The position numbers and the translations under genes are program-made. The notes below the pieces were generated by a model. That model ran no database searches, had not been told where the DNA came from, and saw nothing but the letters and a program-made list of their open reading frames with translations. DNA of 64,000 nucleotides. It comes from [Ruminococcus] torques ATCC 27756 (lineage in GTDB: Bacteria > Bacillota > Clostridia > Lachnospirales > Lachnospiraceae). This document shows positions 1-64,000 of the stretch, one piece after another. The DNA is taken from positions 615,772 to 679,771 of the forward strand of contig NZ_DS264345.1 in the NCBI RefSeq assembly GCF_000153925.1, given 5' to 3'. Position 1 is the stretch's first letter. The number at the start of each line of letters is the position of its first letter.

Positions 1-1
1 G

Positions 2-613
2 GGCATTGACCTTATTTTCGCAAAGACTCCTCAGGCAAAGGGGCGGATTGAACGTTTATGGGTCACACTGCAGAGCAGGCTCCCTGTTGAGTTCGCAAAA
101 CGTGGGATTACTACTGTGTCAGAAGCAAACCGTTTTCTGGAAACAGAGTACAGGGAACTTTTCAATCAGAGGTTTGCCGTTGAGCCGGAAGCAGAGTCTA
201 TTTTTGTCTCTGCCGCAAAAGATTTGAATCTGGATTCCATCCTTTGTGTAAAGCACACGAGAAAAACAGATGCAGCCGGGACATTTTCGTTTAAAAATCG
301 GTGTTTTCAAATCCTAGATGAGGGATTTCCGATTATCAATGCCCGCCGTGAGATCACTGTATTAATTAACCCACGTTTTGGAATTCGTGTAGAGTACGGC
401 GGACGAATCTATAATACCATCCGTTATCTGAAACCTCAGAACAAAAATGCCAATACAGAAGTTCCCCAAAAAGTGTCAAAAACAGTAGAACCACACCTTC
501 AGCTGCGTCACAGCAGTGATGAATGGAAAGCAATCTGGTGGATGGAGGATTATAATCTGTCACTTAAATTTTTATATGAGCTATTTTTCGAGAAGCAGCA
601 GTCAGCTTCATAA
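2..613 (+). mobile_element. IS transposase, C-terminal fragment (5' end outside window)
   Basis: The frame is open from the first bases of the window to the TAA at 611-613, so this is the last 203 codons of a longer gene. The segment K-G-R-I-E-R-L-W near residue 14 of the fragment fits the last acidic residue and following helix of a DDE integrase core. The rest resembles the C-terminal beta-rich domain of ISNCY-type transposases (a stretch reading FAKTPQAKGRIERLW, then a region near TFSFKNRCFQI). A GTG at 116 is only an internal codon. Domain type is clear. The exact IS family is from memory and less certain. Whether the element is intact depends on sequence left of the window. Confidence 0.8.
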
Positions 614-634
614 AAGGGCATTAGCCCTTTTATG
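609..634. terminator. Perfect 11-bp hairpin over the transposase stop
   Basis: CATAAAAGGGC (609-619) and GCCCTTTTATG (624-634) are exact reverse complements around a 4-nt loop. The transposase stop codon lies inside the left arm. It can end transcription of the transposase or shield the element from outside reading. Confidence 0.6.
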
Positions 635-635
635 A

Positions 636-682
636 AAGTGACATTTTTTCAAATAAATTTCTATATTAAAAAGTGACATTTT
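636..682. repeat. Direct repeat AAGTGACATTTT, likely IS right end
   Basis: The 12-mer AAGTGACATTTT occurs at 636-647 and again at 671-682, 35 bp apart, just after the transposase. Placement suggests transposase-binding subterminal repeats at the right end of the IS. The matching left end is outside the window. Confidence 0.45.
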
Positions 683-748
683 CATAAGTTATTGACAGAC
701 ATTTCATCCATTGTTTTCTCAAACCTTGTTTTCTCAAATATTCATTCA

Positions 749-777
749 TTGTGTCACAAAATATATTATGTTACAAT
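749..777 (+). promoter_or_regulatory. Promoter of the 36-codon peptide gene
   Basis: TTGTGT (749-754), 17-bp spacer, TACAAT (772-777). This lies about 45 bp before the start of the small ORF at 822. Confidence 0.45.
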
Positions 778-821
778 CATCTTAAAATTATAATTTTTTC
801 AGATGTAACAGAGGTGTTTCG

Positions 822-932
822 ATGGATTATGCGATTATATTGATGATTTTTAATTTTATCAAGAGTATTTCCGAGTTCTTAGCAAGTATTCTGATAATTA
901 TTTGTGCGGTTAAGTATCTGAAAAAACATTGA
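822..932 (+). CDS. Small hydrophobic peptide (36 aa), toxin-like
   Basis: ATG at 822, with AGAGGTG about 8 nt upstream, encodes 36 residues ending in TGA at 930-932. Residues 4-30 are almost all hydrophobic (one membrane helix with a few polar residues) and the tail is basic (KYLKKH). The gene has its own promoter and is followed at once by a strong hairpin, so it is a compact single-gene unit beside an IS remnant. Size, topology and layout fit type I toxin or holin-like peptides, but no antisense RNA can be shown from the sequence. I do not recognise the exact family. A plain small membrane protein is equally possible. Confidence 0.5.
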   Translation: MDYAIILMIFNFIKSISEFLASILIIICAVKYLKKH

Positions 933-945
933 CTGATGAAAATCA

Positions 946-978
946 ACAGGACAGCGGCTTTTTCTGCCGCTGTCCTGT
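946..978. terminator. Bidirectional 13-bp terminator
   Basis: ACAGGACAGCGGC (946-958) pairs perfectly with GCCGCTGTCCTGT (966-978) across a 7-nt loop. It sits between the small peptide gene (+) and the end of nifJ (-). The minus-strand flank is T-rich and can serve nifJ. Confidence 0.75.
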
Positions 979-1033
979 CATTTAAAAACGATCTTTTAAC
1001 TGCCTTTCAATCGTCTTTTATCTTGTGTATATT

Positions 1034-4000
1034 TTACTCTTCTGCTTTGTACACATCTACAAGTTTTTTCAGATAAGCATATCTTTCCATAGCTTCCTGC
1101 TCATTGATTGCGAACAGTTTTTCTGCTTTTTCCGGATTTGCTCTCTTAAGTGCATTGTAACGTACTTCTCCGTCGAGGAATGCCTGATAATCTTCTTTCT
1201 TCGGCTCTTTACTGTCGAGGAAGAATTTATCTCCTTCTGCTCCCGGATTGAAGCGGAAGTTATTCCAGTATCCACATTCTACCGCAAGCTGCTCCTCTGT
1301 CTGAGCTTTGCTCATACCTTTCTTGATTCCGTGGTTGATACACGGTGCATAAGCGATAATAAGTGACGGTCCCGGATAAGCCTCTGCCTCTGTAATCGCT
1401 TTCACTGTCTGGTTGAAGTCAGCTCCCATAGCAATCTGCGCTACATATACATAGCCGTAGCTCATTGCCATTCCCGCAAGGTCTTTCTTCTTCGTCTCTT
1501 TACCGCCTGCTGCGAACTGTGCTGTAGCTCCTGTCTTTGTTGCTTTTGATGACTGTCCGCCTGTATTGGAGTAAACCTCTGTATCAAATACCATGATGTT
1601 GATATCTTTACCGCTTGCAAGAACATGGTCAACACCGCCGTATCCGATATCGTAAGCCCATCCGTCTCCTCCGAATACCCACTGGGATTTCTTAGCGAGG
1701 AAATCTTTATTTTTCAGAAGTTCCGCTTTCTCTGCGCGGTCGCATCCGCAAGCTTCAAGAGCCGCCACAAGTTTATCTGTAGCTGTTCCGTTTGTCGCTC
1801 CGCATGTATATGTGTCAAGGTATTCCTGTGCAGCAGCCTTAACATCTTCATTTTCCGCATCTGCGGCAAGTTTCTCTACAAGACCTTTCAGTCTGTTTCT
1901 GATCGTATTCTGTGCAAGAAGCATACCATATCCGAACTCAGCGTTGTCTTCAAACAATGAGTTGCTCCATGCCGGTCCTTTTCCTTCCGGTGTTACCGTA
2001 TATGGTGTGGACGGAGAAGAGTTGCCCCAGATAGAAGAACATCCTGTAGCATTCGCAATATACATTCTTTCTCCGAAAAGCTGTGTGATCAGTTTTGCGT
2101 ACGGTGTCTCTCCACATCCCGCACAAGCTCCCGAGAACTCAAGAAGCGGCTGTTTGAACTGGCTTCCTTTTACTGTCGTCTCTTTGTATTTAGCGACAAC
2201 TTCCGGTTTCACCGGAATCTCTCTTCCGTAATCGAAGAATGTCTGTTTGCCTGCATTCTCTTCCATGTTGCCCATAACAAGAGCTTTCTCACCCTTCTTG
2301 CCCGGGCAGACATTTGCACAAGATCCACATCCTGTACAGTCATAAGCGGATACTGTGATAGCGAACTTCATATCCGGCATACCGATCATCGGAATAGACT
2401 GCATTCCTTCCGGAGCATTAGCAGCTTCTTCTTCTGTCAGAGCTACCGGACGGATAACAGCATGAGGACATACATATGCACAGCGGTTACACTGGATACA
2501 GTTGTCCGGCTGCCAGATCGGAATGTCTACCGCGATACCACGTTTCTCGTATGCGGAAGATCCTGACGGAGTTGATCCGTCTGCATAATCTGTAAATGCA
2601 GATACCGGGAGGGAATTTCCTTCCTGAGCATTTACTTTTGTCTGAATATTTTTAACGAAATCGATTACATCTTTTCTTCCGTTCTCGTCAATGTGCGGTA
2701 CTGCAAGGCCTTCGTCTGCCGCATCTTTCCAGCTTTCCGGAACTTCGATCTCTACGACCTGTTTTGCTCCTGCATCGATCGCATCATAGTTCATCTGAAC
2801 GATCTTATCGCCTTTTCTGCCGTATGTAGCTTTCGCTGCGGCTTTCATCAGGCTGATCGCTTCCTCTTCCGGAATGATCTCCGCAAGTTTAAAGAACGCA
2901 GACTGGAGCACTGTATTGATACGTCCGCCAAGTCCGATCTCTTTACCGATCTTAATTCCGTCGATCGTATAGAACTTAATGTTATGGTTTGCGATATAAG
3001 CTTTTACCTGTCCCGGAAGATGTTTCTCAAGACCTTCCATATCCCACGGACAGTTCAAAAGGAATGTTCCGCCGTCAACAAGCTCCTGTACCATGTTATA
3101 CTTGTCCACATAAGACGGGTTATGACATGCTACAAAGTTTGCCTGATGGATCAGGTATGTCGATTTGATCGGTGATTTTCCGAAACGCAGGTGAGACATT
3201 GTAACACCGCCTGATTTCTTAGAATCATAGTCAAAATATGCCTGAGCATACATATCTGTATTATCACCGATGATCTTGATAGAGTTTTTGTTTGCTCCGA
3301 CTGTACCGTCAGCTCCGAGACCCCAGAACTTACAGTTGATCGTTCCTTCCGGTGTTGTAACGAGCGGCTCGTCTGCTTTCAGGGAAAGATTTGTCACATC
3401 GTCAACGATACCGAGAGTGAATTTTGCTTTTTCATCGTTATGATATACTGCAACGATCTGCGCCGGTGTCGTATCTTTAGAACCGAGTCCGTAGCGTCCT
3501 GTGTAAATCGGAACTGCGTCGAACTTAGATCCTTTCAACGCCGCAACAACATCCAGGTAAAGCGGCTCACCGAGAGCTCCCGGCTCTTTTGTTCTGTCAA
3601 GAACGGAAATCTTCTTAACAGAATCCGGAATCGCATCGATCAACGCCTCTGCGCTGAACGGTCTGTAAAGACGAACTTTTACAACGCCGACTTTTTCTCC
3701 TGCCGCTGTCAGGTAATCGATCGTTTCTTCAATCGTATCACATACGGAACCCATTGCAACGATCACATGTTCCGCATCTTCTGCTCCGTAGTAATTGAAC
3801 AGTTTGTAGTTCGTTCCGAGCTTTTCGTTTACTTTGTCCATATAGTTCTGAACGATTCCCGGAAGGGCGTCATAATACGGGTTGCACGCTTCTCTTGCCT
3901 GGAAGAAGATGTCAGGATTCTGAGCGGAACCTCTAAGGCACGGATGATTCGGATTCAATGCATGAGCACGGAACTCATCGATCGCATCCATGTTCACCAT

Positions 4001-4579
4001 ATCTTTCAGATCTTCATAATCCCATGTCTCAATCTTCTGAATCTCATGAGATGTACGGAATCCGTCAAAGAAGTTAATAAACGGAAGTTTTCCTTCAAGC
4101 GCTGCGCAATGAGCAACCGGTGTCAGGTCCATAACTTCCTGTACGCTTGATTCACAAAGCATAGCCGCTCCTGTCTGACGACATGCATAAACGTCGGAAT
4201 GATCTCCGAAGATAGACAAAGCATGACTTGCAAGCGCACGGGCAGATACGTTAAATACGCCCGGAAGCTGCTCGCCTGCCACTTTATATAAATTCGGAAT
4301 CATCAAAAGTAATCCCTGAGATGCCGTAAATGTCGTTGTCAGAGCTCCTGCTGCCAAAGATCCGTGAACAGCTCCTGCCGCTCCTGCCTCTGACTGCATC
4401 TCTGTAACTTCTACAGTCGTTCCGAAGATGTTCTCTCTGCCTTCTGTCGCCCATTCGTCAACGTGCTCCGGCATAACGGATGACGGTGTGATCGGGTAGA
4501 TTGCCGCGACTTCTGTATACGCATACGATACGTGAGCGGCTGCCTGATTGCCATCCATAGTCTTCATTTTTCTTGCCAT
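1034..4579 (-). CDS. nifJ: Pyruvate:ferredoxin (flavodoxin) oxidoreductase
   Basis: This cytoplasmic TPP and iron-sulfur enzyme splits pyruvate plus CoA into acetyl-CoA, CO2 and reduced ferredoxin, the central oxidative step of clostridial fermentation. At 1181 residues it is the usual single-chain homodimer type. Visible in order are the N-terminal domain with YPITPSS near residue 28, two ferredoxin-like 4Fe-4S motifs near 694-705 (CIQCNRCAYVCP) and 746-757 (CTGCGSCANVCP), the proximal cluster cysteines near 817 (CAGCGE), and the TPP site near 970-1010 (GGDGWAYDIGYGG, then VYSNTGGQ). The start has AAGGAGG upstream. It is a stand-alone gene between its own promoter and the hairpin at 946-978. 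Nothing is missing. Confidence 0.97.
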   Translation of the reverse strand: MARKMKTMDGNQAAAHVSYAYTEVAAIYPITPSSVMPEHVDEWATEGRENIFGTTVEVTEMQSEAGAAGAVHGSLAAGALTTTFTASQGLLLMIPNLYKVAGEQLPGVFNVSARALASHALSIFGDHSDVYACRQTGAAMLCESSVQEVMDLTPVAHCAALEGKLPFINFFDGFRTSHEIQKIETWDYEDLKDMVNMDAIDEFRAHALNPNHPCLRGSAQNPDIFFQAREACNPYYDALPGIVQNYMDKVNEKLGTNYKLFNYYGAEDAEHVIVAMGSVCDTIEETIDYLTAAGEKVGVVKVRLYRPFSAEALIDAIPDSVKKISVLDRTKEPGALGEPLYLDVVAALKGSKFDAVPIYTGRYGLGSKDTTPAQIVAVYHNDEKAKFTLGIVDDVTNLSLKADEPLVTTPEGTINCKFWGLGADGTVGANKNSIKIIGDNTDMYAQAYFDYDSKKSGGVTMSHLRFGKSPIKSTYLIHQANFVACHNPSYVDKYNMVQELVDGGTFLLNCPWDMEGLEKHLPGQVKAYIANHNIKFYTIDGIKIGKEIGLGGRINTVLQSAFFKLAEIIPEEEAISLMKAAAKATYGRKGDKIVQMNYDAIDAGAKQVVEIEVPESWKDAADEGLAVPHIDENGRKDVIDFVKNIQTKVNAQEGNSLPVSAFTDYADGSTPSGSSAYEKRGIAVDIPIWQPDNCIQCNRCAYVCPHAVIRPVALTEEEAANAPEGMQSIPMIGMPDMKFAITVSAYDCTGCGSCANVCPGKKGEKALVMGNMEENAGKQTFFDYGREIPVKPEVVAKYKETTVKGSQFKQPLLEFSGACAGCGETPYAKLITQLFGERMYIANATGCSSIWGNSSPSTPYTVTPEGKGPAWSNSLFEDNAEFGYGMLLAQNTIRNRLKGLVEKLAADAENEDVKAAAQEYLDTYTCGATNGTATDKLVAALEACGCDRAEKAELLKNKDFLAKKSQWVFGGDGWAYDIGYGGVDHVLASGKDINIMVFDTEVYSNTGGQSSKATKTGATAQFAAGGKETKKKDLAGMAMSYGYVYVAQIAMGADFNQTVKAITEAEAYPGPSLIIAYAPCINHGIKKGMSKAQTEEQLAVECGYWNNFRFNPGAEGDKFFLDSKEPKKEDYQAFLDGEVRYNALKRANPEKAEKLFAINEQEAMERYAYLKKLVDVYKAEE

Positions 4580-4637
4580 TTTTTTGCTCCTCCTTAAGTT
4601 TTACATTGAATAAAATAAATTTCTCACATGTGTCCTC

Positions 4638-4666
4638 ATTATATCTCCAAACTTGTCAAAAGTCTA
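4638..4666 (-). promoter_or_regulatory. nifJ promoter
   Basis: On the minus strand: TAGACT (4661-4666), 17-bp spacer, TATAAT (4638-4643), about 60 bp before the nifJ start. A TTGACA lies inside the spacer but is only 10 bp from the -10 box. Confidence 0.55.
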
Positions 4667-4697
4667 TAGAGGGCAGTTTGTTTTTTGTTTATTTTTA

Positions 4698-4860
4698 GCA
4701 ACAGTTCAGCCATACAGATGTACGGGAAGCACAAAACATGCCTGCATGTTTTTGCAAGCGGACATCTGTATGTGCTAAGCGCCCGGTTATGAGTAAAACA
4801 GTGGCATCAGCCACAATAAGCACGCAGTGCGGTTTTACGAATGGCGCGAGCTGAACTGTT
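4698..4860. repeat. Branched palindromic element (structured repeat or ncRNA)
   Basis: An outer stem is formed by AACAGTTCAGC (4700-4710) and GCTGAACTGTT (4850-4860). Inside lie two arms. Arm 1 is CATACAGATGT (4711-4721) with ACATCTGTATG (4762-4772), capped by AAAACATGC (4733-4741) with GCATGTTTT (4744-4752). Arm 2 is GCGCC (4779-4783) with GGCGC (4843-4847) and GTAAAAC (4793-4799) with GTTTTAC (4832-4838), capped by GTGGC/GCCAC (4801-4814) and GCAC/GTGC (4820-4830). Together this is a three-way junction. It fills most of the gap between lgt and nifJ. The weak 60-codon minus-strand frame across it is explained by the palindrome. It may be a mobile interspersed repeat, a small RNA, or the 3' end of the lgt transcript. 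Confidence 0.65.
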
Positions 4861-4892
4861 TCTATTTTTAAGCACATGTGACATGAACTGCC

Positions 4893-5750
4893 TTAACTGT
4901 TCTTATGTTTTTTTCGCAGATAAAGCATTGCTGCCCCCGTGCCGACTACGATCGCACCTGCAAGAAGCTGGGAGACGGCAATCCCGACCCCGGGAAGAAG
5001 AAGCTGGTCTGTTCGTAATCCTTCGATCCAGAATCTTCCCAGTCCGTATCCGAACAGATACATCAAAAACAGCTCGCCCTCATACTTTTTATGCTTACGA
5101 TAAGCAAATAGGATAATGAGCAGTACCATACACCAAAGCGATTCATACAAAAAAGTCGGATGCACCTGAATATAACTGACTCCGTCTATCCTCTCTATAT
5201 GCCGGCGCATCTGCTCCGTCACATCGGAAGAGCGCACTGCATCTAATGGCAGGCGCATCGCAAACAGACTGTCCGTATATCCCCCAAACGCTTCCCTGTT
5301 AAAAAAGTTTCCCCATCTTCCAAGCATCTGCCCGTTTAATAACGCCATAGCGATCGTATCGAAAATCTGAGGAGCAGATAAATGCTTTACTTTCGCAAGC
5401 ACCAGAACGCTGATCACAGCTGCGATCACCCCTCCGTAAATCGCAAGTCCGCCTTCTCTCAGATTAAAAATATCGAGCAAATTATCTTTATACATATCCC
5501 ACGAAAAGATTACATAATAAAGTCTTGCCCCGACAATTCCCGCAATGACGCCGATAATCCCCATATCAAGATAATTTTCCGGATTCTGACCTGTCCGTTT
5601 CGCTTCACGGGCAGCAATCCAAAAACCAAGCAAAATTGCCGTTCCGATAATGATTCCGTAATACGCTATCTCTATTCCGAATAAATCGATGCTCTTTCCG
5701 ACATTTTTAAGATAAATTCCCAAATTAGGAAAACTGATCTCTGTATGCAT
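4893..5750 (-). CDS. lgt: Prolipoprotein diacylglyceryl transferase
   Basis: This membrane enzyme moves a diacylglyceryl group from phosphatidylglycerol to the lipobox cysteine of prolipoproteins, the first step of lipoprotein maturation. It has 285 residues and about seven hydrophobic segments. The family signature GRWGNFFNREAFG is at about 144-156, and a conserved GGLAIYGG stretch sits near residue 99. A C-terminal basic tail (RKKHKNS) follows the last helix. The start has AAAAGGAG upstream. It lies between ychF and nifJ on the same strand but shows no overlap with either. The branched repeat lies directly downstream. Confidence 0.95.
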   Translation of the reverse strand: MHTEISFPNLGIYLKNVGKSIDLFGIEIAYYGIIIGTAILLGFWIAAREAKRTGQNPENYLDMGIIGVIAGIVGARLYYVIFSWDMYKDNLLDIFNLREGGLAIYGGVIAAVISVLVLAKVKHLSAPQIFDTIAMALLNGQMLGRWGNFFNREAFGGYTDSLFAMRLPLDAVRSSDVTEQMRRHIERIDGVSYIQVHPTFLYESLWCMVLLIILFAYRKHKKYEGELFLMYLFGYGLGRFWIEGLRTDQLLLPGVGIAVSQLLAGAIVVGTGAAMLYLRKKHKNS

Positions 5751-5854
5751 AGATCATTCCGCTCCTTTTCATTTTTTATTTGACAGAACAAACATATGCC
5801 CTGTATCCCCTCTAAAAATTTTCTATTTACACAAAGGCAGGTCTTTCATGTAAG

Positions 5855-5915
5855 TAAAAAACGGATACAGACCGGCAAAGAAGTGTATCTGCACGGTTCC
5901 ATGCCGTCCGTATCC
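5855..5915 (-). terminator. Terminator after ychF
   Basis: On the minus strand, a near-perfect stem is formed by the sequences at 5902-5915 and 5863-5877 (one mismatch, one bulge). It is followed by a run of T (A-run at about 5855-5861 on the plus strand). Confidence 0.7.
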
Positions 5916-5929
5916 ATCGCTGCATATTC

Positions 5930-7027
5930 TTATACGTTGAATCTAAACAGCATAATATCGCCGTCCTGCACAACATATTCTTTTCCTTCCAGCCTTACAA
6001 GACCTTTTTCTTTCGCTGCCGCATGTGTTCCACATGCCATAAGGTCATCATAGCTGACAACTTCCGCACGGATAAATCCGCGTTCAAAATCCGTATGGAT
6101 CTTTCCTGCCGCCTGCGGCGCTTTCGTTCCTCTCTTGATCGTCCATGCACGGACTTCCGGTTCTCCCGCCGTCAGGTAACTGATCAGACCGAGAAGATGA
6201 TAACTTGCGCGGATCAATTTTTCAAGACCCGACTCTTTCAATCCCAGTTCCTCAAGGAACATCGCCTTTTCGTCATCATCAAGCTGGGAAATCTCTTCTT
6301 CTATCTCCGCACATACAACGAACACTTCACAGTCCTCGCTTGCCGCATACTCACGAACCGCCTTTACTCCTTCATTGTTCGCACCATCGTCCGCAAGGTC
6401 GTCTTCAGATACATTTGCCGCAAAAATAACAGGTTTTGCAGTCAGAAGATTATAACTTGCAAGCCACTCCTGCTCGTCCTCGTCATCTGTCACAAAGCTT
6501 TTCGCCATTTTATTGTCTTCCAGATGCGCTTTCACACGATTTAAAAGATCCAGCTCTTTTGCAGCCGCCTTGTCATTGCGGGAAAGCTTAACCGTTTTCG
6601 CAATACGCCGCTCCAGAATCTCCAGGTCCGAAAAGATCAGCTCAAGATTGATCGTCTCAATGTCTCTGATCGGATCGATGCTTCCGTCCACATGAACGAT
6701 ATTTGTATTTTCAAAACAGCGGACAACATGAACGATCGCGTCCACTTCCCTTATATTTGCAAGAAACTGGTTGCCGAGACCTTCGCCTTTTGACGCGCCC
6801 TTTACCAACCCCGCAATATCAACGAACTCGATCGCCGCAGGAATAATTTTTTTCGTATGATACATCTCTCCGAGTACATCGAGACGCTTGTCCGGAACTG
6901 TTACGACTCCTACGTTCGGATCGATCGTACAGAACGGATAATTGGCGGATTCCGCCCCTGCTTTTGTCAATGAATTAAACAATGTACTTTTCCCTACGTT
7001 CGGCAAACCGACGATTCCTAATTTCAT
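5930..7027 (-). CDS. ychF: Redox-responsive ATPase YchF (Obg-like)
   Basis: This universally conserved P-loop protein of the OLA1/YchF family prefers ATP over GTP and binds ribosomes. It has 365 residues, the usual length. G1 is GLPNVGKST at residues 7-15. [10 protein letters not shown] follows near 30, then [10 protein letters not shown] near 70. The C-terminal TGS domain ends in a typical [15 protein letters not shown] stretch. The start follows a GGAGG. Just upstream on the same strand is the integrase of the accessory island, so any native upstream partner has been displaced. Confidence 0.96.
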
Positions 7028-7110
7028 CTTTCTATATTCCTCCTATAAATCCTTTAATTTCAAGGGGTTTCGGCACACTTATTTTTGTAAGTGGGCCATT
7101 TAGTGGGCCA

Positions 7111-8241
7111 TTACATTGCCATAAGTGCTTCTGCTACCAAGTCCATTTCTTTTTTCTTTTCTTCCTCGGTAGTATGAACATATAAGTTCATCGTAATTCC
7201 AATATTCGAATGGCCCAGTAACATCTGAAGTGTTTTCGGTTTCATTCCTGCTTCAATACATCTGGTAGCAAAAGTATGTCTCAAGATATGCATCGAAAAT
7301 CTTGGAATTTTTGCTTTATCACAGATTTTAAACAGCGCTGTATCATATGTACTGTTCTTAACTGGTGTCCCTTTTCGACACAGAAACACAAACTCTTCCC
7401 ATTCTGTTGAAATTTCTGAAATCCTCTTATTCTTTTCTTTTTGTTTTTTTAGTATAGCAACCGCTTCTTCTGTTAAGGGTATCGTCCGGTAACCTGATTT
7501 ACTCTTTGGTTCTCCGATACGCCACTCCTTTGCACTGTAACGATATTCCATACTTCTGCGAATCTGAATTGTTTTGGATTTAAAATCGACATCTTCCCAT
7601 TTCAATCCTACCAATTCGCCTGTTCGCAATCCGGTTTGTAGTATAAAACGATACTGATTTTCATAGCTTTGATTTTCTGCATATTGTAAAAATGTTTTTT
7701 GTATGTCTCTTGTTAAAGCAACTTTCTTCTCAGATGGCTTTCCCATATCACTTTTCACAGATTTTTTACAGGGATTGCTACACAAGACTTCATTTTCTTT
7801 TGCATACTCAAACATGTTGTATAATGCAATTCTTGCCTGATAAATTGTAGATGTGCGATACTCCTGATCTGCCATATCATAAAATATTTTCTGACAGTGA
7901 AGTGGTTTCACGTCTGATAGTGGCATCTCCCCAATTACCGGTTTAATATTTTTAATATATCTCTCCGTATAATTGCGAACAGTATTGGAACGGACTGTTT
8001 TCTTTTTTATCCCAATCCAATAATCAAACCATTGATCGACCAGTATATCTGATGGCATTGAAATATCACTGTGTTCATCCACATAAGTCGCATCAGCAAT
8101 CCATGCTCTGCACTCTTGCAGCTTTTTGAATCGTTTATGTTTTCTCTTTCCAAACCGATCTACAAATCTGGCTGAGTATAATCCTGTACTTTCCTGGGAT
8201 ATTCCCTTGCCAAGTTCTTTGCCTTTTAAATCTTTTCCCAT
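7111..8241 (-). CDS. int: Tyrosine recombinase (integrase)
   Basis: This site-specific integrase is of the phage/Tn916 type, 376 residues. The N-terminal arm-binding region (1-60, rich in K/R) is followed by a SAM-like core-binding domain (about 65-150) and the catalytic domain. Catalytic residues are visible: Arg near 205 (TGLRTGE), His-x-x-Arg near 317-320 (HILRHTF), a His in LLGHSN, and the nucleophile Tyr near 355 (MNLYVHTT). The frame is intact and could be active. It reads away from its excisionase and ends 83 bp from the ychF start. The sequence before ychF has two copies of GTGGGCCATT overlapping the 3' end of the gene, which could be recombinase-binding sites. Confidence 0.93.
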   Translation of the reverse strand: MGKDLKGKELGKGISQESTGLYSARFVDRFGKRKHKRFKKLQECRAWIADATYVDEHSDISMPSDILVDQWFDYWIGIKKKTVRSNTVRNYTERYIKNIKPVIGEMPLSDVKPLHCQKIFYDMADQEYRTSTIYQARIALYNMFEYAKENEVLCSNPCKKSVKSDMGKPSEKKVALTRDIQKTFLQYAENQSYENQYRFILQTGLRTGELVGLKWEDVDFKSKTIQIRRSMEYRYSAKEWRIGEPKSKSGYRTIPLTEEAVAILKKQKEKNKRISEISTEWEEFVFLCRKGTPVKNSTYDTALFKICDKAKIPRFSMHILRHTFATRCIEAGMKPKTLQMLLGHSNIGITMNLYVHTTEEEKKKEMDLVAEALMAM

Positions 8242-8345
8242 ATTTCAGCTCCTCTCATAAGAAGCCCTAATACAGTACCTTGTATTATACCATAGCATCT
8301 TATTTTTGTGAATATTCATTTTCATCTCCTGTCATTCATTTATAT

Positions 8346-8546
8346 TTATATTTCCACACTTTCCGAAATGAATTTTTCAAATTCTTTTCTCTTTACAAGT
8401 TTTTTCGTGCCTACGTAAAGCACAAACGGACATCTCGGTTCTTTCAAAAGACTATTTATTCTGTTTTGTCCGATATTACTGTATTCTGCTGCCTCTTCAA
8501 TTGTAAGAGCCACTTTTTCACATATCGCAACATGTTGTTTGCTCAT
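8346..8546 (-). CDS. xis: Excisionase / MerR-like small HTH protein
   Basis: This is a 66-residue basic protein with a winged helix-turn-helix of the excisionase family: LTIEEAAEYSNIGQNRINSL at about 14-33, then a short wing with GTKKLVKRKEFEKFI. In Tn916-like elements such proteins bend DNA at the ends and direct the integrase toward excision. The start has AAGGA upstream. It is 104 bp before the integrase on the same strand, the usual Xis-Int order. A minor alternative role is transcriptional regulation of int. Confidence 0.85.
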   Translation of the reverse strand: MSKQHVAICEKVALTIEEAAEYSNIGQNRINSLLKEPRCPFVLYVGTKKLVKRKEFEKFISESVEI

Positions 8547-8587
8547 AAAATCCTTTCCTTATTGTTTAACGTGCGTAGCATTCACTT

Positions 8588-9403
8588 CTATCCGCAATAC
8601 GCACGATCATTCTTTGTATTCAACAACGTTTTCGCTTTCTCCATTTTCATACTTGCAATCGCTTCTCGTTTACTTGTGCCTCCAACATACATTGGTGTAC
8701 ACATTTCTAAAATACGGTCATAGATACGTCTTTTTTCTAACATGGTCTCGCTTTTTATTTCTTTCAGCGGAAGATTGGTCGTGATGATCAAAGGTCGCCC
8801 CGAACGGATTCTGCGGTCTATGACGCTAAAAATAATTCCTAACGCATATTCTGAATTTCGTTCCACTCCAAGATCATCAATAATCAAAAGCTGATACGAA
8901 GCCAATGCATTGATATATTCCGTTTTGTCTGCCAGCGGAAATATATCATCAATAATGGTATTGAAATTTGTCATCTTTACCGTTACTTCTCGTTTAAGAA
9001 GATCATTGGCAATACACCCGGCAACATAACTTTTCCCGGTACCAACCGGTCCCCAGAATAAACAGCCTATATGATTTCTTTTCATTTTCTCCCAGTTATC
9101 AACATAATTTTTTGCCTTATGCATTACAGCATCTGACGTATCTGCATTTTCAAATGTCCACTCTTCCATTCTGCTCTCGTCAAAACAGATGCTCGTATTT
9201 CTGCTGACTAATTCCCGGTGCTCTTTGTCCTTAAAATATTTTTGTTCTTCTTCATATGCTTTTCTGTCACAGGCACATTGCCTGGAATGTTTCTTCATCC
9301 CCATAAAGCCACCCTTGGGGAAAAATGCTTCTTTCGCTTCCCCGCAGACTTTGCAGTATTGCAAACCATCACTGCCTACACATACGGTATCTTCTTCTCT
9401 CAT
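8588..9403 (-). CDS. DnaC/IstB-like helicase-loader ATPase
   Basis: This AAA+ ATPase is related to DnaC, which loads the replicative helicase. The N-terminal 45 residues hold Cys pairs (CKVCGEAK, then CACD) that suggest a zinc site. Walker A is GPVGTGKS near residue 118, Walker B is LLIIDDLGVE, and an arginine region DRRIRSGRP follows. I chose the ATG at 9403, which overlaps the stop of the upstream gene (TGATG) and has GGAGAG about 10 nt before. A further upstream start at 9430 would overlap that gene by 28 nt. The close coupling with the RepA-like gene says the two act together in element replication. Confidence 0.88.
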   Translation of the reverse strand: MREEDTVCVGSDGLQYCKVCGEAKEAFFPKGGFMGMKKHSRQCACDRKAYEEEQKYFKDKEHRELVSRNTSICFDESRMEEWTFENADTSDAVMHKAKNYVDNWEKMKRNHIGCLFWGPVGTGKSYVAGCIANDLLKREVTVKMTNFNTIIDDIFPLADKTEYINALASYQLLIIDDLGVERNSEYALGIIFSVIDRRIRSGRPLIITTNLPLKEIKSETMLEKRRIYDRILEMCTPMYVGGTSKREAIASMKMEKAKTLLNTKNDRAYCG

Positions 9404-9930
9404 CACAAACTCTCTCCTTCCCCATAGCAATAATTTACTTCATGATATTTATTTCTTTTATATTTCTCAGTTACTTTACTAGGTGCCACATTTCCGACTT
9501 CTGCGCAGCCATTTTTATGGCTAGATGATGGTTGCTTTTCTGACTCTGTTATAGCCATCTTTTCAACCGCCTTATTGTCAACCGGCTGTAAATCTATCTC
9601 ATCAGATGGAATTTTTACATATAAATGATTTGGTTTTGAAAATCCACCGGATCTGCGAACCAATAGTCCCACATCATCCAATTCCTTCAATGCTGTTTTT
9701 ACAGAAGATTTGCATTTGTCGATTTGAACAGACAATTCCTCTATCGGAAATATCAGATAAACATTTCCATACTTATCTATCCAGCTATTCTTTCTCGATA
9801 TCCGTGCCCGGTCATACAAAATCATATAAAGAAATTTTGCAGTTTGAGAAATTCGCAGTTTGAGCAAAAACTTCGGAAACTGGAAGTACTGAAGCATCGG
9901 CTCTGACTCCTTCATGTATTCATATTTCAT
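9403..9930 (-). CDS. RepA_N-like replication initiator
   Basis: This 175-residue protein has an N-terminal winged-helix domain. Residues 14-110 match the RepA_N type: FPKFLL, LRISQTAKFLYMILYDRA, then VYLIFPIEEL and KTALKELDDVGLLVRR. It ends in a variable polar tail. Such initiators are found on theta plasmids and in Tn1549-like integrative elements next to a DnaC-like loader, as here. The 3' end overlaps the dnaC-like gene by one base. Only the N-terminal domain plus a short tail is present. That is the normal size in integrative elements, so I see no sign of truncation. Confidence 0.82.
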   Translation of the reverse strand: MKYEYMKESEPMLQYFQFPKFLLKLRISQTAKFLYMILYDRARISRKNSWIDKYGNVYLIFPIEELSVQIDKCKSSVKTALKELDDVGLLVRRSGGFSKPNHLYVKIPSDEIDLQPVDNKAVEKMAITESEKQPSSSHKNGCAEVGNVAPSKVTEKYKRNKYHEVNYCYGEGESL

Positions 9931-9976
9931 TCTTTTCTCGCCTCATTTCTGTTTCTAATTGTTGTAAAAATCATTT

Positions 9977-10105
9977 TTATGCCGGCTCAAAAATGTCCTT
10001 ACATATATTCAAAAGATGAAGGGCATAAATACAGGTTCTTGATAAAAATCTTTTTATTTTTCCTGTCCAAAATACCCTTACATAAAACGAAACGCTGAGA
10101 GGCAT
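9977..10105 (-). CDS. Possible 42-codon leader peptide upstream of repA
   Basis: ATG at 10105 has GGAGG 8 nt upstream. The 42-residue frame is basic and hydrophobic (it starts MPLSVSFYVRV and ends DIFEPA) and stops at 9977, 46 bp before repA. It spans two imperfect copies of an 80-bp sequence. The strong ribosome site argues for translation, perhaps as a leader. I do not recognise the protein and it may be chance. Confidence 0.35.
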   Translation of the reverse strand: MPLSVSFYVRVFWTGKIKRFLSRTCIYALHLLNICKDIFEPA

Positions 10106-10142
10106 TTTTACAGCCTCCTAAGGAAAACTTTTTTATTTTTTC
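9987..10142. repeat. Imperfect tandem repeat, about 79-bp unit, before repA
   Basis: Segments 9987-10063 and 10066-10142 align along their length: each starts with CAAAA and a CCTTACAT block, has a GGCAT block in the middle, then ends in a T-rich TTTTTATTTTT tract. Similarity is moderate. It could reflect replication-control structure upstream of repA. Confidence 0.4.
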
Positions 10143-10159
10143 GATTAATTGAATATTTA

Positions 10160-10195
10160 AAAACAAAAAGCACTCACCTATTCACAGGTGAATGC
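10160..10195 (-). terminator. Minus-strand terminator
   Basis: GCACTCACCT (10170-10179) pairs with AGGTGAATGC (10186-10195) with one mismatch. On the minus strand it is followed by TTTTTGTTTTT. It would end a transcript coming from the origin-like region. Confidence 0.6.
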
Positions 10196-10295
10196 CGTAT
10201 CAAAATTTCCTTATTTTGTTGTCTGTGACGCTTATCCAGAAACGCTTGCGTGTCTGCTAAAATGTAATTGCTTGCAATTATATTTTCACATGGGT

Positions 10296-10384
10296 ATGGG
10301 GACGTAATCCCCATCAAGATCTGCTACTCGTAAGTAATACAAAATTGTCAAAATGACAATACTGTAATACACGGGTGGATCTTG
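10296..10384. other. Origin-like palindromes (oriT or replication origin candidate)
   Basis: A 70-nt imperfect palindrome is bounded by CAAGATC (10315-10321) and GATCTTG (10378-10384), with ATTGTCA (10344-10350) and TGACAAT (10354-10360) at its centre. It is flanked by a perfect 7-bp hairpin (ATGGGGA 10296-10302, TCCCCAT 10308-10314). Nested hairpins next to rep and DnaC-like genes of an integrative element suggest a transfer or replication origin. No relaxase gene is in the window. Confidence 0.45.
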
Positions 10385-10434
10385 CTCTGGTTGTAACATA
10401 ATGATAAAATATCTGTTTTTCTATGAATGAATTT

Positions 10435-10472
10435 GTAAAAAAGGAGCTGAAGTATACATCACTCAGCTCCTT
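10435..10472 (-). terminator. Terminator of the chimeric gene
   Basis: AAGGAGCTGA (10441-10450) and TCAGCTCCTT (10463-10472) form a 10-bp stem. On the minus strand a T-run follows. It lies 10 bp after the stop at 10482. Confidence 0.8.
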
Positions 10473-10481
10473 ATAATGCTT

Positions 10482-11006
10482 TTATATCTCCTTGTATTCC
10501 GGAAGTCTGTCTATTAAATCTTGTGTCTTAAGGCTTACCCCTATAACCGATATTAGTAAATCAAATATATATTTACTACTTTGATAAATATTGGGGTCAT
10601 CTACTATACCTGAAACCTTTTCTACTGTTACCGCATACTTCTCAACAATCCATTCTATTGCTGACTTACCATTTATCACGTACTCATATGCTCTTTCAGG
10701 AATATTGCTTATGGTTATATATTCATTGTATATTATGGTATGAAGAGCTCTTACAGATGCTTCTACTGTCTTATCCCCCATACGGACAATCGCATTTTGA
10801 GTACCTTCCGGGGCATACCAGTTCAGGTTTACCGAATCGTCTCTTTCACCTGGTTGTAAAGTAAGGTATTCGATTGAAACTGCATTGTTTTCCTGTGCTG
10901 CCACCTCCTCTGCTCCCGCTGCAAAGACATCACTTACTGTACTTTGAGCGCATACGATCGAAACAGCTGCTAAAAGCGCCATTGTTTTTCTCCGTTTTAC
11001 TCTCAT
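10482..11006 (-). CDS. Chimeric secreted protein: phosphatase-type N end joined to R-M/helicase C end
   Basis: The 174-residue product begins with a signal peptide (MRVKRRK, hydrophobic to about residue 29). Residues 44-80 look like the start of a fibronectin-like N-terminal domain of secreted purple-acid-phosphatase-type proteins (LTLQPGERDDSVNLNWYAPEG, then AIVRMGDKT). From about residue 91 onward it looks like the last 80 residues of type ISP restriction-modification or SNF2-like helicases (AYEYVINGKSAIEWI, then SGIVDDPN and a closing SVIGVSLKT). These two pieces belong to unrelated proteins, so I read this as an in-frame deletion fusion and a remnant, not a functional enzyme. Both assignments are from memory. 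Confidence 0.5.
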   Translation of the reverse strand: MRVKRRKTMALLAAVSIVCAQSTVSDVFAAGAEEVAAQENNAVSIEYLTLQPGERDDSVNLNWYAPEGTQNAIVRMGDKTVEASVRALHTIIYNEYITISNIPERAYEYVINGKSAIEWIVEKYAVTVEKVSGIVDDPNIYQSSKYIFDLLISVIGVSLKTQDLIDRLPEYKEI

Positions 11007-11146
11007 ATCGTTTCCTCCGTTAACCCATTGAATTCAAGTAACGATAGGATTGTAATGGTCTTTTGTTAAGGTATTTTGTTGCATATGTAAAATAGGAGTT
11101 AAATTTTTCCTTTTACAAAATGACAATGGCATAAACTGTAAGTTGT

Positions 11147-11467
11147 TTATTTCTTCTTTTTCGGTTTTGGAGTTGGCAGTTCATCATACATTGCATGAAA
11201 CAAGCCTGTCAAAAATTCCTTATTATCGACTTCATCTACCAACAACATCTCTTTTGCTCCCTCATAGGGTAATTCACATGAAACTATCGGCATATAACTA
11301 ATTGCTGATTTTACTGGTTTAACAAGTAATCTATCATCATAGATACCGCCTACAATCTTGCCACGATAATAAATAATAAATTCTCCCATCATAGCTCGAT
11401 AAGTAATTTCTTCTAACTCAGATAGCTGCCCTAAAATAAACTCTAAGTATTCCTTGCTTGATGCCAT
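11147..11467 (-). CDS. TfoX/Sxy N-terminal domain protein
   Basis: The 106-residue protein matches the TfoX N-terminal domain: YRAMMGEFIIYYRGKIVGGIYDDRLLVKP at about 23-51, then a closing helix EFLTGLFHAMYDEL and a Lys-rich tail (PKPKKKK). In proteobacteria TfoX activates competence genes. Short Firmicutes relatives have no assigned role, and I infer none. GAGGTGG lies 6 nt before the ATG. Repeat copy A lies just upstream. It is the last gene of the cassette-like row. Confidence 0.85.
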   Translation of the reverse strand: MASSKEYLEFILGQLSELEEITYRAMMGEFIIYYRGKIVGGIYDDRLLVKPVKSAISYMPIVSCELPYEGAKEMLLVDEVDNKEFLTGLFHAMYDELPTPKPKKKK

Positions 11468-11485
11468 ATTTCCACCTCAAATTCT

Positions 11486-11525
11486 GATTTGTTTAACTCT
11501 TTTCATATTAACAAACTGAAAGTTT
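11486..11525 (-). repeat. Inter-gene repeat, copy A
   Basis: GATTTGTTTAACTC with CATATTAACAAACTGA in the same block. It has inverted arms TTTGTTAA and TTAAACAAA on the minus strand with one unpaired base. It touches the stop of the 55-aa gene. Confidence 0.6.
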
Positions 11526-11691
11526 ATTTTTTAGATTTATCTTTGAAAAAGCCGATTAAAATTAAAGCAATACCGAGAATTGCTACCGGAATATAAATAA
11601 TATTAGGTATCTGATAAACAAATCTATCAATTCCAGACATAACAATATAAATAATACTTCCCACACTGATTAAAATGCTTTTATCTTTCAT
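11524..11691 (-). CDS. Small membrane protein (55 aa)
   Basis: ATG at 11691 has AAAGGAG 8 nt upstream. The 55-residue product has two hydrophobic segments (about 5-19 and 30-48) joined by a short polar turn with IDRFVYQIPN, and a basic end FFKDKSKK. I do not recognise the family. Strong ribosome site, two clean membrane helices and position in the same-strand row argue that it is real. It is the fifth gene of the array, between repeat copies E and A. Confidence 0.6.
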   Translation of the reverse strand: MKDKSILISVGSIIYIVMSGIDRFVYQIPNIIYIPVAILGIALILIGFFKDKSKK

Positions 11692-11705
11692 AGTTGGTCT
11701 CCTTT

Positions 11706-11745
11706 GTAACTTACAGTTTCCCGGTTCATCAAACTGACTTTTATT
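11706..11745 (-). repeat. Inter-gene repeat, copy E (diverged)
   Basis: Best matched part is TCATCAAACTGACTTTTATT, against copy A's TTAACAAACTGAAAGTTTATT-like end. The other half is diverged. It lies between the DUF6483-like gene and the 55-aa gene. Confidence 0.4.
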
Positions 11746-11787
11746 TGTGTCTTACTTTTAAATCCGACTTTAATTACTATTTCTACA

Positions 11788-12192
11788 TTATTCATGACCT
11801 TTAACCAAATAAAGTAAATCAGCATATCCTGACTGCTTGAGTAATTGTTCAAACCCAGAAAACACTTCTTCTTTTGTATAATTATTGCTCTCTAAAAACT
11901 CACTGTCTTTTTCGCTAAGGTGCTGATAAAAAAGAGCGGCAGCTATTACCTCATCTCTGTTGGAATAATCAATGCCATCTAAAAGTATATTCTCAGCTTC
12001 ATTGATTTGTCCTACATCAATCATATCCAGAAAATCTTTCAAATTTTTTCCAGATACTTCATACTTGTTTTCTTTTTCTAATTCAACAGAAACATACTTT
12101 TTCCCAAATGCTAAAGAAAATAATACTCTTACCATTTCTTTTATCATTCGCATAATGTAATCTTTTTCATCTGTAAAATTCAATGTTTTCAT
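11788..12192 (-). CDS. DUF6483-like protein
   Basis: The product from ATG 12192 is a 134-residue helical soluble protein: DYIMRMIKEMVRVLFSLAFGKKY near the N end, then YEVSGKNLKDFLDMIDVGQINEAENILL and a C-terminal helix pair. It resembles DUF6483, a family common in gut Clostridia with no known function. A GTG at 12219 would extend it by 9 residues but lies inside repeat copy B, so I prefer 12192. That start has a G-run directly in front, closer than usual. No catalytic motif is seen. Confidence 0.65.
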   Translation of the reverse strand: MKTLNFTDEKDYIMRMIKEMVRVLFSLAFGKKYVSVELEKENKYEVSGKNLKDFLDMIDVGQINEAENILLDGIDYSNRDEVIAAALFYQHLSEKDSEFLESNNYTKEEVFSGFEQLLKQSGYADLLYLVKGHE

Positions 12193-12198
12193 CCCCCC

Positions 12199-12237
12199 GA
12201 TTTGCTTAACTCTTTTCACCTCAACAAACTGAGCGTT
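12199..12237 (-). repeat. Inter-gene repeat, copy B
   Basis: GATTTGCTTAACTCTTTTCA followed by a CAACAAACTGAGCGTT end. This is the closest match to copy A (about 32 of 39 positions). It lies 17 nt after the AAA gene stop. Confidence 0.6.
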
Positions 12238-12254
12238 ATCGCTTTCTTTATTAT

Positions 12255-12971
12255 CTAATCTGTTAGCAATCTATTCAGCAACATCTGCCTATTGTTTATA
12301 AACATCTCTGTTATCTGATAACTTTCTGTCTCTTCATATTCGCATAAATGTATGCTTCCATTATCAAAACAATAAATATCTGCATCCGGTATACCTAACA
12401 GAATGGGCGAATGTGTAACTATAAAAAACTGTGCCCCTTCCTTCGCAAATCGGTATATTTGCATTAACAATGTAAGCTGTCTCTGAGGTGATAATGCAGC
12501 TTCTGGTTCGTCAAAAAGATACAGGCCGTTTGGATGTAAATTATCCTGAGCTAATGCAAGGAAGCTCTCTCCATGTGACTTTTCATGATACTTTGCAGAG
12601 GGATGCTTCAGATCTGCATAATTTTCTTCCTGCGTGGCAACATTATAAAAACTTTCGGCTCTAAGAAAATATCCCCACTTTTCCTTCCGGTAGCCTTTTG
12701 AAATTTTTATTGCATCACATAATTCTGAATGCGTATCATGAGTAGAAAAAACATAATTCTTTGTTCCACCCTCAGGATTAAAACCATGTGCTATAGCAAT
12801 CGCCTCCAACAAAGTTGATTTACCACTGCCATTTTCTCCGACAAAAAAGGTAATTGATTTATTGAAATCAAGTTTTTCAACTCCATTAAAAGCTTCTATT
12901 TCTTTTAAATAACTATCATTATCAATTCTATTCCAATCAAATATTACTCCTTGTATGAATTGATCATTCAT
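12255..12971 (-). CDS. RecF/ABC-type AAA ATPase
   Basis: This soluble P-loop ATPase of the AAA_23/COG3910 kind has 238 residues from ATG 12971. Walker A is FVGENGSGKST near 41-51, an ABC-like signature region is near SHGESFLAL (about 135), Walker B is LYLFDEPEAALS near 153, and the switch His is in IVTHSPILL near 186. There is no coiled-coil insert and no nuclease domain. Such stand-alone ATPases occur on mobile islands, some in defence modules, but no partner nuclease is adjacent here. I chose ATG 12971, with GGTG 8 nt before, over a TTG at 12992. Confidence 0.85.
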   Translation of the reverse strand: MNDQFIQGVIFDWNRIDNDSYLKEIEAFNGVEKLDFNKSITFFVGENGSGKSTLLEAIAIAHGFNPEGGTKNYVFSTHDTHSELCDAIKISKGYRKEKWGYFLRAESFYNVATQEENYADLKHPSAKYHEKSHGESFLALAQDNLHPNGLYLFDEPEAALSPQRQLTLLMQIYRFAKEGAQFFIVTHSPILLGIPDADIYCFDNGSIHLCEYEETESYQITEMFINNRQMLLNRLLTD

Positions 12972-12994
12972 CAAATCACCGCTTAACTCCAAAC

Positions 12995-13034
12995 CTATTG
13001 ATATAGCTCTTTTCGTCTCAACAAATTTGAATTC
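12995..13034 (-). repeat. Inter-gene repeat, copy C
   Basis: The core GCTCTTTTCGTCTCAACAAA matches copies A and B. The distal arm is diverged. It touches the stop codon of the 80-aa gene. Confidence 0.5.
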
Positions 13035-13275
13035 ACATAAATCTACTTATCAAATTATATGCAGTGACTACATAGACAAAAATTGCTACACCTGCAAATA
13101 TCATAGCGTCTTTCTTTGCACCTTTATCATAACATTCTTTTGCACTCGTCAAAAAGGTTAATCCCATAAAAACAAACATAAGAGGCAATGTTATATCAGT
13201 AGACACTATGTTTATAAGTCCAAGAGAACCGAAAACAATCGTTAAAACACTAAAGATTGCTTTCAAAACACGCAT
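13033..13275 (-). CDS. DUF3953-like small membrane protein (80 aa)
   Basis: The 80-residue protein has three hydrophobic segments at about 5-24, 29-44 and 58-75. LPLMFVFMGLTFLTSAKECYDKGAKKDA in the middle resembles DUF3953 small membrane proteins of Firmicutes. AAAGGAGG lies 7 nt before the ATG. Function is unknown. It is the second gene of the array, between copies D and C. Confidence 0.65.
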   Translation of the reverse strand: MRVLKAIFSVLTIVFGSLGLINIVSTDITLPLMFVFMGLTFLTSAKECYDKGAKKDAMIFAGVAIFVYVVTAYNLISRFM

Positions 13276-13300
13276 ACATATTCCTCCTTTAGCAAATTCA

Positions 13301-13340
13301 AATTTTACTTAACCTTTTTTTATCTTAACAACCTAAGATT
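13301..13340 (-). repeat. Inter-gene repeat, copy D
   Basis: TTACTTAACC followed by a T-tract and TCTTAACAACCTAAGATT, with the same block order as copies A and B but more substitutions. Confidence 0.45.
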
Positions 13341-13369
13341 GATCGATATACTTGTTCATCTTTTTCATC

Positions 13370-13513
13370 TCAATCTCTATGTCCTATTAGCTTACAAATC
13401 ATTCTTTTAATTCTTACAACAATTCCTCCAACTCCTCCCAGCCTTGATAATAAAATGCCGAGAGCAAAAAATATCACTATAACAGGAACCATGTCCAAAT
13501 AATTTTCTCCCAT
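13370..13513 (-). CDS. Small membrane protein (47 aa)
   Basis: ATG at 13513 has AAAGGAG 8 nt upstream. The 47 residues hold one hydrophobic helix (about 6-22), a Gly-rich turn (GGVGGI) and a basic tail (RIKRMICKLIGHRD). It is the promoter-proximal gene of the row. I do not recognise the family. Confidence 0.55.
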   Translation of the reverse strand: MGENYLDMVPVIVIFFALGILLSRLGGVGGIVVRIKRMICKLIGHRD

Positions 13514-13554
13514 AGTCGATCTCCTTTACAGATTCTAATGTGTTTTTTCAGTAT

Positions 13555-13583
13555 ACTATAATTATAATCATTCTATCAGACAA
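13555..13583 (-). promoter_or_regulatory. Promoter of the cassette-like row
   Basis: On the minus strand: TTGTCT (13578-13583), 17-bp spacer, TATAGT (13555-13560), 42 bp before the first gene. I see no good promoter in the downstream gaps, so it probably drives the whole row. Confidence 0.55.
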
Positions 13584-13657
13584 AAGCTTTTATTTCTACG
13601 GAATTTTCTGCAAAGCATATATCTACGTATTGTTAAACTGTATCATAGAATATAACT

Positions 13658-13689
13658 AAAAGGTAACCTGCCTCAGCAAGTTACCTTTT
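13658..13689. terminator. Bidirectional terminator after thiN
   Basis: AAAAGGTAAC (13658-13667) and GTTACCTTTT (13680-13689) form a stem with T-runs on both sides. It ends the murE-thiN operon and isolates the accessory island. Between here and thiN (13690-13828) I see nothing else. Confidence 0.75.
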
Positions 13690-13828
13690 TTCAACGCCTT
13701 ACAAAAAATTTTCTCTTTTCTCATAAAATCCTGATATGCTTTCTCATTTACTATACCGGGACTTTGAGAAAAACATCCGGGAATTAGTGGGGCACAAAGT
13801 GAACCATCTTTCAAAAACTTATCGAAAT

Positions 13829-14482
13829 CTAATCTCTCGTCTCCATCAAGATCACCTTACCGTACACGAACGATATTTCCACTTCATCTTCAACAAATTC
13901 ATTACTTACGCACAGGCTGTCGCTCGGCTTAAGGAAATGATTTGTCAGCGGATATTTTGCCCCTGTAATGTTGAACGCATCTACAGGCTGTTCTAATGGA
14001 AACAATGAAAAGTACGGTCCGAATGCCTCTTCTTTTTTCAATGTAACAGTTTTATCGAGAAGCCGTATCTTATTGTGAGCGTCCATAATGCAAGCGTCCG
14101 CTCCTGCTTCCAGCGCAATTTGTAAACATTGCACATTTGCCCACAGGTGATCGATCCGGTTGCCGGTTGCCCCCAGGATGACGATCTTTTTGCGATTCAG
14201 ACCAAGGCAAAGGCGCAAAGCGATCTCTGTGTCTGATGCATCTTTTACCGGATTAAATTCTCTCACGGGCACATCAAGTTCTTCTCTGTAATATTCAACG
14301 AGCTTCCTCGGAACGCTGTCAAAATCTCCCACGATATAATCGGGTTTTATCTCGTTGTCATACAAAAACACAAGACCTCTGTCTACCCCGATAACAAATT
14401 CAGTTTCTTCGCTTTTTAAAATCGAGAGAGCAAAATCTTTTTCCACCATCCCGCCGCTCACGATCACAGTCTGCTTACTCAT
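13829..14482 (-). CDS. thiN: Thiamine diphosphokinase
   Basis: This enzyme transfers diphosphate from ATP to thiamine, giving the cofactor TPP that the pyruvate oxidoreductase in this window needs. It has 217 residues. Typical motifs are IGVDRGLVFLYDNEIKPDYIVGDFDS near 31-57, DASDTEIALR near 82, and ILGATGNRIDHLWANVQ near 99 with the conserved G-R-x-D-H. The C-terminal half is the beta-rich thiamine-binding domain with a typical GAKYPL motif. It overlaps rpe by 8 nt and closes the operon. The order rsgA-rpe-thiN is common in Firmicutes. Confidence 0.95.
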   Translation of the reverse strand: MSKQTVIVSGGMVEKDFALSILKSEETEFVIGVDRGLVFLYDNEIKPDYIVGDFDSVPRKLVEYYREELDVPVREFNPVKDASDTEIALRLCLGLNRKKIVILGATGNRIDHLWANVQCLQIALEAGADACIMDAHNKIRLLDKTVTLKKEEAFGPYFSLFPLEQPVDAFNITGAKYPLTNHFLKPSDSLCVSNEFVEDEVEISFVYGKVILMETRD

Positions 14483-15143
14483 GACGTTTCAATATCTCCA
14501 TAAATCTCTTTGTATTTTCTGTAATATTGCCTTTGAAAACTCCCGAACCGGAAACAATAATATTCGCTCCCGCATCCAATACCGCTTCCACATTTTCACA
14601 ATAAATTCCGCCGTCAACTTCGATATCCGTCTTAAGACCTCTCTCGTCAAGCAGGGTGCGAAGTTCTTTTATCTTGTCAAGCGATTCCGGAATGAACGCC
14701 TGTCCGCCGAATCCCGGCTCAACGCTCATGATGAGAAACATATCCGCAAGCTCCAGATACGGGATCAATTCTTTCACAGGAGTTGCCGGTTTGATCGTGA
14801 TGCCTGCTTTCACTCCGCTTGCCTTTATTTCATCCACTGTCGCCTTTACATCTTCACACGCCTCTAAGTGAACAGTAATGATATCCGCTCCGCATTTTGC
14901 GAACTCTTTCACATACCTGATCGGCTCAGTCACCATAAGATGTACGTCAAGCGCCTGTTTTACCGCGCCTTTTAACGCGGACAATACCGGCATGCCAAAC
15001 GAAATGCTCGGTACGAAAATTCCGTCCATCACATCAAAATGTATATATTTTGCGCCTGCTTTTTCTGTCTGTTCGATCTGTTCTCCCAGAATTTTAAAAT
15101 CAGCCGAAAGAATCGACGGGGCAAGAATATTTTCCATCTTCAA
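14475..15143 (-). CDS. rpe: Ribulose-phosphate 3-epimerase
   Basis: This enzyme interconverts D-ribulose 5-phosphate and D-xylulose 5-phosphate in the pentose phosphate pathway. It is a 222-residue TIM barrel. Signatures are LAPSILSADF at 6-15, HFDVMDGIFVPSISFG near 35-50, DVHLMVTEP near 66, a metal-binding MSVEPGFGGQ region near 140, and EVDGGI near 176. The metal-binding His and Asp residues are all visible. ATGA-type overlap with rsgA (4 nt) implies translational coupling. GGAGA precedes the start. Confidence 0.97.
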   Translation of the reverse strand: MKMENILAPSILSADFKILGEQIEQTEKAGAKYIHFDVMDGIFVPSISFGMPVLSALKGAVKQALDVHLMVTEPIRYVKEFAKCGADIITVHLEACEDVKATVDEIKASGVKAGITIKPATPVKELIPYLELADMFLIMSVEPGFGGQAFIPESLDKIKELRTLLDERGLKTDIEVDGGIYCENVEAVLDAGANIIVSGSGVFKGNITENTKRFMEILKRHE

Positions 15144-16039
15144 TATCTCCTTTTTTCCTGTAATTCACGGTACATCGCAACATAATCGTTGTACCGGATC
15201 TCATGTATCTTTCCTTCTTCTGCCGCCTGCTTCACCGCACAGTCCGGCTCATGCACATGATCGCACCCCGAAAAACGGCACAATCCTTCATACGGACCGA
15301 ATTCCGGGAAATAATATTTTAATTGTTCTTTTTCAAAATCATTGACATAAAGGGAACTAAATCCCGGAGTATCTACAATATATGAGCCGCAGTCTTCCAC
15401 CTTTTCATCTTCTTCCAAAACTAAAAGTTCGGAATGTCTCGTCGTATGCTTTCCTCTGTCGATCTTCCTGCTGATACTCCCTGTTTCCATCATTACTTCC
15501 GACTGCAGAAGATTGATAAGCGACGACTTCCCTACACCCGACGGGCCTGCAAGAACAGTCGTTTTCCCGTGCAGAATCTTTTTCACTTCTTCGATCTTCC
15601 ATCCTTCTTTCGCACTCGTAAAAAAGACCGGATACCCGCATGATCTGTATATTTCTTCCATCTTGGAAATATCGCTTTCTTTTGCAATGTCAGATTTGTT
15701 AAAACATAAGATTACCGGGATCTTCTTTTGCTCCATCATCACAAGAAAACGATCAAGAAGATTAAAATGAGGTTTAGGCTTCGTCACCGCAAATACAACG
15801 AGCGCCTGATCGATATTCGCCACCGCCGGACGGATCAGTTCGTTCTTTCTCGTAAGGATTTCCCTGATATTTCCCTTTTTTTCCTCTTCATCTAAAACTT
15901 CTATCTCTACATTATCTCCTACAAGAGGCTTCACACCGTCTTTTCGGAAGATCCCTTTTGCTTTACATTCATAAACACCGGATTCTACTACATGAACGTA
16001 GTAGAATCCGGCAATCCCTTTTACAATTTTACCTTGCAT
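15140..16039 (-). CDS. rsgA: Ribosome biogenesis GTPase RsgA
   Basis: This circularly permuted GTPase checks late 30S subunit maturation. It has 299 residues. An N-terminal OB fold (1-70) is followed by the permuted G domain: G4 as CFNKSDIA near 118, G1 as GPSGVGKSSLINLL near 167-180, G3 as VDTPGFSS near 220. A C-terminal zinc domain holds CRFSGCDHVHEPDC. Lying beside prkC/prpC is typical in Firmicutes, where PrkC phosphorylates this protein. It overlaps rpe by 4 nt and starts 27 nt after prkC. Confidence 0.96.
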   Translation of the reverse strand: MQGKIVKGIAGFYYVHVVESGVYECKAKGIFRKDGVKPLVGDNVEIEVLDEEEKKGNIREILTRKNELIRPAVANIDQALVVFAVTKPKPHFNLLDRFLVMMEQKKIPVILCFNKSDIAKESDISKMEEIYRSCGYPVFFTSAKEGWKIEEVKKILHGKTTVLAGPSGVGKSSLINLLQSEVMMETGSISRKIDRGKHTTRHSELLVLEEDEKVEDCGSYIVDTPGFSSLYVNDFEKEQLKYYFPEFGPYEGLCRFSGCDHVHEPDCAVKQAAEEGKIHEIRYNDYVAMYRELQEKRRY

Positions 16040-16066
16040 ATTTTATAAATTCCCTGTCGGTACCGC

Positions 16067-18124
16067 CTATTCATTGTCTCCGCCGTTTTCCGGATCGGTC
16101 TGTCCTGACGATGATCCTTTGCTGACAAAATAATATACTTGTGTCCCTTTTTCCACTTTTGTACCTGCCGACGGAGTCACACTGTAAATCGTTCCGACCG
16201 GAGTATCACTGTAGTCTTCACCGCCGTATACCGGAACAAACCCTGCCTCAGTCAGCACTTTAACCGCCGTGTTTTTCTCCATTCCGATCACATCACTCGG
16301 AATAGTAGACCATTCTGTTTTTGATCCAAGCGTTACCGTATACTTTATTGTTGTGCCTTTCTTTACTTTAGTTCCCGCTTCTGTTTCCTGTGTGACAACC
16401 GTTCCTGCCGTTCCGCCGGCATATTCTTCCTTAGGACTTCCTTTCAGTCCAAGTTCTTCTAAGGCGGCGGCAGCCTGATCCGCCGTCATATTCAGAAGCG
16501 ACGGCACTTCTACTTTATCTTTTTCGGGATCTTTTCCTTTACTGATAATAAGCTGAACGCTTGTGCCCTCGTCTACCTGCTCTCCCGAACCCGGAGTAGA
16601 GCTGACTACATTTCCCATCTCGATCGTATCATCATAAACTGCCTCGCCTTTTGTCACTTTCAGACCAGCATCCTGAAGCATTCTCTCTGCTTCCGCCTCC
16701 GATCTGTTCACAACATTCGGCACAGTTACTTTTTTCGCAGCTTCTCCGCTGCTGATCACAACCGTAACCGTAGAATTTTTCTTTACTTTCTTCCCTTTTC
16801 CCGGATTCTGGCTCTTAATCTCGCCTTTTTCGTATTCATTGGAAGCTTCTTCTTTATCCGCTTTTTTAATACCGAGATCTTTTTTCTTAAGTTCTGCCTG
16901 TGCGTCTTCAAATGTCATTCCGCGCACATCCGGTACTGTTACCATCTTTTCTGTCTTTGAAGAAAGACCGGCTCCTTTGAAAAATCCCGCCGCATTTCCG
17001 ACAAGAAACAGAATCAGCAGCGCGATCACGACTCCCGACACGATCATCAGTATTTTCATGATCCGCTTCGTATCGGGATTTACATCATTCTTCTTCCGCC
17101 TGTCTTTTTGACTGCGCCTTCTGTTATCATAATCATTATCGTCGTCGTAGTCATAATCGTCGTCATCATCGTACTCATCATCGTCATCGTACTCATCATC
17201 ATAACGACTGCCCTGAATCCGTTCCAGTTCTTCTGTCGACATAACCATCGTGCGGTCTGTCTCCGCTCCTGTTCCCGCTCCCAAAACAACAAAATCGCCG
17301 TCCGGCTCTACAAGCGATCTTTTCAGATCCATAAGAAGAGACGCACAGTCCGGATAACGGCGTCCCGGATTTTTCTGTGTACACTTCATGATAATGCACT
17401 CAAGACTGTACGGGATATTCGGAACTTCTTCTGCCGGAGACGTAATCTCTTCCTGAAGATGCTTCAACGCGACCGACACCGTGGAATCTCCGTCGAACGG
17501 TACGTGCCCGGTGATCATCTCGTACATCGTAATACCGATGGAATAAAGATCGCTCTTCTGATCTACGACTCCGCCCCTCGCCTGCTCCGGAGATGTGTAA
17601 TGAACCGATCCCATAACGCTTGTGCTGATCGTCTGTGTAGACGTGGTCGCACGGGCAATGCCGAAATCCGTCACTTTTACTTTTCCGTCTTTTGAAATGA
17701 TAATATTCTGAGGCTTAATATCTCTGTGGATAATATGATGATTGTGCGCCGCCTGAAGCCCTGTCACCATCTGAATGGAAATACTGATCGTCTCTTTTGC
17801 CGAAAGTCTTCCCTTTTTCTTTATATAATCTTTCAGAGTGATCCCTTCGACAAGCTCCATTACCATATAGTACAGATCTCTGTCCTGACCGACGTCATAC
17901 ACATTGACAACGTTCGGATGCATCAGTCCTGCCGCAGCCTGCGCCTCACTCAAAAATTTCTTTATAAATACCTGATCCGAACGATAATCGCTTTTTAATA
18001 CTTTGATCGCGACATAGCGGTTTAATTTACGATCCTTTCCCTTGTAAACATCCGCCATACCACCCGATCCGATCCGTCCGAGTATCTCATATCTTTTTCC
18101 TAAGCAAACTCCCTCTTTAATCAT
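16067..18124 (-). CDS. prkC: PASTA-domain Ser/Thr protein kinase PrkC
   Basis: This membrane kinase senses peptidoglycan fragments and lipid II and controls growth and wall metabolism. It has 685 residues. The kinase domain (about 10-270) shows GSGGMADVYKG, AIKVLK, HRDIKPQNI, DFGIA and SPEQARGG. Then follows an unusual acidic tract (about 313-338, almost only D, E and Y), one membrane helix (about 370-388), and four extracellular PASTA repeats starting near 400, 467, 540 and 606. It overlaps prpC by 4 nt, so kinase and phosphatase are translated together. The acidic tract is encoded by a GAT/GAC-rich simple repeat at about 17110-17195. Confidence 0.96.
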   Translation of the reverse strand: MIKEGVCLGKRYEILGRIGSGGMADVYKGKDRKLNRYVAIKVLKSDYRSDQVFIKKFLSEAQAAAGLMHPNVVNVYDVGQDRDLYYMVMELVEGITLKDYIKKKGRLSAKETISISIQMVTGLQAAHNHHIIHRDIKPQNIIISKDGKVKVTDFGIARATTSTQTISTSVMGSVHYTSPEQARGGVVDQKSDLYSIGITMYEMITGHVPFDGDSTVSVALKHLQEEITSPAEEVPNIPYSLECIIMKCTQKNPGRRYPDCASLLMDLKRSLVEPDGDFVVLGAGTGAETDRTMVMSTEELERIQGSRYDDEYDDDDEYDDDDDYDYDDDNDYDNRRRSQKDRRKKNDVNPDTKRIMKILMIVSGVVIALLILFLVGNAAGFFKGAGLSSKTEKMVTVPDVRGMTFEDAQAELKKKDLGIKKADKEEASNEYEKGEIKSQNPGKGKKVKKNSTVTVVISSGEAAKKVTVPNVVNRSEAEAERMLQDAGLKVTKGEAVYDDTIEMGNVVSSTPGSGEQVDEGTSVQLIISKGKDPEKDKVEVPSLLNMTADQAAAALEELGLKGSPKEEYAGGTAGTVVTQETEAGTKVKKGTTIKYTVTLGSKTEWSTIPSDVIGMEKNTAVKVLTEAGFVPVYGGEDYSDTPVGTIYSVTPSAGTKVEKGTQVYYFVSKGSSSGQTDPENGGDNE

Positions 18125-18864
18125 AATACACTCACCTCATCTGCAAACGGTTCTATAAGGACAACCCCTATATTATCTGTACCGCCGTTTTCTTTTGCCG
18201 CTTCTATAAGAGCCTGACCGGACTCTACGATATCTCTTCCTCCCTGAACAATATGAAAAAGTTCCTCATCTTCTACCATATTGCTCAAACCGTCCGTACA
18301 CATCAATATGATGTCTCCCCTTTTCAGACGGTGCTCGTAAAAGTCTACCTCTACATCCGCTTTCGCGCCGATCGCTCTCGTAATAATATTTTTATCCGGA
18401 TGATGTTTTGCTTCTTCCGGTTTTATCCCGCCAAGCCTTACCATCTCTTCTACCAGGGAATGATCTTTCGTAAGCTGCTGAATGCCCTGATTGATCAAAT
18501 ACAAACGGCTGTCTCCTACATTCGCGAAATACATCATCTGATTTGAGATCGTCGCCGCAACAACCGTCGTTCCCATTCCTTTGAGATGTTCGTCTCTTGA
18601 AGCTTCTTTTATGATCTCCCTGTTTGCCGTTTTTATAGCGCCTACAAGACATCTTTCAATATCTTCGCCTTCGCTTAGCGCCAATTCCCTGTTGAGCACT
18701 TCAACCGTATACTTAGAAGCATAATCTCCCGCCTGGTGACCTCCCATACCGTCTGCCACCACAAAGAGGTTCTGAAGAATTCCGAGAGGTCTGTCAGTCA
18801 CATAAACATAATCCTGATTTACTTGTCTTACCATTCCTACATCTGTTATCGAAAATGTTCTCAT
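18121..18864 (-). CDS. prpC: PP2C-type Ser/Thr phosphatase PrpC/Stp
   Basis: This soluble Mn-dependent phosphatase reverses PrkC phosphorylation. It has 247 residues from ATG 18864, chosen because AAGGAG lies 8 nt before. A start 21 nt further upstream would overlap rlmN. PP2C motifs are in order: DVGMVRQVNQDYV near 8-20, VADGMGGHQAGDYAS near 36-50, MGTTVVAA near 93, FANVGDSRLYL near 108, ITRAIG, and GGTDNIGVVLIEP near 225. All metal-binding Asp residues are present. Confidence 0.95.
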   Translation of the reverse strand: MRTFSITDVGMVRQVNQDYVYVTDRPLGILQNLFVVADGMGGHQAGDYASKYTVEVLNRELALSEGEDIERCLVGAIKTANREIIKEASRDEHLKGMGTTVVAATISNQMMYFANVGDSRLYLINQGIQQLTKDHSLVEEMVRLGGIKPEEAKHHPDKNIITRAIGAKADVEVDFYEHRLKRGDIILMCTDGLSNMVEDEELFHIVQGGRDIVESGQALIEAAKENGGTDNIGVVLIEPFADEVSVL

Positions 18865-18874
18865 ATGCTTCTCC

Positions 18875-19921
18875 TTAATTCTCATTCATTGTCTCTTCCT
18901 CGTAGCGCCGTCTAAGCTGACCGCACGCCCCGTCGATATCCGAGCCCATTTCTCTTCTTATAGTAACATTAATTCCGCTTTTTTCAAGTTTATTTTTGAA
19001 ATTCAAAGCACTTTTGCGGCTTGGACGCTGAAAAGAACGCTCCTTTACCGGATTTACCGGAATCAGGTTCAGATGACAGTTACGCGGCGCGAGAAGCTCG
19101 GAAAGCTCCTTTGCATCCTCGTCCGTATCGTTCACCTCATGTACAAGACTATACTCAAACGTCACTCTGCGTCCTGTCTTTTTAAAATAAGTATCGCAGG
19201 CGGAAAGTACCTCGCCTAATTCGTACTTATTTGCGACAGGCATCAGTTTCCTTCTCTTTTCCTGCGTAGATCCGTGAAGAGAAAGCGCCAGTGTGATCTG
19301 CAGACGTTCCTCTGCCAGTTCCAGTATTTTCGGTACGATCCCGCATGTAGAAACAGTCACATTCCGCTGACTGATATTCAGTCCGTGTTCATCTGTCAGT
19401 ATGTGAATGAATTTCAGAAAATTATTATAATTATCAAGCGGCTCTCCTGTTCCCATGATAACGACGTTGGAAACCCTCTCTCCGATAATTTTCTGGATCT
19501 GGTAGATCTGACCGAGCATTTCGGATGCAGACAGATTCCGTTTTAATCCCCCGATCGTCGAAGCGCAGAATACACATCCCATGCGGCATCCCGCCTGCGA
19601 GGAAATACATACCGAATTACCGTGCTTATACCGCATAAGAACGCTTTCCACCATGTTTCCGTCATACAGACGGAACAAAAACTTGTTCGTTCCGTCCAGT
19701 TTCGACTGCTGCCGCTCTGCCATCTGTACCGGAAAGATATCATATTCTTCCGCAAGCTTTTCCCGAAGTTTCACAGACAGGTTCGTCATCTCGTCGAAAC
19801 GATCTGCAAGCTTCACATGCAGCCATTCATATATCTGTTTTGCCCGAAACGGTTTTTCTCCGAGACGTTCCAGCTCTTTTTGTAATTCTTCATATTCATA
19901 TGCCCGAATATCTTTCTTCAT
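18875..19921 (-). CDS. rlmN: 23S rRNA (adenine-2503-C2)-methyltransferase RlmN
   Basis: This radical SAM enzyme methylates C2 of A2503 in 23S rRNA and of A37 in some tRNAs. The radical SAM motif is CRMGCVFC near residue 112-119. The methyl-accepting Cys is in DIDGACGQL near the C end. NVVIMGTGEPLDN and ALSLHG are also typical. Starts at 19942, 19927 and 19921 are all in frame. 19921 has AAGGA at a 10-nt spacing and best fits the family N terminus. It follows rsmB after a short tandem-repeat spacer. Confidence 0.96.
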   Translation of the reverse strand: MKKDIRAYEYEELQKELERLGEKPFRAKQIYEWLHVKLADRFDEMTNLSVKLREKLAEEYDIFPVQMAERQQSKLDGTNKFLFRLYDGNMVESVLMRYKHGNSVCISSQAGCRMGCVFCASTIGGLKRNLSASEMLGQIYQIQKIIGERVSNVVIMGTGEPLDNYNNFLKFIHILTDEHGLNISQRNVTVSTCGIVPKILELAEERLQITLALSLHGSTQEKRRKLMPVANKYELGEVLSACDTYFKKTGRRVTFEYSLVHEVNDTDEDAKELSELLAPRNCHLNLIPVNPVKERSFQRPSRKSALNFKNKLEKSGINVTIRREMGSDIDGACGQLRRRYEEETMNEN

Positions 19922-19950
19922 TCTCATACTTTCCTTTTTCATTTTTCGTA

Positions 19951-20000
19951 TCCTGCCATTTCACCCTTTTGCGCGTCCTGCCATTTCATCCTTTTTCGGC
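19951..20000. repeat. Two tandem copies of a 25-bp unit between rsmB and rlmN
   Basis: Units 19951-19975 and 19976-20000 share TCCTGCCATTTCA and CCTTTT. A partial third copy follows. On the minus strand each unit carries an ATGG after a purine-rich stretch. This looks like local duplication in a spacer. Confidence 0.6.
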
Positions 20001-20012
20001 GTTCCGGCATTT

Positions 20013-21383
20013 TCAGACTTCTTTTTTTCGCAATCGCGCAATAAAAAATCCGTCGCTTTTATGAACTCCCGGAAGAAGCTGGATACAGCCGTTCTCTGTC
20101 ACGCTTTCCCTCAATTCAAGGCAAAGATCTTCCCTTATATCGTCTGCGTAAAATTCAGGAAATTCTTTCAAAAACCAATGTACGTTTTCGATATTTTCTT
20201 TCGGGTTCACAGTACACGTACTGTACAGAAGTTCTCCTCCCGGCTTCACATAAGAAGCCGCGCAGGAAAGGATTTTTCGCTGAAGCTTTACGAGACTTAC
20301 GATTCCTTCCGGCGACGCTTTATATTTCAGATCTGTTTTCTTCCCAAGCACTCCCAGACCGGAACAAGGCAGATCGGCGATCACAATATCCGCTTTACCC
20401 GCTGATTTTTCATCATACACAGACGCATCCTGACAAACCGCGGTTACATTGCAAAGTCCCATACGTTCTATATTTTCCTCGATCAAAGACACTTTATATT
20501 CTGTCAGATCACGGGCTTCCACATGACCGGAACATCCGGCTTGACCTTCCATCAAAATGCGTTCCGCCACATCAAGCGCCTTTCCGCCCGGCGCCGCACA
20601 CAGATCGATCACCTGCGCTCCCGCCTGCACATGCGCCAGTTCTCCTACAAGCATCGAACTGATATCCTGCACGACGAACAGACCTTCCCGAAATGTTTCC
20701 AGAGACTCTAAATAATCATATTTTGAAATGAGAAGCGCATCCTTTAAATACGGATGATTTTCCACTAAAACATGTTCTTCCTCAAGCCGCTTTTTCAGCT
20801 GCTCCATCGTAATCCGGCTTCTGCAGCGTCTGATCGTTGTCGGCTTTTCTGTCTGGAAATCTTTCAGCATCGTTTCGATCAAAGAAAGATCATACGTTTC
20901 TTTCCATAATCGGATGATCCATTCCGGACAGGAATATCGTACCGAAAGCCGTTTGATCGGATCTGACGGATACTCCACCTCATCGATTCCTTTGACAACA
21001 CTTCTCAGCACGCCGTTGACATAGCCTCTCAGACCGGAAAACCCTTTCTTCACTGCCAGTTTTACCGATTCACTGCAAACTGCATGATCGGGAATACTGT
21101 CCATATATTTTATCTGATAGACCGCGCTTCTTAAAATTGCCCGAATTAACGGCTTCATCTTTTTTACTTTTACTTTGGAGAAACAATCCAGAATATAATC
21201 GATCTCTGTCATATGTTCCAGCGTTCCTTCCGTAACGCGGGTGATAAATGCTCTTTCCCTTTTCTCAAGATATTGATATTTTGTCAAAACTTCTCTTAAT
21301 ACAATATGACTGTATCTGCCGTTTTCCGTTACTTCCATAAGGATTGCGGCTACGATTTCTCTTTCATTGATCGCCTTTGCCAT
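20013..21383 (-). CDS. rsmB: 16S rRNA (cytosine-967-C5)-methyltransferase RsmB
   Basis: This enzyme methylates C967 of 16S rRNA using SAM. It has 456 residues. The NusB-like RNA-binding domain (about 1-130) is followed by the Rossmann methyltransferase: VIDLCAAPGGKALDVA near 260, ADLPCSGLGVLG with the Pro-Cys pair near 336, and LLYSTCTVNPKENI with the nucleophile Cys near 392. It overlaps fmt by a single base, a tight coupling found in many bacteria (fmt-rsmB). The C end reads SDGFFIARL as usual. Confidence 0.95.
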   Translation of the reverse strand: MAKAINEREIVAAILMEVTENGRYSHIVLREVLTKYQYLEKRERAFITRVTEGTLEHMTEIDYILDCFSKVKVKKMKPLIRAILRSAVYQIKYMDSIPDHAVCSESVKLAVKKGFSGLRGYVNGVLRSVVKGIDEVEYPSDPIKRLSVRYSCPEWIIRLWKETYDLSLIETMLKDFQTEKPTTIRRCRSRITMEQLKKRLEEEHVLVENHPYLKDALLISKYDYLESLETFREGLFVVQDISSMLVGELAHVQAGAQVIDLCAAPGGKALDVAERILMEGQAGCSGHVEARDLTEYKVSLIEENIERMGLCNVTAVCQDASVYDEKSAGKADIVIADLPCSGLGVLGKKTDLKYKASPEGIVSLVKLQRKILSCAASYVKPGGELLYSTCTVNPKENIENVHWFLKEFPEFYADDIREDLCLELRESVTENGCIQLLPGVHKSDGFFIARLRKKEV

Positions 21384-22375
21384 TATTCTCTCCCAAACAC
21401 CATTCCTTCTTCCACTTTATATCCGCGCAGAAACGAGCCTGTATCCATTCGTTTCTTGCCGGGCATCTGTACTTCTAAAATACGAAGCACGCCGTCTCCC
21501 GTCTGTATGCAAAACGAATCTTTTGCTACGGACACTACCGTTCCCGGCATGGCGTTCTTCCCGGTTTTCTGCGCTGTATGTTCCTCGCTTCCCAGTTCGG
21601 TTTGCTCTGCACATTCTTCCTGTGGCTTTGCCAACGCTTTCCATATCTTCATCACTTTTCCGTCCCGGTGTGTATATGCGCTTGGCCATGAATTCAATCC
21701 ACGCACGAGACGCTCGATCTGCACTGCCGATTTCGCCCAGTCGATATTGCCAAGATCTTTCGTGAGCATTTTCGCATAAGCAGTCGGGCTTTCCGGCTGC
21801 TTTTCAAACACTGCTGTTTTATTTTCTATTGCATGCAATGTTTTTACGCAGAGAGCGGCGCCTGCTTCTGCCAGTTTGTCATGAAGCGACTCTCCTGTCT
21901 CGTCTTCTGCGATCGGGATCTCGGTCTTTAAAATCATATCTCCTGTATCAAGTCCTTCATCCATCTGCATCGTTGTAACGCCCGTCACGCTCTCTCCTTC
22001 TATGATCGCCCACTGGATCGGTGCAGCCCCACGATATTTCGGAAGAAGAGATGCATGGACATTAATACATCCGTAAGGCGTCATCTCAAGAATCTCCTTC
22101 GGAAGGATCTGACCGAAAGCAACAACGACCATCACGTCGGCATTGTATTTTCTCAATTCTTCCACACACTCAGGATCGCGCACTCTTTTCGGCTGATACA
22201 CCAAAATCCCATGCTTAACCGCCGCTTCCTTTACAGGCGTAAACTGCATTTCTTTTCCTCTGCCTTTTGGCTTATCAGGCTGTGTGACGGCGAGACACAC
22301 ATCATGCCCCGCTTCCACAAGCGCTTCCAGTGTTCCGACCGAAAAATCGGGTGTTCCCATAAATATGATTCTCAT
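21383..22375 (-). CDS. fmt: Methionyl-tRNA formyltransferase
   Basis: This enzyme formylates initiator Met-tRNA with 10-formyltetrahydrofolate, marking the first amino acid of new proteins. It has 330 residues. The N-terminal formyl-transfer domain shows FMGTPDFSVGTLEAL at 5-19, the catalytic INVHASLLPKYRGAAPI near 103-119 (Asn, His), and GVTTMQMDEGLDTGD near 132-146. A C-terminal tRNA-binding barrel follows, with the family's usual GLNSWPSAYT near 230. It overlaps def by 4 nt, matching its biochemical partner that later removes the formyl group. Confidence 0.97.
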   Translation of the reverse strand: MRIIFMGTPDFSVGTLEALVEAGHDVCLAVTQPDKPKGRGKEMQFTPVKEAAVKHGILVYQPKRVRDPECVEELRKYNADVMVVVAFGQILPKEILEMTPYGCINVHASLLPKYRGAAPIQWAIIEGESVTGVTTMQMDEGLDTGDMILKTEIPIAEDETGESLHDKLAEAGAALCVKTLHAIENKTAVFEKQPESPTAYAKMLTKDLGNIDWAKSAVQIERLVRGLNSWPSAYTHRDGKVMKIWKALAKPQEECAEQTELGSEEHTAQKTGKNAMPGTVVSVAKDSFCIQTGDGVLRILEVQMPGKKRMDTGSFLRGYKVEEGMVFGRE

Positions 22376-22872
22376 TCTTCCCCTCCTTGCGCATCGTCTT
22401 GATCTTCTTCATCATAAGACACTTCATGAAGTCCGTCTTCTGCCAGTTCAACATACAGTTTTCCGTCCAAATGATCAAGTTCATGGCAAAACGCCCTTGC
22501 AAGCAAGCCTTCGCCTTCCATTTCGAACTCGTTCATATTTTCATCAAACGCCCGCACTTTTACACGGTCCGGTCTTGTAACGATTCCGAATTTTCCCGGT
22601 ACGCTTAGACATCCTTCTTCTCCTGTCTGTTCGCCTGAAGATTCGATGATCTGCGGATTGATCAAAACAATCGGACCTTCCCCTACATCGATCACTACGA
22701 TTCTTTTCAAAACGCCGACCTGCGGAGCCGCAAGACCGACACCGTTGCTTTCATACATTGTCTCAAGCATATCTCCGATCAGTATTTTCGTGCGAAGCGT
22801 CATCTTCGGCACTGCTTTACACTGTTTTTCTAATATATCGTCTCCTATTTCTCTAATTACTCTGATTGCCAT
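22372..22872 (-). CDS. def: Peptide deformylase
   Basis: This metalloenzyme removes the N-formyl group from new proteins. It has 166 residues and all three motifs: GVGLAAPQVG near 44-53, EEGCLSVPG near 87-95 with the metal Cys, and AFCHELDHLDG near 130-140 with the HExxH-type pair in the H-E-L-D-H form. The C end is extended by an acidic tail (EEDQDDAQGGEE), usual for class I enzymes of clostridia. It lies between priA and fmt in the operon, 21 nt from priA. Confidence 0.97.
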   Translation of the reverse strand: MAIRVIREIGDDILEKQCKAVPKMTLRTKILIGDMLETMYESNGVGLAAPQVGVLKRIVVIDVGEGPIVLINPQIIESSGEQTGEEGCLSVPGKFGIVTRPDRVKVRAFDENMNEFEMEGEGLLARAFCHELDHLDGKLYVELAEDGLHEVSYDEEDQDDAQGGEE

Positions 22873-22893
22873 TTTTCTCCTTCTTTCTATCCG

Positions 22894-25113
22894 CTACATC
22901 GGATTAAAATCAAATTGTATTCTCATTTTATCAAATCCCGAATTAATCTCAATATATTTTTCCGTCCGGTCTTTCAGCACGACAAGATCATGATAGTCCG
23001 CGGTTTTTACATAGATCACTTTCCGATAAACATCGTTGATCTTTTCGATCCCCGGACTTGCCGGGCCGATCACGGACGCTTCGATATCCTTCTTCGCTTT
23101 TATCATATATTCTTTCAAATAACGGCAGCCTGTTTCCAATAACGCCTCATCGGCGCTTGATATAAACACTGCCAGAAGATTTTCTGCCGGGGGATACCCC
23201 ATCATCGTTCTGTATCGGATCTCTTCCTCATAGAACGCCTCATAATCCTGCGCCGCAGACGTTGCGATCGCATAATGATCGGGACTGTATGTCTGAATCA
23301 CCGCTTCTCCTTTTTTATCTCCGCGCCCCGCTCTTCCGACCGCCTGAGTCAAAAGCTGGAACGTTCTCTCGCCCGATCTGTAATCATCTGTATACAACGA
23401 CATATCCGCAGCCAGAATTCCGACTAATGTTACATTTGGGAAATCATGACCTTTTACGATCATCTGCGTACCGACAAGTACGTCCGCCTCTTCATTTGCA
23501 AATGCAGACAGTATTTTCTCATGGGAATCTTTCTGTCGTGTCGTATCCATATCCATCCGCAGCACTCTTGCCTGCGGAAATACCGTCTTCACAATCTCTT
23601 CGATCTGCTGTGTTCCCGCCCTGAATTCTCCGATATGGTCCGAGCCGCATTCAGGACATATTTTCACATGCGTCTGTTCGTATCCGCAGTAATGACATCT
23701 CATCTTTCCGTCCCGATGGACCGAAAGCGACACATCGCAATGCGGACACTTTATAACATGCCCGCATTCCCGGCACGAAACAAACCCGGAATACCCTCGC
23801 CGGTTCAAAAAAAGCATCGTCTGTTCTTTCTTTTCAAGCCGCTCTTTCATCAGTCTTTGCAGTTGTTCGCTGAGTATCGAACGATTTCCGTTCTTCAATT
23901 CTTTCCGCATATCCACCGTATAAACCTCTGCCGGATCCTGCATTTTAGAACGGTTCTTCATTTCCATCAGAACATACTCGCCGTTTTTTGCCCGATACAT
24001 GGCTTCCATCGACGGAGTCGCGCTTCCCAGAACAACGCTCGCGCCTTCTGTCTGCGCTCTTCTTAGCGCCGTTTCCCGCGCGTGATACCTCGGCGTCTGT
24101 TCACTTTTATAAGTCGGCTCATGTTCTTCATCGATCACGATCAGTCCCAGATTCGGAAAAGGAGTAAAAAGCGCCGATCTCGGTCCGATCATCACATCCA
24201 CTTCCCCGGCTTTCGCCCTCATCATCTGATCATATCGTTCTCCTGCGGACAGCCGGGAATTCATAACAGATACCCGGTCTTTAAATCTTCTGTAAAATCT
24301 CATCACAGTCTGGTAAGTTAACGCGATCTCGGGAATCAGAACGATTGCCTGCTTCCCCTTATCTACAACAGACTGTATCATTTCCATATAAACTTCTGTT
24401 TTTCCGCTGCCCGTAACTCCATGGAGCAAATATGTTTTTCGGATTCCGTTTTCATAATCCTTACAGAAACGCATAATCGCACGTTTCTGCTCCTGCGTAT
24501 AAATAATCTCCTTCTTTTGAATATTTTCCGCATGAACCGGATTACGATACACCTGCTCTGATTCTACGGCGAGAACATGCTGTTCTTCCAACGCGCGTAT
24601 CACCGTGGCAGTAATATTAAGCTTCTTTCTGACAAGTTCATAATCTAAAAGCGGATCGTCAAGAAGCGCCGCCATCAGACGCGCCCTCGCTTTCTGATTC
24701 TTTTCCAGATAATAATGAAGCTGTTTTTCCCCCGTCTCCCGGTCGATCAGCAGTCTGAGCCGCTTTTTCACCTTTATATTTTCTTTTTCTTTGATAGGAA
24801 GAACCGTTTTCAAAGACTGCAGCATCGTTCCGCCATAATTCGACTTCATCCATGCCGCCAGCGCGATCAGCTTCGCCTCGATTTCCACGCCGCTTCGCGA
24901 TATATCAGCGATCTCTTTCACTTTTGAAATATCATAATCACATGTCTTTGACAATGCGGTTACATATCCTTTTGTCTTACGGTTTCCTTTTCCGAAAGGT
25001 ACGACCACCGCCATCCCCGCTTCCACTTCATGTTCCAGCCGCTCGGGGATCCGGTATTGAAAGATCTTATCCAGTTTTTCATGTTGAATATCTATGATTA
25101 CATCCGCAAACAA
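22894..25113 (-). CDS. priA: Primosomal helicase PriA
   Basis: This 3'-5' helicase restarts stalled replication forks by rebuilding the primosome. It has 739 residues. The N-terminal 3'-binding domain (1-105) and winged helix precede the helicase core: Walker A GVTGSGKTEVYM near 231-242, Walker B VIDEEHEPTYKSEQ near 325. A zinc domain with eight Cys lies in CRECGHVIKCPHC, CHYCG and CPECG near 447-485. Helicase lobe 2 follows with a typical AVGRAGRGDK. It sits 20 nt after murE in the same operon. Confidence 0.97.
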   Translation of the reverse strand: MFADVIIDIQHEKLDKIFQYRIPERLEHEVEAGMAVVVPFGKGNRKTKGYVTALSKTCDYDISKVKEIADISRSGVEIEAKLIALAAWMKSNYGGTMLQSLKTVLPIKEKENIKVKKRLRLLIDRETGEKQLHYYLEKNQKARARLMAALLDDPLLDYELVRKKLNITATVIRALEEQHVLAVESEQVYRNPVHAENIQKKEIIYTQEQKRAIMRFCKDYENGIRKTYLLHGVTGSGKTEVYMEMIQSVVDKGKQAIVLIPEIALTYQTVMRFYRRFKDRVSVMNSRLSAGERYDQMMRAKAGEVDVMIGPRSALFTPFPNLGLIVIDEEHEPTYKSEQTPRYHARETALRRAQTEGASVVLGSATPSMEAMYRAKNGEYVLMEMKNRSKMQDPAEVYTVDMRKELKNGNRSILSEQLQRLMKERLEKKEQTMLFLNRRGYSGFVSCRECGHVIKCPHCDVSLSVHRDGKMRCHYCGYEQTHVKICPECGSDHIGEFRAGTQQIEEIVKTVFPQARVLRMDMDTTRQKDSHEKILSAFANEEADVLVGTQMIVKGHDFPNVTLVGILAADMSLYTDDYRSGERTFQLLTQAVGRAGRGDKKGEAVIQTYSPDHYAIATSAAQDYEAFYEEEIRYRTMMGYPPAENLLAVFISSADEALLETGCRYLKEYMIKAKKDIEASVIGPASPGIEKINDVYRKVIYVKTADYHDLVVLKDRTEKYIEINSGFDKMRIQFDFNPM

Positions 25114-25133
25114 TCTCTGTCCCCTTGTCTTTC

Positions 25134-26600
25134 CTAATTTTCCCTGATTTCCTCAAGTACCTCTGCGATCAGCGTTCTTTCATCCATCGGGTATTTGACT
25201 CCTTTGATCTCCTGATAATCTTCATGACCTTTTCCGGCCAATACGATCACATCTCCCGACTGACCATGTTCGATGGCATATTTGATCGCTTCTTTTCTGT
25301 CGCAGATCTCCACATATGCCCCGTCAGTCTTTGCGATTCCGACTTTGATATCATTGATAATCTCCTGTGGTTCTTCAAAACGCGGATTATCCGAAGTAAT
25401 GATCGTAAGATCCGCCAGACGTCCCGACACTTCGCCCATCTCATATCTTCTGTCTTTTGAACGGTTTCCGCCACATCCGAACACACATACAAGACGTTTC
25501 GGTTCATATTCTTTCAGTGTTGTCAGCAGGCTCTCCAGACTCATCGCATTATGTGCATAATCGATCATCAGCGTAAAATCATCCGATACTTTTATCATCT
25601 CAATACGCCCTTTGACATGCGCTGTTTTAAGCGCTTCTGTTATTTTCTCAGACGGAACACCGAAATGACGGCACACCGCGATCGCAGTCAGCGAATTATA
25701 CACGCTGAATTTTCCGGGGATATCGATCTCCACATCAAAATCAGCCTTCCCCGCCACATGATACGAAACGCCTAAATATCCCGGCTTCGATACGAGATTT
25801 ACATTCTCCGCTCTCAGATCCGCTTTCGGCGAAAAACCGAAAGTTTCCACTTTACATGTCGCGCCGCGGAAAATATCTGCATAATAAGGATCGTCTATAT
25901 TGGCAATGCCAAGTTTGCACTGTTGAAACAGCATTGCTTTGCACCGTTTATAATCTTCAAAGTCTTTATGTTCATTCGGACCGATATGATCTTTTCCGAG
26001 ATTCGTAAAAATACCGATCTCAAACGGAATTCCCGCCGTTCTGTGAAGCATAAGTCCCTGAGAGGAAACTTCCATAACAACACTGTCGCAGCCTTCTTCA
26101 ACCATCTGTGCAAAGTACTGCTGGATCGTAAACGATTCCGGCGTCGTATTTGCCGCAGGGATCTTCCGATCTCCGATGATCGCTTCGATCGTACCGATAA
26201 GTCCTACTTTATGTCCGACACCTTCTAAGATAGACCGGATCAGATATGTTGTCGTCGTCTTTCCTTTCGTTCCGGTAATTCCGATCACTTTCAGCTTCTC
26301 TGCCGGATATCCGAAATACGCCGCAGACATCAGCGCCAGCGCATATCTCGTATTTTCCGCTTTGATCACCGTCACCCCTTTCGGTGCCTCGATATCCCGT
26401 TCTGCTATAATCGCCGCCGCGCCTTTTTTTGCCACATCCGAAACATATTGATGCCCGTCAAAAACCGCTCCGCTGATACAGACAAAAACAGATCCGCTTT
26501 CTACTTTTCTCGAGTCATTGGCAAGCGTTGTCACTTCTGTTTCGACACTGCCTTGAACAACCTCATATTCTAACCGTTCTAATAATTTGCTTAATTTCAT
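25134..26600 (-). CDS. murE: UDP-MurNAc-tripeptide synthetase (meso-DAP type)
   Basis: This cytoplasmic ligase adds the third amino acid to UDP-MurNAc-L-Ala-D-Glu in peptidoglycan synthesis. It has 488 residues from ATG 26600, chosen because GGAGGG lies 6 nt before. The long upstream frame lacks a ribosome site and covers the promoter. The ATP site is GITGTKGKTTTT near 107-118. TPESFTIQ and DYAHNAMSLE follow. The motif SDNPRFE near 402 is the DNPR form that marks meso-diaminopimelate specificity. It is the first gene of an eleven-gene operon. Confidence 0.95.
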   Translation of the reverse strand: MKLSKLLERLEYEVVQGSVETEVTTLANDSRKVESGSVFVCISGAVFDGHQYVSDVAKKGAAAIIAERDIEAPKGVTVIKAENTRYALALMSAAYFGYPAEKLKVIGITGTKGKTTTTYLIRSILEGVGHKVGLIGTIEAIIGDRKIPAANTTPESFTIQQYFAQMVEEGCDSVVMEVSSQGLMLHRTAGIPFEIGIFTNLGKDHIGPNEHKDFEDYKRCKAMLFQQCKLGIANIDDPYYADIFRGATCKVETFGFSPKADLRAENVNLVSKPGYLGVSYHVAGKADFDVEIDIPGKFSVYNSLTAIAVCRHFGVPSEKITEALKTAHVKGRIEMIKVSDDFTLMIDYAHNAMSLESLLTTLKEYEPKRLVCVFGCGGNRSKDRRYEMGEVSGRLADLTIITSDNPRFEEPQEIINDIKVGIAKTDGAYVEICDRKEAIKYAIEHGQSGDVIVLAGKGHEDYQEIKGVKYPMDERTLIAEVLEEIREN

Positions 26601-26656
26601 ACTCAGCCCTCCCGATTTTATTTTCCTTTTGAAAATCGACCTTTTGACACCTTTAT

Positions 26657-26685
26657 AGAATAACACAAGAAGCGTTTTGTTGCAA
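26657..26685 (-). promoter_or_regulatory. Promoter of the murE-thiN operon
   Basis: On the minus strand: TTGCAA (26680-26685), 17-bp spacer, TATTCT (26657-26662), 57 bp before murE. The -35 hexamer is its own reverse complement and is the same six bases used by the divergent promoter. Confidence 0.55.
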
Positions 26686-26708
26686 AACAAACGTTTTTAC
26701 TATATAAT
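26680..26708 (+). promoter_or_regulatory. Promoter of the amino-acid symporter gene
   Basis: TTGCAA (26680-26685), 17-bp spacer, perfect TATAAT (26703-26708). Transcription would start about 150 bp before the gene, leaving a leader that contains an inverted repeat ATTTTCGGTG/CACCGAAAT (about 26724-26771). Confidence 0.65.
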
Positions 26709-26864
26709 TAACCGGTATGTATGCATTTTCGGTGACATCAGTCCCGCTTTGTCGTTCTCACACCGAAATGTATCTAAACTGTCTGCATTCGCAGTACGCG
26801 ATCGTCAATCATATAAGCGATATTGACACAGCAAACATGACTTTAGGAAAGAGAGGGAAAACTA

Positions 26865-28280
26865 TTGTTCACAGATTTTATTACAAACATGATCAACTCG
26901 CTGAGCGAGCTGCTCTACAGCCACATTTTGATCATACTGCTTCTCGGAGCGGGAATCTTCTTTACGATCAAAACAAAATTCGTACAGATCCGTATGTTTA
27001 TCGAATCTCTCCGCGTTGTCGCACAGCCGGGCAGCGATAAGAACGGACTTTCTTCCTTTCAGGCTCTTATGGTATCAACCGCTTCCAGAGTCGGAACAGG
27101 AAACATCGCCGGAATCTCAACAGCGATCTGTCTTGGCGGATCAGGCGCAGTGTTCTGGATGTGGCTTACGGCTATTCTCGGAAGCGCATCTGCATTTATC
27201 GAAAGTACGCTTGCTCAAATTTACAAACACAAAGCAAAGGACGGAAGTTCTTACGGAGGACCTGCATATTATATTCAGGCCGCTTTGAAGAAGCGTTGGA
27301 TCGGCGTCCTTTTCGCAGTTGTTTTGATCCTGACTTATATGGGCGGATTCAACCTTGTAGCTTCATTTAATATTGCGGATTCCTTCCGTGTCTATTCTTT
27401 CTTCAATCCGGAATGGACTCCGCTCATTGTCGGAGCGATCCTTGCGGTTGTATTTGCTTTGGCTGTATTCGGAGGAAGTAAAAAGATCTCACAGATTACG
27501 GAAGTGCTTGTTCCGGTTATGGGTATCTTTTACCTTGCAGTTTCTTTATTCATCATCCTGAAACATTATCGGCTTGTTCCTGTAATGTTCACAAGCATTT
27601 TCAATAATGCATTTGACGTACAGGCCATCTTCGGAGGGTTTGCCGGATCCTGCGTTATGCACGGTATCAAAAGAGGACTGTTCTCCAACGAAGCCGGTGT
27701 CGGTTCTGCTCCGAATGCAGCGGCAAGCGCGGCAGTTTCCCATCCGGTAAAACAAGGACTTGTGCAGATGCTTTCTGTATTCATCGACACTATCCTGATC
27801 TGCTCCGCAACAGCGTTCATGCTTCTTTGTTCCGGCGTAGAGCCGACTTCTAAATTGGCAGGAATGCCGTGGGTTCAGGCAGCGGCTTCCAGCTCGCTTG
27901 GCGGTTTCGGTACGATCTTTATTACGATCGCACTTTGCCTGTTTGCCTTTACAACGCTGATCGGAAACTTCTACTATGCGGAAATGGGGCTGAAATTCCT
28001 CTGCGGCAGAAAACCGCCGAAAGCAGTGATCAATACATTTCGTATTATCGCCGCCGCCATCGTACTTGCAGGCGCGACAATGGAATTCAGCATCGTATGG
28101 AACACAGCGGACGTACTGATGGGATTGATGGCTTTAATCAACCTTCCTGTCATCCTCATCTTATGCAAACCGGCAATTCAGGCTATGAACGACTATACAA
28201 AGCAGAAAAAAGCCGGAAAAGATCCAGTCTTTAAAGCTGCCGATATCCAGTTAAAAGACAAAACAGATTTTTGGAATTAA
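26865..28280 (+). CDS. Sodium:alanine/glycine symporter (AgcS family)
   Basis: This inner-membrane carrier takes up alanine or glycine with sodium. It has 471 residues and about 11 hydrophobic segments. Family stretches are FQALMVSTASRVGTGNIAGI near 65-84 and SNEAGVGSAPNAAASA near 273-288. The predicted start is TTG at 26865 with GAGGGA 6 nt upstream; an ATG eight codons later is the alternative. Alone in its transcription unit and divergent from murE. Alanine is the first wall-peptide residue, so shared control with murE makes sense, though this is inference. Confidence 0.93.
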   Translation: MFTDFITNMINSLSELLYSHILIILLLGAGIFFTIKTKFVQIRMFIESLRVVAQPGSDKNGLSSFQALMVSTASRVGTGNIAGISTAICLGGSGAVFWMWLTAILGSASAFIESTLAQIYKHKAKDGSSYGGPAYYIQAALKKRWIGVLFAVVLILTYMGGFNLVASFNIADSFRVYSFFNPEWTPLIVGAILAVVFALAVFGGSKKISQITEVLVPVMGIFYLAVSLFIILKHYRLVPVMFTSIFNNAFDVQAIFGGFAGSCVMHGIKRGLFSNEAGVGSAPNAAASAAVSHPVKQGLVQMLSVFIDTILICSATAFMLLCSGVEPTSKLAGMPWVQAAASSSLGGFGTIFITIALCLFAFTTLIGNFYYAEMGLKFLCGRKPPKAVINTFRIIAAAIVLAGATMEFSIVWNTADVLMGLMALINLPVILILCKPAIQAMNDYTKQKKAGKDPVFKAADIQLKDKTDFWN

Positions 28281-28285
28281 AGAGA

Positions 28286-28320
28286 AACCGGGACAGTCGA
28301 TCTGACTTTCCCGGTTTTTG
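28286..28320 (+). terminator. Terminator of the symporter gene
   Basis: AAACCGGG (28286-28293) pairs with CCCGGTTT (28311-28318), followed by a T-run. Confidence 0.85.
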
Positions 28321-28360
28321 AATATTGAACACTTTTTATTTATATCGTTGTTTTCTTATT

Positions 28361-30250
28361 TTATAACTCTGTTATTTTCTTGCATACATATCTTAAGATC
28401 TTTCTCAAGTCTTCGATCGTTACTTTTTCGTCTCCTGTCACATCTCCGGCTTTCATCTGTGTTTCCGTCAAATTGGTCTTTTTACAGATATATCTCAACG
28501 CAGTGCGGACGTCTCCGACATCGACTTTACTGTTGGCATCCACATCGCCTCTGATATAGTCCTGCGGCTGAGTCATCTCATCGATTTTTGCAAGAAGTGT
28601 TTCACACTTTGTTTTTACTTCTGCAAGAATTGTCTTCTCTTCTTCCGCTGCATTTTCAACTGCTGTTACCGCGTCTTTCAATGTGTTTTGCACTAACGCT
28701 CTGTCTGTAACCTTTACTGTGTCCACAGACAGATGCGAGATCCTTTTCTGAAGGTCGGAACAAGGATTGATCGTTATTTTGCAGCTTGTACTGTTTCCTC
28801 TGCGATCCTCTGCTATGATCGTGTACTCTTTCTTCCGATTATTTTGATTATCTGCGGAAAGAGAAATTTCCGTTCCTGCTTCTTGTTTCCCGTTTACAGT
28901 CACAGATGCAAGATCGTTGTCAGCGTCTCTTACCGTTATCTTTTGTGTAGCGTAATAATTTCCACCGTTTTCCACTCCCTCAATAACCGGAGCTGTCCCC
29001 TTCGGCTCTTCATACTCTGCTGAAGCGATCTTCAAAACAGAGTTATCTCCTGTTCCATACAAATCTTTCGTCCGTCCGTCATAGGCAAAAGTAATAGCAT
29101 CATCATAATAAACAGTATTAAATACATAACCGTTTTCAACGCTTCCGTTGTTCTTATCCCATGCCATGAACAGTCCGCCGCGCTCTCCCGCTGTCCCGTC
29201 ATCGCTGTTCGTCACATCCACAAGATAATTTCCGTCTCCGATCGTCACGATATTCCACATATGCGGTCCTTCTCCCGTACCGCCTCTCATCATGCCGGTT
29301 ACGCTGCAGCAATTATATCCCGGATCAAGAAAATCGCTCATATCGCATAAATACTGAAATGCTTTTGCATATCCCTCGCATACAACATTCGTACTTTCAT
29401 CTCCGTCAAATACATAGATCATCTGCCACGGATCTCCGTAAGCGACACCCGGTTTCACAGCATCATAATTATACGATGTCAGATCACAGATTTCTTCTTT
29501 ATAAGATTCCATCTTCTCATAATCTTTTTCGGCTTTATGCTTCTCTATGATTTTTCGCGCATTCTCCGCCGCCGAACTGGCTGCCCCTGTCTTCTTGCTG
29601 TCAACCGTACACTTCGTCTTGTATTGCTGTTCGATTTCCGGTCCCGCATAAGCATCCGCAGCCGGGAAATTTATATCAATCTCCACAACTTCCCGTCCCG
29701 AAATTCTGCCGTTAAACCATGTGGACGCCGTTTTATTATACCAGTACAAATCATACGGACAGTCCGCAAGAAGCGCCGCAATCACTTTACTTAAACTAAA
29801 TCCTTTAAATGCGCCGCCTTCATATGTAATCCCCTGCCCCGCAACGGAAAGCGTAAATTTCGTAGATACATACTGTCCTGACGGTTCGCTTCCGTCCGCC
29901 GCTTTTCCGTCCGCGATATTAGCGGCTATTTTTTTCAGTTCATTATATACATATTTGTCCGCTCCGGTTAAAACATTCTGCCCGATATTGCCGTAAACTG
30001 CAGGCGTACGATAGCTTTCGCTCTCTTCACCGTAAAATGTCTGTTCTACATACTGAGCAAACAACTCCTCGTTTCCGGGAACTTGATCCGCTCTCGGAAT
30101 GATGCTCTCTCCTTGAATCTGAGCAACTTTACTATCTACTGTAAGTTCCTCTGCCTGAACTGTTTCCGTCATTCCTGCCGCCATCGGCGATGTCACAAGC
30201 ATTGCCGATGCAAGAACAAGACTGACCCCGCCTCGTACTTCCTTTTTCAT
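28361..30250 (-). CDS. Secreted transglutaminase-like protein with dockerin domain
   Basis: This is a 629-residue exported protein. A signal peptide spans about 1-35 from ATG 30250 (GGAGG 6 nt upstream). The middle holds a papain-like transglutaminase core with Cys in VVCEGYAKAFQYL, His in GPHMWNIV and Asp in YLVDVTNSDD. A bacterial Ig-like region follows. The last 60 residues are a type I dockerin: two calcium loops, GDVDANSKVDVGDVRTAL and GDVTGDEKVTIEDLRKIL. A dockerin would bind a cohesin on another surface protein; none is in the window. Substrate is unknown (protease, crosslinker or wall-peptide enzyme). Confidence 0.85.
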   Translation of the reverse strand: MKKEVRGGVSLVLASAMLVTSPMAAGMTETVQAEELTVDSKVAQIQGESIIPRADQVPGNEELFAQYVEQTFYGEESESYRTPAVYGNIGQNVLTGADKYVYNELKKIAANIADGKAADGSEPSGQYVSTKFTLSVAGQGITYEGGAFKGFSLSKVIAALLADCPYDLYWYNKTASTWFNGRISGREVVEIDINFPAADAYAGPEIEQQYKTKCTVDSKKTGAASSAAENARKIIEKHKAEKDYEKMESYKEEICDLTSYNYDAVKPGVAYGDPWQMIYVFDGDESTNVVCEGYAKAFQYLCDMSDFLDPGYNCCSVTGMMRGGTGEGPHMWNIVTIGDGNYLVDVTNSDDGTAGERGGLFMAWDKNNGSVENGYVFNTVYYDDAITFAYDGRTKDLYGTGDNSVLKIASAEYEEPKGTAPVIEGVENGGNYYATQKITVRDADNDLASVTVNGKQEAGTEISLSADNQNNRKKEYTIIAEDRRGNSTSCKITINPCSDLQKRISHLSVDTVKVTDRALVQNTLKDAVTAVENAAEEEKTILAEVKTKCETLLAKIDEMTQPQDYIRGDVDANSKVDVGDVRTALRYICKKTNLTETQMKAGDVTGDEKVTIEDLRKILRYVCKKITEL

Positions 30251-30451
30251 TTTCCGCCTCCATAAACTTCTTCCATCTTTTTCCGTCTGCCTGTAAAACA
30301 CTTTACATGATTATGCAATTTTATCACAAATTCAGTTCACTTAAAAGATGATCGACACATCATTTTATTTTTTGTACATTATTTAAACATTTCTTTTGTT
30401 TTCATAATTTTTTCAAGAAACTTTTCTCCGGCTTATGTGCAATATAACGAA

Positions 30452-31120
30452 TCATCCCCATATCATCTCTATCACCCGCTCAAGATCTTCCGCTTGTTTC
30501 CATAGGAATTGTTTTACTTCTTCCGGAGGCTGCACAAGATCGGGAACAACGATCACGCGCATACCTGCCGCATGTGCCGATATTGCTCCTGAAGGCGCGT
30601 CTTCCAAAGCGACCGCATCTTCCGGCTCAATCCCGATACTTTTACACGCTTTCAGATAAATCTCCGGCGAAGGCTTTCCTTCCTTCACTGTATCCCCGAA
30701 CACTTTGCCGTCAAAATAATCGTACAATCCCGCTCTTTTCAAAGACTGCTCTGCGTGTATCTGCCGCGAAGACGTTGCAAGTCCGATCATACATCCATGA
30801 CTTTTTGCGGCATTCAGCAATTCCGGAGCGCCTTTTTTCACCGCTATTCCTTCTTTATCCGCAATCTTATAATAATATTCCCGTGTCATTTGCGCAAATC
30901 GATCCATCGGAAAATCCAAATCAACGTTCGTCTTGAAATATTCTGTCCGCCTCTTCAAGTTAAATCCGACTGTATTATAGATGTGATCTCCGAAGTTTTC
31001 ATATCCAAGTTCTTTTCCCGCATAATCCCAAGACCGTTTTACAACTTTTTCCGAGTCAAGAAGAAGTCCGTCCATGTCAAAAACCAGCCCCTTCACAGAG
31101 ACCGGTTTTTTCTTAATCAA
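30452..31120 (-). CDS. HAD hydrolase, beta-phosphoglucomutase-like
   Basis: This is a soluble HAD-superfamily phosphatase or phosphomutase, with the nucleophile motif [12 protein letters not shown] near the N end, a helical cap, GLATSSR for motif II, Lys in [12 protein letters not shown] and [12 protein letters not shown] for motif IV. The start is uncertain. A long frame from 31144 overlaps xpt by 32 nt; TTG at 31120 has GGAG about 8 nt before and fits better; a GTG near 31096 is possible. Motifs do not tell sugar-phosphate mutase from phosphatase. It follows xpt closely and is probably in its transcript. Confidence 0.85.
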
Positions 31121-31760
31121 GAGTCGCACTCCTGCACTGTTCACATTTTTCTGCGGGCTGCTCCGCCTCTTTTTGCTCTTCCTGGCTGCGAAACGTCACC
31201 GTTCCCGCCGCAGCATCCATTCCGTCAACGATTGCCAGAGACTCAAGCTGAAAACCGAGGTTGCGGATGATCCTTCCTCCCGACTGAAAGCCTTTTTCAA
31301 TCGCGATCCCGATTCCTTCTACTGTCGCGCCTGCGGACTGAACGATCTGGATCAATCCCTGAAGAGCGCATCCGTTCGCAAGAAAATCATCGATAATAAG
31401 AACATGATCTTCCGGCGTCAGGAATTTTTGAGATACGATCACATGATTTCTGCATTTGTGTGTAAATGACTCCACTTCCGCTACATACATTTCTCCGTCA
31501 AGATTGATACTCTGCGATTTCTTTGCAAACACAACCGGCACATCAAAATGCTGTGCCGCCACGCAGGCAATACCGATCCCCGACGCTTCGATCGTTAAAA
31601 TTTTATTAATCGGCTTTTTCGCAAAACGTCTCTTAAATTCAGCCCCCATCTGATCCAACAGCTTAATGTCCATCTGATGATTCAGGAAGCTGTCTACTTT
31701 CAATACGTTTCCTTCTTTCACAACCCCGTCTTTTACAATGCGTTCTTCTAAAAAATTCAT
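31113..31760 (-). CDS. xpt: Xanthine phosphoribosyltransferase
   Basis: This enzyme salvages xanthine to XMP with PRPP. It has 215 residues, slightly longer than the usual 190-195 because of an acidic, Cys-containing tail ([16 protein letters not shown]). Family features are a FLNHQMD stretch near 27, [10 protein letters not shown] near 58, and the PRPP loop [14 protein letters not shown] near 127-140. Many Firmicutes xpt genes carry a purine riboswitch. Here only about 45 bp separate it from the next gene and no such fold is seen. Confidence 0.95.
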
Positions 31761-31806
31761 CTTCTGCTCCTCTCGTTTTCCTGCCTGTGCAGATTATTTT
31801 TCCATC

Positions 31807-32472
31807 TTATTCTTCCATATCGGTTCTTTCTTCTTCGTCGCCGCCTTCCGCCTTTTCATCAAATACACGGAACACTCTTCTTAATATACAGGAATTAATA
31901 AAAGCAAGAATACCTGTTCCCGCCAAGATCCAGACCGGGATCGTAAGCATAAGGATTCCCGTATTCCACCACGACAAAACAACCGCTCCGACTGTCAGCG
32001 CTGTCATCAAAATTGTATAAGGTAATTTTGCCACCGTTAAAAGGAGCGCATTTTTCAGCGTAGCCCCTATCGTATTTTCATATCTTGCAGTCAGCGCAAA
32101 TGAATAAATCGTTACTGAAATCAAAAAAAATGCAAGCAGTAAAAAAATACTTTTAAACACCATTCCCAGTGTCCCCGGCATCATTTCCGATATTCTGTAA
32201 TCAACAAAACAAACGCCTCCGCACAAAAGCAATATAAGCCATATGATTGTACTTTGCTTAAAATTCAACTTAAATGCATGAAGAAACCCTTTAAATATAT
32301 AACCTTCTTCATTTTTTACAAGTTTCAGCATTACTGTATACAACGCTGTTGTCGATGCTCCGATCGTAATGATCGGCAGTGAGCAAACAAGCCACAAAAC
32401 ATTCAGACACACGATATCGCAAATCTTTGAAAGCACACGCATAATACCGCTGTCAGTAACATCACCCCGCAT
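31807..32472 (-). CDS. YesL-like membrane protein (DUF624)
   Basis: This 221-residue membrane protein has five or six helices: about 18-40, 70-90, 105-125, 140-160 and 165-190. The N end with the conserved LSKICDIVCLNVLWLVCSLPIITIGASTTALYTV pattern is typical of DUF624/YesL, often found with sugar ABC transporters, which are absent here. The tail is acidic (GGDEEERTDMEE). Function is unknown. It is followed by xpt after 46 bp, on the same strand. Confidence 0.88.
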   Translation of the reverse strand: MRGDVTDSGIMRVLSKICDIVCLNVLWLVCSLPIITIGASTTALYTVMLKLVKNEEGYIFKGFLHAFKLNFKQSTIIWLILLLCGGVCFVDYRISEMMPGTLGMVFKSIFLLLAFFLISVTIYSFALTARYENTIGATLKNALLLTVAKLPYTILMTALTVGAVVLSWWNTGILMLTIPVWILAGTGILAFINSCILRRVFRVFDEKAEGGDEEERTDMEE

Positions 32473-32517
32473 GATCCGCCTCCCGTTTTTTCTATTGTAA
32501 ACTACAGTATAGCACAG

Positions 32518-32542
32518 AAAAGCCTGTATAGCACAGGCTTTT
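32518..32542. terminator. Hairpin between yesL-like gene and tRNA-Gly
   Basis: AAAAGCCTGT (32518-32527) and ACAGGCTTTT (32533-32542) form a perfect 10-bp stem. On the minus strand it would end the tRNA-Gly transcript. Confidence 0.7.
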
Positions 32543-32708
32543 CACATCTTCTTTCGGATAATCACCGGAAGCGATAAAAGATGCGTTCCGGAATCGCAAG
32601 CAGCCGTCAAGTTCCCAGGCAAGTCCGGGATTCGGCTCTTCGCCGTTACAAAAAAACAGTCCAACCACAACGGCTGAAACCGGCTGAACTGTTACGATAA
32701 AAAAATAG
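32543..32708. repeat. Structured intergenic repeat carrying the motif shared with 4700
   Basis: It contains CGGCTGAACTGTTACG (32681-32696), whose complement shares the 12-mer AACAGTTCAGCC with the branched element at 4700-4711. AACAGTCCAACC (about 32655-32666) can pair with it over 10 of 12 positions. On the minus strand a frame is open across most of the segment but has no ribosome site. I read it as an interspersed repeat downstream of the tRNA. Confidence 0.45.
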
Positions 32709-32779
32709 AGCGGGTGATGGGAATCGAACCCACGTATCCAGCTTGGAAGGCTGGTGTTCTACCATTGAACTACACCCGC
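32709..32779 (-). tRNA. tRNA-Gly (anticodon TCC)
   Basis: Full cloverleaf on the minus strand: acceptor GCGGGTG/CACCCGC, D arm with AGAAC, anticodon stem CCAGC/GCTGG around CTTCCAA, and T arm TGGGTTCGATTCCCA. Discriminator T at 32709. CCA is not encoded. Confidence 0.97.
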
Positions 32780-32800
32780 GTCATCTCTGACACAAGTAGT

Positions 32801-32829
32801 ATACTACCACATGATAAAGATAATTGCAA
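32801..32829 (-). promoter_or_regulatory. tRNA-Gly promoter
   Basis: On the minus strand: TTGCAA (32824-32829), 17-bp spacer, TAGTAT (32801-32806), just before the tRNA. Confidence 0.6.
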
Positions 32830-32863
32830 GAACTTTTTTACTTTTTTTATTTTATTTTTTTAT

Positions 32864-32892
32864 TTGCTTTTTTATTGAATCTTTGTTATAAG
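32864..32892 (+). promoter_or_regulatory. Promoter of the 80-aa conserved small gene
   Basis: TTGCTT (32864-32869), 17-bp spacer, TATAAG (32887-32892). Confidence 0.5.
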
Positions 32893-32965
32893 ATTAAATA
32901 GATTTTCACAAATCGAAATCATATAAAGGAAAATATTCCGAATAACCAAAAAGGAGTTGTGTTAC

Positions 32966-33208
32966 TTGAATTTATCACAAATCGCACGTTTACAAGCTTT
33001 AAAAAAACATCTGGAAACTTTTCGTAAAAATCACCCGAAATTTCCTTCTTTTTTGAACGCGGTGTCTCATAACGCTTTGGAAGAAGGCACAGTGATCGAA
33101 ATCAGCGTCACATCGCCTTCCGATAAAAATTATGTTACAAACATAAAATTGAGGCAAGATGATCTGGACTTTCTTCGCGAACTGCAGTCTCTGAATTCCA
33201 AATCATAA
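32966..33208 (+). CDS. Small conserved protein of unknown function (80 aa)
   Basis: The 80-residue soluble protein begins with an amphipathic helix (LSQIARLQALKKHLETFRKNHPKF) followed by a probable beta strand region (EGTVIEISVTSP, YVTNIKLRQDDLDFLREL). I chose TTG at 32966 because AAGGAG lies 9 nt before; a TTG at 32957 is too close. It has its own promoter and terminator. I do not recognise a named family. Its clean expression signals and non-hydrophobic, well-balanced composition support a real gene. Confidence 0.7.
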   Translation: MNLSQIARLQALKKHLETFRKNHPKFPSFLNAVSHNALEEGTVIEISVTSPSDKNYVTNIKLRQDDLDFLRELQSLNSKS

Positions 33209-33237
33209 TTTCCCGGCGAAGGGCCGCACATCAGCAA

Positions 33238-33275
33238 AAACCGGAAGCGCCAAAAGGCACATTCCGGTTTTTTGT
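33238..33275 (+). terminator. Terminator of the small conserved gene
   Basis: AAACCGGAA (33238-33246) pairs with TTCCGGTTT (33262-33270), with a few inner pairs, then a T-run. Confidence 0.85.
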
Positions 33276-33289
33276 TTTATCTGTTTTAT

Positions 33290-34588
33290 TTATTTCGCTA
33301 TTTTCAGATTTTCATACCGTTTCTCGATAAACTGATCCGGGAAATACTCATCTAACTTTTCAGCGATAATCCCGTTTCCTTCTTTTCCTTCCTGACGTTC
33401 TCCGTAACGCGCCAAAGCGGCAAATGACAGCGCCATATCCGCCGTCAGAACAACAAGCAGCAAGGAGCAGATGATACGTCCCGCCTTTTTCGGCAATCGT
33501 TCGATCTGTCTTGACAAAAACGGGTAAACCGCTTTCATCCAGATAACGGCGGCAAATCCCCAGAAGAAACAATACAACAGGTTAATTCTTCCTCCCAGAT
33601 TAAACGGGATCTTACTATAATCCCAGAACACTGTTCCAAAGGCAATCTCCGTAAAAACACTGCATATGTATTCATATGCGCCCCCGAGTATTGTTCCGAA
33701 AAGGAATATAAACCAATTACTCTTATCACGGTATCTATATAAAATCCATGTCAGAAGCGCACATGCAATTCCCCACACGATACTGAACTGACCAAACACA
33801 AGACTGCTGCGGCTCATAAGACGCCCGGTTGTAATAAGGCAGAATATCGTCTCTACTATATCCCCGATAAATGCTCCGATGATAAACAGACTCGCCAGTT
33901 TAAAAAATCCGCATCCTTCCGCAAATTTTTCTTCCTGTTCAGCATCTTTTTCAGTCTCAATATTCGGAAATGCCTTTACCAGTCTTTTCTGGATCCGTTT
34001 TGTCAGAGCGTTTTCAAGAAATTTAGACGTTTTCTGCAGCTCTTCCGTAATCTGCTCGATCCGACCTTTCTTTCTTTTCAATTCAAGAACCGCAATTCCC
34101 GAACCGAGACCATCCGCAATAAGCAGGCCTAAAAGCACCCATAAGATCACTTCTCCGATCAAACGGGGTATCATATTGACAAGACCGCAAAAAAACGGAT
34201 TCAGGAAGTAGATCATCAGTACACTGCACACGCCCCATAAAGCAGATACCCGCAGACAAATGTAACCGTCCAGGTGAAATTTCTGATCTGAATAATCCCA
34301 CCACTTTTTATGCAGTATCTTTTCCATCAGCCTTCCCGTAATATATTCTACGAACGAAGTAACGATCATTCCGCCGATAAAAAGAAAGATCAGATTTTCT
34401 TTTAATTCCGGCAAAAACACCGCCACCGCCACCGCTCCCGTTCCGTAGATCGGGCAGAGCGGTCCCGCGATAAATCCCCTGTTGACAAACTTGTGCCTGT
34501 TAACCGCCGCAACGATGACCTCGCCGCACCATCCGATAAATGAATAAATAAAAAAGATCCATGCCAGTTCATATATTGTGTTTACCAT
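33290..34588 (-). CDS. CmpB-type membrane protein, internally duplicated
   Basis: The 432-residue protein is of the family named putative ABC transporter permease (ABC_trans_CmpB), whose role is not established. ATG 34588 fits the family start (IYELAWIFFIYSFIGWCGEV); an upstream in-frame extension does not. The N half (1-170) has the family core: FVNRGFIAGPLCPIYGTGA, an EYITGRLMEKILHKKWWDYS segment and FHLDGYICL. A charged linker with helix QITEELQKTSKF follows. The C half repeats the fold (FIGDIVETIF, then EYICSVFTEIAFGTVFWDYS and FNLGGRINL), so it arose by duplication. No ATPase is near. A second member is at 37956. Confidence 0.85.
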   Translation of the reverse strand: MVNTIYELAWIFFIYSFIGWCGEVIVAAVNRHKFVNRGFIAGPLCPIYGTGAVAVAVFLPELKENLIFLFIGGMIVTSFVEYITGRLMEKILHKKWWDYSDQKFHLDGYICLRVSALWGVCSVLMIYFLNPFFCGLVNMIPRLIGEVILWVLLGLLIADGLGSGIAVLELKRKKGRIEQITEELQKTSKFLENALTKRIQKRLVKAFPNIETEKDAEQEEKFAEGCGFFKLASLFIIGAFIGDIVETIFCLITTGRLMSRSSLVFGQFSIVWGIACALLTWILYRYRDKSNWFIFLFGTILGGAYEYICSVFTEIAFGTVFWDYSKIPFNLGGRINLLYCFFWGFAAVIWMKAVYPFLSRQIERLPKKAGRIICSLLLVVLTADMALSFAALARYGERQEGKEGNGIIAEKLDEYFPDQFIEKRYENLKIAK

Positions 34589-34739
34589 ATTTTCTCTTTT
34601 GAATTCCTTTCCCGCACATCTTTTTTGCAAAGACGCAGTTTCAGATGCACCTTCGATAAAAATAATCCCCCCGGACACGGTTTTATACGAGACTCTCACT
34701 CCTGCCCGGGAGGCGCCGCTTTATGTGATGCGTTCTTTT

Positions 34740-37274
34740 CTATCCGAGCACATCTTTATACAGGGCATGTTTTTCCAATGCCTCCGTGGTTTTGACCATA
34801 TCGGACAGATCTCCGATCATGATAACGCCTGCAAGGCGGTTGTTTAAAAAGTAATATTTACTGTATCTTCCTTTTCCCATATCTTTAAATTCTGCCGTCT
34901 TATAAAGCAGATTCGGATTTTTCCCGTTATCTCCGGCTGCGAAAAGAGCCGTGTTCATCCCATGGAATGTCAATGTCGGAGCTGTCGCCGCATACTCAAT
35001 CTGATCCCCTGCCGCATTTGCGCCCGCGATACGTCCCTGTTCGGAAGCCTCCGGCCAAACAGCATAGTTTGCCCCGTTAAATTCCGCACAGTCACCGCAT
35101 GCATATACGTTCGGAACACTCGTTTCCATCCGTTCGTTCACTTTAACGGCACGGTCCGCATCAAGTCCGATCTCCTTAGCCAATGCTGTATTTGCACGCA
35201 CTCCCGCCGATACAACGACAACTTCCGCAGGAATCACCTGACCGTCAGACAAGCGGACTCCCGATACATGTCCGTCTCCTTCCACTGCTTCCACGGAAAC
35301 GCCCGTACTGATCTTCACACCGCTCTTTTCGGCGAACATCCTCAAAATGTCCGAAGCGTTCTCGTCAAGCTGACGTCCCATAAGAATCGGAGCAGCTTCT
35401 AACACTTGTACATCAATCCCCGCTTTTTTCAGTTCCCAGGCAGCTTCCAGACCAAGCACACCGCCTCCGATCACAACCGCTTTCGCCGCATGTTCCATCA
35501 TTTTTTCCAGTTTTTCCACATCTGCAAGGCGGCGGATCGCAACTACTTCCGGCAAAGAACTTCCTTCGATCGGAGGTATAAAGCACTCGCTTCCAAGTGC
35601 ATAGATCAGTCTCGTGAAATGCACTTTCTCTCCGCTTTCAAGAATCACTTCTTTTTCATTTACATCGACAGACGCCACTTTCTTTCCTAACATTTGGAAC
35701 ACTTTGTTTTCTTCATACCATGACGGATCTACGATCGCGATCTGATCCGCGCTCAATCCTGCCACGATCGACTTTGTCAGCATCGGACGGTTGTATGCCG
35801 GATACTCTTCATCGGAAATGATCGTAACAGCTCCCGTTTTATCACGTTCCCTTATCGCCTTGGCAGCGTTAAATCCTGCCGTTCCGTTTCCGAGGATAAC
35901 ATAATATTCTTCTGTATTATTCAAAACGGCGCTTTCTTCTGCTTCAACTTCTATAAAATTCTCTTTTCCGACTCCGCACACCGGACATATCTCGATCGAA
36001 GAATCGAAAATTTCTCCGCAGACAAGACATTTCACAAGCGTTCTGGCGCCTTTTTTCTTCGGCTTTACAGGTTCTTTGTTCTGCACGATGCACCCGAACT
36101 GATATCCGTACTCATAAGCGCTCACAAGATCCGCTTCCGATGGTTTAAACCGAACGCGGAATCCTTCCGATACTTTCATTTTCAGTTGTTTCAGACGCTG
36201 CGTAATATTCGGCACTCCTTCTCCGCTCCAACCGTAGCTTCCGAATGCGCCGGCATATTTTCCTCCGTGAGTAGCCGGAAACATTGCAAGTGTAAGATCC
36301 CATATCGGCTTGAGCGCTTCTCCGACAATCGTAGGAGTTCCAAGCAATATTCCGTCCGCAAACAAAAGTTCTTCGTTCACTTTCTCTGCGTCTGCCTCAA
36401 CCATGTCATAAGACCTGACGTCGATATCGCCGCTGTCTTTGACTCCTTCCGCGATTTTTTCCGCAAGCATCTTCGTGTAGCCATATGCGCTCACATACGG
36501 GATAATAACTGTTTTTTTCTCATTCGGATTGACCACTGTCGACCATTCTCTGTATTGCTTCATAACCTGTCTGATCCGATCTCCTACGAGAACCGGTCCA
36601 TGCCCCGTACAGATCATGGAAATATCCATTGTTTCAACACGGTCGAGAGCTTTAAGCATAAAAGGTTTGAACGGTCCGATAATGCAGTCATAATAATATT
36701 TCAAAGCACTTTGATAATCCGCCTCATTTTTAATCTCACTTGATACGACTTCCGGGAGGCAGTAATGTGCACCGAAAGAATCACATGTTACAAGAATCTG
36801 TTCTTCCTCAATAAAAGTGTACATCGTATCCGGCCAATGAAGATTCGGAACAAACAAAAACTCAAGCGTCTTATTTCCGATCGTCATCTTCTCTTTATCC
36901 CTTGCCGGAATGCCGACAAAATCCCGGTTTACGATCTCTTTCAGGAAACCGAGCGCACATCCCGTAGCGATCACCTTCATCTGCGGACTATAATCGAGAA
37001 GGCGTTCTACGCTTCCGGCATGATCCGGCTCTGTATGACTTACAACAAGATAATCGATTTTCCGAATGTCGATCACTTCTTGAAGATGTTCCAAATATTC
37101 GTCAAAAAACTTCGCTTTTGCAGTCTCGAAAAGAACTGTTTTGTCCCCCGCCTTCATCACATAAGAATTATAAGTTGTACCGAATTCCGTATACATGATA
37201 ATATCAAATACTCTGAGTTGATCGTCAATAATACCTGTCCAATAAAAATCATCTCTTAATTTCAAACTTTTCAT
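34740..37274 (-). CDS. Flavodiiron protein-rubredoxin-NADH:rubredoxin reductase fusion (class F FDP)
   Basis: This one-chain oxygen (or NO) reductase runs on NADH. It has 844 residues from ATG 37274 (GAGGAGG 6 nt upstream); an upstream frame into nth is spurious. Residues 1-250 are the metallo-beta-lactamase diiron domain with H80-x-E82-x-D84-H85. Residues 255-400 are the FMN flavodoxin domain (VSAYGYTKMLAEKIAEG). A short-spacer rubredoxin follows near 412-440 (CLVCGEIF, CPVCGVG). Residues 455-844 are an FAD/NAD reductase (NGTAGFNAAKAIRE, VIGGGVLGLEAAWELK, ACGDCAEF). Electrons go NADH to FAD to rubredoxin to FMN to diiron. It protects oxygen-sensitive enzymes such as the pyruvate oxidoreductase. 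Confidence 0.95.
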   Translation of the reverse strand: MKSLKLRDDFYWTGIIDDQLRVFDIIMYTEFGTTYNSYVMKAGDKTVLFETAKAKFFDEYLEHLQEVIDIRKIDYLVVSHTEPDHAGSVERLLDYSPQMKVIATGCALGFLKEIVNRDFVGIPARDKEKMTIGNKTLEFLFVPNLHWPDTMYTFIEEEQILVTCDSFGAHYCLPEVVSSEIKNEADYQSALKYYYDCIIGPFKPFMLKALDRVETMDISMICTGHGPVLVGDRIRQVMKQYREWSTVVNPNEKKTVIIPYVSAYGYTKMLAEKIAEGVKDSGDIDVRSYDMVEADAEKVNEELLFADGILLGTPTIVGEALKPIWDLTLAMFPATHGGKYAGAFGSYGWSGEGVPNITQRLKQLKMKVSEGFRVRFKPSEADLVSAYEYGYQFGCIVQNKEPVKPKKKGARTLVKCLVCGEIFDSSIEICPVCGVGKENFIEVEAEESAVLNNTEEYYVILGNGTAGFNAAKAIRERDKTGAVTIISDEEYPAYNRPMLTKSIVAGLSADQIAIVDPSWYEENKVFQMLGKKVASVDVNEKEVILESGEKVHFTRLIYALGSECFIPPIEGSSLPEVVAIRRLADVEKLEKMMEHAAKAVVIGGGVLGLEAAWELKKAGIDVQVLEAAPILMGRQLDENASDILRMFAEKSGVKISTGVSVEAVEGDGHVSGVRLSDGQVIPAEVVVVSAGVRANTALAKEIGLDADRAVKVNERMETSVPNVYACGDCAEFNGANYAVWPEASEQGRIAGANAAGDQIEYAATAPTLTFHGMNTALFAAGDNGKNPNLLYKTAEFKDMGKGRYSKYYFLNNRLAGVIMIGDLSDMVKTTEALEKHALYKDVLG

Positions 37275-37297
37275 TTTCTGCCTCCTCTTTTTCTTTT

Positions 37298-37936
37298 TTA
37301 TGAAACTCCGTTTTTCTTGCAAATATCCGCCAGACAGCACTTCTCGCAGTACGGCTTTGTCCTTGCCGTACACACATCCCGCCCGTGGAAGACAAGCCTG
37401 TGACAGAAATCGCTTCCCTCCTGAGGAGGAATGATCTTCCACAATGCCATCTCGACCTTTTTCGGTTCTTTTATCCCATCTACGAGTCCGATCCGGTTTA
37501 CAAGCCGGATACAATGCGTATCTGTCACAATCGCAGGTTTCCCGAACACATCGCCCATGATAAGGTTTGCGCTTTTTCTTCCGACTCCCGGAAGTTTCAT
37601 CAGCGCGTCAAAATCATCCGGCACTTTCCCTTCATACTCATCCCGGATCATCTTCATACAGCCGCTGATATCGCGCGCCTTGCTTCTGCCAAGACCGCAC
37701 GGACGCACAATTTTCTCAATCTCATCTACATCCGCTTCCGCCAAAGCTTCCACTGTCGGATATTTTTCATATAACCCTTCCACCACTACATTGACACGGG
37801 CATCTGTACACTGTGCCGCAAGCCGCACACTGACAAGCAGTTTCCATGCCTGATCATAATCAAGCGTACAGCCGGCGGACGGATATTCTTTTTTCAGCCG
37901 CTCGATCACCTGTAACGCACGCTGCTTTTTTGTCAT
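37298..37936 (-). CDS. nth: Endonuclease III
   Basis: This DNA glycosylase/AP lyase removes oxidised pyrimidines. It has 212 residues from ATG 37936 (GGAGGG 9 nt upstream). The helix-hairpin-helix holds LPGVGRKSANLI with the catalytic Lys near 117, and the catalytic Asp is in IVTDTHC near 135. The 4Fe-4S loop near the C end is C-x6-C-x2-C-x5-C (CTARTKPYCEKC, then C). It lies 23 nt upstream of the flavodiiron gene. Both deal with oxygen damage, which suggests co-expression. Confidence 0.96.
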   Translation of the reverse strand: MTKKQRALQVIERLKKEYPSAGCTLDYDQAWKLLVSVRLAAQCTDARVNVVVEGLYEKYPTVEALAEADVDEIEKIVRPCGLGRSKARDISGCMKMIRDEYEGKVPDDFDALMKLPGVGRKSANLIMGDVFGKPAIVTDTHCIRLVNRIGLVDGIKEPKKVEMALWKIIPPQEGSDFCHRLVFHGRDVCTARTKPYCEKCCLADICKKNGVS

Positions 37937-37955
37937 CTTTGGTATCCCTCCGCTA

Positions 37956-39131
37956 TCATTTCTCATCCATATGTTTTCTCAGTTCGGCAAGAGCTTCCGA
38001 AAATCTTTTTGACACAGCCGTCGGATTGCCTTTCAAATGTCTTGCTGCACGGATATAGCTTCTGTCTGTTCTGTCGTGCATCTTCGTCATCTCCCGGGAA
38101 ATATTTTTCTTGATCTTCGCATATTCTTCCCGTTTATCTTCGCCGATCAATTCGTCAACCTTTGATGTAAATTCTTCCTTCATCAACAGTTCCGCCCTCT
38201 CCGACAATCTTGCAAGAAGACGCTGTCTCTCTTCGCGCCTTGCATGAACACGCGCCAGATATTCTTCTTTGCGTGAATTGATTTGTTCGCGGCGTTTCTT
38301 CTTTTGAACTTTGATCTCTTCTTTGTATCCCTCTACCATTTCTTCTGCGCGCTGACGGTAACTGTCCATATGCTCTTCTGCCAGTTTTTTGTAATCTTCC
38401 GCCATTTCTTCCGCACGTCCGCGGTAATCCTCTACATGTTCTTCTACACGCCTGCGATAATCTTCTACAAACTCACCTGCGCGCTGTCGATAATCTTCCA
38501 CAAACTCACCTGCGCGCTGTCGATAATCTTCCACAAATTCTTCAGAAGCGACTTTTAATTTCTCCTGTATCTTCCTGATCTGTTTTTTGCTTTCTTCAAG
38601 CTGTGCAAGAATCCGCTTCAGATCCATCGCATCATTAAACGACTGCGTCACATCGACCGCCGCCGCAACAGTCAGCACAAATGCGATACCCTCCGCAATA
38701 ATCGTCGGAATCTTCAGCACCGCTCCCTCGATCGGTACATGAACAAACTTAACAAGTAAAACGGAAAACAATCCCCACCCCAAAGACGAGGTAAGACAAA
38801 TATATCCGTTCAGATTAAATTTCTGATTGCTGTAATCCCAGTATTTCACATTGAAAAGTCTCTCCATAACCGCCCCTGTAACGTATTCCAACAGCGTTGC
38901 TCCAACCATGCCGAATAAAAAGATCAACGGAATACTGTCTCTGACTCTGATCGTACTGATCAAGACCGCAAGCGCTCCGAATCCATAGATCGGCAGCATC
39001 GGCCCGTACATAAATCCGCGGTTTACCCAGCGGCGTTTCCGCACAGAAACAAAGCAGCATTCCCATACCCAGCCGATAAAACTGTAAATGAAAAAGAACA
39101 ATACCCATTGTGTCAGATGATATGACTGCAT
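37956..39131 (-). CDS. CmpB-type membrane protein with 11-residue-repeat coiled coil
   Basis: The 391-residue protein has a single CmpB-type membrane module (1-165: FFFIYSFIGWVWECCF, RGFMYGPMLPIYGFGA, YWDYSNQKFNLNGYICL). After it comes a long cytoplasmic helical region. Between about 205 and 280 there are seven tandem 11-residue units of the form EFVEDYRQRAG, the first two identical, then drifting (EHVEDYRGRAE, EMAEDYKKLAE, EHMDSYRQRAE). Eleven-residue periodicity makes a right-handed coiled coil. The end is rich in Lys and Arg. It is a paralogue of the gene at 33290. Function is unknown. Confidence 0.88.
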   Translation of the reverse strand: MQSYHLTQWVLFFFIYSFIGWVWECCFVSVRKRRWVNRGFMYGPMLPIYGFGALAVLISTIRVRDSIPLIFLFGMVGATLLEYVTGAVMERLFNVKYWDYSNQKFNLNGYICLTSSLGWGLFSVLLVKFVHVPIEGAVLKIPTIIAEGIAFVLTVAAAVDVTQSFNDAMDLKRILAQLEESKKQIRKIQEKLKVASEEFVEDYRQRAGEFVEDYRQRAGEFVEDYRRRVEEHVEDYRGRAEEMAEDYKKLAEEHMDSYRQRAEEMVEGYKEEIKVQKKKRREQINSRKEEYLARVHARREERQRLLARLSERAELLMKEEFTSKVDELIGEDKREEYAKIKKNISREMTKMHDRTDRSYIRAARHLKGNPTAVSKRFSEALAELRKHMDEK

Positions 39132-39133
39132 GT

Positions 39134-39574
39134 TTATTTCTCCTCAATCGCTGTAATCAGGTCAACTCTTCTTTGATGACGTCCTCCTTCAAACTCAGCG
39201 TCAAGCCATGTCTCTACGATCATTTTCGCAAGCTCCGCTCCTACCACACGAGCTCCGAACGCCAGGATATTACAGTTATTGTGCACTCTTGCCATCTTTG
39301 CCGTAAACGGCTCGCTGCAAACCGCGGCGCGGATTCCTTTTACTTTATTTGCCGCAAGAGAAATTCCAAGACCTGTTCCGCAGATCAGGATTCCCTGTTC
39401 AACCTCGCCTGCTGCCACTGCTCTTGCCACGATTTCCCCGTAGACCGGATAATCACAGCTCTCGCTTGAATTTGTTCCGTAATCTACTACTTCATGTCCT
39501 TTTTCTTTCAGGAAACTAATGATTTCCGCCTTTAATTCTAATGCTGAATGGTCATTTCCGATTCCGATCTTCAT
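39134..39574 (-). CDS. rpiB: Ribose 5-phosphate isomerase B
   Basis: This enzyme interconverts ribose 5-phosphate and ribulose 5-phosphate, the substrate of Rpe in this window. It has 146 residues. IGNDHSALELK at 4-14 holds the conserved Asp-His. The catalytic Cys is in ILICGTGLGISLAANK near 63-78. RVHNNCNILAFGARV near 95-109 is also typical. GGAGA lies upstream. It is followed 2 bp later by the coiled-coil gene, on the same strand. Confidence 0.96.
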   Translation of the reverse strand: MKIGIGNDHSALELKAEIISFLKEKGHEVVDYGTNSSESCDYPVYGEIVARAVAAGEVEQGILICGTGLGISLAANKVKGIRAAVCSEPFTAKMARVHNNCNILAFGARVVGAELAKMIVETWLDAEFEGGRHQRRVDLITAIEEK

Positions 39575-39697
39575 ATTCTTCTCCTTTTCTTTTCCACTTT
39601 ATTTTATTTACATGCTTCTTTACAATAAAATTGATTTCTCTATCATCATAACAAATCCGGCGCTGTGATTCAATAAACCTAATTTACAAAACGCTCT

Positions 39698-40354
39698 TTA
39701 GAAAGCCGGTTCTGTCAAACAATTTTTATAAAATATTTCCTCAAGTTGTTCCGGTTTCCCGGCGCGATAAGTCGCATCCGCTTCTGTTTCCGGTTCGCCC
39801 CATACCGCATGAACACAATCCACTCCCGCATTGAGGGCGCATGCCATATCTGAAGCGCTGTCTCCGATATAGACGGTTTCTTCTTTCCGCGCTCCTGACA
39901 GTTCCATATATTTCAGCAGCGGCTGTGCCGACGGTTTATGCTCTTTCGTGTCATCGGCACATATGCATATCGAAAAATATTTTCGTATCGGAAGCTGATC
40001 AAGAACAAGCTCCAGTTCCTCGCGTGTTCTTGATGTTACGACACCAAGCGTACTTCCTTTTTTCTCCAGTTTTTCCAGAAGTTCTTCTATTCCGTCAAAA
40101 ATGCGGATCATATCGATGTTCTTCTCTTCATTTGCCACCCACATTTCGACTGCGCCCGGGATTTTTTCTTCTTCCACCCCGAGAAGATGCATATTTTTCA
40201 CAGATGTATTAGCCAGCACAAACTTCAGATCTTCTATCTCGTACCGCTCTCCTTTTACCGTCATGAGCATCTCCTGCAATGAATATAATATGCAGTCTCT
40301 CGTATCGATCAGTGTTCCGTCCACGTCAAAGACAATATGTCTGTATTTTGCCAT
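39698..40354 (-). CDS. HAD hydrolase, phosphoglycolate phosphatase-like
   Basis: This 218-residue soluble phosphatase is of the HAD IA subfamily with a four-helix cap. Motif I is VFDVDGTLIDT near 9-19, motif II is GVVTSR, motif III Lys is in EHKPSAQPLLKYM and motif IV is YIGDSASDMACALNAG. It resembles Gph/PpaX phosphatases, but the substrate cannot be fixed by sequence alone. GGAGG lies about 8 nt before the start. It lies 55 bp after tex, on the same strand. Confidence 0.88.
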   Translation of the reverse strand: MAKYRHIVFDVDGTLIDTRDCILYSLQEMLMTVKGERYEIEDLKFVLANTSVKNMHLLGVEEEKIPGAVEMWVANEEKNIDMIRIFDGIEELLEKLEKKGSTLGVVTSRTREELELVLDQLPIRKYFSICICADDTKEHKPSAQPLLKYMELSGARKEETVYIGDSASDMACALNAGVDCVHAVWGEPETEADATYRAGKPEQLEEIFYKNCLTEPAF

Positions 40355-40409
40355 TCCTATACCTCCCGCTGTCTTCTCAAATCTTTTTTCTTCTTTCTTT
40401 TTTCGTTTT

Positions 40410-42563
40410 TCAGGAAATTCCTCTCATCGTAAGCTGTATCCTCTTCTTTTTCATATCCACGCTCATCACCTTTACATCCACAACGTCTCCGACGCTCACT
40501 GCCTCAAGGGGATGTTTGATATAACGGTCTGTAATCTGGGAAATATGTACGAGACCGTCCTGATGAACTCCGATATCCACAAACACGCCGAAATCAATGA
40601 CGTTTCGCACCGTTCCTTTCAATATCATTCCTTCTTTTAAATCTTTCATTTCCAGTACGTCCGTTCTAAGAATCGGTTTTGGCATCTCGTCACGCGGGTC
40701 GCGCGCAGGCTTTTCCAACTCTTTTACGATATCGCGCAGGGTGATCTCGCCGATTCCTAATTCTTCTGCCGTCGCTTTATAGTCTTTTATCGTAAGAGAT
40801 AATCCCGCCAGATTATGAGCCGCCACATCTTCCGGTGAATACCCCTGCTTTTGCAAAAGGCCTTTTGCCGCTTCATATGATTCAGGGTGGACGCCCGTAC
40901 CGTCAAGCGGATTCTCTCCGTCGCGGATTCTCATAAATCCCGCACATTGTTCAAACGCTTTCGGCCCAAGTTTCGGCACTTTCAGAAGTTCTCTTCTGCT
41001 CGTAAACTTTCCGTGCTCCTCTCTGTAGGCTACAATATTTTTAGAAATCGCCGAACTGATTCCCGAAATGTACGATAAAAGCGGCGCAGACGCCGTATTC
41101 AAATCAACGCCGACTTTATTAACGCAGTCCTCTACGACTCCCCCAAGCTTTTCTCCCAGTTTCTTCTGATTCATATCATGCTGATATTGTCCGACGCCTA
41201 TCGACTTCGGATCGATCTTCACAAGTTCGGCCAATGGATCTTGAAGTCTTCTCGCGATGGACGCCGCGCTTCTTTGACCTACATCAAACTTCGGAAATTC
41301 CTCACTTGCAAGCTTACTTGCCGAGTAGACAGAAGCTCCCGCTTCATTGACGATCACATACCGAACCTGCTCAGGTATCTCTTTCAAAAGTTCCACGATA
41401 AACTGTTCTGATTCACGGGAAGCAGTTCCGTTTCCAAGCGAAATAAGTGAAATATGATATTTCGGAATGATCTTCTTTAGCAAGTCCTTACTTGCCTTGA
41501 TCTTCTGCGGAGTCGTCGGAGCCGTCGGATAAATGACCGTAGTTCCGATCACCTTTCCCGTCGGATCGACAACTGCCAGTTTACATCCCGTACGAAACGC
41601 CGGATCCCATCCAAGCACTACTTTCCCCGCGATCGGCGGCTGCATGAGAAGCTGATGCAGATTTTTCCCGAATACGTCGATCGCTCCGTCTTCCGCTTTC
41701 TCCGTCAGTTCATTTCTTATCTCCCTTTCGATCGCAGGCTCGATCAGACGTTTATAACTGTCCTCGACAACTTCTTTTAAGACCGAAGTCGTATACGGAT
41801 TATCATTTACGATCGTCTTTTTCTCTAAATATCTCAGAATATCTTCCTCCGGAGCCTCTACTTTGACCGTCAGTATTTTTTCTTTCTCACCACGGTTCAG
41901 CGCAAGAATCCGATGTCCGGCAAGCTTTTCAACCGATTCTTCAAATTCGTAATACATCTCGTAAACAGATTCTGTCTCCGGATCTTTTGCTGTAGAAACG
42001 ACTTTTCCTTTTTTCATCGTCGTTTTTCTGATCCATGTACGATAATCCGCATTATCGGAAATGATTTCCGCAATAATGTCTTTTGCTCCGGCGATTGCTT
42101 CTTCCTCTGTCTTTACTTCTTTTTCTTCCGAAATATATTGCTTTGCGGTTTCTTCCAAAGGTTCTTTTGCCTGCTGCAGCATCATATACGCTGCCAAAGG
42201 CTCTAATCCTTTTTCTTTCGCGATCGTCGCCCTCGTCCGCCGCTTCGGACGATATGGCCGATACAGATCTTCCACTGTCACGAGCGTCTCAGCTAAAAGG
42301 ATCTTCTCTTTGAGTTCTTCTGTCATCTTTCCCTGCTCTTCAATGCTCGAGATCACCTGCTCTTTCTTCTCTTCCAGATTTCTCAGATAGAGAAGTCTTT
42401 CATGAAGCTTCCTAAGCTGCTCGTCGTTGAGTGACCCGGTCGCTTCTTTTCTATATCTCGATATAAACGGGATCGTATTCCCTTCATCGATCAAAGTTAC
42501 CGCCGCGTCAATCTGCCAGCGGTTCACATCAAGTTCTTCTGTCAGTTTTTGATTGATATCCAT
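40410..42563 (-). CDS. tex: Tex-family RNA-binding transcription accessory protein
   Basis: This cytoplasmic nucleic-acid-binding protein has 717 residues. The N-terminal helical part (1-320) holds YRPKRRTRATIAKEKGLEPLA near 100. The YqgF-like domain starts near 325 with GWDPAFRTGCKLAVVD. Helix-hairpin-helix motifs follow near 500-560 (YISGISSAISKNIVAYR, then LLKVPKLGPKAFEQCAGF). The S1 domain is at 640-715 (GTVRNVIDFGVFVDIGVHQDGLVHIS). Tex homologues assist transcription and affect toxin and competence gene expression in some species. Its precise role here is not known. Confidence 0.95.
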   Translation of the reverse strand: MDINQKLTEELDVNRWQIDAAVTLIDEGNTIPFISRYRKEATGSLNDEQLRKLHERLLYLRNLEEKKEQVISSIEEQGKMTEELKEKILLAETLVTVEDLYRPYRPKRRTRATIAKEKGLEPLAAYMMLQQAKEPLEETAKQYISEEKEVKTEEEAIAGAKDIIAEIISDNADYRTWIRKTTMKKGKVVSTAKDPETESVYEMYYEFEESVEKLAGHRILALNRGEKEKILTVKVEAPEEDILRYLEKKTIVNDNPYTTSVLKEVVEDSYKRLIEPAIEREIRNELTEKAEDGAIDVFGKNLHQLLMQPPIAGKVVLGWDPAFRTGCKLAVVDPTGKVIGTTVIYPTAPTTPQKIKASKDLLKKIIPKYHISLISLGNGTASRESEQFIVELLKEIPEQVRYVIVNEAGASVYSASKLASEEFPKFDVGQRSAASIARRLQDPLAELVKIDPKSIGVGQYQHDMNQKKLGEKLGGVVEDCVNKVGVDLNTASAPLLSYISGISSAISKNIVAYREEHGKFTSRRELLKVPKLGPKAFEQCAGFMRIRDGENPLDGTGVHPESYEAAKGLLQKQGYSPEDVAAHNLAGLSLTIKDYKATAEELGIGEITLRDIVKELEKPARDPRDEMPKPILRTDVLEMKDLKEGMILKGTVRNVIDFGVFVDIGVHQDGLVHISQITDRYIKHPLEAVSVGDVVDVKVMSVDMKKKRIQLTMRGIS

Positions 42564-42676
42564 TTATAAAAATCCTCTCTCTAAATTAATTCACAAACAG
42601 CATTATACATAGTTTACCACACACGTACATTCCATTCCACCTTTTCCCGCGAACTTTACACGACTGCTTTACATTA

Positions 42677-42706
42677 TTGACCGGTCTTGTCTGTCTTTGT
42701 TATAAT
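42677..42706 (+). promoter_or_regulatory. Promoter of the RluA-type gene
   Basis: TTGACC (42677-42682), 18-bp spacer, TATAAT (42701-42706), about 98 bp before the start. The rest of the 240-bp gap to tex shows nothing further except a small leader hairpin CGTTTTG/CGAAACG near 42772-42790. Confidence 0.6.
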
Positions 42707-42803
42707 ATATGACTGAACTGACGCAATACAAAAACAGACATGCGAAACCCGGCATATAAAAATTGCCGCCTCGTTTTGCGCGCCGAAACGAAATGGAGAA
42801 GTT

Positions 42804-43691
42804 ATGGAACGTACGATCACATATAAAATAACCGACAGCGGACAAAACATCCGTATTGACAGTTTTCTCCGAAAGCACGGATATTCCATGCAAAATCTGA
42901 CACTTCTTAAAAAAATGCCCGAAAGCATTTTAAAAAACGGAGAATGGTCTTATATGCAAACAACACTTCAGGCAGGAGATATTCTGACTGTCCGCATTCA
43001 GGAAGAAACTTCCTCTCCGAATATTCCCGCTGTCAATCTGCCGATCGATATTGTCTATGAAGATGAAGATATCATAGTGATAAACAAAGCTGCCGGAATG
43101 CCGATCCACCCTTCTCTTAACAACTATCGAAACTCTCTTGCAAACGCGCTGATGTGGTATTATGAACAACAAAACAAACCTTTTATTTTCCGCTGTACAA
43201 ACCGTCTTGACCGGGACACTTCCGGTCTGACTGTCGTTGCGAAGCATATGGTCAGCTCTAATATCTTATCTTCCATGACCGCCCGGCATCAGATCGAACG
43301 GGAATATCTCGCCATTGTACGCGGACACGTCACTCCTTTTGAAGGAACGATAAATGCTCCGATCGGACGAACCGGAAGTTCTCTCATCGAACGGAAGATC
43401 GATTTTGAAAACGGCGAACATGCAATTACCCATTACCACACAGTTTTTGAAAAAAACGGGCTTTCACTCGTTTCTCTTATTTTAGAAACAGGCCGCACAC
43501 ATCAGATCCGAGTCCATATGAAACACCTCGGATTTCCTTTGATCGGAGATTATCTGTACAATCCGGATATGGAACTGATCGACCGGCAGGCGCTTCACTC
43601 TCACTGTCTTCGCTTTCTCCATCCGATAACCGGAAGACAAATGACATTTACCGCCGATCTGCCCGAAGACATGGCAAGATTGTTTGCCTGA
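42804..43691 (+). CDS. RluA-family RNA pseudouridine synthase
   Basis: This enzyme converts uridine to pseudouridine in rRNA or tRNA. It has 295 residues. A short S4-like N-terminal region (12-70: IRIDSFLRKHGYSM) precedes the catalytic domain, with IVINKAAGMPIHPS near 91 and the catalytic Asp in CTNRLDRDTSGLTVVAKH near 130. LETGRTHQIRVHMKHLGFPLIGDYLY near 228 is the usual motif III. Target cannot be assigned between RluC, RluD and related enzymes. GGAG lies 7 nt before the ATG. Confidence 0.93.
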   Translation: MERTITYKITDSGQNIRIDSFLRKHGYSMQNLTLLKKMPESILKNGEWSYMQTTLQAGDILTVRIQEETSSPNIPAVNLPIDIVYEDEDIIVINKAAGMPIHPSLNNYRNSLANALMWYYEQQNKPFIFRCTNRLDRDTSGLTVVAKHMVSSNILSSMTARHQIEREYLAIVRGHVTPFEGTINAPIGRTGSSLIERKIDFENGEHAITHYHTVFEKNGLSLVSLILETGRTHQIRVHMKHLGFPLIGDYLYNPDMELIDRQALHSHCLRFLHPITGRQMTFTADLPEDMARLFA

Positions 43692-43744
43692 GAACCCCTT
43701 GAAAATCATTCTTTAAAATTATTTATTTTTTATTCCAAAAAGGG

Positions 43745-43773
43745 TTGACATATTTCAAAACCTATAATATAAT
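43745..43773 (+). promoter_or_regulatory. tRNA-Arg promoter
   Basis: Perfect TTGACA (43745-43750), 17-bp spacer, perfect TATAAT (43768-43773), directly upstream of the tRNA. A second TATAAT lies 5 bp closer. Confidence 0.8.
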
Positions 43774-43801
43774 AAATTTCGCTGTGAACGAAACAGCAAA
43801 T

Positions 43802-43875
43802 GTGCGATTAGCTCAGCTGGATAGAGCGTCTGGCTACGGACCAGAAGGTCGGGAGTTCGAATCTTCTATCGCACG
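43802..43875 (+). tRNA. tRNA-Arg (anticodon ACG)
   Basis: Complete 74-nt cloverleaf: acceptor GTGCGAT/ATCGCAC, D loop AGCTGGATAG, anticodon stem TCTGG/CCAGA around CTACGGA, T arm with GTTCGAAT. Discriminator G. CCA is not encoded. Confidence 0.97.
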
Positions 43876-43884
43876 TACGAAAAG

Positions 43885-43912
43885 AGATGTTGCTTATGCA
43901 GCATCTTTTTTA
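43885..43912 (+). terminator. tRNA-Arg terminator
   Basis: AGATGTTGC (43885-43893) with GCAGCATCT (43898-43906), one G-T pair, 4-nt loop and a T-run. Confidence 0.85.
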
Positions 43913-43957
43913 TTGTAAAATAATTCTTGATCAGGCTCGGATTTTCCCCGTCGCCGA

Positions 43958-43994
43958 CAAAAAAACTCAGAAGAACTTTCTCCTGAGTTTTTTG
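43958..43994. terminator. Bidirectional terminator after trpS
   Basis: AAACTCAG (43963-43970) and CTGAGTTT (43983-43990), with A/T runs on both sides, 11 bp after the trpS stop. Confidence 0.8.
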
Positions 43995-44004
43995 ATATCA
44001 TTTC

Positions 44005-45090
44005 TTATTCTGCAAACTGTTCTGACTGCGCTTTAATCAGTTCTGTATCGTCAAAGTAATTGATCTTCATTGCAGCTTTTACTTCTGCAAGTGTCTGTGC
44101 TGCAACCGCTTCCGCTTTCTCGCTTCCCTTTTTAAGCATCTCATAAACCGCCGGAATATCTTTACTGAATTCTTTTCTGCGGTTCCTGATCGGCTCTAAC
44201 TCGGCCTGAAGCACATTATTCAGAAAACGTTTCACTTTCATATCTCCGAGTCCGCCGCGCTGATAATGTGCTTTCAGCTCGTCCAGATCCGAATATTCCG
44301 GCAAAAACTCTGCAAAATATTCCGGTCTGCAAAATGCATCAAGATAAGTAAATACTGTGTTTCCTTCCAGTTTTCCCGGATCTTCCACCCGGATATGAGT
44401 CGGATCGGTAAACATACTGAACACTTTCTTCTTAATCTCCTCCGGCTCTTCCGACAGATAGATACAGTTCCCGAGTGATTTGCTCATTTTCGCTTTTCCG
44501 TCAATTCCCGGAAGCCGCAGACAAGCCTGATTTTCAGGGAGAAGGATCTTCGGATCTATAAGTGTATCCCCATATACGGAATTAAACTTATGAACGATCT
44601 CTTTTGTCTGTTCGATCATCGGCATCTGATCTTCGCCGACCGGAACAGTCGTCGCCTTAAACGCCGTAATATCCGCCGCCTGACTGATCGGATATGTGAA
44701 AAATCCTACCGGAATACTCGTCTCGAAATTACGCATTTTAATCTCTGTTTTTACAGTAGGGTTTCTCTGAAGTCTTGACACCGTCACAAGATTCATATAA
44801 TAAAACGACAGTTCACATAACTGCGGAATCTGCGACTGGATAAAAAGCGTCGATTTTTCCGGATCAAGTCCGCACGCAAGATAATCCAAAGCGACTTCAA
44901 TAATATTGCTGCGCACCTTTTCCGGATTATCCGCATTATCCGTCAGCGCCTGAGCATCTGCGATCATAATAAAAATATCGTCGAACTCTCCCGTATTCTG
45001 AAGCTCCACACGTCTTCTTAACGATCCTACATAGTGTCCCACATGAAGTCTTCCTGTCGGACGGTCACCTGTAAGCATAACTTTTCTCAT
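44005..45090 (-). CDS. trpS: Tryptophanyl-tRNA synthetase
   Basis: This class I enzyme charges tRNA-Trp. It has 361 residues from ATG 45090; a second ATG at 45099 lies only 1-3 nt after GAGAGGGA and so is less likely. The HIGH-type motif is [11 protein letters not shown] near 14-24 and the KMSKS motif is AKMSKSLGN near 207. [11 protein letters not shown] and VPVGEDQ are family motifs. Length is somewhat above the usual 330. No T-box leader is visible in the 90 bp upstream. Confidence 0.96.
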
Positions 45091-45188
45091 AATGTTCATT
45101 CCCTCTCATTTCCCATTTTCGCTCCTGTCGAAAATGTTCCTGTTAAAATTAATCTATCTTTATCCTGTTTATCTTTACCGCTGCTCTT

Positions 45189-45896
45189 TTATTTATTATG
45201 AGCGGCAATCCGCTTCTGCTTTGAAAATTTTTGTTTTGAGAGCTGAGGTATCATCTTCTTTTCCGGCTCATAGACGACTTTATAAAGTACATACGCCATA
45301 ATCACCGCTCCGAATACGTCCAGAACAGAATGTTGTTTCAAAAACATCGTTGCAAGAATGATCAGCGCCGCCAATATGTACGCCGCATTGCAGACAGCTT
45401 TGTGTTTTTTCAGTTTTTCACTCTCATGGACAGCGATACACACGCTCAGCGTATTAAATACATGCAGACTCGGGAATACATTCGTACATGTATCCGCACG
45501 ATACAGCATCCGCACCATATCCACAAATACATTATCTCTCTCAAATACGACCGGACGAAGATCCTGCCCATTCGGAAATATCGTCGATATGATCAAGAAT
45601 ATTGTCATACCGGTAAACATAAACTTCGCCATTTTATAAAATCCCGGTACGTCCGTAAAGAAAAAATACACAAATGCAGCCGCGATAAACGCAAACCACA
45701 TCAAATACGGAATAATAAAATATTCAACAAACGGAATCCACATATCAAACTGCGTCTGGATCACATGATAGTTTGTCGTTACATGCTTTTCCAAAAGCAA
45801 AAACCACGGCATGTAGATAAAAATATACAAAAATACCCACGCATGTTTATACTTTTTCAGCCAGCTTCCGAATTTACCACTTTCTTTTTTGCCCAT
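45189..45896 (-). CDS. PAP2-family membrane phosphatase
   Basis: This 235-residue membrane protein has six hydrophobic helices. Start ATG 45896 (GGGGCAG 7 nt upstream) removes a spurious N-terminal stretch. The PAP2 active site is partly visible: NVFPSLHVFNTL with the SxHxF pattern near 150 and KQHSVLDVFGAVIMA with the final His and Asp near 195. The first motif (K-x6-RP) is not clear. Related proteins include inositol phosphosphingolipid phosphatase/phospholipid phosphatases. Next upstream is a lipid kinase, so both may work in lipid phosphate metabolism. Confidence 0.85.
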   Translation of the reverse strand: MGKKESGKFGSWLKKYKHAWVFLYIFIYMPWFLLLEKHVTTNYHVIQTQFDMWIPFVEYFIIPYLMWFAFIAAAFVYFFFTDVPGFYKMAKFMFTGMTIFLIISTIFPNGQDLRPVVFERDNVFVDMVRMLYRADTCTNVFPSLHVFNTLSVCIAVHESEKLKKHKAVCNAAYILAALIILATMFLKQHSVLDVFGAVIMAYVLYKVVYEPEKKMIPQLSKQKFSKQKRIAAHNK

Positions 45897-46024
45897 TACA
45901 CGACTGCCCCTTTTCATATGCAATCTTTTAATCTTTGCGATTGCAACGATTATAGCACGATTTAAAATGTACAACAACCTTCTTCATAAAACATTTAGGA
46001 AACATTTATTAAATTTTCCGGCTG

Positions 46025-46951
46025 TTATCCTGCAATGATATGCAATTTTTCTTCCAGTATCTCCACCGATGCCTTATATCGGGAAAACGCCGCCTCTCCG
46101 TCTGTATGGATCGGAAGGCTTCGCTGCGCCTCAACCGATACCGAAGGACTCCGAATGATCGTAATTTCTTTTGCTCCCGTATGTTTCCCAAAAAACGCTC
46201 TCGGCAACAGCCACACCGCCTTCAAAGGAGACATATGGTGCGCTATCACGATATCGATGCAGCCATCCGTCACGGACGCCTCCGGGGCAAATCGAAAACC
46301 GCCGCCTTCATATGGAAGATTCATAAAAGCCACAAAAAGAGTTTTTTCAAACATCTGTTTTCTCCCGTCAGGCAGCGTTACCGTCAACTTTGTCGGCCGG
46401 TCTTTTTTCAGACGGTCAAGGGCAACTACTGCGTAACTTAGTTTACCCAGCCCTATTTTATTCAGCCGCTTTTTCCATTGTGACACGCACACTTCATGAC
46501 AGACTCCTGCGTCGAACCCCATCCCTGCGCTTACAATAAATCTCCGGCTTTTTCCTTCTCTTGAAATCTGTCCTACATCGGCAGAAATCACTTTCTTCGG
46601 AGATAATACAGATTGAAGTGCTTTCATCGGATCTTTCGGAAGTTTTAATCCCCGCGCGAAATCATTGCTCGACCCTATAGGGATATACCCAAATGTTATC
46701 AGATCCGGACGTTTTATCCCGTTTACGACTTCATTAACTGTGCCGTCTCCGCCTAAAACAACAATCGTATGCCGTTTATCATCTGCCGTGATAAACGCCG
46801 CCGTCTTAGCGGCATGACCTCTTCTTTTTGTCAGATATACACGGTAATTTATATGTCGTGCCTTCAATTCTGATTCTATTTTCTGCCATGCTTTCATTCC
46901 CATTCCTGAACGCGCTTTCGGGTTTATAATAAAATCATATTCTTTTTCCAT
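46025..46951 (-). CDS. YegS/DgkB-type lipid kinase
   Basis: This is a diacylglycerol kinase-fold enzyme of 308 residues. The N end has the phosphate-binding NPKARSGMG and the nucleotide motif VVLGGDGTVNEVVNGI near 68-83. GSSNDFARGL near 99 is also conserved, and a catalytic Asp region near the C end (SVTDGCIDIVI) is present. It would phosphorylate diacylglycerol or a similar lipid, recycling it to phosphatidic acid. It is followed 48 bp after its end by the PAP2 gene, same strand. Confidence 0.93.
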   Translation of the reverse strand: MEKEYDFIINPKARSGMGMKAWQKIESELKARHINYRVYLTKRRGHAAKTAAFITADDKRHTIVVLGGDGTVNEVVNGIKRPDLITFGYIPIGSSNDFARGLKLPKDPMKALQSVLSPKKVISADVGQISREGKSRRFIVSAGMGFDAGVCHEVCVSQWKKRLNKIGLGKLSYAVVALDRLKKDRPTKLTVTLPDGRKQMFEKTLFVAFMNLPYEGGGFRFAPEASVTDGCIDIVIAHHMSPLKAVWLLPRAFFGKHTGAKEITIIRSPSVSVEAQRSLPIHTDGEAAFSRYKASVEILEEKLHIIAG

Positions 46952-47025
46952 TTTTATTATCTCTTATCTATTGTTCCTTTTATAAGCTCCGTCCGCTTTT
47001 TATGTTCTGTTTTGTTTGTCTTTCG

Positions 47026-47640
47026 TCAGCGAACCGCTTCGCGAAGCGCCCCGTCGAGATAACATCTAAGCGACCGGCTCATATTTCCTTCAAAATCAGC
47101 CTTTCCATGCTTAATGCACCACTCAAACACATTCCCGATTACGATCATCCTGATATCTGTCGTAAATTCTTCGATCGGCTCATTCAATACTGCGACGCCT
47201 GCCTGCACTGCCTTTTCGACATAAGCTCTTACTGTCACGATCGGATACGGACGTTCTGTACGGATATCTGCATTCAACGCCTGGTTTTTCGTATCATAGT
47301 AACCGGACATAAACTCAACTCCAAGTTCACGGCAGTATTTTACATAATTCAAATACACTTGGATAATACCGTCTTTTACTGCTTGTACGCTGTCCGGAAG
47401 TTCCAAAAGATTCGGTTCGATCTGAGGCTGATCTTCTATATAGTAAGAAAGAAGATCATCTTTTGTCTTAAAATGGTGGTAAAAGCTTCCATTGGAGACA
47501 CCCGCCTCCTCACATATATTTTTGATAGACAGTTCCTCGTATCCGCCCTTCTGCAAAATGCGTTTCGCTGCCTTGAATATTTTTTCTTTCGTCTCCCGGG
47601 ATTTTTGCTGCTGTCTTGAGATCTGTTCTTTTTCTTTCAT
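47026..47640 (-). CDS. TetR/AcrR-family regulator
   Basis: The 204-residue repressor has an N-terminal helix-turn-helix (residues 20-65: GGYEELSIKNICEEAGVSNGSFYHHFKTKDDLL) and a helical ligand-binding C-terminal domain. The target is unknown. Neighbours are the lipid kinase (same strand, 75 bp downstream) and the sfsA-mutY fusion upstream. No clear palindromic operator is seen in the short flanks. Confidence 0.93.
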   Translation of the reverse strand: MKEKEQISRQQQKSRETKEKIFKAAKRILQKGGYEELSIKNICEEAGVSNGSFYHHFKTKDDLLSYYIEDQPQIEPNLLELPDSVQAVKDGIIQVYLNYVKYCRELGVEFMSGYYDTKNQALNADIRTERPYPIVTVRAYVEKAVQAGVAVLNEPIEEFTTDIRMIVIGNVFEWCIKHGKADFEGNMSRSLRCYLDGALREAVR

Positions 47641-47713
47641 CCAAGCACACTCCTGTCTGTTCTGACTTCATTCAATACATACAGCAACAGTTTACCACAG
47701 TATCTCATACATT

Positions 47714-49507
47714 TCAAGAAAACCGAGTGTGCTCTACAAACTTATCAAATGCAGACGGCATCGCATACTCTTCCTCTAATTGTTTTATCTTTACAAATAT
47801 ATTTTCCGATCCATCCGCTCCGTTTTCCACACACATTTGACCGACGTTTGGCGCCGACGTTTTTTCCAGTTCATCGACCAGCAGTTCATATCCTGTCATA
47901 TGCCATTCTACATGGCTGAAAATATGTTTTGCCGTTCCAATCCGTTTTACACGTACCGGAGTCAGCCCTGCCGTCTGCGCATACCCGATCACTTCCTCTG
48001 TCCTGAGGTGCCCTTCCACATTCGGAAATTCATACATTCCGGCAAGGAGTCCTTTTTGAGGCCGTTTCCTGATTGCCACTTTTTCATTATCCCGAAAAAT
48101 AAACACCGTCCTCTTTTCTATTCTTCTTGCTTTCGCCTTTTTCTTCACCGGGAAATCCATTTCCCGTCCTTCCTTATGTGCTTTGCACAGCGCTTCAAGC
48201 GGACAGGCGGCGCATTTCGGCTCTCCGTTCGGAACACAGACGATCGCTCCCAACTCAATCAACCCCTGATTAAAATCACCCGGCGCATCTTTCGGGATGA
48301 TTTCTTCGATCAATTCTTCTACTTTTGATCTTACAGCCGCCGTTTTGATATCACCCTCATCTGCCGTAAGCCTCGATACTACGCGCAGAACATTTCCGTC
48401 TACTGCGGGTTTCGGAATGTGATAAACAAATGATCCGATCGCTCCCGCAGTATAATTTCCGATTCCCTTCAGCGAACGTATTTCTTCATATGATGAAGGA
48501 AACCTTCCTCCGTATTGTTCCATAATCTGACACGCCGCAGCTTTTAAATTGCGGGCCCGGTTATAATACCCCAATCCTTCCCACAGTTTCAATAACCTGT
48601 CTTCCTCGACAGATGCAAGTGCGCTCACATCGGGAAGTTCACTTAAAAAGCGCTCATAATAAGGCTTTACCGCCTCCACCCTCGTCTGCTGAAGCATAAT
48701 CTCCGAAATCCACACTCTGTATGCGTTAATCCTCTTTCTCCACGGAAGATCACGCTTATTCTCACGAAACCACTCTACAAGAGGCCGGACAGATTCTTTT
48801 AAGATCGGATTGCCTAGAACGACGTCTACCGCATCGCTCAGCTCGATCGCATCGCTTGTCACATCACAGTCATAGGCAAGCACTTTTACACCTTCCTTTG
48901 CCGTCTTTTGAAGCGCTTCGGCAAATTGAGGATGTGTCTCTGTATTCGGCGTGAAATAACGCACGCCTTTCATCTGGATCACAAAAAACACATATGCCTC
49001 ATATCCATTCTTCTTTGCATCGGAAAGCTCTTCCAGATGTTTTACGGCTCGTTCGCTTGGCGCATCCGGGAAGCGGCACACTCCGTTTTCTTCTAATGTC
49101 ACACCTTTGATCTCAATAAAAATCTTTCGGATTCCCCCGTTTTGATCTTCCGCTTCCACATACAGGTCAAAACGAGAATTTTTGTATACGGTTTCAGGCC
49201 GGATCAAAGTCACATTTCCAAAAAGATTTCCCTGTTCAATCCATTCTTTTACAACCTTATTCGGAATCTGAGAGTCCATATTGATCATTCGACTGCCCTT
49301 TTTTACGGCAATCAAGTCCCACCTTGTCTTTCTGGACGGATTATCGCTTTCCTGAATATAAATATCTGCTCCCGGCCGAAGAAGCTCGGCGCATCTTCCT
49401 GTATTTTTCACATGAACCGTTTCCTTTTTCCCGTTTAATTCTGCATAGGCAATAAACCGGTTCGGACGTTCTATAAACTTCGCCTTATAAATTCGATCGT
49501 ATCTCAT
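47714..49507 (-). CDS. mutY: SfsA-MutY fusion: DNA/RNA nuclease plus A/G-specific adenine glycosylase
   Basis: The 597-residue protein has two complete parts. Residues 1-230 are SfsA-like (a sugar-fermentation-stimulation protein with reported nuclease activity): RFIAYAELNGK, HVKNTGRC, NLFGN, IFIEIKGVTL and RAVKHLEEL. Residues 235-597 are MutY: DLPWRKRINAYRVWISEIMLQQTRVE with the catalytic Glu, LKGIGNYTAGAI in the helix-hairpin-helix, VDGNVLRVVSR with the catalytic Asp, a 4Fe-4S loop (CVPNGEPKCAACPLEALC), and a NUDIX-like domain that recognises 8-oxoG. ATG 49507 has GAGGTGG close upstream. Confidence 0.93.
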   Translation of the reverse strand: MRYDRIYKAKFIERPNRFIAYAELNGKKETVHVKNTGRCAELLRPGADIYIQESDNPSRKTRWDLIAVKKGSRMINMDSQIPNKVVKEWIEQGNLFGNVTLIRPETVYKNSRFDLYVEAEDQNGGIRKIFIEIKGVTLEENGVCRFPDAPSERAVKHLEELSDAKKNGYEAYVFFVIQMKGVRYFTPNTETHPQFAEALQKTAKEGVKVLAYDCDVTSDAIELSDAVDVVLGNPILKESVRPLVEWFRENKRDLPWRKRINAYRVWISEIMLQQTRVEAVKPYYERFLSELPDVSALASVEEDRLLKLWEGLGYYNRARNLKAAACQIMEQYGGRFPSSYEEIRSLKGIGNYTAGAIGSFVYHIPKPAVDGNVLRVVSRLTADEGDIKTAAVRSKVEELIEEIIPKDAPGDFNQGLIELGAIVCVPNGEPKCAACPLEALCKAHKEGREMDFPVKKKAKARRIEKRTVFIFRDNEKVAIRKRPQKGLLAGMYEFPNVEGHLRTEEVIGYAQTAGLTPVRVKRIGTAKHIFSHVEWHMTGYELLVDELEKTSAPNVGQMCVENGADGSENIFVKIKQLEEEYAMPSAFDKFVEHTRFS

Positions 49508-49533
49508 TTTCCACCTCGCTTTAAATAAAAGCA

Positions 49534-49554
49534 AAAAGTCTGCTTCGGACTTTT
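49534..49554 (-). terminator. Second terminator of the amino-acid ABC operon
   Basis: AAAAGTC (49534-49540) with GACTTTT (49548-49554), T-run on the minus strand. Confidence 0.6.
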
Positions 49555-49565
49555 CATTCTTTCAA

Positions 49566-49604
49566 AAACAAAAAGCAGAGTTTCTCATCCACCCTGCTTT
49601 TCAT
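49566..49604 (-). terminator. First terminator of the amino-acid ABC operon
   Basis: AAAAGCAG (49571-49578) with CTGCTTTT (49594-49601), then TTTTTGTTTTTG on the minus strand. Confidence 0.75.
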
Positions 49605-49655
49605 ATGTTCTTCTGTGCACAGACATGTACACGTTTTTCAACTTACAGATTCTTT

Positions 49656-50480
49656 TTACAAAATCTTCGACAAAAATTCTTTCAGTCTCGGATTCTTCGG
49701 ATTGCCGAAAAATTCTTCCGGTTCAGCTTCCTCAACAATCTGCCCGTCATCCATGAAGATCACTCTGGACGCAACCTCTTTCGCAAATCCCATCTCATGA
49801 GTGACTACAACCATCGTCATTCCTTCCTGAGCCAGCTTCTTCATCAACTCAAGAACTTCTCCGACCATCTCCGGATCAAGCGCCGATGTCGGCTCGTCAA
49901 ACAGGATCACATCCGGATTCATTGCAAGAGAACGAATGATCGCAACTCTTTGCTTCTGACCTCCCGACAATGTAGACGGGTAAACGTCCGCTTTGTCTTC
50001 AAGTCCGATTCTTCCGAGCAGTTCAAGAGCCTGCTTTTTCGTCTCGCTTTTGATCTGTTCTTTTGTCGTTGTAATTGGGATAAGTTCTTCTTTTTTGCTT
50101 CGGAATATATTTTTAAACCGGATCATTCTGTTTTTATTTTTTGCTTTTTTCAGATCCTTGCACTGCAAATATGCCGGAGCCATCATTACGTTTTGAAGAA
50201 CTGTTTTATTATTGAACAAATTAAAATGTTGAAATACCATACCCATATGGCGGCGATGCACGTTGATATCGACTTTCATATCCGCGATATCGACTCCTTT
50301 AAAAACAATGCTTCCGGATGTCGGATCTTCCATACAATTTAAGCAGCGCAGAAACGTACTTTTTCCGGAACCTGACGGTCCGAGCACCGCGACAATGTCG
50401 CCTTTATTGATCGTGATATTGATACCTTTTAAGATTTCAAGATCACCAAAGCTTTTTCTAAGATTAATTACGTCTATCAC
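49656..50480 (-). CDS. Polar amino-acid ABC transporter, ATPase
   Basis: This is the GlnQ-type nucleotide-binding subunit, 274 residues. Walker A is [13 protein letters not shown] near 33-45, the Q-loop region is [11 protein letters not shown] near 79, the signature is [11 protein letters not shown] near 168, Walker B is [14 protein letters not shown] near 190, and the switch His is in VVTHEMGFA near 222. It is about 30 residues longer than usual because of a basic insert (about 108-146, [22 protein letters not shown]) between Q-loop and signature. It overlaps the permease gene by 17 nt. Confidence 0.95.
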
Positions 50481-51174
50481 TCTTCTTCAGGCTCCTTTCC
50501 AATAATTTTACAAGCAGTGTCACAACAAGGATCAATGCAATATAAATAAGCGCCATCACGAGATACGGAACCATGAATTCATAACTGTTTGTTCCGATAT
50601 AGTTAAACGCCACATACAGATCCGCCGCGCCTACGAAACTTACAACCGATGTTTCTTTGATAAGCGCGATAAATTCGTTTCCGAGAGTCGGAAGAATATT
50701 CTTGACAGCCTGCGGAATGACAATCTTCATCATACTCGCCCCGAAACTTAATCCGACTGCACGTCCCGCTTCCATCTGTCCTGCGTCTACCGATTGGATT
50801 CCGCTTCGCATAATTTCCGAAATATATGCGCCGCTGTTCAATCCGAACACAAGCATCGCGACCTGAACTCCCGTTATGTTCCATCCGATGATCGGAAGAA
50901 GTACATAATAAAATACAAGAAGCTGCACAACCATCGGCGTTCCTCTGAACATCGCCACATAAACGCTGCATATACCGTTCAAAACTCTTGGGAGCACTTT
51001 ATATTTCGGCAGCACCCTTGCCGTCGCGATAACAGTCCCGATCAAAATACCGATGACCAGACCGACAATCGCAATAAGGACTGTGTTCTGCAAACCTTGC
51101 ACCACTTTTACATAGCCGTTTTGATCGATAAATATTTCTATAAACTTATCTACTTTTGCACTAAAATTACCCAT
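50464..51174 (-). CDS. Polar amino-acid ABC transporter, permease
   Basis: The 236-residue HisM/GlnP-type permease has five hydrophobic helices. The conserved EAA loop is [42 protein letters not shown] near 134-175. The N-terminal helix follows a short periplasmic stretch ([21 protein letters not shown]). It probably works as a homodimer. Next comes the ATPase gene with overlap; the binding-protein gene lies 225 bp upstream, on the same strand. Confidence 0.94.
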
Positions 51175-51399
51175 TACTTTCCTCTTTGCTTTCTTCTCTC
51201 AAACGTCCAAAGAAAGGAAAACGCCGATATTTTCCGTTTTCGGAACATACCTGTATTTCCCTTTCTGATTTAATACTGTTTTCTATTCTTTTTGCAAAAC
51301 TCTCAGTCCGAAATCATCCGCTCAATCGTCCGTTTCATTTCATACTGTTTTGAAATCCTCTTCTGTATTGCGCCGATTGCTCATTCTGCTTCCGAGAAC

Positions 51400-52290
51400 T
51401 TATTGCATTGCATTAATCGCTTCTGTGATCGCTGTAGCCGGAGCTGCATCGATGATCACATATTTGATGTTTCCGTTCAGCATATCCTGAACCGCAAGTG
51501 ATCCGCTCTTATACGGCTGGCATGTAGCCGGAAGTCCTTCAAATCCGAAAGCTTCGTCTCCTTCGATGTAGCTTTGCGCTGTCGTTCCCTGCTGTACGCC
51601 GATCTTATCTTCTTTTTTCAGTTCGCCAAGTTTTGCCGCAACTGCATCTGCATCTTTCAGATCGTCGAATGTATCGTCATCGCTCGGAACGATCAAACGC
51701 TGTGACGCCTGATAATATGTATCTGAGAATGTCACATATTGTTTTCTTTCATCATTGACTGTAAGTCCTGCGATAGCGATATCACATTTGTGCTGTCCTA
51801 CAGAAAGACATACCGCATCAAAATCCATATTCTGGATTACAAGTTCTTTTCCAAGCTTTTCCGCAAGAAGAGCTGCCAGTTCCATGTCGATTCCGACATA
51901 TTTATCGCCTTTTGTATACTCAAACGGCTCAAACGCTGCATTTGTGGCAACTACAAGCTGATCTTTCGACTCGTCAAGTTTTGCGGATTCTACTGCTGCC
52001 GGCTCTCCGCCGCCGAAATACTTGTCACAGATCTCATCCAGCGTTCCGTCTTCTTTTACTTCTTTTATAAATGCGTTTACCTGTTCAACAAGTTCCGGCT
52101 GATCTTTATCAATACCGAACGCATACTCTTCATTTGTAAGATCAACGTCGATCACTTTCGCCGTTTTCGCGCTGCTTCCTTTATCTTCTTCTTTACCGTC
52201 TTCTTTGCTTCCGCAACCTGCTGCCAGTCCGGCAACAAGCGCCGCACTTAAAACTACTACTAAAAACTTTTTCATTTTCGTATTTTTCAT
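51400..52290 (-). CDS. Amino-acid-binding lipoprotein, apparently circularly permuted
   Basis: The 296-residue protein has a lipoprotein signal (lipobox AAGC, Cys26) and is the binding subunit of the transporter. After a short linker, residues 45-92 (VIDVDLTNEEYAFGIDKDQPEL, then FIKEVKEDGTLDEICDKYFGGG) match the segment that normally ends this family. Next come the normal N-terminal lobe (QLVVATNAAFEPFEY near 109, YVGIDMELAALLAEKLGK) and the hinge lobe (KIGVQQGTTAQSYI). The chain then stops at TAITEAINAMQ, just where the usual tail should begin. So the last two secondary-structure units sit at the front. Reads as intact, with no frame break. Confidence 0.85.
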   Translation of the reverse strand: MKNTKMKKFLVVVLSAALVAGLAAGCGSKEDGKEEDKGSSAKTAKVIDVDLTNEEYAFGIDKDQPELVEQVNAFIKEVKEDGTLDEICDKYFGGGEPAAVESAKLDESKDQLVVATNAAFEPFEYTKGDKYVGIDMELAALLAEKLGKELVIQNMDFDAVCLSVGQHKCDIAIAGLTVNDERKQYVTFSDTYYQASQRLIVPSDDDTFDDLKDADAVAAKLGELKKEDKIGVQQGTTAQSYIEGDEAFGFEGLPATCQPYKSGSLAVQDMLNGNIKYVIIDAAPATAITEAINAMQ

Positions 52291-52354
52291 TTTCGCACCC
52301 TCCGTTTATAATTCCATTGCTCAATGCTGAATAACCATGCATTCCATGCACTAC

Positions 52355-52382
52355 ATTCTAACACGTTCTGCATAAAAATCAA
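52355..52382 (-). promoter_or_regulatory. Promoter of the amino-acid ABC operon
   Basis: On the minus strand: TTGATT (52377-52382), 16-bp spacer, TAGAAT (52355-52360), 65 bp before the binding-protein gene. The -35 box lies within the first ARG-box-like site. Confidence 0.6.
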
Positions 52383-52452
52383 GCTCTTTTTTTAATTTTT
52401 ATGCATTCTGTTTCAGTTTTTATGTATATTATGCGTTACTTTATGCATAAAT
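52369..52452. promoter_or_regulatory. Cluster of ARG-box-like operators
   Basis: Four copies of a TGCATAAAAAT-like motif: 52369-52379 (TGCATAAAAAT), 52394-52407 (reverse, AATTTTTATGCATT), 52415-52427 (reverse, AGTTTTTATGTAT) and 52441-52450 (TTATGCATAA, palindromic). The pattern is close to the ArgR/AhrC box (TGAATAAAAATTCA type). Overlap with the -35 box predicts repression by arginine-bound ArgR. Confidence 0.5.
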
Positions 52453-52506
52453 CTTCATTCTTTATACAGGTTTTTTGCAAAATACACATTTTCGCCGAAA
52501 CAATTC

Positions 52507-53334
52507 TTATGCAAGCAGCGTCTTAATACCGAAGTAAAGAAGCACAATGACTCCCAGTACGATTCTGTAGTAACCAAACACTTTAAAATCATGTTTTCTG
52601 ATATACTGCATGAGGAACTTGATCGCAAGGATGGAAACCGCAAACGAAACGACCGTTCCCAACAAAAGCAGAAATACCTGCATACCCGTGAAATTTAATC
52701 CGAATTTAATCAGTTTCAAAAAACTTGCGCCGAACATCGCCGGAATTGCAAGGAAAAATGTAAATTCCGCCGCAACTCCTCTTGATACTCCTATGAGAAG
52801 CGCTCCCACGATCGTCGCTCCCGAACGGGATGTTCCGGGGATCAGCGCCAATGCCTGAAATACGCCGATGATCAAAACCGTCTGTATCGTAAGCTGAGAA
52901 AGTTTTTCCACTTTCGGCTGCTTATCTTTCTGATAGTTTTCGATTACGATAAACAGAATACCGTAGATGATCAATGTCGCGGCAACAACATATGAATTGT
53001 TGAACTTTTCTTCTATAAAATCATTGAACGGAAGCCCGATCAGCATTGCCGGAATCGAACCTATGATCACTTTGACCCACAACTGGATCGTCAACATCTT
53101 CTGTTTCTGGGTTTTCTTCGGTGAAAACGGATTCAGCTTATGGAAATACATAACGACAACCGCCAGTATCGCTCCAAGCTGGATCACAACATAAAACATG
53201 TCAAGAAACGCCTGATTTTGTTTCAAATGCAGTAATTCTTCCAACAAGATCAGATGCCCCGTGCTGCTGATCGGCAGCCATTCCGTGATTCCCTCCACAA
53301 TACCGAATATAATTACTTTTAATGCTTCTAACAT
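52507..53334 (-). CDS. uppP: Undecaprenyl-diphosphate phosphatase
   Basis: This membrane enzyme recycles the C55 lipid carrier used for cell-wall synthesis and gives basal bacitracin resistance. It has 275 residues and about eight helices. The two active-site motifs are EGITEWLPISSTGHLIL near 14-30 and PGTSRSGATIVGALLIG near 166-182. It overlaps the HAD gene by 7 nt. The C end (YIRKHDFKVFGYYRIVLG) is as in BacA. Both genes may be cotranscribed. Confidence 0.97.
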   Translation of the reverse strand: MLEALKVIIFGIVEGITEWLPISSTGHLILLEELLHLKQNQAFLDMFYVVIQLGAILAVVVMYFHKLNPFSPKKTQKQKMLTIQLWVKVIIGSIPAMLIGLPFNDFIEEKFNNSYVVAATLIIYGILFIVIENYQKDKQPKVEKLSQLTIQTVLIIGVFQALALIPGTSRSGATIVGALLIGVSRGVAAEFTFFLAIPAMFGASFLKLIKFGLNFTGMQVFLLLLGTVVSFAVSILAIKFLMQYIRKHDFKVFGYYRIVLGVIVLLYFGIKTLLA

Positions 53335-54176
53335 CTTGCTTCTCCTCCTCCGAGAACAAATCTTTCAATCGCTTGCGCAACGCCGTCCTCTTCATTTGAC
53401 AGTGTGATATAATCTGCAGCTTCTTTCACCTGCGGCTCTCCGTTTGCCATTGCGACGCCGAAACCGACTTCTTTCAGCATCACGGTATCGTTATCTCCGT
53501 CTCCGAACGCCATGATCTCTTCCCGCTTAATACCAAGCCTGCTTCCGAGATTGACAAGTCCTGTTCCTTTATTGACTCCCGCCGCGTTCACTTCTATATT
53601 ATAACGAAGAGATCCGACCAGTTCCAAATCCTCATGACGGGCAAGTTCTTCCCACGCACGTTTTCTCTCGGACATATCCGCAAATAATGCCTGCGTTTTA
53701 TCGAGACCTCTGTTTTCTCTGTCTACCAGTTCAAAAATATCATCCACCGGAATACGGGTTTTACGCATATATTCCCACATATTCGGATTTTTGTGATATC
53801 GTTCCACAAACTCCATTTTTTCTGCCGGAGCATATCCCTGTCCATCAAAATATACCTCTTGTAGAGTATCATATTTTCGACAAATTTCCAACGCCTTTTT
53901 CGCTGATTTGACAGACAACAGATGTTCTTCTATTACATTTCCCGTACGAGTGTCGATAATCCTTGCTCCATTAGACGTCAGCGCATAATTCATACCCGGA
54001 AATTCTCTCAATTCTTCCGGAACTCCCATCCACGGACGCCCCGTAGCTACAAGTACGACGATTCCGCTTCTGATCGCCTTTGCAAGAACTTCTCTTGTCC
54101 GCACAGTCAGTTCTTTTTTATCCGTCAGCAATGTTCCGTCCAGGTCAAGTCCGATCATTTTTATCTTATGCGTCAT
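53328..54176 (-). CDS. Cof-type HAD-IIB phosphatase
   Basis: This 282-residue sugar-phosphate or flavin-phosphate phosphatase is of the Cof family. ATG 54176 has GAGGT 6 nt upstream; a longer frame covers the spacer and is not supported. Motif I is IGLDLDGTLLTDKKE near 7-21, motif II is LVATGRPW near 45, Lys is in NKGTGLVNLGSRLG near 200, and motif IV is AFGDGDNDTVMLKEVGFGVAMAN near 220. The C2-type cap lies between. Substrate is unknown. Confidence 0.92.
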   Translation of the reverse strand: MTHKIKMIGLDLDGTLLTDKKELTVRTREVLAKAIRSGIVVLVATGRPWMGVPEELREFPGMNYALTSNGARIIDTRTGNVIEEHLLSVKSAKKALEICRKYDTLQEVYFDGQGYAPAEKMEFVERYHKNPNMWEYMRKTRIPVDDIFELVDRENRGLDKTQALFADMSERKRAWEELARHEDLELVGSLRYNIEVNAAGVNKGTGLVNLGSRLGIKREEIMAFGDGDNDTVMLKEVGFGVAMANGEPQVKEAADYITLSNEEDGVAQAIERFVLGGGEARC

Positions 54177-54253
54177 AGATATACCTCTTTCTTTTCCGTT
54201 CTGTCTTTCGCCGCTTTTAAAAGCGGCCTTCTCAGCCTTTATCATATCAAAGT

Positions 54254-54282
54254 TTGCCAAATAACGCAATTTGTAGTATAAT
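54254..54282 (+). promoter_or_regulatory. Promoter of the SleB-type hydrolase gene
   Basis: TTGCCA (54254-54259), 17-bp spacer, perfect TATAAT (54277-54282), 47 bp before the ATG at 54329. Confidence 0.75.
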
Positions 54283-54328
54283 GATTATTCAGCACTTAAA
54301 AAATGCTTCAAGAAAGGAATTTAAAGCT

Positions 54329-55393
54329 ATGAAATTCTACAAAAAACGGTGGATACAATCAGGCATCATCCTGATCAGTTCTCTCGGAATTGTACTTTCA
54401 GTTTTTCCTTCATTTGCAGATGACAACATTGACAATTTAAAAGGACAGACTTCTGCACTCGAAAGTGAATTAGACGGTATCAACAAAGATATTCTCTCTT
54501 TGAGCGAAGAGATCTCTGCAACAGAAATGCAGGTTGAGATCTTAAACGGTGAGATTGCCCGTACTTCCGATGCACTTGTCGAAGCTGAAGAAAACGAAAA
54601 TGAGCAGTATGAAAATATGAAATCCCGTATTAAATATATGTACGAACACGGGAACGCAACACTGCTTGAGATGCTCTTTTCGGCGGAAAACATGGCAGAT
54701 TTTATAAACAAAGCTGATTTTATCGAAAATCTGAGCGAATATGACAAAACTGCCCTTGACGATCTGAAAAATATTTATAAAAATATCGAAGATCAGAAAA
54801 ACACATTAGAAACTCAGCAGGATTCACTTCTTGATCTGAAAGATGAACTTAAGAAAAAACAGACGGAACTCCAGGAAAAAGCAAAGGCGACTTCAACAAA
54901 TCTTACGGAAGTACAAGCCAAATTAGAAAAAGCAAAGGCTGAAGAGGCTGCCCGCCTTGAGGCAGAGCGACTGGAGCAGCTCCAGCAAAACGGCGGCTAC
55001 GACGATACTATTACAAACAACGGCGGACAGATCGACGCTTCTGCGGATGACGTCACACTTCTTGCGGCGATCCTGCAGTGTGAAGCTCATCAGAACTATG
55101 ATTCTCTGCTTGCTGTCGCAACTGTAATATTAAACCGTGTGGAAAGTCCTCGTTTTCCGAATACGATCAGAGGAGTTATCTATGCAAGCGGACAGTTTGA
55201 ACCGGTATGGACAGGTCGTCTTGACGCTGTTCTGAAGAAAGGTCCGACCTCTTTATCTATGCAGGTTGCGCAAGATGCGATCAACGGCGCAAGACTTGCG
55301 GCAGTGGCAGACTGTTATTATTTCCTCTATGCAGGATCTACAAACCGACCGGGAGTCAACATCGGAAATAACCTTTTCTTCCCTAGCTGGTAA
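54329..55393 (+). CDS. Secreted coiled-coil cell-wall hydrolase (SleB-type)
   Basis: The 354-residue exported protein begins at ATG 54329 (AAAGGAA upstream); frames further upstream cover the promoter. Signal peptide spans about 1-32 (SVFPSFA). A long coiled coil follows (about 34-225: LKGQTSALESELDGI, and a PcsB/CwlO-like YMYEHGNATLLEMLFSAENMADFINKADF). After a Gly/Asn linker, residues 245-354 are the SleB-type hydrolase domain: LLAAILQCEAHQNYDSLLAVATVILNRV with the catalytic Glu, then GQFEPVW. The layout, a regulatory coiled coil plus wall enzyme, fits a peptidoglycan hydrolase for growth or division rather than a spore enzyme. Confidence 0.92.
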   Translation: MKFYKKRWIQSGIILISSLGIVLSVFPSFADDNIDNLKGQTSALESELDGINKDILSLSEEISATEMQVEILNGEIARTSDALVEAEENENEQYENMKSRIKYMYEHGNATLLEMLFSAENMADFINKADFIENLSEYDKTALDDLKNIYKNIEDQKNTLETQQDSLLDLKDELKKKQTELQEKAKATSTNLTEVQAKLEKAKAEEAARLEAERLEQLQQNGGYDDTITNNGGQIDASADDVTLLAAILQCEAHQNYDSLLAVATVILNRVESPRFPNTIRGVIYASGQFEPVWTGRLDAVLKKGPTSLSMQVAQDAINGARLAAVADCYYFLYAGSTNRPGVNIGNNLFFPSW

Positions 55394-55419
55394 AGATATC
55401 GTTATTGAAACCGAAAACA

Positions 55420-55489
55420 AAATCCCCGTAACAACGAACTCTTCCAAAAAAGTCAGACTTTTTGGAGCAGTTCATTGTTACGGGGATTT
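55420..55489. terminator. Long 70-nt hairpin between convergent genes
   Basis: A 21-nt arm (55420-55440) pairs with 55469-55489 with one mismatch, and a nested inner stem CCAAAAA/TTTTTGG (55444-55450 and 55459-55465) continues it. Both flanks are T-rich on their own strand. It can end transcription from both sides but is much longer than a typical terminator. Confidence 0.75.
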
Positions 55490-55527
55490 CTTACTTTTCA
55501 GTTCTATATTTTCGTTGTCTGCACAGC

Positions 55528-55941
55528 TTAACTTTTCTTTATAAAAGTCGTGCCGCACTTCGGACATCTTACTTCAATTTTCCCTTTGCCCTTCGGGATG
55601 CGGATTTTTTGTTTACATGACGGACATGTATAAATGTGGTACACTTTTCTCTGCTGCCAGATGTTTTTTTGATTCTGAAACCAATTTCTTATCTTGTATG
55701 TTTTCATAAGATATGCCTGATTTTCTGCGTACCGCTTCTGTACATTTCTTGAAAATATCCGAAAATAACAGTAGATCACGACTCCCCAGCCGAAAATATA
55801 TAAAAGCATGCTCACCGCGGTTTCTCCGAAAAACGCCGATAAAAGAACTACCGCCAATCCCGTGATCAGAAGAAACTTCGATAATTGATCGATACCGTAT
55901 CTGCCCTGCATAAAACGTATTAATTTTTCTTTCATTTCCAT
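55528..55941 (-). CDS. Membrane protein with C-terminal zinc ribbon
   Basis: The 137-residue protein has two closely spaced hydrophobic helices at about 22-60 (FLLITGLAVVLLSAFFG, LLYIFGWGVVIYCYF) and a cytoplasmic C end with CPSC near 107 and CPKC near 127, a rubredoxin-type knuckle pair. I do not recognise a named family beyond zinc-ribbon proteins. Start at 55941 has a purine-rich site upstream. Its function is unknown. Confidence 0.75.
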   Translation of the reverse strand: MEMKEKLIRFMQGRYGIDQLSKFLLITGLAVVLLSAFFGETAVSMLLYIFGWGVVIYCYFRIFSRNVQKRYAENQAYLMKTYKIRNWFQNQKNIWQQRKVYHIYTCPSCKQKIRIPKGKGKIEVRCPKCGTTFIKKS

Positions 55942-56046
55942 CCATCCTTCTGCATTAATGCCTTTTTGATATGAATAACATTCTCTCTCGTTTCTCCTGC
56001 AAAGTCAATTAAAAGAATATAAAATCTTACTGCTTATAACCTGTTT

Positions 56047-56940
56047 TTATTCTTCTTCATTTAATATATTTCCACATATTGCATCAGAAACCAGATACAC
56101 AATCTTTGAATCATTTAACATCACATATCTGTCATCCCCGACCCGGTTTCCTATATATAATGTCAGTTTCTTTTCTTTTTCATCTTCCTGATAAGTCACT
56201 TCTACCGCAGCCCTTAAATCTTCATCCAAGCCGTATTCTGATAATTCTTTTTCTTCTGCACAATAATCTGCCGTTGTGGACAGCTGCACAGCTCCAAGGC
56301 CTCCGGCTATTGCGATTATTTGTTCCGTCTGCGTCTCGTCTGCACTGTCATATACAACAGAATTTTTATTTTGCGTAATAACTGCCTTCTCAAGATTGCC
56401 ACTTCCAATCGATGGATAGTCGTCAAGTTGTATCAGATCTTCTTCTGTATAATTTAAATCTTCAATGACCTGACTCGAAACAGTATAAATAGATTTTTCC
56501 CCTTCTAATGTTGCATAAATATTGTCCCCTGTATTATTTCCGAAATAAACAGAAATGACATCATCATTATCATCTGTATACTCGATCGTATAAATAGGAA
56601 CATCCAAACCATAGTCTTTTGCTTCATCTGCATTTTTCAACTTCCGATTTGCAGAAATACTGCCAACCGTATCTGCAATTTCATTCATAATGCTTTGATT
56701 AATCGGAATATCATGATCTAAAGCATCATACCACACACCATTTTCTTTTTCAAAGTTCAACTCTCCATTTTCTATATTTAAAGCGATCTTTTTAATCTTA
56801 TCTCCTTCTGTATCTGTAATTCGTATCATTGTATTTGCCTGTGCCTGTTCGCTTTGATTCCACGCGCGAACCCACATATATATACATATAAGCGCCACGA
56901 AAACAATTATGAGCAAACCTATTTTCCTTTTTTGTGTCAT
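56047..56940 (-). CDS. DUF4340 protein of the GldG-like ABC system
   Basis: The 297-residue protein has an N-terminal membrane anchor (about 6-22: GLLIIVFVALICIYMWV) and a periplasmic-side region of two DUF4340-type repeats: ISVYFGNNTGDNIYATLEG near 130 and LTLYIGNRVGDDRYVMLND near 262. ATG 56940 (AGGAGGAG 6 nt upstream) overlaps the permease stop by 4 nt, showing coupling. DUF4340 proteins are known partners of GldG-like ABC exporters. The substrate is unknown. Confidence 0.88.
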   Translation of the reverse strand: MTQKRKIGLLIIVFVALICIYMWVRAWNQSEQAQANTMIRITDTEGDKIKKIALNIENGELNFEKENGVWYDALDHDIPINQSIMNEIADTVGSISANRKLKNADEAKDYGLDVPIYTIEYTDDNDDVISVYFGNNTGDNIYATLEGEKSIYTVSSQVIEDLNYTEEDLIQLDDYPSIGSGNLEKAVITQNKNSVVYDSADETQTEQIIAIAGGLGAVQLSTTADYCAEEKELSEYGLDEDLRAAVEVTYQEDEKEKKLTLYIGNRVGDDRYVMLNDSKIVYLVSDAICGNILNEEE

Positions 56941-59246
56941 GCTTTTCTCCTCCTGTACCAAACAACAAAACCACTGATTAAAATCACTGCAGGTATTCCA
57001 AAAATCATCAGTGTTCCGAATAATCCGGCATGCTGAACAGCATTATATTCTACACTAAGGCTTTTGGCTTCGATTGAGACATTTTTCACATTTTCAAAAT
57101 TTACTGCCATTATGTTCATAAACAACTGTGTATTTTCCAATTCCGTAAAGGTATCTATAATCTGCTCATCTATCAGACTTCCTGCAGCAATCACCGTCAA
57201 TCTACTTTCCTTCTCTGTATCTTCCGTAATTTCTTCCGACGCTTCTGCATTTTCTTCTGAAATTTCTGTTTCTTCTGTCTCTGCGGAGATCTCGCTTACT
57301 GTTTCTGTCGCATATGCTCCAAGAATATATTCTCCCTGCTTTTGGTCTTGCTCCGTCACTGCAAATGCCTGATCAGACGTTGACATAAACGGAACCGTTG
57401 TAATCGTATCCCTTGCCGGATCGTTCACTGTCATCCCATGGGTATTCATAACAAGTGTCATTTCTGACTTAATCTGTTCTGCCAAATCACCGCTTACAGA
57501 TAATTTGGGGAAAATGCAATAAGGATTATTTTGATAACATCTCGTCATATCTGCAATGTAACCGCCTTCCATCGTCATGCCATATTCAGACAAAATACTT
57601 ATCAGGTTCGGGAGCTTTTCCCCTTCTGTTTCTCCTAATAGGACGGTCACCTTTCCCCCTTGCTGCAAATACAGCTGCAACATTGTTTTCTCATCTTCTG
57701 TCAGATCAGAAGTTACTGCGTTCACAATAAGAAGATCACAATCATCCGGTACAGATGTTGACATAAGTAAATTAACTTCCGACAACTCATATCCATTTTT
57801 ATTCATCAATTCCGTTATCGTTTCAGCAAGCTCTTGTTCCCCATGTCCTGTTGACAAATAAACTTTCTTTGTCTCCTCGCCTGTCACATAATTCAGTGCA
57901 CTTGTGAGCTGTCCTTCTCCGTCAAATGATGTATACGATGTACTTCCATAATAATAGTAGGAATATTGATCCATCACCAAAATATCATCAAAAGAAACCG
58001 TCGTATTTTTTCCTGTTTCTTCACAGGAAATCACAATCGTATTTTCTGTAGTTTCATATTCTGACAAAACCGACGGATGAAGAACAGGATCTATCCACTC
58101 CATATGTATTTTATTCGATAAAGCCGCATATTTACTCAAAAATGTAACGATTCGTTCATCTGTATTTTCTTTTACGGCAATTATCTTCATCGATATTTCT
58201 TTATCCATTTCTTTCAGGAAATCTTCTGTCGTATCTGAAATCTCGTAAATTTTTGTATTACTCACATCTATCTTTCGGAATTTTTCCGGTATCTGGCATG
58301 CAATCAAGTTTATGACAACTGTAATTGCAAGAAAAACCGCTGTCATCGTCACGCTATACGCTCCATGTTTTTTTGCCGCACTTTCCCAAAGTCGTCTTCT
58401 AATCGACTGAACTGTCAAAAATAAAAATAATGTGATCATCGACAAGTACAATACAATTCCGCTCACATCTACAATACTATTTTGTGTAATATCGGTAAAA
58501 ATATTTGTCAGAGCGAACCCGCCCAAAGACTCTGTAAACAGATTTTCATAAAGCGTCTCTTTCAGAAAATACACTGCTATCGCTACTGCCACTCCGACAC
58601 AGCCCACTCCTCCCGCAATCGAAAAACTGTTCGTCATTCTCCATATGTAGAAAGCTGCCAGCAAAATAAGCAAAATTATAAACACAAGTCCGCTCATCGC
58701 CGTATTTGGAAACAGAGATAAGATACCATCCCATAAATATAGAATCAGAAAAATACCAAACGTCCCTATATACGCAATAATTTGACTTTCTGTAAGCGCT
58801 GATAAAAGCATTCCTATAGCTGCAAAAACACAGCCGAGCAGGAAGAACATCAAAATCGAAATATAATCAACTGTCAAATACGCCGTCCCCTGCAATTTAA
58901 TGATAAGAGGGAAAATACAAAATATAAGATTCGGGATTGCAATTACCGTCACCATCGCCAGGTATTTTCCAACCACAACTTTCCACAAACTCACTGGCGC
59001 TGTCAACAGAATCTGATCTGTTTTATTCTTTCTCTCTTCTGCAAATGAACGCATCGTAATCAAAGGAATCCCTACAATAAATACGATCAACGATCCTGAA
59101 AGTGTATAAGAAAAATACGGATATCCTGTTGTCATATTATACGCCATGAAATAAATTCCAGTAAATGCAATAAGAAAGGCAATAAATACACACCCTATTA
59201 TAGACTGAAAATACGCTTTTAATTCTTTTTTATAAACCGCCTTCAT
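56937..59246 (-). CDS. ABC-2 permease fused to GldG-like auxiliary domain
   Basis: The 769-residue membrane protein has two parts. Residues 1-250 form an ABC-2 type permease with six helices (YFMAYNMTTGYPYFSYTLSG, ITMRSFAEERKNKTDQILLTAP). A second membrane region near 280-310 leads to a large extracytoplasmic GldG-like domain (about 320-720: KIYEISDTTEDFLKEMDKEI, KVYLSTGHGEQEL, LLIVNAVTSDLTEDE). The C end is a final helix (about 740-762) with a basic tail (WYRRRKA). In Bacteroidetes, GldF and GldG are separate; here they are one chain. Its start lies inside the frame-shifted end of the ATPase. Confidence 0.92.
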   Translation of the reverse strand: MKAVYKKELKAYFQSIIGCVFIAFLIAFTGIYFMAYNMTTGYPYFSYTLSGSLIVFIVGIPLITMRSFAEERKNKTDQILLTAPVSLWKVVVGKYLAMVTVIAIPNLIFCIFPLIIKLQGTAYLTVDYISILMFFLLGCVFAAIGMLLSALTESQIIAYIGTFGIFLILYLWDGILSLFPNTAMSGLVFIILLILLAAFYIWRMTNSFSIAGGVGCVGVAVAIAVYFLKETLYENLFTESLGGFALTNIFTDITQNSIVDVSGIVLYLSMITLFLFLTVQSIRRRLWESAAKKHGAYSVTMTAVFLAITVVINLIACQIPEKFRKIDVSNTKIYEISDTTEDFLKEMDKEISMKIIAVKENTDERIVTFLSKYAALSNKIHMEWIDPVLHPSVLSEYETTENTIVISCEETGKNTTVSFDDILVMDQYSYYYYGSTSYTSFDGEGQLTSALNYVTGEETKKVYLSTGHGEQELAETITELMNKNGYELSEVNLLMSTSVPDDCDLLIVNAVTSDLTEDEKTMLQLYLQQGGKVTVLLGETEGEKLPNLISILSEYGMTMEGGYIADMTRCYQNNPYCIFPKLSVSGDLAEQIKSEMTLVMNTHGMTVNDPARDTITTVPFMSTSDQAFAVTEQDQKQGEYILGAYATETVSEISAETEETEISEENAEASEEITEDTEKESRLTVIAAGSLIDEQIIDTFTELENTQLFMNIMAVNFENVKNVSIEAKSLSVEYNAVQHAGLFGTLMIFGIPAVILISGFVVWYRRRKA

Positions 59247-60341
59247 CCTCTTTTCCTCCCTCTGTATTCATCTCACATTTTCTGGTTTCCACTCCTATCT
59301 GTTTCTCTCCCGGTCGGCTTTCTTTCACCCGTCCGTCCTTTACCTGTCTATCTTTCACAAGCGATTCTTCGATTTGCATATTTCTTTCTATATTATCGTT
59401 CTGTGTCAATTTCATAAACGCTTCTTCCAAACTCGTTTCAGGCGCCGACAATGAATATAATGTTTTTTCTCTTTCGCAAATTCACAGAAAATCTCTTCTC
59501 TTACTTTTCTGTTATTCTGACTGCTTTTATCTCCAGTCACTTTTACCTGTACATAAGTACACTTTTCTCCTTTCACACGCATCTGCATCGCACAAACTCC
59601 GGGAATCCTCCCCAGTATTCTATGAATTTCCTCCTCCGAAGCCGATGTTTCTAATTCAATCACATCGTGAAACCCTATCATCTTCTCCAAGTTTTCCAGC
59701 GTATCCTGTGCTACCAGCTTTCCTTTAGAAATAATCAGAATATAATCACATACTTCTCTGATCTCCGTCAATATATGCGAGCTTAAAATAACCGTATGGT
59801 TCTCAGCCAACTTACGGATTAAATCTCTCATCTCTATAATCTGTTTCGGATCCAATCCAACGCTTGGTTCATCAAGAATAATCATATCCGGAAATCCTAA
59901 AATTGCCTGTGCCAGCCCTACTCTCTGACGATAGCCTTTTGAAAGATTTCGAATCAAGCGATGTTCCACATCCTGAACCTTTACCATTTTTTCTGCTTCA
60001 TCAACAGCTTCTCTTCGTTGAGATTTTCTAATTCCTTTCAGCTCTGCTGCAAAATCCAAATATTCCCGCACAGTCATATCCATATAAAGAGGTGGATGTT
60101 CCGGCAAATATCCGATATATCTTTTGGCTTTTTCAGGTTCTTTCAAGATGTCATATCCATTAATCAGCACTTCCCCCTGAGTTGCCCCCATGCATCCTGT
60201 CATAATGTTCATTGTAGTAGATTTTCCTGCTCCGTTGGGACCCAAAAAACCGTAAACCATTCCCGGCTTAATCTGAAAGTCCAGGTGATCTACGGCTAAA
60301 TGATTTCCATATTTTTTTACCAAATTTTTTACTTCTATCAA
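59230..60341 (-). CDS. ABC transporter ATPase, frameshifted near its C end
   Basis: This is the GldA-like ATPase of the exporter. Walker A is GPNGAGKSTTMN near 34-45, Q-loop is YLPEHPPLY, signature is LSKGYRQRVGLAQAI near 134, Walker B is MIILDEPSVGLDP near 154 and switch is ILSSHIL near 188. The main frame ends at 59412. The expected tail (LYSLSAPETSLEEAFMKLTQ) lies in the -1 frame after an A6 run at about 59479-59484 and continues to a stop at 59230, overlapping the permease start. A single lost A, a programmed slip or a sequencing error are all possible. Confidence 0.8.
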
Positions 60342-60512
60342 AATGATATCCTCCTAACTTTGTATTCTTTCTGTGGATTTCTGCACTCCCCTCTATCTGT
60401 GACATATACTTTTTCAATATACTTTAATCTTATTTCCACATATTTCATACAATATATTTGTTTAAGACGATATCAAACCTATGTGAATCTTTTGTGGTAG
60501 AACTGTGATATT

Positions 60513-60749
60513 TTATAACATACATTCATGCACAGCCTGCGGAGTTATATCCCCCTCCTCCATCACTTTCAAAAGATGTTCCCTCTCTTGCGGCAGAACG
60601 CACCATGCAAGTCCGCATCCGGCCGAGATCGTACCCGGAACAGGAATCAGTCTGCCCGGTTCTTTTCTCTTTTTACAGTACCGTTCCATTGCCATCGCAT
60701 CCGTTGTCGTATGAAAAGTGATCACAATTTTTTTCTCTCGTTTTTTCAT
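60513..60749 (-). CDS. DUF3343 protein (putative selenium/sulfur carrier)
   Basis: The 78-residue protein matches DUF3343: an N-terminal strand IVITFHTTTDAMAMERYC, RLIPVPGTISAGCGLAW with a conserved Cys near 45, and a closing helix. Such proteins accompany orphan selD genes in bacteria with selenium-dependent molybdenum hydroxylases and are proposed Se carriers. The neighbours support that: cysteine-desulfurase-like gene 53 bp upstream, then selD. Only this assignment by context gives a role; no biochemistry is implied. Confidence 0.88.
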   Translation of the reverse strand: MKKREKKIVITFHTTTDAMAMERYCKKRKEPGRLIPVPGTISAGCGLAWCVLPQEREHLLKVMEEGDITPQAVHECML

Positions 60750-60802
60750 CTTCTCCCCCGTTTCTTATGATTCCATAACACCTTGCCCCGCGCCTGTTCT
60801 TC

Positions 60803-61939
60803 TTATTCCTCAGCAAGCTCTTTTACGGCGCGGATTGCCTCGTCAATTTCCTCTTCCGTATTATAATGGGAAAAACTGAATCTGACCGCACCCTGTATCT
60901 TTGTTCCAAGCGCTTCATGCATCAACGGCGCACAATGCGCTCCGGGCCGCGTAACGATCCCATATCTGCCGCTTAATTCATCACTTATCTCTGCCGAATC
61001 ATAATCGCCGATATTCAAAGAAACGATGGCTGCCCTTCTGTCCGTCCGAAAGTCTCCGTACACTTTCACATTCGGAATTTCAGCGACTCCGTTATAAAAA
61101 CGGCGCATCAGCTCCAGTTCTCTTTTCCGCAGGCGTTCCATCCCTTCTCTTTCCAAAAATGACAATGCCGCCCGAAGTCCCGCGATCCCGTGACCGTTCA
61201 GCGTCCCGGCTTCAAGCGCTTCCGGCATCTGCGACGTATGATGCATATTATAAGAATCTATCCCGCTGCCGCCTGACAAAAGCGGACGGATCTTTACCCC
61301 GCTTTTTACATACATACCACCTGTTCCCTGCGGTCCCATCAGTCCTTTATGTCCGGTAAAACAAAGGACGGAAATCCCATATTTTTGTACATCGATCTCC
61401 CATACTCCCGCGGTTTGGGAAGCGTCAACAATAAAGAGAATACCATACTTTGCCGCAATCTTTCCGACACTCTCCAAAGAGATCATATTTCCGGTCATAT
61501 TTGACGCATGAGTACATATGATCGCCCGTGTATTTTTTCTGACTGCCTTTTCCATCTCTTCATATGAAATGTTAGCATATTCGTCGCATGTAAGAATTGT
61601 CATCTCCACACCTTTCCTGCGGCATTCATACAGCGGGCGCAGCACGGAATTATGTTCCAGCACCGTTGTGATGACATGATCTCCCGGATCAAGTATTCCC
61701 TTGATTGCAATATTCAGCGCCTCTGTAGAATTTGCGGTAAACACAATCTCACTCGCATTTTCGGCATGAAAAAGCCGTGCCAGCGCTTCTCTTGCATCGT
61801 AGACTGTTCCCAATGCCTTAAGCGCCGGCTCCGATGCCCCTCTTCCGGAATTTCCCATCTGCCCAAACGCCGCTATAACAGCTTCCTGTACTTCCTTTGG
61901 TTTGTGCAAAGTCGTAGCGGCATTATCCAGATAAATCAT
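60803..61939 (-). CDS. Cysteine desulfurase-like aminotransferase
   Basis: The 378-residue PLP enzyme is of the class V aminotransferase (CsdB/SufS-like) group. It starts at the typical YLDNAATTLHKPKEV. The PLP lysine is in CFTGHKGLMGPQGTGG near 198, with VDASQTAGV before it. The active Cys loop near the C end is RPGAHCAPLMHEALG. It could release selenium or sulfur from (seleno)cysteine. Placed between selD (18 bp upstream) and DUF3343, it probably supplies selenide or carries Se in that system, rather than acting in general Fe-S assembly, as no SufU/IscU is near. Confidence 0.93.
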   Translation of the reverse strand: MIYLDNAATTLHKPKEVQEAVIAAFGQMGNSGRGASEPALKALGTVYDAREALARLFHAENASEIVFTANSTEALNIAIKGILDPGDHVITTVLEHNSVLRPLYECRRKGVEMTILTCDEYANISYEEMEKAVRKNTRAIICTHASNMTGNMISLESVGKIAAKYGILFIVDASQTAGVWEIDVQKYGISVLCFTGHKGLMGPQGTGGMYVKSGVKIRPLLSGGSGIDSYNMHHTSQMPEALEAGTLNGHGIAGLRAALSFLEREGMERLRKRELELMRRFYNGVAEIPNVKVYGDFRTDRRAAIVSLNIGDYDSAEISDELSGRYGIVTRPGAHCAPLMHEALGTKIQGAVRFSFSHYNTEEEIDEAIRAVKELAEE

Positions 61940-61957
61940 TTTGTCTCTCCTCCTATA

Positions 61958-63010
61958 TTAACGGATATATATTTTTGCTTCTTCACATTCGGAGTCTATT
62001 ACTTTTCCGACAACCGACACTTTTGTTTCCATCTGTGCTTTATCAAATTCTTCCAAAATCGCATCTTTTTCTTCTTCCGGAACTGCCGCCAGCAAACCGC
62101 CGGAAGTCTGCGGGTCACTGAGCAGATCTACATACATCTCATCGGTATTTCCCGCTTCAAGAAGCTGTGCGACATGATTTCTGTTGCGATATGCTCCCCC
62201 GGGAATAAGTCCCATCTGCGCATATTCCTTTGCCCCTTCAATATAGGCGATATCTTTTGGCCAAAGCTCTATCTTCGCTCTGCTCGCCGAAGCCATTTCC
62301 CCGCAATGTCCGAGAAGCCCGAACCCGGTAACGTCTGTACATGCATGGATCGTAAACTTGTCCAGTATTTCCCTTGCCTTTTTGTTTAACTGCGTCATCA
62401 CGGCAACCGCTTCTTTCCCGGCAGCTTCCGAAGCCATCTGTGCTTTGACCGCCGTATTGACGATTCCGCTTCCCAGTTGTTTCGTAAGGATCAGAACATC
62501 TCCTTTTTTACATCCGAAGTTTTTATAGATGCGATTCGGATGAACAAGTCCCATAACCGACAGTCCGTATTTCGGAACGTCATCTTGTATCGAATGTCCT
62601 CCAACAAGGACAGCTCCCGATTCAAGAACCTTTTCCGCGCCTCCTTGCAGAATTTCCCCTAAATAATCCGGATCCAGTTTCCCGGGAAAACAGACGATAT
62701 TCAACGCGATCTTCGGTTCTCCTCCCATCGCATATACGTCGCTTAGCGCATTCGCAGCCGCAATCTGTCCGAACGTATAGGGATCGTCTACTACAGGCGT
62801 AAAAAAATCCAGTGTCTGTATCACTGCCGTATCGTCCGAAAGCTTATATACGGCCGCGTCATCCGAAGTTTCAAAACCGACAAGCAGGTTGTCCTCATGA
62901 AACTTCGGAAGCCTCCCAAGCACTTTCCCAAGCGTATCAGGACCGATTTTTGCAGCACAGCCGCCGTGTTTTGCAAATTGTGTTAAATGAATCTTCTCCA
63001 TCTTCCTCAT
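61958..63010 (-). CDS. selD: Selenide, water dikinase
   Basis: This enzyme makes selenophosphate from selenide and ATP, the Se donor for selenoproteins, selenouridine tRNA or Se-cofactors. It has 350 residues. The N-terminal catalytic loop reads HGGCAAKIGP with Cys (codon TGT) at the position that is Cys or Sec in homologues, and the conserved Lys four residues on. LQTLDFFTPVVDDPYTFGQIAAANALSDVYAMGGEP and HACTDVTGFGLLGH are family motifs. ATG 63010 has GGAGG 8 nt before. No selA, selB or selC is visible in this window. Confidence 0.97.
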   Translation of the reverse strand: MRKMEKIHLTQFAKHGGCAAKIGPDTLGKVLGRLPKFHEDNLLVGFETSDDAAVYKLSDDTAVIQTLDFFTPVVDDPYTFGQIAAANALSDVYAMGGEPKIALNIVCFPGKLDPDYLGEILQGGAEKVLESGAVLVGGHSIQDDVPKYGLSVMGLVHPNRIYKNFGCKKGDVLILTKQLGSGIVNTAVKAQMASEAAGKEAVAVMTQLNKKAREILDKFTIHACTDVTGFGLLGHCGEMASASRAKIELWPKDIAYIEGAKEYAQMGLIPGGAYRNRNHVAQLLEAGNTDEMYVDLLSDPQTSGGLLAAVPEEEKDAILEEFDKAQMETKVSVVGKVIDSECEEAKIYIR

Positions 63011-63048
63011 CTCTTCTTCCTCCGAAAAAATCCATAATAGTCGTTTTT

Positions 63049-63092
63049 ATTATGACTCAAATCTACCTGTTTAACAACTGTTTTGTAGATTT
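63049..63092 (-). promoter_or_regulatory. Promoter of selD cluster with inverted repeat
   Basis: On the minus strand: TTGTTA (63072-63077), 17-bp spacer, CATAAT (63049-63054). An inverted repeat AAATCTAC (63059-63066) and GTAGATTT (63085-63092) brackets the -35 box and could be an operator. Confidence 0.5.
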
Positions 63093-63142
63093 CTAAAGCA
63101 GACCAAAAAAGAATCTTTCGGACTTCATCCCTCCACCGTTAC

Positions 63143-63184
63143 AAAAAGAACGAAAGATCCGTCTCCGACTCTTTCGTTCTTTTC
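63143..63184 (-). terminator. Terminator of the surface protein gene
   Basis: AAAAGAACGAAAGA (ends 63157) pairs with TCTTTCGTTCTTTT (63170-63183), a 14-bp perfect stem with a T-run on the minus strand. Confidence 0.85.
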
Positions 63185-63216
63185 CTCTGTTTTCCGAAAT
63201 CTACTTTAGAAAACGA

Positions 63217-64000
63217 TTATTTTATTGTTCTGCGTCTGCGATATGCAAAGAACACACCTGCTCCCGAAAGAACTGCGCATCCAAACAGAAGCGCTGCGTT
63301 TGTCCGATCTCCTGTCTGAGGAGTCGTCTTATCCGGTTTTGTCTGCTCCGGCTGTGGTTGAACCGGCTGCTGCTGATTCGGATCTTTCACCTTCTCAAGT
63401 TTAGCAACTGCCGCATTCAATACGTTTAATGCGTTGTCTACTTCTGTCTGAGCTGCATCTTTATCAGCCGCTGTTTCTTTTGCCGCATTCAACGCCGTCT
63501 CAAACGCTTTCCAGCTTTCTGCTGTGTAATCTTCTTTTTTCAAAGCTTCTGCATCTTTAATCGCCGCATTAAGCGCTGTTTTATCTGCGCTTTCCGGCTT
63601 CGGATTCGGGTTCTCCCTCTCCGCAACGTTTCTTGCCAGCGCGTTTGTCGCATCTAAAGCGCGCTCTGTTTCAGAATGAACGAGCATACGGTCTTTTTCG
63701 GATGCCGCCACCGCAGAACCTTGATATGTTCCTTTCTGCGGTTTTGCCAAATGCTCTACAACATCTGTCAATTCTGTTTTTTCTTCTGCTGTCGCGCTTT
63801 CACTGTTCAACAGATATTTTGCTTTTGCCACATCACGGATACCTTGTTTGAACAATTCATAACGCGGTGTGCTGTAGAAGGAAGCGTTAAAGTCCTCTCC
63901 TACCGCTTCTCTTTCCATCGGATAAATGAACCATCCGTCGCCCGGCTCCCAGTAACGGTAAGTTGCATCGCCGTGCATATCGTATACATAGTTATCCCAT
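63217..64000 (-). CDS. Sortase-anchored surface protein, C-terminal part (5' end outside window)
   Basis: The frame is open to the right edge (WDNYVYDMHGDATYRYWEP reads through), so only about 260 C-terminal codons are seen. The first 60 residues resemble the end of a DUF4091 glycoside-hydrolase-like module (GDGWFIYPM, then RYELFKQGIRDV). One clear FIVAR-type three-helix repeat follows (ALNAAIKDAEALKKEDYTAESW, then LNAAVAKLEKV), with another helical region before it. A Pro/Gln/Lys linker leads to TTPQTGD, a sortase motif of the TPQTG type, a membrane helix and RRRRTIK. It is probably a wall-anchored carbohydrate-active enzyme. Confidence 0.85.
   Translation of the reverse strand, partial: WDNYVYDMHGDATYRYWEPGDGWFIYPMEREAVGEDFNASFYSTPRYELFKQGIRDVAKAKYLLNSESATAEEKTELTDVVEHLAKPQKGTYQGSAVAASEKDRMLVHSETERALDATNALARNVAERENPNPKPESADKTALNAAIKDAEALKKEDYTAESWKAFETALNAAKETAADKDAAQTEVDNALNVLNAAVAKLEKVKDPNQQQPVQPQPEQTKPDKTTPQTGDRTNAALLFGCAVLSGAGVFFAYRRRRTIK

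What the first reader, a model, noticed from the sequence alone, without database searches (positions are those of the whole stretch)
11090..13600. A possible integron-like gene-cassette array without a visible integron integrase
Six unrelated short genes on one strand (47 aa, 80 aa, AAA ATPase, DUF6483-like, 55 aa, TfoX-like) are separated by five related 40-nt repeats (A 11486-11525, E 11706-11745, B 12199-12237, C 12995-13034, D 13301-13340). Each repeat follows a stop and precedes the next ribosome site. A and B agree at about 32 of 39 positions. On the minus strand the repeat has imperfect inverted arms (TTTG-TTRA and TTAARCAAA) with one unpaired base in one arm, the kind of asymmetry seen in attC folds. 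A single promoter lies at 13555-13583. This suggests a mobile cassette system, perhaps a new site class served by a distant recombinase.
Basis: partly seen in the sequence, partly recalled or inferred. Interest (0 to 1): 0.78.

Follow-up and report, generated by a model that had tools for sequence, protein, structure and literature searches.

The report
Integron-like gene cassettes in gut Firmicutes
The repeats between these six small genes belong to a class of short, near-palindromic DNA sites at which single genes, some of them antibiotic-resistance genes, appear to be swapped in and out of mobile elements of gut bacteria, probably by a tyrosine recombinase that is not the known integron enzyme.

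Summary
The array is real. Repeats A-D are far beyond chance; E is weak. The same site class lies between or beside unrelated small genes in Enterocloster, Eubacterium UBA3279, Vescimonas, Enterococcus faecalis and Campylobacter. A half-site pattern hits 46 places in 32 of 299 Lachnospiraceae genomes, against 1 place for the reversed pattern. Consensus: AAATTCC-AG-TTTGT, a loop, ACAAA-TC-GGAATTT. Different genes occupy the same context, and one gene occurs in several contexts, with identity switching at the outer edges of the site in most pairs I could read. A 431-aa tyrosine recombinase, unlike IntI, is followed by a leader that ends at such a box 112-129 nt after the stop in 18 of 19 distinct places, beyond which sequences mostly differ. 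The window's own genome carries an 81% identical homolog; beyond its leader lies a flank 80% identical over 104 nt to the flank bounding the window array. Against a true integron: no IntI over cut-off, no attC consensus, no fold better than shuffles, no arm covariation. It works like an integron but is not one by these tests. Recombinase action is inferred, not shown.

The parts
13543..13645 (.). right flank of the array, with the promoter-like sequence; homologous to the flank beside the recombinase leader and half-site on contig C40 of the same genome
   Evidence: blastn 104 nt, 79.8% identity, E 1.3e-19; aligned
13555..13583 (-). promoter-like sequence TTGTCT-17-TATAGT reading into the array
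   Evidence: 9 of 12; consensus match only
13530..13541 (-). possible right half-site before the first gene (ACATTAGAATCT)
   Evidence: 8 of 12 to AAATCGGAATTT; weak, 379 minus-strand positions score 8
13370..13513 (-). gene 1, 47 aa, hydrophobic by eye
   Evidence: ORF; no Pfam match over cut-off
13299..13340 (-). site D
   Evidence: (3 mismatches)
13033..13275 (-). gene 2, 80 aa, hydrophobic by eye
   Evidence: no Pfam match over cut-off
12994..13034 (-). site C
   Evidence: 1 mismatch; left half 11/14
12255..12971 (-). gene 3, AAA ATPase, 238 aa
   Evidence: Pfam AAA_21 1.8e-18
12195..12237 (-). site B
   Evidence: 0 mismatches; left half 10/14, no good right half
11788..12192 (-). gene 4, DUF6483, 134 aa
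   Evidence: Pfam 1.3e-33
11706..11745 (-). site E, weak
   Evidence: left half 10/14; not found with up to 3 mismatches
11524..11691 (-). gene 5, 55 aa, hydrophobic by eye
   Evidence: no Pfam match over cut-off
11475..11526 (-). site A, the best copy: left half 12/14, right half 11/12
11147..11467 (-). gene 6, TfoX-like, 106 aa
   Evidence: Pfam TfoX_N 7.7e-07, 0.5 bit under cut-off
11131..11144 (-). terminal left half-site AACTTACAGTTTAT directly after the stop of the last gene
   Evidence: 11/14
7111..9930 (-). neighbouring mobile-element genes: tyrosine integrase (7111-8241), excisionase-like by eye (8346-8546), IstB/DnaC-like ATPase (8588-9406), RepA_N (9403-9930); this integrase is not the candidate cassette recombinase

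Best explanation
The window holds a cassette array of an integron-like system of Firmicutes mobile elements. SHOWN by comparison: genes lie between copies of a near-palindromic site (R'' AAATTCC, L'' AGTTTGT, loop of about 9-26 nt, L' ACAAA, R' TCGGAATTT). First genes often have only the right half, behind a TATAAT-like box; last genes end with the left half. Genes are exchanged with breakpoints that, where they can be placed, mostly fall in the outermost ~5 bp of either arm (AAATT or AATTT). INFERRED: a 431-aa tyrosine recombinase (here called int430) binds arm-type repeats (TTTCCCTT / AAGGGAAA) in a leader behind its own gene and joins the end of that leader to a site edge. The leader end would be the analogue of attI, and the sites the analogue of attC. 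Because the site is nearly symmetric, either edge can serve as the crossover, so the gene between two edges is the mobile unit. The promoter would lie in the acceptor and the cassettes would be promoterless. In this genome int430 sits on another contig, in a MobQ mobilizable element, and could act in trans on the window array.
For: Sites with other genes: L024 (172-, 115- and 153-aa genes), L034, L091 CPCC-site-170 aa, L122 GNAT-site-kinase-like-site-65 aa/APH, L123 and L124. Same acceptor, different cargo: the DUF3847/mobQ slot (by eye, right half at the left border in 10 of 14 rows, left half at the right border in 17 of 32 rows; some rows are near-duplicates), and Campylobacter tet(O) plasmids, where the same -10 box and right half are followed by catA13, a GNAT gene or a kinase start in 7 of 8 records opened, of 26 that share the flank. 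Same gene, different context: a GNAT gene with identical last 40 nt and then different half-sites (L122, L131, L133); a PepE-like 200-aa gene in 4 contexts, once directly behind an int430 leader. Abundance: 46 places against 1 control place. Recombinase: box at 112-129 nt after the stop in 18 of 19 distinct places. Homolog 81% identical in the own genome. Shared flank. int430 in at least 5 of 10 site-rich genomes against 12 of 130, Fisher p 0.0025.
Against: No recombination was observed. Arms do not covary and do not fold well. Co-occurrence is partly circular, since each int430 brings its own site; only 3 of the 12 int430 genomes are among the 32 site-positive genomes. Slots also lie in elements whose recombinase reads by eye as a large serine recombinase (L091, L027), and G176, with such slots, has no int430 at E 1e-60. 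One int430 homolog (L217) has no clear box (0.67), and boxes of 0.58-0.93 also occur 200-400 nt after the stop; the 0.93 is the next half-site in L199. Two int430 copies (L203, L214) share the same sequence beyond the box. In one same-gene pair (L136, L156) identity runs 6 nt into the loop instead of ending at the edge. In L128 the left half is missing between two genes. The int430 leader is not found in the window (best hit E 0.078). Repeat E and the first-gene right half are weak. That cassettes lack promoters was not tested. The exact mobile unit is not settled.
Confidence: 0.6

Rival explanations
1. The boxes are conserved borders of a cargo slot (5' leader and 3' trailer), and genes are swapped by general homologous or short-homology recombination within the 12-20 bp borders, without a dedicated recombinase.
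For: Breakpoints lie inside conserved boxes, as double crossovers would give. In one same-gene pair identity runs past the left half into the loop (L136/L156). Slots occur in elements without visible int430. No covariation.
Against: The boxes are shorter than usual RecA substrates (recalled). Where placeable, breakpoints sit mostly at the outer 5 bp: most same-left pairs that I could read differ from position 6-7 of the left half. A box stands at a nearly fixed distance behind one recombinase family. The two borders are inverted repeats of each other, which a leader and a trailer need not be.
Confidence: 0.2
2. int430 is an ordinary integrase of mobilizable elements and the site is simply its attachment core; arrays are accretions of neighbouring integrations and remnants, with no specialised gene-capture function.
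For: int430 sits at the end of an element with excisionase-like and DUF3847-like genes (both by eye) and a MobQ-like relaxase (147 bits, under the 200-bit cut-off). The ~4.8-kb stretch on C40 that holds it lies between two sites. Tn1549 Int is the nearest solved structure.
Against: Units between sites are often single genes in one orientation (two-gene and three-gene units also occur, e.g. 65 aa/APH and MarR-like plus two others); the same gene recurs in several contexts; acceptors carry a -10-like box next to the half-site.
Confidence: 0.15
3. Each gene is a small transposon-like unit whose terminal inverted repeats are the two half-sites.
For: Right half GACAAATCGGAATTT and left half AAATTCCAGTTTGTC are inverted repeats flanking each gene (sequences).
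Against: In the pairs that I could read, half-sites mostly stay with the context, not with the gene. Target duplications were not looked for.
Confidence: 0.03
4. The repeat is an RNA regulatory element (leader or terminator) of small genes.
For: It lies between stop codon and Shine-Dalgarno stretch (by eye).
Against: Rfam hits in the region are all below gathering scores (5 hits); no stable fold, tested as DNA only; the left half also ends arrays.
Confidence: 0.02

Closest known systems
Integrons and CALIN (clusters of attC sites lacking an integrase)
   Same: Arrays of small genes in one orientation, separated by near-palindromic sites; a promoter-like box in the acceptor; a tyrosine recombinase gene beside a primary site; cargo includes resistance genes; a group II intron end stands at the half-site of one slot, and group IIC introns are known from integrons (abstract of PMC7923331 in the listing).
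   Different: No IntI over cut-off in the own or 10 site-rich genomes. Outer boxes AAATTCC/GGAATTT instead of RYYYAAC/GTTRRRY (attC consensus recalled). Breakpoints at both edges. No attC-like fold or covariation. Found mainly in Firmicutes, where integrons are described as extremely rare (passages of PMC9024848).
Tn916/Tn1549-type integrases of conjugative and mobilizable elements
   Same: int430 is a Phage_integrase-family protein (3.2e-26); nearest solved chains are Tn1549 Int (6emy, named 'Int protein'; Tn1549 recalled; 7.9e-12 over about 50 C-terminal aa); leader with repeated arm-like motifs.
   Different: Known members move one whole element (recalled); here the site recurs between small genes in arrays and cargo slots.
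p-dif (XerC/XerD) gene modules of Acinetobacter plasmids (recalled)
   Same: Genes bounded by short inverted sites and exchanged as modules.
   Different: Sites are not dif-like by eye; the linked recombinase scores far below the XerC and XerD cut-offs (67 and 68 bits against 335 and 330).
Tn4451-like and MobQ mobilizable elements with cargo genes
   Same: Several slots lie in such elements (TnpV, DUF3847 and MobQ as annotated in L091; by eye in L027 and C40).
   Different: In the passages of a review on these elements that I saw (PMC5704250), cargo is described as variable, without mention of such a site.

Membership tests
Integron | IntI integrase gene (TIGR02249 over cut-off) in the genome | tested here: not met
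   0 of 1 (own) and 0 of 10 site-rich genomes
Integron | attC boxes RYYYAAC ... GTTRRRY (recalled consensus) | tested here: not met
   by eye on the 34 sites listed: outer boxes resemble AAATTCC...GGAATTT (these sites were selected by that consensus)
Integron | attC folds as single-stranded hairpin with conserved pairing | tested here: not met
   z -1.63 to +0.13 for 10 strands; covariation p 0.33, n = 34, including some sites read on both strands and a few that may be chance
Integron | array of genes in one orientation separated by related sites | tested here: met
   window; L024, L091, L122
Integron | cassettes lack their own promoters | not tested
   promoter-like matches occur inside the window array at near-chance numbers
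Integron | recombinase gene next to a primary site | tested here: met
   not IntI but int430: 18 of 19 distinct places
Integron | crossover at one defined edge of the site | tested here: not met
   breakpoints at both edges
Integron | cassettes excised as circles | not testable with these tools
   needs cells or reads
Tyrosine recombinase (int430) | Phage_integrase catalytic domain | tested here: met
   Pfam 92.6 bits against cut-off 27.1
p-dif module | 28-bp XerC/XerD sites | not tested
   only compared by eye from memory
Transposon with terminal inverted repeats | repeats travel with the unit | tested here: not met
   half-sites mostly follow the context in the pairs read (output was cut)

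The most novel reading that the evidence does not exclude
Firmicutes have their own, independently evolved counterpart of the integron: a cassette-capture platform built on a Tn1549-like tyrosine recombinase, with a leader as attI and symmetric ~36-50 nt sites usable from either edge, carried mainly by mobilizable elements of gut bacteria and feeding small gene cassettes, including chloramphenicol and aminoglycoside resistance genes, into Enterococcus and Campylobacter plasmids.
Probability: 0.5. Interest if true: 0.93.

Novelty: new variant of a known kind. Interest (0 to 1): 0.86.

Why it matters
Integrons are described as extremely rare in Firmicutes, for unclear reasons (PMC9024848 passages), although this phylum exchanges resistance genes heavily (recalled). 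A native cassette system would answer part of that puzzle. It would also explain how unrelated small genes (catA13, GNAT and aminoglycoside phosphotransferase as annotated; ABC-F, dCTP-deaminase-like and PepE-like by eye or weak match) come to stand beside the same site in different elements. The hypothesis is directly testable: the site, the recombinase and the acceptor are named.

Tried and rejected
Rejected: chance. Rejected: the hit at G000:C39:171618 as a cassette site; it lies in what reads by eye as an AraC-type gene. Genus search with 3 mismatches was at the level of the reversed control. Of 12 exact genome-contig hits I judged 2 genuine by context (L034, L036); the other 10 lie inside ORFs or at no clear gene junction. 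The sequence-only model R1 gave hits in 9 of 397 genomes, of which I judged L049 and L052 genuine. Viral contigs: 0 hits twice. DNA searches of plasmids and phages with single sites were noise; one half-site query gave one useful hit among 105 records; the consensus probe gave more. Pattern one search was mostly background (41 places listed; 26 loci read). Considered and dropped: oriT/relaxase-driven exchange (slots lie beside mobQ, but the window array does not), RNA element, a coding origin of the left half (it reads as xFQFVEMK, but after stop codons in another frame). Covariation of the arms was tested and not found. The 5' intron end in L208 is my reading; Rfam did not confirm it.

Literature: eight answered full-text searches returned listings in which I saw no description of this site or recombinase. 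I read passages of PMC9024848, PMC8618304 and PMC5704250 only; the library lacks most subscription papers.

Full report
OBSERVATION. The window is contig C39:615772-679771 of a 2.74-Mb genome. It is in the same family as handle G176, whose 34,019-base contig corresponds to NZ_BLTJ01000019 of Enterocloster alcoholdehydrogenati; that makes it Lachnospiraceae (family name recalled). Six minus-strand ORFs lie at 11147-13513, with repeats A, E, B, C and D between them. A, B, C and D are found with up to 3 mismatches: 4 matches against 0.02 expected. E is weak. G+C is 0.336-0.339 at 10-14 kb, against 0.37-0.47 in the other 2-kb steps.

THE REPEAT ELSEWHERE. A search of 397 family genomes found one further copy, in G176: a different array in which genes of 172, 115 and 153 aa are separated by two sites inside a mobilizable element. 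A scan of genome contigs (one genome for each of 84,980 species) gave 12 hits, of which I accept two by context: that record and Eubacterium UBA3279, where one site stands before a gene that reads by eye as a dCTP deaminase. From a half-site in G062 behind a gene that reads by eye as ABC-F I reached Vescimonas fastidiosa pMM35_01. There, between DUF3847 and mobQ, lies CPCC gene - site - 170-aa gene - left half-site. G176 has the same backbone with another gene at the same point.

THE SITE. From many borders the consensus is AAATTCCAGTTTGT, a loop, ACAAATCGGAATTT, that is, two arms of about 14 nt with a 2-nt mismatch. In many sites the loop between the scored boxes is 9-10 nt; in the window's site A it is 20 nt. 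The window sites are therefore diverged members. First genes often carry only the right half, behind a TATAAT-like box; last genes end with the left half. By eye the right half is at the left border in 10 of 14 rows, and the left half at the right border in 17 of 32 rows; several rows are near-duplicates. In the window the last gene is followed directly by a left half (11/14); the right half before the first gene is weak (8/12).

ABUNDANCE. The strict left-half pattern with up to 1 mismatch gives 46 places in 32 of 299 Lachnospiraceae genomes, and 1 place for the reversed control. Of 30 loci read, 16 lie within -3 to 70 nt of the stop of an ORF of at least 45 aa and 5 inside ORFs; a few may count in both.

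EXCHANGE. Twenty-six Campylobacter plasmid records share the flank behind tet(O). Of 8 opened, 7 have the same 20-nt right half, followed by catA13 (L124), a GNAT gene (L128) or a kinase start (L123, L127, L129, L132, L134); in L130 it is lost. The same or a closely similar GNAT gene stands in an E. faecalis plasmid in a DUF3847 slot (L122), in Kurthia (L131) and in another C. coli plasmid (L133). The last 40 nt before the site are identical in L122, L131 and L133, while the half-sites differ from position 6 or 7 onward. Five loci share one complete site plus a gene that reads by eye as MarR; to the left three have different genes (L174, L178, L180) and two the int430 leader (L141, L158). A PepE-like 200-aa gene (71 bits, under the 156-bit cut-off) occurs in four contexts with borders at the boxes. 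Breakpoints thus lie mostly in the outer ~5 bp of either arm. Exceptions: in L136/L156 identity runs 6 nt into the loop, and in L128 the left half is missing between two genes. The output was cut, so the pairs were not counted.

RECOMBINASE. In L141, L158 and L179 the sequence to the left of the site is a tyrosine recombinase gene with its leader. Homologs were found in 12 of 130 family genomes; those are 64-100% identical, one of them (L219) only a 139-aa fragment and one (L211) with an internal stop. In 18 of 19 distinct places (14 and 5 further) the leader, with TTTCCCTT/AAGGGAAA repeats, ends 112-129 nt after the stop at a box scoring at least 0.79; L217 is the exception with 0.67. Beyond the box the sequences mostly differ; L203 and L214 share the same one. 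Boxes of 0.58-0.93 also occur at 200-400 nt (the 0.93 is the next half-site in L199), so the score alone is not the evidence; the coincidence with the end of leader conservation is. In L221 the PepE-like gene follows that box directly. Pfam: Phage_integrase. Nearest solved chains: 6emy and kin (Tn1549 Int). NCBIfam XerA/C/D and integron models match far below cut-off.

THE OWN GENOME. It holds an 81% identical homolog on C40, in an element with HTH, excisionase-like and DUF3847-like genes (by eye; NCBIfam gave no family for the last) and a MobQ-like relaxase (147 bits, under its 200-bit cut-off), and a site followed by genes that read by eye as MarR and two radical-SAM proteins. Its leader ends at ACAAATCCCGATTT. 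Beyond it lies a flank homologous to window 13543-13645 (104 nt, 79.8%). My reading is that the flank that bounds the window array is the same kind of acceptor that the recombinase element occupies on C40. The leader itself is not in the window. The window's own integrase (7111-8241) is only 34% identical over about 100 aa to int430 and shows no box behind it by eye.

WHAT SPEAKS AGAINST. No IntI over cut-off. The attC consensus is absent. The sites fold like shuffles, and the arms do not covary (p 0.33). Co-occurrence of int430 and sites: at least 5 of 10 site-rich genomes (the others were not all searched with the protein) against 12 of 130, p 0.0025, but this is partly circular. Among the 12 int430 genomes only G065, G085 and G175 are also in the site list. 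Several slots are in elements with what reads as a serine recombinase. Recombination itself was not observed.

VERDICT. A mobile gene-cassette system is well supported by comparison. The recombinase assignment is a strong lead. It works like an integron but fails integron membership on three tested features: integrase, box consensus, and fold with covariation. It also differs in showing breakpoints at both edges of the site.

Noticed in passing
window 10482-11006: 174-aa ORF with a signal-peptide-like start (by eye) joined to a Type ISP restriction-enzyme C-terminal domain (2.3e-19): looks like a chimera or remnant.
   Followed up: no
window 8613-8953 and G000:C40 (L202:4558-4898): 95% identical stretch of the IstB/DnaC-like gene in two integrated elements of the same genome.
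   Followed up: partly
L098 (1675-1749) and L208: A group II intron 3' end (Rfam RF00029, 55.7 bits) stands exactly where the left half-site lies in the mobQ slot of L091; L208 shows what may be an intron 5' end inside the left half behind an int430 leader (not confirmed by Rfam).
   Followed up: partly
L124:6350-7026: catA13 of a Campylobacter jejuni plasmid lies between a right and a left half-site, like a single cassette.
   Followed up: partly
L093/L136: An ABC-F-like gene (by eye), half-site copies and a small kinase-like gene share the DUF3847/mobQ slot in G062 and G195 (identical over 1,600 bases); G181 looks the same at the border.
   Followed up: partly
L113, L117, L118, L121: In distant MobQ elements the left half-site runs directly into the conserved stretch before mobQ (AACTAAATACCCGCCG-like), which could be the oriT region.
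   Followed up: no
window 13658-13689: Terminator-like stem of 14 pairs just outside the array flank.
   Followed up: no
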